Virus record (IMG/VR): IMGVR_UViG_3300031951_001341
Coordinates: 1 to 21,978 of that record
DNA from: a virus
Reading direction: 5' to 3' (one strand)
DNA length: 21,978 bases
Position numbers and translations under genes: made by a program. The notes beneath the pieces were generated by a model. That model had not been told where the DNA came from. It worked only from the letters and a program-made list of their open reading frames with translations, and searched no databases. Shown here in pieces: positions 1 through 21,978 of this stretch. Positions within the stretch are counted from its first letter, which is position 1; each line of letters begins with the position of its first letter.

Positions 1-552
1 GGGTCGCTGAAGTTCGACGGGACGGGCGACTACCTCCGAAGCCGCAACAATCCCGATCTAGCATTTGGGACGGGAAATTTCACCATAGAGGCTTGGGTCT
101 ACATTGCAGGTAATAGTTCTCCAAATGCCGGCGGAAACAGGGACGCCGCAGTTCTTTCCTCATTGGGTTCGGGAACCCTAACCGGATACGAGTTCAAAAT
201 CAGCGGCGATACAACCACAACTGGTATTGGGTTGACGCTGACCACGTTCATATCCGGGACTTCTTACTCGGTATTCGGCGCGTCAACAATTAGCCAATCA
301 ACTTGGCATCACATTGCTGTGGTGAGGAGTGGCACAACCACTACACTCTATTTGAACGGAACATCCATCGGCAGCGGAACGCTAGGCAACCAAACCATCA
401 ATCCGATTTATGACCTGTGGGTTGGGGGGAATGACCTAGCGTCCTATCCGCATTTTCTCAACGGCTACATCGACGACCTCCGCATCACCAAAGGCGTCGC
501 CCGCTACACCAGCAACTTCACCCCGCCCACCGCCGCCTTCCCGGACCTATGA
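1..552 (+). CDS. LamG/concanavalin A-like domain protein, C-terminal part (5' end outside window)
   Basis: The frame is open from base 1 to the TGA at 550-552 (183 codons), so the true start lies upstream. The sequence reads as a LamG/concanavalin A-like jelly roll: an opening strand SLKFDGTGDYL, then FTIEAWVY, a central WHHIAVVRSGTTTTLYLNG, and the closing signature DDLRITKGVARYTSNFTPP. That closing motif is typical of phage tail-associated LamG domains. The likely role is carbohydrate or surface binding at the virion tip, perhaps as the end of a longer tail fibre. The last four bases overlap the next gene (ATGA), which suggests coupled translation. The fold is well supported. The exact virion location is inferred from the tail chaperone-like gene next door. 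Confidence 0.8.
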   Translation, partial: GSLKFDGTGDYLRSRNNPDLAFGTGNFTIEAWVYIAGNSSPNAGGNRDAAVLSSLGSGTLTGYEFKISGDTTTTGIGLTLTTFISGTSYSVFGASTISQSTWHHIAVVRSGTTTTLYLNGTSIGSGTLGNQTINPIYDLWVGGNDLASYPHFLNGYIDDLRITKGVARYTSNFTPPTAAFPDL

Positions 553-988
553 ACATCGCCCTGATTGACAACGGACAGGTGACCGCCGTGGGCGACTACC
601 GCGCCCTGTTCCCGCAGACGTCCTTCCCACCGTCCGGCCCGTCCGACGAGTTCCTTGCCGCCAACAATGCGATGAAGGTGAACACTTGGCTCCCGTACGA
701 CCAGATGACTGAGAAGCTGTCGGCCTGCCCGCCCTACATCGATGGCGACTGGGTGTACACGGTGGAGGTGGTGCCGCTCACGCCGGAGGAGATTGAGGCC
801 CGAAATGAGGCGCAGGCTGCCAACGTCCGCGCCCAACGTGACCAGCTCCTGCTGGCGTGCGACTGGACCCAGCTTGCCGACTCTCCGGTTGATCCACTAA
901 TCTGGCGCCCGTATCGTCAGGAATTGCGGAACGTCCCTCAACAGCCCGGCTTCCCTTGGGAAGTAGTCTGGCCCACCCCTCCCACCTA

Positions 989-989
<1 letters not shown>
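549..989 (+). CDS. Phage tail assembly chaperone-like protein (Phage_tail_APC type)
   Basis: A 146-residue protein. Its C-terminal part (about residues 94-145) carries the familiar pattern RAQRDQLLLACDWTQLADSP, followed by WRPYRQELRNVPQQPGFPW and a final WP.PP. This pattern is found at the end of many tail fibre assembly or tail assembly chaperone proteins (Pfam Phage_tail_APC). The N-terminal half (MNIALIDNGQV...) resembles the short leader domain that often precedes it. The ATG at 549 overlaps the stop of the LamG gene by four bases, and the stop TAA shares its last A with the ATG of the next gene. The position directly after an adhesin and before the fibres fits a fibre-folding or attachment helper. 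The family is well supported; the chaperone role comes from the family name and has not been shown here. Confidence 0.78.
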
Positions 990-3687
<2,698 letters not shown>

Positions 3688-3689
3688 TT

Positions 3690-4367
3690 ATGAGCTGCGG
3701 ATGCGGAAACAATAACTGCAACGACTGCAACCAGACGGGAGACCTCTGCGCTCCCCCGGTCCCGGTTGTCACCATCGTCGCCGGCCCCGTTGGTCCCACC
3801 GGAGCCACCGGCCCCAGCGGCCCCGCCGGCTTTGGCGTCACCGGCCCCACGGGTCCCACGGGCGCTCAGGGCATCCCCGGACCCATCGGCGCTAACGGCA
3901 CCACGGGCGCCACGGGCCCGACCGGCGCTTCCGGCGCACCGGTGGCGTTCTTCACCGGCGTCACTTGGGACCCCGCCTCGGCTACGGCCGATCTGGTGAA
4001 CCTTCAGGGCGGCCGGGTGCTGGACTTCGGCGCGGTCAACTTCACGGGCGGAAGCTACCTCTTCAGCCTCAAGATGCAGATCGGCTGGAACGCCGCCGCG
4101 GTGGGGCCCAACGACCTGAACGGATCGGTCGACTTTCAAAACGGCACCACGGTCGTGAAAACCATCAAGTGGGGCCGTTCTAAGAGCGAGGCGACCGGTT
4201 ACCAGTACGGCGTCGCTGAGTCTTACGACTTCTGGTTCATCGCCACGGTCACGAATGGTCAGAATCTTCGTTTGAGTTGTTCGCCGCAGTTCTACTTGCT
4301 GGGAGCACAGCTCACCGCATTCCCCGTTCCCACCAACGTCATCACTTCCCCCGGATTCATCCTTTGA
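3690..4367 (+). CDS. Short collagen-like virion protein with Cys-rich N-terminus
   Basis: A 225-residue protein in three parts. Residues 1-20 contain five cysteines (3, 5, 10, 13, 20) in [14 protein letters not shown], followed by a Pro/Val linker. Residues 32-83 are collagen-like Gly-X-Y repeats, here Pro-rich (GPT, GPS, GAT), unlike the GVT-rich neighbour. Residues 84-225 form a beta-rich head ([16 protein letters not shown]..., [16 protein letters not shown]..., [22 protein letters not shown]) that reads like a jelly-roll fibre knob. It is probably a second fibre or head fibre. The Cys cluster could anchor the trimer by disulfides or bind a metal. A good Shine-Dalgarno precedes the ATG, and the stop is two bases before the next start. 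I do not recognise a named family for the whole protein. Confidence 0.78.
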
Positions 4368-4369
4368 GT

Positions 4370-4780
4370 ATGCACAACGACTTTCCCGTATCGATCGATC
4401 TGGCCATCGACGTTCCCGAAATGGGAATTTCCGCCTCGGAGAAGAAGCGCGGCAAGCCCGAGACGATGTACCCGTCCCTGTACATCTCCGGCGTCTCCAA
4501 TCTGGAGAGCCTGCCGCGTGAGGGCTACGCGCTGATCCACTTCAAGCGCCGCAGCATCACGATGGGCGAGCGCGACGGCGAGGAATGCTGCTCCGCCGAT
4601 TTGGAGATCCACGAGATTCGCCTGCCCGAGAAGGGCTCCGACGAGGAGATGGGCGATATGGAGGACGCGTTGACCTCGATGGCCCAAGAGCGCGGCCTGA
4701 TCGAGTCCTACGAAGATGAAGACGAGGGCGAGGAAGTCGAGGAGACCGAAGAAGAGGAAAACGAAGACGAGGAGAAGTAA
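4370..4780 (+). CDS. Acidic small virion protein, capsid staple/decoration-like (tentative)
   Basis: 136 residues from the ATG at 4370, two bases after the previous stop. The longer in-frame reading upstream overlaps the fibre knob gene and is rejected. The core is TMYPSLYISGVSNLESLP, then GYALIHFKRRSITMGERDG, EECCSADLEIHEIRLP, a short beta-rich domain. The tail from about residue 111 is almost only Glu and Asp. The YPSLY(I/L)SG opening and alternating strands resemble small phage proteins annotated as capsid staple or decoration proteins. That comparison is from memory and needs a profile search. The acidic tail could mimic DNA or bind basic capsid surfaces. The position just before the tail-tube candidate fits a head or connector part. 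It is certainly a coding gene; the name is uncertain. Confidence 0.62.
   Translation: MHNDFPVSIDLAIDVPEMGISASEKKRGKPETMYPSLYISGVSNLESLPREGYALIHFKRRSITMGERDGEECCSADLEIHEIRLPEKGSDEEMGDMEDALTSMAQERGLIESYEDEDEGEEVEETEEEENEDEEK
4770..4774 (+). promoter_or_regulatory. Shine-Dalgarno site for the tail-tube candidate
   Basis: AGGAG lies in the acidic-tail codons of the preceding gene, nine bases upstream of the ATG at 4784. It fixes that start and is one of the few clear Shine-Dalgarno sites in the operon. The GAG/GAA-rich acidic tail could produce such a motif by chance. Confidence 0.45.
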
Positions 4781-4783
4781 CCT

Positions 4784-5767
4784 ATGCAGGTCACGCTTGG
4801 CCAAGTCATCAACGCCTCGAAGTCGAACGACCTGCTCGGCATTTCCGACCGCGCCAAGATCATCGATTATATCACCCGTGCGATCGAGATCGCCGCGTAC
4901 CGGGCCAATTGGGACCCGTACGTGGGCATTGTCGACGTTTGTTCCAACAACAGCGGGTGCGTAACCCTGCCCGACTTTGTGGAGACGGTGTTGGCCGCCA
5001 ACGTCGGAGGGCGTCCTGCCCTCGGTCGTTCGAGCTGGTACGAGTTCCACATCAACGGGCTCGGCTCCAACTCGTGCTGCGGCAGCGCGTGCGGCGTGTA
5101 CTGGGACGACAAGATGTGGAGCCCCACCTTCCAAGACCTGAAGGAGTGGTCTCTGGTGGCCGCCATCTGCGAGGACCCGATCGACGGCAACGGGTCGCTG
5201 GAGCTGATCGTGCAGGGCGAAACGATGGATGCGGGCTTCAACCAGAAGATGGCTGTGACCATCCCGGTCTCCGGCCCCTCGACGCCCGGTGTGCGGGTGC
5301 CGATTCTGGCCGGCTACGCTGCGGTCGACCCGCAATCGACGCCGTTCAAAAAGATCACTCAGGTTACTAAGCCCGTGACCCGGGGCTACATCAAGCTGAT
5401 CGGGTTCAAGCCGGAGCAGCTCAGTCAGTCCGTCACCTTGGGCTACTACGCCCCTCACGAGACCAACCCGCTCTACAAGCGGATGAAGGTCTCCTGTACC
5501 TGCGAGTGGGTCCGCATCAAGTACCGCAGGAAGACCATCGCTCTTGTAAATGATTACGACCTTATCCCGCTGGATTCGTATCAGGCGACGTTGGATTTGC
5601 TTAAAGCTATCCGACTGCGCGAGACGAACAACATCGATCTGGCGGAGAAGTACGAGATCAAGGCCGTTCAGCTTCTGACCGACATCCAGACGATCAAGGA
5701 CGCCGCGACTTGGATGCCTATGCAGGTCGATCCTGCATTCGGCATCGGCACCATCGACTATCGCTGA
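4784..5767 (+). CDS. Head-tail adaptor / tail tubular protein A-like candidate
   Basis: 327 residues. An N-terminal helix (GISDRAKIIDYITRAIEIAAYR) leads into a beta-rich middle with TLPDFVETVLAANVGGRPAL and SSWYEFHINGLG. A C-terminal helical region follows (LIPLDSYQATLDLLKAIRLR, DLAEKYEIKAVQLLTDIQ) of the kind that ends podovirus adaptor proteins such as T7 gp11 or P22 gp4. The size is larger than T7 gp11 (196 aa) because of the inserted beta region. It has eight cysteines (53, 59, 98, 99, 103, 129, 238, 240), several in pairs, unusual for a cytoplasmically assembled protein. The gap to the next gene is three bases. The assignment rests on gene order (next gene nozzle-like) and helix pattern, not on a diagnostic motif. 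Confidence 0.55.
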   Translation: MQVTLGQVINASKSNDLLGISDRAKIIDYITRAIEIAAYRANWDPYVGIVDVCSNNSGCVTLPDFVETVLAANVGGRPALGRSSWYEFHINGLGSNSCCGSACGVYWDDKMWSPTFQDLKEWSLVAAICEDPIDGNGSLELIVQGETMDAGFNQKMAVTIPVSGPSTPGVRVPILAGYAAVDPQSTPFKKITQVTKPVTRGYIKLIGFKPEQLSQSVTLGYYAPHETNPLYKRMKVSCTCEWVRIKYRRKTIALVNDYDLIPLDSYQATLDLLKAIRLRETNNIDLAEKYEIKAVQLLTDIQTIKDAATWMPMQVDPAFGIGTIDYR

Positions 5768-5770
5768 CCT

Positions 5771-7816
5771 ATGTCCGAGAGCGTCACCCAAGGCCGGATT
5801 ATGATCGAAGGCGGGCTCGATGGAGCCCGCTTTGCCGGCTTCCCGGAAGGGTGCGATAGTTTCTCGCACCCTCTGGCGGTGCGCCAGAGTCAGGTCCGTT
5901 GGTTGGAGAACGCGGTCACGCAGGGCGCGTTCGTGCAGACCCGCCCGGGCTTCAAGACCCGCCTGACGTTCGATGTCGCGACCGCGGGCACCCAGTTCAA
6001 CCTTTGGTGGGTCTCGGCCGGCAGGCCCGTGCTGCACCCGCAGATGCTGGTGGATTTCTCGCCGTCCAACGCCTCGCCCCAGCTCGTTTTCGCGGTCAGC
6101 GGCACGGTCTGGTACAGCGTCATCGATCCTGACGGTTCGCTTCAGCCGGCCCAGCGCATCACCGGACTTCAGTTCTGCCCCTACGCCGATCAGATGACCG
6201 GCACGGTCTGCACTCAGACCAACACGATTGTCGCGGGGCAGTACGTGAACAACATTATCCCCAAAAACCTGTTGATCATACAGGACGGGCTTAATCGGGC
6301 GGGCATCTGGGACGGCCAGAACGGGCGGCACGCCAATCCCGAAAAGAGGGTCTCCTCGGACGCCAACGGCAACACGCTCTACGACACGGGCTACAACGAG
6401 ACTCGGATCGGCCTTTGGTCGGCTTGGAGCGGTGACCGGCTCTTTGTGTTCAACGGACGTTTGGGCTTCGCCTCCGATCTGGGCGACCCGACCCACTTCA
6501 CCGAGGAACTGAACCTGAGCAGCTTTCAGGTGATGGTGTTTCCCGAGGACGTGACTGGCGCGATTGATCGCGGCACCTCTGGCAACAACCAGTCCGCGGT
6601 AATTGTCTGCACCCGCACCACGACTTGGACCCTTTTTAGCGGCGTGCGGGCCCGTATCCCTTCGCAGTACTCGGCCGGCTGGGCCAATACCGCTGGGTGG
6701 ATGACCAAAATCTTCAGCGGCGTCGGTTGCGTCGCCGGTAAGAGTATGATCGTCCACCGCGGCCTGCTCTACTGGAGGTCGCTCAACGGGGTTGTGGTCT
6801 TTGACTCGGTCAACACGGTCAACTCGACGCAGAACCTGCCGGTTATCGATCAGGAGATGGCCTACTCGAAGCGGCTGGTGACTCCGCCCAACAGCGTGGG
6901 CGGCGATCTGACCTGCGTGGGCGGTCGCGGCAGCTACGTGTTCTGGTCGATGCCGGTCGGACCGGTCACCAACGGGCGTTGCTACTGCCGGCACACTCAG
7001 GTTCTGGACCGCCAGACCACCCCGGCGGGAACTTCGGGGTGGCAGGGCGTCTGGACGGGCATTCGCCCGGTCGAATGGGCCTCGATCCTGCGCGCCGCCG
7101 AGCACACCTACGCCCTGTCGATCGATAACGATGGCGTGATCCGCATCTGGGAGGCTTTCCAGTCGAACCGGGCCGACAACGGGCACCCGATCCCTTGGCT
7201 CGTCGAGACCCGGCTGGACCGGGTTCAGAACTCAGTCTTCGAGTACGCCAATTTCCGCCATTTCCGCCTGATCGTGGATCAGGTGGTGGGCAACCTCGAC
7301 CTCGTGGGCTACTGGCGTGGTATGCGCGGAGCCTATCACGAGCTGCTCAACACCCGCATCACCTCCACCCCGGGCTCGGTGCTGACCCCGATTCCGGGTT
7401 TCTCCACGGTCGACAACAATACCGACCACTACGCTTTTGGCCCCCAGATGCGGACCGTCATCTCTCAGGACGTTCGCGGCGTGAACGACGAGTGTTCCTC
7501 GGCCGGGGTCGAATCCGAGTTTGAGGATGGCACCGACCACGCTTTCAGCCTGCTGCTGAAGATGAACGGGCGCGGGGCGATTGTGGCCTACCGCATCGCG
7601 GTCGATTCCCGGCCTGACAATACTGAAGGTCGGGCGGTTATGCCCACCGGCGTCGACGAGGATGGGTTTAATATCGTCAGCGCCGTGGAGTGCCCGGAGC
7701 ATCTGGACGGGACGACTCCAGAATACACGCTTTATGATCAACCGGTTCAGCTTGCTTTGAGTCCGTATCAACCGGTATTCGATAACTCGTCCAACTACCA
7801 AGCCCCGGCGTCCTGA
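5771..7816 (+). CDS. Tail nozzle / tail tubular protein B-like protein
   Basis: 681 residues, beta-rich throughout. The motif GDRLFVFNGRLGFASDLGDP (from residue 221) followed by THF matches the G-R-L-x-F...S...P..F signature of podovirus nozzle and stabilisation proteins such as T7 gp12. Around it are propeller-like elements: NRAGIWDGQNGR, QSAVIVCTRTTTWTLFSG, GLLYWRSLNGVVVFDSV. The N-terminal part opens with GLDGARFAGFPEGCDSF and LENAVTQGAFVQTRPGFKT, typical of the strand that leads into the tube. A C-terminal beta domain starts near residue 470. The length is close to T7 gp12 (794 aa). The protein would form the distal hexameric tube through which DNA leaves. The stop shares one base with the next ATG. 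No Shine-Dalgarno is seen. Confidence 0.65.
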   Translation: MSESVTQGRIMIEGGLDGARFAGFPEGCDSFSHPLAVRQSQVRWLENAVTQGAFVQTRPGFKTRLTFDVATAGTQFNLWWVSAGRPVLHPQMLVDFSPSNASPQLVFAVSGTVWYSVIDPDGSLQPAQRITGLQFCPYADQMTGTVCTQTNTIVAGQYVNNIIPKNLLIIQDGLNRAGIWDGQNGRHANPEKRVSSDANGNTLYDTGYNETRIGLWSAWSGDRLFVFNGRLGFASDLGDPTHFTEELNLSSFQVMVFPEDVTGAIDRGTSGNNQSAVIVCTRTTTWTLFSGVRARIPSQYSAGWANTAGWMTKIFSGVGCVAGKSMIVHRGLLYWRSLNGVVVFDSVNTVNSTQNLPVIDQEMAYSKRLVTPPNSVGGDLTCVGGRGSYVFWSMPVGPVTNGRCYCRHTQVLDRQTTPAGTSGWQGVWTGIRPVEWASILRAAEHTYALSIDNDGVIRIWEAFQSNRADNGHPIPWLVETRLDRVQNSVFEYANFRHFRLIVDQVVGNLDLVGYWRGMRGAYHELLNTRITSTPGSVLTPIPGFSTVDNNTDHYAFGPQMRTVISQDVRGVNDECSSAGVESEFEDGTDHAFSLLLKMNGRGAIVAYRIAVDSRPDNTEGRAVMPTGVDEDGFNIVSAVECPEHLDGTTPEYTLYDQPVQLALSPYQPVFDNSSNYQAPAS

Positions 7817-8517
7817 TGAGCGCAACTATTCCGATCACCCTTACACCGGTTCCGGTGCCCGTTGGCGTTAAAGCCACGGACATCAACCAGTTGATCACGA
7901 TCATCACGCAGTTCACCGCCGCGTCGGTGAACGCGGACGTTTCGTTCTTCCAGATCGTCAGCGCCGATCCGACTCAGATCACAACGCCCCTGATCTTCAA
8001 TACGGCTCAGGGCGTCTTCAAGTACTGGGACACCACGGTTGGTAAGTACACTCCAATTAGCCCGTTTCAACCGGGAGACATCAAAAACACGTTTAATGGT
8101 GGTGACAGCCCCCAGACGGGGTGGATCGATTGCGACGGGCGGCCGATCACCGGGGTGCCGAACATTAGCGCGGCCCAGCAGGGCGTGCTCAATGCCCTTT
8201 TTGGCGTGGGCGGCACCCTGCCTGACCTGTCTCCGGTGCAGGGTTTCTCGAATCTACCGACCTCGAATGCCTTTGCCAGCGTGAACGTGCCGAACACGAC
8301 CCCGCCCAACGGCCAGATCGGCAACCTACCCTTCTCTGGTGAATACAGCGCGGTCGAGTCCCAGAATCTGGCGGCCAACACCGAGACTCTGCGTGACAGT
8401 CAGGACGACCTGCGTGCCGCGGTTGTGACGATGCAGGGCCTGTCCAATCAGGTGTTGCAGGCGATGATCAGCCCGGTCACCGGGCTCACCGCTCAGGTGT
8501 TTGTTGGGTATCCCTGA
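7816..8517 (+). CDS. Tail collar-like domain protein
   Basis: 233 residues. Residues about 86-140 read PGDIKNTFNGGDSPQTGWID, then CDGRPI and, further on, LFGVGGTLPDL. This is the pattern of the phage tail collar (MDP) domain: a Gly-rich lead, GW..CDGR around residues 102-109, and LPDL at 135-138. The usual order is kept, but the segment between CDG and LPDL is short. The N-terminal 80 residues are a beta/alpha region without a recognised motif, and the C-terminus (ENTETLRDSQDDLRAAVV region) is helical. It lies between the nozzle candidate and the cupin gene, overlapping each neighbour by one base. It is probably a tail tip or fibre-attachment protein. Confidence 0.65.
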   Translation: MSATIPITLTPVPVPVGVKATDINQLITIITQFTAASVNADVSFFQIVSADPTQITTPLIFNTAQGVFKYWDTTVGKYTPISPFQPGDIKNTFNGGDSPQTGWIDCDGRPITGVPNISAAQQGVLNALFGVGGTLPDLSPVQGFSNLPTSNAFASVNVPNTTPPNGQIGNLPFSGEYSAVESQNLAANTETLRDSQDDLRAAVVTMQGLSNQVLQAMISPVTGLTAQVFVGYP

Positions 8518-9044
8518 TGGTTCTGGAGACTCCAGTCGTTTCCGAGGTGAGCATCACGGCGGTTGTGCCGGGGGATGTGGAGTTGTCGCCGGCGGAAAGG
8601 GCCGCCTTGGCTTGCGATCCGATTAACCGGCTTGAGGCGTATATGCTGACTCTGCCCCAAACGGAGTATCCGCTTGCTCATCACTTCATCCCCAAAAACG
8701 GCAATCTGGACTCTGGTCTTTACGTTCGCGAATGCGTTCTACCGGCTGATACAGTATTCATCACCGAAATCCACCGTACGGAACATCCGTTTGTGATTTC
8801 CAAGGGCTCGGCGATTGTCTGGTGTCACGATACTGGTTGGGTGCGCCTTTCGGCTCCGCATACCGGCATTACTAAACCGGGAACGCGCCGAGTGATTCGG
8901 ACTCTCGAAGAGACGATCTGGACGACTTTTCACGCGGTAAATGAAACCGACGTGAGCAAAATTAAACAGTCGATCATTTTGCCGCACGTTATCGTGGGTA
9001 AATCGAACGAGACTCTTGAATCGGTGCTAAAACTATTCCCGTGA
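8517..9044 (+). CDS. Cupin-like (RmlC-type) phage structural protein
   Basis: 175 residues. The core NGNLDSGLYVRECVLPADTV, TEIHRTEHPFVISKGSAIVW, SAPHTGITKPGTRRVI and TIWTTFHAV is a small double-stranded beta helix. The Gly and Pro positions are typical of cupin proteins common among phage late genes. Possible metal ligands are His86, Glu89, His90, His115 and His139. The N-terminal 50 residues (AERAALACDPINRLEAYML) are helical and may anchor it to a partner. No enzyme activity can be inferred. In similar phages such genes sit between tail and ejection genes, as here. The start shares one base with the preceding stop, and the stop overlaps the next GTG start by four bases. Confidence 0.65.
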   Translation: MVLETPVVSEVSITAVVPGDVELSPAERAALACDPINRLEAYMLTLPQTEYPLAHHFIPKNGNLDSGLYVRECVLPADTVFITEIHRTEHPFVISKGSAIVWCHDTGWVRLSAPHTGITKPGTRRVIRTLEETIWTTFHAVNETDVSKIKQSIILPHVIVGKSNETLESVLKLFP

Positions 9045-9997
9045 ACTTGCTTCAATTCCTCTTCCCGCTCGCGTTTTTGTTTGGGCGCCAAGGGCGATCG
9101 TTCTCCCTCGCCCGGGACGGGCTTGCTTGCTGCGGCCTTGGCACTTGGGGCGCAGTTGCCTCGGCGGCGATTACTGCCGTGGGAACTGCCAGCGCCGTTA
9201 GCGCCCAACGGAAAGCCGCTGCCGCTCAAAAAGACGCGATGCTCCGGCAACAGGACATCGCGGACAAGCTCAAGTACGAGCCAATCAATCTGGAGAACTT
9301 GAAGGAGCAGACGCGCCAGCAAGCGATCGCCAACGCGACGCAATCGCTTGCGCTGGAGCGTGAGCTAACCCCAGAAGTTGCGGCCACGCGCCAGATGGTG
9401 GCGGAACGGGTCCGCAGCGATCTGGCCCTTGGCGGGGCGCTTTCGCCTGATGTCGCCAATCAGGTGGCCCGCGCTTCCCGCACGATGGGTGCGATGAGCG
9501 GCGCCCCGGCCGGCCCTCTGACCGCCGCTCAGATCGGCCTGACCGCCGAGGGGCTCCGCTCTCAGCGTTTGGGACAGGCCAATCAGTTGTTGCAGATGAA
9601 CCCGCTTCGGCCCGTGGGGCTTGACCCGGGCGCGTTGGCTTCCGCAATCGTCGGTCAGAACGCGGCGATAAACCAGTTCAACGCTAGTAAAGCTGGGATT
9701 AATGCTAACCTTGCCCAAAGCGCGGGACAGGTTGCTGCGGCTCAAGCCGCTGGTCAGCACAGTTCCAATATGGCGATCCTGAACGCCCTTCCCTCGGTCT
9801 TTGGCGGTATTAAGGCGTTGGGCGGTGCATTTTCTGCCCCCTCTACCCCCAGTACGGGAGGAGCAGGTATGGGTCTTCTTCAGAACTATACCCCGTTAAG
9901 TGGGGCAGCTCCATTCTCTACCGCGGGAATCCCGAACCAAGTTAGCCCCACCACGCCGGGCTTGTTTAATTACAGTTTCGGACCCCCGCCCGGCTAA
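9041..9997 (+). CDS. Internal virion (ejection) protein, T7 gp14-like position
   Basis: 318 residues starting with GTG at 9041, within a GTGA overlap with the cupin gene. Two hydrophobic stretches lie at the N-terminus: MNLLQFLFPLAFLFG (1-15) and LGTWGAVASAAITAVG, beginning near residue 32 just after a Cys pair. An Ala/Gln-rich helical region follows (SAQRKAAAAQKDAMLRQQDI, LKEQTRQQAIANATQSLALE), then Ala/Gly/Pro-rich repeats to the C-terminus. A membrane-prone N-terminus plus long helices and low-complexity Ala/Gln fits proteins such as T7 gp14 that are ejected into the cell envelope to form a DNA channel. No Shine-Dalgarno precedes the GTG. The coding call is firm; the ejection role is inferred from composition and order. 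Confidence 0.62.
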   Translation: MNLLQFLFPLAFLFGRQGRSFSLARDGLACCGLGTWGAVASAAITAVGTASAVSAQRKAAAAQKDAMLRQQDIADKLKYEPINLENLKEQTRQQAIANATQSLALERELTPEVAATRQMVAERVRSDLALGGALSPDVANQVARASRTMGAMSGAPAGPLTAAQIGLTAEGLRSQRLGQANQLLQMNPLRPVGLDPGALASAIVGQNAAINQFNASKAGINANLAQSAGQVAAAQAAGQHSSNMAILNALPSVFGGIKALGGAFSAPSTPSTGGAGMGLLQNYTPLSGAAPFSTAGIPNQVSPTTPGLFNYSFGPPPG

Positions 9998-10002
9998 TCA
10001 CT

Positions 10003-11382
10003 ATGGCTCTCCAAACGTCAGGCTTCCAACTTTCCCAGTTTGATCGGGCTCCCACCATCCCGTCGAACATCGGCGTCGTCGATACAAAAGGTATCTACGA
10101 CGCTGTCGTAGACTCGCTCAAGGCGAACGAGGCCCTGCGTACCACGCAACTGGTTCAGGCCAAGACTGACGCCGAGCTTACTTTGGCGCGAGACAAAGCA
10201 CGGACCGAACAGTCCCTGCTGGAGTCTGAAGCGGCCACTCGGCGTGCCCGGGCCAACTTGCTCGCCAGCGAAGCCGCTTTTGCGATGCCCGGCGTTGAGG
10301 GCGCTGCACGGGCCAAACGCGCTCAGGACGCGTTGGCTTCGATGCGGGATGAGCTGGCAATCGGCAATCTGCCGTTAGCTTCCGAAGTTGATCAGGCGCT
10401 ATTGAGGCAAAAGCAGCTTGAAGCTCAAGCGGTCACTCCGGAAGTGGTCGACGCCCGCACCAAGGCCGCGATGTACCAGAATCAACTGGCGGCCGGAAGG
10501 GCACAACGCGGGCTTGGTCTGCTTGACTCGGAGGCAGAGTACGAGCGTTTAGAATTGCAGCGCAAAAAGAGGGAGGCCGAGGCCCTGAGCGACCCGGAAC
10601 TTATTGCTCAAATTGCCCGATCCAAAGCGTTTAAGGGGATGCCGGCTTCAATTGGTACAATTCAGTACGCCAAGATGATTTTGGCCGATCCGAACAGCAC
10701 GCCCGAGGACCGGCAAGCCGCGTTGGTCGCGATGAAAGTGGCGCCGACCCCGAACGCTGATCCAAATTTAATCGGTCAACAAAAATTTGAAGGTCAATTG
10801 GGCTCTCAAATAGCCAAGATTGAGGCTGCCCTCCCCAAACAGGAAACGGCGATACTGAGTTTTGAGGCCAAATCCGACAATTTCCAATCGGTTCTCGACC
10901 AAGCGGAAGCTTTGGTGAGCCCTTACAGTACTGGAATTGCCGCTCTTGCCCCGCTTCCGTTGACGGAAGCCAGAGCACTAGCTAGTCTTTTAGTGACAAT
11001 TGACGCAAATACGGGTTTTACTGAATTGCAGGAATTGCGCGCCAGTTCCCCTACTGGGGCGGCGTTGGGCGCGGTAAGCGACGAGGAAAACAAACGGCTA
11101 TCCTCTAGCATCGCGAATATCGACCTCACTTTATCTGCGGAAACGGTTCTTCGGCGGCTTCAACAACTGCGCGAATATCGCCAAGGGGCTGTTAAACGTC
11201 TTAAAGAAGGGTTTCAGCGGGATCAGAACGCGGTGCAAGCATACCGCTCAAGCAAAAAACTGGATGCTTCTCCTTTGATCGCTCCCCCAACGGGTGGGCA
11301 ATCTTTCAACTATAGCGTGGGAGGCGAAAGGTACGACGTGCAGACGTTGCCCCCAATTCCGGTTCCCGCTCCGACGCGTTAA
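10003..11382 (+). CDS. Coiled-coil internal virion / DNA transfer-like protein
   Basis: 459 residues, almost fully helical. The N-terminal 240 residues are charged, Ala-rich coiled coil (ELTLARDKARTEQSLLESEA, QLEAQAVTPEVVDARTKAAM). Residues about 330-395 contain ANTGFTELQELRASSPTGAA, then LGAVSDEENKRLSSSIANID. This GF..LQ..R..SPTG.ALG.VS..E....S...LD pattern recurs in many phage internal virion or DNA transfer proteins. The segment LGSQIAKIEAALPKQETAIL before it completes the module. The gene sits in the T7 gp15 position. The gap before it is five bases and after it three. Some stretches (10770-10870) are visibly AT-richer than the structural genes upstream. The conserved module is recognised; the exact role is inferred. 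Confidence 0.62.
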   Translation: MALQTSGFQLSQFDRAPTIPSNIGVVDTKGIYDAVVDSLKANEALRTTQLVQAKTDAELTLARDKARTEQSLLESEAATRRARANLLASEAAFAMPGVEGAARAKRAQDALASMRDELAIGNLPLASEVDQALLRQKQLEAQAVTPEVVDARTKAAMYQNQLAAGRAQRGLGLLDSEAEYERLELQRKKREAEALSDPELIAQIARSKAFKGMPASIGTIQYAKMILADPNSTPEDRQAALVAMKVAPTPNADPNLIGQQKFEGQLGSQIAKIEAALPKQETAILSFEAKSDNFQSVLDQAEALVSPYSTGIAALAPLPLTEARALASLLVTIDANTGFTELQELRASSPTGAALGAVSDEENKRLSSSIANIDLTLSAETVLRRLQQLREYRQGAVKRLKEGFQRDQNAVQAYRSSKKLDASPLIAPPTGGQSFNYSVGGERYDVQTLPPIPVPAPTR

Positions 11383-11385
11383 TTT

Positions 11386-13356
11386 ATGGCCGAGCCATCT
11401 CACATCATCACCGAGAAGGGGACTGGGCGACGCTTGCGGGTCCAATCCCGGGTTAAACCTGACGACCGGGTTGCCGCGGAGTTGTTCGCGGAGCACGACC
11501 GTCGCGCCGCGGAGGCTCAACGCACCGACCGCGAACGACTTCCGAGTGAGCCCCCGGCTGAGTTGGCTTTTCCAAATTTTACGGTAAAACCTGAGAGTGT
11601 GTCGGAATCCCGCCCGGGGGTAGGCACGATGGCCGCGGAGATGGGGATGAGCGTCGCCGGCGGAGCTTTGGGCCAGACCGTTGGTGCCGCAGGTGGCCCG
11701 GTCGGTATGGCGGTTGGTGGGGCCATCGGGTCTGGTTTGGCCAACGTCGCCAATCAGCTCATCCGGATGCGTTCCGATCCCAACTATCGGTTCAAGTACG
11801 GGGAGTTGGCTGCGGACATCGGCACCGGGGCAATCCCGGGCGGCCCGCTGATGAAGACGGGCGTCAAGGCGGCGGCAAAAGAGGGCCTGAAACAAGGCGC
11901 CGGCGGTCTTGTTGGCGGTAACGTCCAGTCGGTTATCGACGAGCAGCGCCTACAAACGGGCAAAGAAAACCTTCTCTCTGGAGTCTTGCCGGCGGTGGCA
12001 GGGGCGGGCGCGCAAAGGCTTTTGTCCGGCGCTCCCGAAATAGCCCAAGCCGCACAAGCGCAACGGATGTCTCCCCCGAAGGAAGTGGCGGCGCTTGAGG
12101 CGGCCCAAAAACTCGGCCTCAAGGCGTTGCCGTCAGACATCAAGAAAGCGGGAACCGGCGCCGTTGGGGTAACCGAGGAAATTCCCGAAGGTTTTTTCCG
12201 CACTCAATTGGAGAGTTTGAGCGGCGCGACCGCGTCTAAGCGTCAAATCCAGTTGGAGAATCAGAAACCCATCAACGACGCGGTCCGGCGCCAACTGGGA
12301 ATTGAGGGCGATGAGATTAGTCCGGCGGCGCTCAAGGAGGTCCGCAAAAAAGCGGGCGAGGTCTATGAGCGGTTTGCCGCCATTGCCGAAGACGCCAAAC
12401 CGCAATTGGAACAATTCAACCGGTGGCGAGATGAGATTCCATATTTCTCTAACGATCCCGGTAACGCCCAACGTCAGGCCCTACTTGACGAATTCGATGC
12501 GAGAACCGCGACGCGGCGCGCAGAACTGGAAGCAGCGGTGAAATCCGATCCGACTGAGTTGCGGCGAGTGCGCGGGGAAGCGCAAAAGATGATGGACTCG
12601 TACTACTCGTCCGGAGGAAAGAATGTCGACGCCCAGCTCAAGGCGTTTGAGTTGCGCGAGCAGGCCAAGCAGATTGAAGAGGCTATGGAGGTGGCGGCGC
12701 GGAACAGCGGGATGCCCGAGCTGGCCGACGATTTGATTGCCGCCCGACGCCAGATTGCGAGGACCTATGCGGCGGAAGACGCGCTAAACCCGGGTAACCT
12801 CAATATAGACCCGACCAAACTGGCCCAGCAGAAAGCCCGCAAGGTGCCATTGGACGGGGAAATGGCGACCATTGCGGAGTTCGCAAGTGCGTTCCCCCAA
12901 AGTGTCCGTGAAGCGTCCAAAGCGGCAGATCCGGGCGTCAGCACCGCCGCCACGATGTTGGCGGGCGGTGGAACGCTGCTGACCACTAAGGACCCCTTGT
13001 TGTCGGTTGCTGCGGCGGCGGCGTTACCTCTGGCTCGCGAGGCTGCCCGGGGCCTACTGACCTCTGAGGGTACGCAAAAACGGGCCACTGAAGCTCTAGT
13101 CGAACGGGTGGGCCGGGAAAAAATCCCGGTCCCCACCGGGCTGCGGGCGGCCGAGGCCACTACCCGGATGATTGGTCAACAAGCCGGTAAAATCCTGTCT
13201 GACGAAACACCGGAAGTCATCCGGGAGGATGTAGAGGCTTTGCAGTCTGATCCCCAGAGAATGAAACCCATTTTTGAGGAAATGTACGGCAAGGGGTCGT
13301 CGGACAAGTACTTGATGCTGTCGGCAAAAGACGCGCAGAAAAATAAAAAGAAGTGA
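11386..13356 (+). CDS. Internal virion protein with glycine-zipper membrane segments
   Basis: 656 residues. Residues 82-125 are a Gly/Ala-rich hydrophobic stretch (MSVAGGALGQTVGAAGGPVG, MAVGGAIGSGLANVANQ) with the G-x3-G spacing of membrane-inserting glycine zippers. Another weaker Gly/Ala stretch follows (FKYGELAADIGTGAIPGGP to LLSGVLPAVAGAGAQ). The middle, about 230-490, is charged helix (EVRKKAGEVYERFAAIAEDA). A second hydrophobic patch lies near 518-560 (STAATMLAGGGTLL, LSVAAAAALPLAREAARGLL). The C-terminus is basic (KDAQKNKKK). This alternation suggests a protein packed in the capsid and inserted in the host envelope on ejection. The stop overlaps the GTG start of the giant gene by four bases. 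I recognise the type, not a named family. Confidence 0.58.
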   Translation: MAEPSHIITEKGTGRRLRVQSRVKPDDRVAAELFAEHDRRAAEAQRTDRERLPSEPPAELAFPNFTVKPESVSESRPGVGTMAAEMGMSVAGGALGQTVGAAGGPVGMAVGGAIGSGLANVANQLIRMRSDPNYRFKYGELAADIGTGAIPGGPLMKTGVKAAAKEGLKQGAGGLVGGNVQSVIDEQRLQTGKENLLSGVLPAVAGAGAQRLLSGAPEIAQAAQAQRMSPPKEVAALEAAQKLGLKALPSDIKKAGTGAVGVTEEIPEGFFRTQLESLSGATASKRQIQLENQKPINDAVRRQLGIEGDEISPAALKEVRKKAGEVYERFAAIAEDAKPQLEQFNRWRDEIPYFSNDPGNAQRQALLDEFDARTATRRAELEAAVKSDPTELRRVRGEAQKMMDSYYSSGGKNVDAQLKAFELREQAKQIEEAMEVAARNSGMPELADDLIAARRQIARTYAAEDALNPGNLNIDPTKLAQQKARKVPLDGEMATIAEFASAFPQSVREASKAADPGVSTAATMLAGGGTLLTTKDPLLSVAAAAALPLAREAARGLLTSEGTQKRATEALVERVGREKIPVPTGLRAAEATTRMIGQQAGKILSDETPEVIREDVEALQSDPQRMKPIFEEMYGKGSSDKYLMLSAKDAQKNKKK

Positions 13357-16300
13357 ACTCTCCGAGCAGCAACTACCTGATCGAGTCAGAAGCTTCAGAC
13401 CGGCCGCAGGAGAGTAACTACCTGATCGAGCCCGAAACTTCGGCCGAACCGCAGGGAGATTATTTGATCGAGCCCGAGCCGCAGGGGCTGGTGTCCAAAG
13501 CCAAGGACACCGCGATCTCTTTTAGCTCTGGCGCCAACAGCCTGCTTCAGATGGCGGGCGACTTCTACGGTCTGGTGACGGGGGATATGGGCAACGTGGT
13601 CTCTCAGCAGGCGCGGGAGAACATCAAGTACCTCCAGCAGCGGAAGAGCCCGCAACTGCGGCAGGCCGAGGAAGCGCGGCGCAAGGCGATCGACGCGGAA
13701 GGGGACGAGCTGGACAAGGCCCTGACCTACGCCCGTGAGACTTTCACCAACCCATCCCTGTTGAGCGGGGCCTTGGCCGAGCAGCTCCCCAACTTGGTGG
13801 GGATCGGTGGTGCCGGTGCCCTTGCCAAAGCGGGCGCCGAAAAGGTGCTGCTGAAGGCTGCCGCGGATCAGGCGGCCAAGCGCCTTGCCGCCAAGCGGGC
13901 CGGTCAGATTGGCGTTGGTACGGCGGTGGCCACCGGCGCCGGGATGCAGGGCACCGATGTCGGCGCGGACCTGTACGACGAAGCCGTCTCATCGCTCGAC
14001 AAGATCACCGACGAGCAGGCTCGCTCGATCCCCGAGATCGCCCGCCTGATGGACGAGAAGGGGGCCAGTCTGGACGAGGCCAAAACAGCTTTTGCCTTGG
14101 CCCTTGGCCGCGAGGCGTTCGCGCTGGGCGCGACGATCTCGGCGGGGGCGCAGATGCTGCCCGGCGGCCGCACGGTCGAACGGGCTTTCGTCGGCAGGGG
14201 CGTCGGCCGCCCTTTGGCTGGCGCCATCAGGGGCGGACTGGGCGAGGCTGCCAGCGAGGCGGTGGAGGAAGGCGGCAGCCGGGTGGCGGCAAATCTTCTG
14301 GCGCGGCAATTCGAGCCCGATCGTCCCTTGGCCAAGGGCGTCGGTGAAGCCGTGGGTCAGGCGGCGGTCGTCGGGGGTATCCCCGGCGCCGCGTTTGGGG
14401 CCGCATCTTCCCGCCCCACAACGCAGCCGGCGCCGGAGTCAGATACTACGGCGGGCAAAACCGGAGAAGCTCCGGCGTCGGCTGCGACCAAGAGTGCCCT
14501 TGCCGGCGCTCCCGAGGTGGCGCTGGAGAGTTCCGAAGGCTTGACGCCCGAGCAGTTCTACGCGGCCGTCAACATCCGCCAAGCCCGGCTGATGGGCGGG
14601 GAGCCCAATCCTGAGGACATCCGGATCGCCGGCGAAGTGCCGCTGCCTAAGGTGCAGATCGACCCGGAGAAGGCCAACCGGGCGATTGAGGAAGCCCAAA
14701 GCGCGTTGCAGGAATGGGTGAGTTCTACGCCCAACGCGCCGCAAACCGTTGAGGTCATCTTCGACCCTGAACTACTGCACAACGGGTATGGCGTGCAGGG
14801 GTACTACAAGGACGACGGCACCATCGCCATTAACGCCGCGTTCGTTTCTCCGGATCGTGTTGCCAGCATCGCGAGTCACGAGTGGGCCCACCAAACTCTG
14901 GCGACGCCAGAGGGTCAGCAGGCGTTCGCCGATTTTGTGCAGCGCGAAATTCCGCAGGCCGAGCTGGACGCGCTGGCCGCCCGGTACAAAACGCAGGACC
15001 GCCGGGTGCTGCTGGAGGAATGGATCGCGCAGAATCAGGAGAAGGCTCCGGGCGTGATCGAGCGGATCGTTGCCCGCATCCGCGAGTGGCTCGCTGGCGT
15101 GGGCATCGTCGACCTGAGCGACGCGGAGGTTGCGGACATTATGCTCCGCACCCTGCGCCAGCGGGGCGAGAATCGGGTGCAACCGGACACGTCGATGGGC
15201 GACGGTGGCGTTGTGCCGGTCGACCCCAACGCTGAAGCCTACAACTCGTTTATCGGGCAGCGCACGAAACCTAAGATGTCGCTTCAGAAGTTGCCCACGA
15301 CGGGCGACGTGGTGGACGCCAATGGGAACCTTAAATACACGGTTCCCCAGAAAACTCTCGATGTCAGCCATTACTCGAACCTTACGGGGTTGACCGACAT
15401 TGACCCTGCCTTCTACGGCACGGGGAGTGGGCAGCATTACCACCGGATGATGAAGGGCATCAACAAGTCCTTTTTCTTCGTCGGGAACAGCAAGCCCCGG
15501 GGCAACGAGAACGTCTCCGGCAAGGGGATGACCCGCTACCGTACCAGCATCGACTCTTCGCGCATTTACAATATGGACAAAGACCCGCTAAGTCTCTGGT
15601 TCGCCGCGAACCCGGAGAAAAGCGAGGGGATGCTGAAAGAACTGGGTTACGACGGTTTTTTGGCCCGCACCGACGACAATCGCACCTTTGTCGCGTTGTT
15701 TTATCCGACCGATTTGGAGACGGGAGAACTCAACCGCACGGTGGCGCCCGAAAAGGAGCCCGAAATTGAAATTGATGAAGCCGCGCTGGCAAAAGCGACG
15801 GCCAAGTACGAACGGGAGCAAGCGCGTCGGCTGCGTCGTGCCTTGAGCGGCAAGTTCAGCTTGACGGAAGAGGAAGCCAATCTTAACAAGATTTCACGCG
15901 ATGAAGACCAAGTCCAACCTGCTGTCGAAACAGGAGCAGCCCCCGAGGGCGGCCCCGCCCCCGTCGGAACAGAACGAGGTGGAGTTCCGACGCCCGCCGC
16001 GGGGATGGAATCTGGAGCAGGCGCGCAAGCAGCACGCCGTTTGGGCGCGCAGCCAAACGAAGAAGTAAGACGGGCTGCCGACGGATACAACGAGGAGGCC
16101 GGGATGGGGCCGATCACCCACGGGCACTACGTGCCGGTGGACGAGCCCTTGGCGCGGCAAGTGGCTGCCGCGTTCGACGCGTTGCCGGAACTCGACGATT
16201 CCGCTGAGACCGTTAATTCCTACGCTGCCTTGGCTCGGGAAGTAGACAAGCAGTGGGATTACGCCACCAAGACGCTTGGGATCACCTTTGAACCGTGGGC

Positions 16301-19300
16301 CAAGGAGGGCCAGCCCTACGCCAACTCCCGCGAGATGGTGAAGGACGTGAAGGAAAACAAGCACCTGTACTTCTTCCAAGGCGGCGAGCCTCACCCCTAT
16401 ATGAGCCGGATCGACCCGGAGACCGGGCTCACCAGCAACGACAAGTTCCGGGCCGTTCACGACTTGTTTGGCCACGCGGCCGAGGACTACCAATTCGGGC
16501 CACGGGGGGAGGAGAATGCTTGGATCAAGCACAGCCAAATGTTCAGCCCCGAGGCGCAACGGGCGCTGTCGACCGAGACCCGCGGTCAAAATTCGTGGGT
16601 TAATTACGGCACTCAGAATTACGATGGCGACCAATACCTAAACATCCCCGTCGCGGAGCGTCCTTACGCCAAACAGAAGGTGGCGTTGCTGCCGGTGGAG
16701 CTGACGGATTGGCGGGCGGCTTTGGCGCGGGGTGGAACTCGTTTCAGCCTTACCGAAAGCCGGCCTGACGAGATGGGTTTCTTCTCGCCGCTCCAGCGGG
16801 CCATCGACACGATGCCCCCGGGCGGGTTCTCCGACTACGTCGCGACGCCGGCGGTGGCGGGGCGCAGCTTCCCGGCCCGCACGATCCGCGACAAGGAGGG
16901 CAACGTGATCAAGGAAATCCCGGCGCGGACCGAACCGGACAAGCCGGCGCGGATCGTGACCGCCGAGGAGCAGCTCCGCAGCCACCTTGAGAAGTACAAC
17001 GTCAAGAAGGAGGAGATGGACGACATCCGCGACTTGAGCGGCCAGTCGTTCTCCGACTGGATCAAGGACAACTCCAAGGCGACCAAGGACCAGATCGCCC
17101 AGTTTGTGGCTGAGAATCAGGTCTCAGTCACCCCGGTGCTGCTTGAGGGTGAAAAGCAATATGAGATCACTCAGGACGGAGAGCGCACCGAGTTGATTTT
17201 TGACAGCCCGGAAGCGGCCAGAGAGTACATCGAATCCCAAATTCAATATTACCAGTCCGAATTCAGAATTCGCAACAATTCGCTGTACGATCCGTCGGGA
17301 GAGGAAATTCTGAAGATTGAACCAAGCTCGCAACAAGGGGCACGTACTTACAAAATAATTAACCCCAACAATCCCGACTCCGTCATTTCCACTTCACAAT
17401 TCACGTTAGGCGAGGCTAGGGATTTCCTGAAGTATCAAATCTCCCTTTTGGGGGACCGAGAGTACGAGCGGTATAATGTAGTAGGGAAGCCGTCAGCTAC
17501 CTTTGAACAGTACACGCTGCCCGGGGGAGAGAACTATCAGGAGGACGTGCTCACGTTGCCCAAAGGCGCTCGTGGAGCGGGTTATCGCTCCAATCATTAC
17601 CCTGACATCCCTAATTACCTCGCGCACGTCCGGACCAAGGACCGCGTGACCCCGGACGGGCAGCCCGTGCTGTTCGTGGAGGAAATTCAAAGCGACCTGC
17701 ATCAGCAGGCCCGAGAGAAAAAGTACAGGGGCGCCGAATCGCCGGAGGCAAAAGCGGAGCGACTTCGTCAAATAGCGGAAATCCGCGCCCAAATGGAAGA
17801 GAACGCGGCCGAGCAGGACCGAATTTACGCCAAGCGTCGGAAACTTGAGGATGATTCTCTGGCTCAGGCGTTCAAAAACCGGGACGTTGTGGAACAGGAC
17901 CGTTTAATGGCAGAAATTAAGGTGCTGCTTCAAACCGCGATTAATCTGGAACGGATTTATGCAAACTTGCAGGGGCAAGCGGAAGCGTTGTCTCAGGTTC
18001 CCAATGAGCGGGGTCTGCCCAGCGCGCCGTTCAAAAAGACTTGGCACGAGATGGCCTTCAAGTACCTCCTCCACGAGGCGGTCCGGAACGGCGTCGACTA
18101 TCTGGCTTGGACCACCGGCGAACAACAAAACAACCGATACCCCGGATTGGAGACGCAAGTGCAGGCCGTCGAGTGGAACACACCGGCGACATACGAGCTG
18201 CCCATCGCGCTCAGGGACAGGAGGGTTAAGGAAACCGATAAACTGGTGAGCCTCATTACCGTCCGCTCGGAATACCCGATCGATCTGAAAGTCGAAGCCG
18301 ATGGGACCGTTCATCCGCTTGGGAGCAGCAATCCGGCGACGGCGAGGATGGAGGGCGCCAGCCTGAGCGAGTTGATCGGGGCCGACCTTGCCAGCCGCAT
18401 CCTGAACGAGCCGTCTGGCCGCACCGAGACGCGAGACTTGGTCATCAACTCGGAGGGAATGACTGGTTTCTACGACCAGATTCTGCCGCAATTCGCGGCC
18501 AAGTACCTGAAGAAATTCGGCATCAAGCCCCAGAATATCAATGTCGTGCTCAAAAAGCAGGCGGAGGAGCCGAGTCCGCTCGACGTTCCGGGTGAAGAGG
18601 GTAGTACCGTGACGATGCCGCAGACCTCCGCCGCGGTTAACGCGGTGCGGATCACGCCAGAGATGAAGCAGGAGTTTCGCACCCGGGGCCAGCCGCGCTA
18701 CAGCCTGACCTCTGCCAAGCCGCGGAGCGTGAGCACCGTGGGCGTCACCCGCGAGACGCTGAACTTGCCGTTGGAGGGCGCGGTGCCCAAGAGCGCGGTC
18801 GCCAAGGCGCTGAACGATATGAGCCGCGGTCTTCTGGGCGGCGAGGAGTTCGACGACGACCAGCTCGCGATCGCGCACGGCGTGATGAACGCGGTGGCCG
18901 AAGGACGGCATCAATTGCTGCTGGGCGACAAGTCCGGCGCGGACTGGTACGACACCGACATCGACACGGCCAAGAAATACCTGCGGCGGGCGTTGCCGGG
19001 CCTGAAGACCGACACCGATATGGTGCTTTTCACCGCGGTGATGGCGCCGACCTCCTTCGGCCAAAACCCGCTGACCAACGTCGCCACCGCCGTCCGCATC
19101 TACGAGGCCGCCGGCGAAAAGCCGTGGGGCAATCTGCCTCCGCGGCAGGAGAGCGGCAAAGGCTGGACCACGCGCGGCAAGGCCGTCGAGCTGGGCCTCA
19201 GCCGCCTGAACCAACTGGTGGAGGAACGCGGGGAACGCGGCACGGTCAATTGGCTTCTCAAAAAGCACCCGATCTCAGAACTGCGGCAGTACAACGAGAA

Positions 19301-19868
19301 CGTGTCTGGCAGGGCCGGCGACCTGAAGTACGGCGCGTACATCTTCGGCCCCAAGGGCGGCCCGTTCTTCCTCAATATGAACGGCATCCGGGAGGAGATG
19401 ACCAAGGACCTCTGGTGGAGCCGCACCTTCAACCGCTGGTTTGGCACGATGGAGGAGACCGTGCGTGCCGCTCCCGACGAGGAGGGGGAGGGTCAAACCG
19501 AGCAGCAGGAGGAGGCGCAAGAATTCCGCATTCAGGAGACGCCCCGCAACGACGCGGACCGCCGCCGGATGGACGCGATCGCCAATCAGGCCGCCCAGCG
19601 GCTGGGATTGACCATCGAGGAGCTGCAAGCCACTCTCTGGTACTATGAACAACAGCTTTGGAAGCGGCTCGGAGCCAAAGTCGAATCGTACTCTTTCAAA
19701 GACGGAGCCCTCCGGATTCTCGAAAAACGGGGCATCGAGCGTCCGCGAGTTCGACGCAGCGATTCGCCGAATGAACAAAGAAGGAAGGCTGCCTACCTTC
19801 TCGCAGCTAGTGAAAGCCGTCCGCAGCCGGTCGAAACTCAACCAGTCGAAACCCGGGAAACCCGGTAA
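13353..19868 (+). CDS. Giant polyvalent virion protein (protease-, ART- and DUF7178-like domains)
   Basis: 2171 residues from a GTG inside a GTGA overlap. Order: three YLIE repeats (7-42); hydrophobic Gly/Ala segments (about 140-350); a metallopeptidase-like region with HEWAH at 509-513; an ADP-ribosyltransferase-like region (660-795, SHYSNL from His673, GYDGFLARTDDNRTFVALF); a conserved domain (918-1120) with RAVHDLFGHA (His1036, His1041) and ETRGQNSWVNYG; a helical module (1203-1261); a divergent repeat pair (1269-1367); a second conserved domain (1387-1735) with LPGGENYQE, FVEEIQSDLHQ and LAWTTGEQQ; and a DUF7178-like domain (1790-2105) with KGGPFFLNMNG and ELQATLWYYEQQLW. This is the build of phage polyvalent proteins carried in the virion and ejected with DNA. 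The frame looks doubtful after about residue 2130. It overlaps the minus-strand glycosyltransferase by 31 bases. Confidence 0.8.
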   Translation: MNSPSSNYLIESEASDRPQESNYLIEPETSAEPQGDYLIEPEPQGLVSKAKDTAISFSSGANSLLQMAGDFYGLVTGDMGNVVSQQARENIKYLQQRKSPQLRQAEEARRKAIDAEGDELDKALTYARETFTNPSLLSGALAEQLPNLVGIGGAGALAKAGAEKVLLKAAADQAAKRLAAKRAGQIGVGTAVATGAGMQGTDVGADLYDEAVSSLDKITDEQARSIPEIARLMDEKGASLDEAKTAFALALGREAFALGATISAGAQMLPGGRTVERAFVGRGVGRPLAGAIRGGLGEAASEAVEEGGSRVAANLLARQFEPDRPLAKGVGEAVGQAAVVGGIPGAAFGAASSRPTTQPAPESDTTAGKTGEAPASAATKSALAGAPEVALESSEGLTPEQFYAAVNIRQARLMGGEPNPEDIRIAGEVPLPKVQIDPEKANRAIEEAQSALQEWVSSTPNAPQTVEVIFDPELLHNGYGVQGYYKDDGTIAINAAFVSPDRVASIASHEWAHQTLATPEGQQAFADFVQREIPQAELDALAARYKTQDRRVLLEEWIAQNQEKAPGVIERIVARIREWLAGVGIVDLSDAEVADIMLRTLRQRGENRVQPDTSMGDGGVVPVDPNAEAYNSFIGQRTKPKMSLQKLPTTGDVVDANGNLKYTVPQKTLDVSHYSNLTGLTDIDPAFYGTGSGQHYHRMMKGINKSFFFVGNSKPRGNENVSGKGMTRYRTSIDSSRIYNMDKDPLSLWFAANPEKSEGMLKELGYDGFLARTDDNRTFVALFYPTDLETGELNRTVAPEKEPEIEIDEAALAKATAKYEREQARRLRRALSGKFSLTEEEANLNKISRDEDQVQPAVETGAAPEGGPAPVGTERGGVPTPAAGMESGAGAQAARRLGAQPNEEVRRAADGYNEEAGMGPITHGHYVPVDEPLARQVAAAFDALPELDDSAETVNSYAALAREVDKQWDYATKTLGITFEPWAKEGQPYANSREMVKDVKENKHLYFFQGGEPHPYMSRIDPETGLTSNDKFRAVHDLFGHAAEDYQFGPRGEENAWIKHSQMFSPEAQRALSTETRGQNSWVNYGTQNYDGDQYLNIPVAERPYAKQKVALLPVELTDWRAALARGGTRFSLTESRPDEMGFFSPLQRAIDTMPPGGFSDYVATPAVAGRSFPARTIRDKEGNVIKEIPARTEPDKPARIVTAEEQLRSHLEKYNVKKEEMDDIRDLSGQSFSDWIKDNSKATKDQIAQFVAENQVSVTPVLLEGEKQYEITQDGERTELIFDSPEAAREYIESQIQYYQSEFRIRNNSLYDPSGEEILKIEPSSQQGARTYKIINPNNPDSVISTSQFTLGEARDFLKYQISLLGDREYERYNVVGKPSATFEQYTLPGGENYQEDVLTLPKGARGAGYRSNHYPDIPNYLAHVRTKDRVTPDGQPVLFVEEIQSDLHQQAREKKYRGAESPEAKAERLRQIAEIRAQMEENAAEQDRIYAKRRKLEDDSLAQAFKNRDVVEQDRLMAEIKVLLQTAINLERIYANLQGQAEALSQVPNERGLPSAPFKKTWHEMAFKYLLHEAVRNGVDYLAWTTGEQQNNRYPGLETQVQAVEWNTPATYELPIALRDRRVKETDKLVSLITVRSEYPIDLKVEADGTVHPLGSSNPATARMEGASLSELIGADLASRILNEPSGRTETRDLVINSEGMTGFYDQILPQFAAKYLKKFGIKPQNINVVLKKQAEEPSPLDVPGEEGSTVTMPQTSAAVNAVRITPEMKQEFRTRGQPRYSLTSAKPRSVSTVGVTRETLNLPLEGAVPKSAVAKALNDMSRGLLGGEEFDDDQLAIAHGVMNAVAEGRHQLLLGDKSGADWYDTDIDTAKKYLRRALPGLKTDTDMVLFTAVMAPTSFGQNPLTNVATAVRIYEAAGEKPWGNLPPRQESGKGWTTRGKAVELGLSRLNQLVEERGERGTVNWLLKKHPISELRQYNENVSGRAGDLKYGAYIFGPKGGPFFLNMNGIREEMTKDLWWSRTFNRWFGTMEETVRAAPDEEGEGQTEQQEEAQEFRIQETPRNDADRRRMDAIANQAAQRLGLTIEELQATLWYYEQQLWKRLGAKVESYSFKDGALRILEKRGIERPRVRRSDSPNEQRRKAAYLLAASESRPQPVETQPVETRETR
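13371..13478 (+). repeat. Triple YLIE peptide repeat at the giant protein's N-terminus
   Basis: Residues 7-11 NYLIE, 22-28 NYLIEPE and 36-42 DYLIEPE repeat at 15- and 14-residue spacing, separated by acidic Ser/Pro/Gln linkers. Three near-identical short motifs in a disordered leader look like docking peptides for a partner, possibly another ejection protein or the portal. The partner is unknown. Confidence 0.7.
17157..17450 (+). repeat. Divergent tandem module inside the giant gene, AT-richer
   Basis: Two similar units lie between conserved domains. The first runs from Tyr1270 (YEITQDGERTELIFDS, then EAAREYIESQI). The second runs from Tyr1333 (YKIINPNNPDSVISTS, then EARDFLKYQI). The shared pattern is Y-x-I, a polar turn, Ser, then E-A-x-R/x-D/E-Y/F-I/L...Q-I, at about 63-67 residue spacing. 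Bases 17221-17280 hold 22 G/C of 60, compared with about 33 of 60 at 16981-17040. This fits an inserted or duplicated accessory module. Confidence 0.5.
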
Positions 19869-19908
19869 TGCTGCGGAGAGTACCAACCGGCTCCCCTTAG
19901 CTCGTTAA
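19645..19908 (+). other. Alternative +1 frame at the 3' end of the giant gene, coding-like
   Basis: In the frame one base later than the giant gene, an 87-codon reading runs to TAA at 19906-19908. Its first half (before about 19735) looks like a shadow. After that it reads SVREFDAAIRRMNKEGRLPT, then FSQLVKAVRSRSKLNQ, with ordinary codons. Over the same bases the giant frame gives RVRRSDSPNEQRRKAAYLLA with adjacent AGA and AGG codons. The natural C-terminus may therefore be the giant frame to about 19734 joined to this frame, by a +1 frameshift or because of a one-base indel (the A5 and G4 runs in CTCGAAAAACGGGGC are candidate sites). A separate small gene starting at 19645 is possible but has no adjacent Shine-Dalgarno. 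Confidence 0.4.
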
Positions 19909-21034
19909 GCTGGCGAAAAGCCGCATCGTACAGGCGCCCGCACCGCGCCAGAGAGTAGCGGCTGCGGGTCAGCGTGGAACAAATGCCCCGGTCGATGTCC
20001 TTGGACAGCTCGATCGCCTTGATCCAATCGCCGAGGGTGTTGCAGCGGTAGCCGGTTATTCCCTCGCGCACCGTCTCGGTGAACGCGCCGTAGTCGACCG
20101 AGATGAGCGGGGTGCCGCACAACATCGACTCCACTCCGCTGCCGGCAAACGGCTCGATGAAGTTGGTCGGCATCAGCATACAACGGGCCTTGCCGATCAA
20201 CTCAGCGCGGGCCTTGCCGTGAACCGGCCCAATGTACTCAACGTCGAGGTGGCGGTCCTCAGGACGAGGGTCGCTCAGGACGTGGTGCATCACCTCGGCC
20301 TGAAAATCGCCCTGACCGGCGAAAACGAACTTGGGCGGCACGGCGCCGGTCTCGGCGGCGCGCTTGGCGCACTCGCGGATGATCGCCGCGATCGTGGTCA
20401 TCCCCTTGGGCGGGGTGATTCGGCCCATATAAACGACGTAATCGCCTGAGCCATCACCGACGGGCCAGTCGTCGAGGTCGAAGTAGTTGGGGACGACCCA
20501 AGAGTAAAACCGGTTTTGGCCCGGCTCGCCCGGGCTGACCGAAGAGTCGTGGTCCCAATGGCCCCAATGGTAATGCCGCCAAGCCTCGGACTCAAAAATC
20601 CGCCACGCCCCGAACGGCTTGTCCGAGTACCCAATGCCGCTTTCGACGTGAACGCATTGGGGGAAGATTTTGACCAGTTGGTCGTGGGCCCGGCCGAACG
20701 GGTGCAGGATGAAATCGCCCGGCTGCACCCGCTTGGACAGCTCGACGATCAACCGGCTGTTGAAAGTCGGCCAGCCCCGTTCCCCGATCACGGCGTGATC
20801 GCCGTGGAACTGGGTCTTGCTCTTGCGCGAGTAATATTCGGCGAACTCGGTCGCATTCAAAATGTGGACCGTCTCCTTAGCCGCCGGATCGTCGACGCTG
20901 CCCTCGTTACAATAGCGGATCACGTCCCATCCGTAGGGCTGCATCATCTTGGCCCAGCGCCGGCACTTTCCGGTGAAGGCGCAATGGGAATACTCGTCGG
21001 TCAGCAGCGTGTGGAAACACGCCACCATATGCAT
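19838..21034 (-). CDS. Glycosyltransferase, GT4-like (group 1) family
   Basis: 398 residues from the ATG at 21034 (MHMVACFHTLLTDEYSHC). In-frame ATGs at 21052, 21070 and 21148 are alternatives; the last would overlap the divergent holin start. The N-terminal half has the phage-type opening HT....EYSHCAFTGKCRRWAK. The C-terminal Rossmann half has VVYMGRITPPKGM (about 200-212), KFVFAGQG, and EPFAGSGVESMLCGTP with the E-x7-E nucleotide-sugar motif (Glu294, Glu302 in this numbering), then ISVDYGAFTETVREGITGYR. It would transfer a sugar from an activated donor, probably with retention; the acceptor is unknown. It lies antisense between virion and lysis genes, so it has its own transcript. It could modify virion proteins, host surface glycans or phage DNA. 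Its 3' end overlaps the giant gene by 31 bases. Confidence 0.82.
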   Translation of the reverse strand: MHMVACFHTLLTDEYSHCAFTGKCRRWAKMMQPYGWDVIRYCNEGSVDDPAAKETVHILNATEFAEYYSRKSKTQFHGDHAVIGERGWPTFNSRLIVELSKRVQPGDFILHPFGRAHDQLVKIFPQCVHVESGIGYSDKPFGAWRIFESEAWRHYHWGHWDHDSSVSPGEPGQNRFYSWVVPNYFDLDDWPVGDGSGDYVVYMGRITPPKGMTTIAAIIRECAKRAAETGAVPPKFVFAGQGDFQAEVMHHVLSDPRPEDRHLDVEYIGPVHGKARAELIGKARCMLMPTNFIEPFAGSGVESMLCGTPLISVDYGAFTETVREGITGYRCNTLGDWIKAIELSKDIDRGICSTLTRSRYSLARCGRLYDAAFRQLNELRGAGWYSPQHYRVSRVSTG

Positions 21035-21131
21035 AGTGGGCAGGGCGGGCATAAGGTCGGATATCCTCATAAGATTCTGTGGGTCAAGTATGTTCTTGCC
21101 GGTCTGCAAGGGCGAATCAAACTGAGCCGCG
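21035..21131. promoter_or_regulatory. Divergent spacer between glycosyltransferase and holin
   Basis: The only non-coding stretch of any size in the window, 97 bases if the glycosyltransferase starts at 21034 or about 61 if it starts at 21070. Because the two flanking genes point away from each other, both promoters would have to lie here or inside a neighbour's 5' end. I see no convincing -35/-10 pair with normal spacing on either strand, and no clear operator palindrome, so this is a positional call only. Confidence 0.3.
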
Positions 21132-21314
21132 ATGAACGCTACCACCATTGCTGCTGTTGTACGTCACCTCTTCGGGATCGCGGGCGGTTGGCTCCTCGCC
21201 AAGGGCATTTCGCTCGACGCCGGCACCATCGAGACCGTCTCCGGCGCCCTCGGCTCGCTGATCGCGGTTGGCTGGTCCCTGTGGGCCAAGCAGAAGCCCA
21301 AGGATGCTGCCTAA
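21132..21314 (+). CDS. Small phage holin (Pam3-gp28-like)
   Basis: 60 residues. MNATTIAAVVRHLFGIAGGW forms a first, weakly hydrophobic helix, then LLAKGISLDAGTIETVSGAL, then LGSLIAVGWSLWAKQK as a clear membrane segment ending in Trp and Lys, with a charged tail KQKPKDAA. The pattern R-H-L...G-G-x-L-x-A-K-G...D-A-G-T-x-E-T...G...W-S-x-W is that of the small phage holins named after Pam3 gp28. It would form membrane lesions that release the endolysin. It is the first gene of the cassette, and the next start lies eleven bases inside it. No Shine-Dalgarno is seen. An endolysin gene is not visible in the window. Confidence 0.72.
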   Translation: MNATTIAAVVRHLFGIAGGWLLAKGISLDAGTIETVSGALGSLIAVGWSLWAKQKPKDAA

Positions 21315-21546
21315 CCTCGTCGGGCTCATCCTCGCTCTGGCGAAATTGGCGCCGGTGTTAAACCGGTTGCTCGACGCCATCGAGGATGAGCGCGCGGAGC
21401 GCAATCGGAAAAGGCTCAATGACCTTATCGACGACGCAGTCGCTGACGCAAGGCGTGCTCCTCGCGCTTGTCCTTTCAGCGACTGTCCTTTCCATCGGTT
21501 GCGTGAACCGGCCCAGCCGAGTGGAGGCGCTCCTCAAACACCCTGA
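21304..21546 (+). CDS. Small helical membrane-proximal protein of the lysis cassette (i-spanin-like?)
   Basis: 80 residues from the ATG at 21304, which has AAGG directly before it and overlaps the holin gene by eleven bases. MLPNLVGLILALAKLAPVLN is a hydrophobic N-terminal helix. RLLDAIEDERAERNRKRLND and LIDDAVADARRAP follow as a charged helix. The last 27 residues contain two Cys in ACPFSDCPF and end Pro-rich. A membrane helix followed by a charged helix fits an inner-membrane spanin, but it is shorter than typical Rz proteins, and the hydrophobic part is short for a membrane anchor. A second gene begins inside it in another frame, an arrangement known from Rz/Rz1. The reading is plausible; the function is unproven. 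Confidence 0.48.
   Translation: MLPNLVGLILALAKLAPVLNRLLDAIEDERAERNRKRLNDLIDDAVADARRAPRACPFSDCPFHRLREPAQPSGGAPQTP
21409..21414 (+). promoter_or_regulatory. Shine-Dalgarno-like site for the nested lipoprotein gene
   Basis: AAAAGG ends four bases before the ATG at 21419. It favours this start over the in-frame ATG at 21386, which would put eleven extra polar residues before the lipoprotein signal. Confidence 0.4.
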
Positions 21547-21628
21547 ATTCCGCACCGCGGCCCAGTTCGCGCCGGAATTCACAACTGCCGTCCTCAAGGC
21601 GGTTGTTGACGCGGAGCACGGACGATGA
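21419..21628 (+). CDS. Lipoprotein nested in the preceding gene (o-spanin-like candidate)
   Basis: 69 residues from the ATG at 21419. MTLSTTQSLTQGVLLALVLS, then ATVLSIGC, is a lipoprotein signal with the lipobox L-S-I-G-C and Cys28 as the lipidated residue. The mature part is short: VNRPSRVEALLKHPEFRTAA, then QFAPEFTTAVLKAVV. It lacks the high Pro content of classical Rz1 proteins. The first 128 bases lie inside the preceding gene in another frame, as in embedded Rz1 genes, which suggests the outer-membrane partner of a two-part spanin. The stop overlaps the next ATG by four bases. The lipoprotein call is good; the spanin role is inferred from location. Confidence 0.6.
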   Translation: MTLSTTQSLTQGVLLALVLSATVLSIGCVNRPSRVEALLKHPEFRTAAQFAPEFTTAVLKAVVDAEHGR

Positions 21629-21876
21629 CCGATCCGATGTCAGCCTACGACCCACACTCAACCGACGCGATGTTCGCGAAGGTGCTGGCGAAGCTGGAGG
21701 AACAAGCCGCGATGCTCGCCGAGATCCGGGAGAACGGCCGACTGACCGAGATCGAGATCGCGAACCTGAAAAGCTGGCGAGACACGTTTGAGGGCAAGGT
21801 CACGGTGATCGCCGCAGGCACCAGTCTTGTTATAGGGCTTATTGTCAGCGCCGTCGTTAGCTGGCTCAAAAAATGA
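21625..21876 (+). CDS. Coiled-coil protein with C-terminal membrane helix (holin-like/XhlA-like)
   Basis: 83 residues. Residues about 14-55 are amphipathic coiled coil (MFAKVLAKLEEQAAMLAEIR, LTEIEIANLKSWRDTFEG). Residues 59-80 are a membrane helix (VTVIAAGTSLVIGLIVSAVV), closed by SWLKK. This one-membrane-pass, N-terminal coiled-coil layout is seen in XhlA-type haemolysis proteins and in several phage lysis accessory proteins. It overlaps the lipoprotein gene by four bases (ATGA) and the next gene by four bases (ATGA), so it belongs to the lysis operon. It may be a second holin, an antiholin-like regulator or a membrane anchor. Confidence 0.65.
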   Translation: MTDPMSAYDPHSTDAMFAKVLAKLEEQAAMLAEIRENGRLTEIEIANLKSWRDTFEGKVTVIAAGTSLVIGLIVSAVVSWLKK

Positions 21877-21978
21877 ACCTCCCCGAACTCGCCATCGCCC
21901 TCCGCGCCTCGCAGCTCTACGCGCATCAGGCGCACAACCTGACCACGGGGTGCAATTTTCAGCAGGATCACGCGACCT
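21873..21978 (+). CDS. Start of a Dps/ferritin-like protein (truncated by window end)
   Basis: Only 35 codons are visible, from the ATG in the ATGA overlap at 21873. The sequence begins MNLPELAIALRASQLYAHQA, then HNLTTGCNFQQDHAT. The spacing of the His in AHNLTTG to the Asp-His in QQDH, with NF between, lines up with the Dps ferroxidase segment (HWNVRG..NF...H in the E. coli protein) and with a phage family I recall that reads HNL..G..F..DH. If correct, the product would bind and oxidise iron or protect DNA, an unexpected neighbour for lysis genes. With so little sequence the call is tentative. Confidence 0.42.
   Translation, partial: MNLPELAIALRASQLYAHQAHNLTTGCNFQQDHAT

Follow-up and report, generated by a model that had tools for sequence, protein, structure and literature searches.

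The gene studied here raises the question of what kind of protein a phage encodes in a single frame of 2171 codons, and how the domains strung together in that frame are used. The window, meaning the whole stretch of 21,978 bases that was analysed (IMG/VR virus record IMGVR_UViG_3300031951_001341), derives from an uncultured, probably short-tailed phage. In the isolate phage collection, no close relative of the window was found, nor any relative of its peptidase and tail proteins. The giant gene is the final one in a row of tail and internal-virion genes:

9041-9997, 10003-11382 and 11386-13356, plus strand: three genes preceding the giant, assigned to the internal-virion row by a phrog_805 match and synteny
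13353-19868, plus strand: the giant gene, 2171 codons, read from a GTG at 13353 to a stop codon whose last base is 19868

The frame, which an earlier note on this DNA had proposed at the same position, was confirmed as open, and its start overlaps the end of the preceding gene, GTG and stop together covering a 4-base overlap. On its 5' side lie collagen-like tail fibre genes, putative tail or fibre genes and genes with weak internal-virion matches; the match to the internal virion protein phrog_805 in the upstream row has an E value of 0.0075. The gene immediately 5' of the giant (656 aa) also occurs in relatives, and the order of the three upstream genes and the giant is kept in L002, L101, L102, L104, L107 and L012. 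In two annotated phages bearing the HDL domain described below, one of them deposited as a podovirus, the giant directly follows the lysozyme gene. Because of this gene order, the synteny and the arrangement in the annotated phages, the giant is most likely an internal virion protein; the term virion protein, used in the earlier note, is thus backed by gene position and not by proteomics. Profiles of the T7-type portal and T7-type RNAP gave no match in the relatives, and none in the controls either.

The middle gene of the upstream three (10003-11382) keeps its first 108 codons in relatives and is about twice as long in L101, L102, L104 and L012, making it a second variable virion gene. The two collagen-like tail fibre genes, at 1321-3687 and 3690-4367, contain long GVTG/GATG triplet runs. 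On the minus strand, a glycosyltransferase group 1 gene (19838-21148; PF13692, E 3.8e-12) converges on the giant. In L006 and L007, two to three consecutive frames of about 950-1100 codons occupy the place where other phages have one giant, the VEE-bearing frame stopping soon after the GVPLFS end of its module, and modules may therefore be split into separate genes in some phages.

Dissection of the protein gave the following parts, all on the plus strand:

13353..14543: N-terminal region, aa 1-397, Gly/Ala-rich and conserved in relatives
14544..15188: zincin-like metallopeptidase domain, aa 398-612, from invariant residues, a model and weak zincin fold matches
15273..15284: junction motif 1, KMSL, aa 641-644, from a motif scan
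15285..15851: ADP-ribosyltransferase (ART)-like module, aa 645-833, from hhalign to ART-PolyVal and copies in relatives
15852..15863: junction motif 2, KFSL, aa 834-837, from a motif scan
16053..16727: HDL domain, aa 901-1125, from phrog_3170 (E 1.8e-28), a 96-row alignment and a model
16740..16751: junction motif 3, RFSL, aa 1130-1133, from a motif scan
16920..18692: MID and VEE module, aa 1190-1780, from 75 viral loci, conservation, a model and Foldseek
18696..18707: junction motif 4, RYSL, aa 1782-1785, coinciding in part with the generic VEE end ITPEM..GQP[LR][FY]
18708..19865: C-terminal domain, aa 1786-2171, its conservation extending to every close relative and to other giants

The chain therefore joins disparate domains (peptidase, ART, HDL and VEE) and is encoded among virion structural genes, as judged from the gene row, the synteny in six relatives and the annotated phages. 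The classification as a polyvalent protein in the sense of Iyer and Aravind, already suggested in the earlier note, is well supported, with a peptidase, an ART and two more conserved domains in one chain that closes the internal-virion gene row. Pfam and NCBIfam searches with the whole protein and its pieces returned no significant family. A continuous fibrous protein, the outcome that would have spoken against this classification, was not seen: in the AlphaFold models, the regions of the peptidase, HDL and VEE fold compactly and with good confidence.

The N-terminal region is 81% identical to that of L002, with identity falling to 42% in L012. It had been described as membrane-prone, which holds weakly for its Gly/Ala-rich composition; the best 19-residue Kyte-Doolittle mean is 1.34 and there is no clear transmembrane helix. 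In the following domain, the predicted HExxH region takes the form HEWAH at aa 509-513 (14877-14891). Its residues, apart from the x positions, are invariant across five relatives together with the pair EE at aa 555-556, the likely third ligand. Both HEWAH and the EE pair lie within predicted helices, as the sequence pattern of zincins demands, and the model (pLDDT about 70-96) shows an N-terminal helix, three strands and two C-terminal helices, which is the order given for the MPTases of polyvalent proteins (PMC5512222). The sequence pattern is that of a zincin-like domain and the order of elements in the model fits; in structural comparison, zincins were among the best rows at low Z, the top row being 3e11 (Z 4.7, rmsd 4.9, 90 aligned).

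For the ART-like region, aa 641-833 gave no hit to ART-PolyVal (PF18760) at the Pfam gathering score. The prediction was nevertheless supported by profile-profile alignment (hhalign, probability 96.3, E 1.6e-9) against an ART-PolyVal alignment whose members L002 and L102 pass the Pfam cut-off. Copies of this module, 75-78% identical, are carried by L101 and L102. ART-PolyVal modules often end in SA[TI]GN.G..(N)P.I[RL].

The HDL domain contains HDLFGHA at aa 1036-1042 and ETRGQNSWVNYG at aa 1075-1086. Q967, F1048, G1052, E1053 and H1060 are invariant in 96 sequences and E1075 is 97% conserved; H1036, D1037 and H1041 are also invariant, in an alignment whose rows were partly collected through that very motif. 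The model is mostly helical (pLDDT 90-98). The domain recurs in 17 viral loci at 55-71% identity and in more than 100 bacterial contig stretches. No Pfam model matched the eight members tested and no NCBIfam model the seven members tested. Against the PDB, nothing was found by profile and no hit by fold, Foldseek and VIA giving no usable HDL row and VIA barely testing the HDL part. In the libraries searched, the clear fold relatives of HDL were only phage proteins, including stand-alone ones of mycobacteriophages and Gordonia phages.

H1036 and H1041 supply an HxxxxH metal pair within HDxFGH, and the same kind of motif is present in eight PF00351 proteins. Aromatic amino acid hydroxylases (PF00351) share the identical H-D-x-F-G-H iron-site motif, which reads HDxFGH in bacterial phenylalanine hydroxylases, and by eye the surrounding helices and strands seem to follow one another in the same order. 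In HDL, 34 residues separate the motif from the next conserved glutamate, whereas the distance in known aromatic amino acid hydroxylases is about 40. The profile match to PF00351 is weak (P 6.5e-4 to 8e-4, probability about 25-27%), scoring 33.7 against at most 21.4 for 45 decoys compared with HDL or PF00351, while one decoy compared with another profile reached 28.8. The resemblance is only suggestive and serves as a lead; we regard HDL as a putative metalloenzyme.

Bacteria also carry HDL as a gene on its own, about 220-340 codons long (L144-L223, bacterial contigs). In Micromonosporaceae, it has neighbours for which homologues were counted at up to 9 kb distance: an N-6 DNA methylase gene (26 of 80 loci), a protein kinase gene (25) and a type I-E Cse1 gene (19). 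In Streptomyces and Nocardia, it lies near genes for aminotransferase class V, a methyltransferase, a Cys/Met PLP enzyme and homocysteine S-methyltransferase. HDL is also part of gp99 of mycobacteriophage Alice (433 aa, L143:3659-4960), whose gene is surrounded by others for head fibres and head decoration.

The VEE module proper spans about aa 1380-1784 and recurs in 75 viral loci. VEEIQSD lies at aa 1442-1448 (17676-17696) and WTTGEQQ at aa 1586-1592 (18108-18128), with a coiled-coil insert at about aa 1460-1554. Its model has a mean pLDDT of 84 and gave weak Foldseek rows for SSAT, HAT1 and KacT at E 0.1-1; comparison with GNAT by sequence profile was not significant (P 0.13). The predicted fold is thus weakly acetyltransferase (GNAT)-like. 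All signatures listed in the earlier note were located and its two strongly conserved domains, HDL and VEE, recur widely. Most VEE modules of L027-L099 end in ITPE[ML][RK]..V..G[QLV]P[LMQ]F, with the sequence diverging straight after, so that module ends look standardised outside the giant's own family too.

The C-terminal domain is 84% identical to that of L002 and 26-32% identical to those of L021, L022 and L023, with W1865-Y1866, GPKxG and D2019..R2024 invariant. The suggestion that it resembles DUF7178 was not supported: PF23802 has no match in the window at E <= 10 and matches the C-terminus of L012 at 2e-17, and when the C-termini of the giant and L012 were compared as profiles, no significant similarity emerged. 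An HhH-GPD DNA glycosylase, a reading prompted by the K2001-D2019-R2024-R2028 spacing, which resembles that of endonuclease III, was likewise dropped as the profile comparison stayed at decoy level (P 0.24).

Each module border of the giant bears [KR][FYM]SL, at aa 641, 834, 1130 and 1782. Four of the split points proposed in the earlier note (640, 835, 1130 and 1785) coincide with these motifs. Borders in relatives bear the same peptide or a variant, which across the family marks almost every join. The consensus is [KR]-[FYM]-S-L-[TS]-[ED] in the clade of this phage. Two more distant relatives follow [KR]-[EQF]-S-[VT]-T-[DE]-x-P; L107 and L012 have RQSTTEQP or RQSTTDQP, RESVTEEP, RESTTDDP, RESVTEDP and RFSVTDKP. 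A 10-mer repeat finder detected this longer version in L107 and L012 and missed the motif of the window's clade because it is too short. The peptidases of L107 and L012 are the more distant ones in the set (about 43% identity), and their occurrence alongside a variant motif is consistent with, though not proof of, co-evolution of junction site and protease.

The motif occurs 4 times in the giant, where shuffling predicts 0.21, and 6 times in L002 (0.24 expected), and the broad motif 29 times in the giant and its six relatives together (4.6 expected); since the motif was defined on the window protein and L002 and the relatives share ancestry, these counts are not independent. None was found in the eight neighbouring proteins tested. 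All 20 strict motifs in these seven proteins (13,004 aa) lie after aa 560, the first 560 residues of all seven having no junction motif. In 111 other giants, 14 occur in 295,437 aa, which is 0.05 per 1000 aa and about 30 times rarer, ruling out the peptide as a general feature of giants. BLAST breakpoints cluster on it: 21 of 90 fall within 5 aa (3.9 expected) and 51 within 15 aa (10.7 expected).

A score matrix built from 28 family sites was applied to the left-out proteins L110, L013, L109, L111 and L112. L110 gave 4 hits against 0.4 expected, three of them at borders: those at aa 922 and 1169 flank the peptidase (942-1154), and that at aa 1350 follows the ART (1181-1342). In L013, the third hit lies directly after the HDL domain. 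Among the peptidase-bearing relatives, L109 and L111 gave no hits and L112 only weak ones. With the motif missing or weak in these three and missing in most other giants, cleavage at the peptide cannot be a general rule, and, to judge from the two or three peptidase-bearing relatives with no clear motif, the link between peptidase and motif is not obligatory.

The motif is written in different codons from site to site and from phage to phage (ATG TCG CTT, TAC AGC CTG, TAT TCC CTA, TAT TCA ATT, TTC TCT CTT), and the peptide is therefore conserved at the protein level; many junctions nonetheless have TTC AGC CTN. Of 33 listed sites, all have the serine and 32 have R or K, figures that are partly circular as the sites were picked by motif. 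Junctions 1-3 lie in stretches with model confidence below 50, which is consistent with exposed linkers.

The relatives L101, L102, L104, L107 and L012 (on the same contig as L108) were found with searches using the ART and peptidase regions. The closest relative is L002 (2334 aa), which matches aa 22-613 (83%) and 1119-2171 (66%) and nothing between, its homology restarting about 11 aa ahead of junction motif 3. The N-terminus and peptidase are common to all six relatives (42-97% identity), whereas the modules after them vary from one relative to the next. L102 has the window-type ART, two ART-PolyVal domains and another weakly ART-like module before the C-terminal domain. L101 has the window's ART followed by a module 94% identical to one in L002, while their N-terminal halves are only 61% identical; the common block (codons 832-1062) has 94.7% DNA identity and ends on the motif on both sides. 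The DNA of L101 and L104 is 96% identical up to the first border and 97% identical again from the next, while between these borders a 193-aa module stands in one and a 228-aa module in the other. These two patterns show directly that whole modules are exchanged, with the exchanged cassettes ending at the junction peptide. Among the swapped modules are ART-PolyVal domains that pass the Pfam cut-off and one module related to gp82 of mycobacteriophage L5. The latter (L101 aa 831-1059, L002 aa 837-1065) matches Phage_L5_gp82 (PF25735, E 5e-11), and a mycobacteriophage protein family thus occurs as a virion cassette in L101 and L002.

The earlier note had also thought that the combination and order of domains might be a distinct architecture. 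Comparison of domain order among relatives does not sustain this, as close relatives keep the ends and swap the middle modules, so the exact order is not a stable architecture; the novelty lies instead in the motif-bounded cassette design.

Our preferred reading, to which we give a probability of roughly 0.55, is that the giant is a polyvalent protein packaged in the virion, a polyprotein of effectors that can be cut apart and whose modules are exchanged as cassettes. A conserved N-terminal part and a zincin-like metallopeptidase would be followed by two to five exchangeable modules, mostly of about 190-300 residues, and in close relatives by a conserved C-terminal domain. The peptidase, or another phage or host protease, would most likely cut the junction peptide during assembly or after ejection; the most economical candidate is the giant's own peptidase. 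The contigs of six relatives, which are possibly fragments, showed no S78 prohead protease. Cutting would free the ART, HDL, VEE and C-terminal units in the infected bacterium, where we infer that they act on the host. Phages could trade effectors as cassettes because a peptide-bounded module can be spliced in with its release kept. A more specific version, in which the built-in metallopeptidase recognises the peptide as both release site and cassette border and the chain carries an HDxFGH enzyme, possibly a non-haem iron oxygenase of the aromatic amino acid hydroxylase type, is tentative and we would not bet on it. Besides the relatives and other giants that lack the motif and the N4 virion RNAP that is packaged uncut, two findings speak against a cleavable polyprotein: the last junction partly overlaps the generic end of the VEE module, and the peptidase resembles solved folds only weakly (best Z 4.7).

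A passive linker or a docking signal would account for much of what is seen. The peptide might be a tolerated linker or a leftover of recombination, modules being swapped at short conserved stretches of a chain that is never cut. The breakpoints do sit on the motif, the recurrent TTC AGC CTN suffices for short DNA homology, and phage N4 packages its virion RNAP whole. Varying codons argue against it, as do the retention of the peptide where unrelated modules meet, its presence in L110 and L013 despite low DNA similarity, and the constancy of the serine and the basic residue, partly circular as this is; we consider it rather unlikely. One peptide per module, conserved at the protein level and lying outside the folded domains, would also be explained by a signal for docking or packaging, with the ejection channel or a further internal virion protein as its binding partner. 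Such a signal should hardly be missing from the N-terminal 560 residues of all seven proteins and from most giants of other phages, which makes this explanation improbable. The large ejection proteins of T7-like phages occupy a comparable place in the gene row, and the giant could be an ordinary ejection protein with vestigial or structural extra domains. The invariant catalytic-type residues of HDL across phages and bacteria, the retained ART and peptidase signatures and the active exchange of modules leave very little room for that reading.

In comparison with the polyvalent proteins of phages and conjugative elements surveyed by Iyer et al. in 2017 (PMC5512222), the giant shares unrelated catalytic domains in one chain, a zincin-type MPTase, an ART and the virion gene context. 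It differs in having a defined peptide at its module borders and near-identical cassettes that move between relatives; a term search of the survey returned no interdomain cleavage signature. In the comparison with Pfam, HDL and VEE gave no match. Autoprocessing of polyvalent proteins by zincins was already argued there from DdrB of phage P1, a large virion protein with an MPTase domain that is cut before packaging, while the virion RNAP of phage N4, also large and MPTase-bearing, is packaged uncut (PMC5512222). Both resemble the giant in this respect, and the survey's passages on them describe no repeated junction motif for either. In Salmonella phage SPN3US, a phage prohead protease processes head proteins and packaged, ejected proteins (PMC10052503); there the protease is a separate protein, whereas the giant has a candidate in the same chain.

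The 2017 survey (PMC5512222) left open whether polyvalent phage proteins undergo processing, and where and by what. With the junction peptide, cut sites can be predicted exactly, and mutation of E510 should abolish cutting, which makes the processing question directly testable. If the preferred reading is true, the peptide would delimit effector modules that sequence profiles miss and aid the search for phage-delivered enzymes. The HDL family is widespread in bacteria and phages. What the giant would add to the known systems is a concrete candidate cut site, confined to the part of the chain after the peptidase, that is also the border of exchange.
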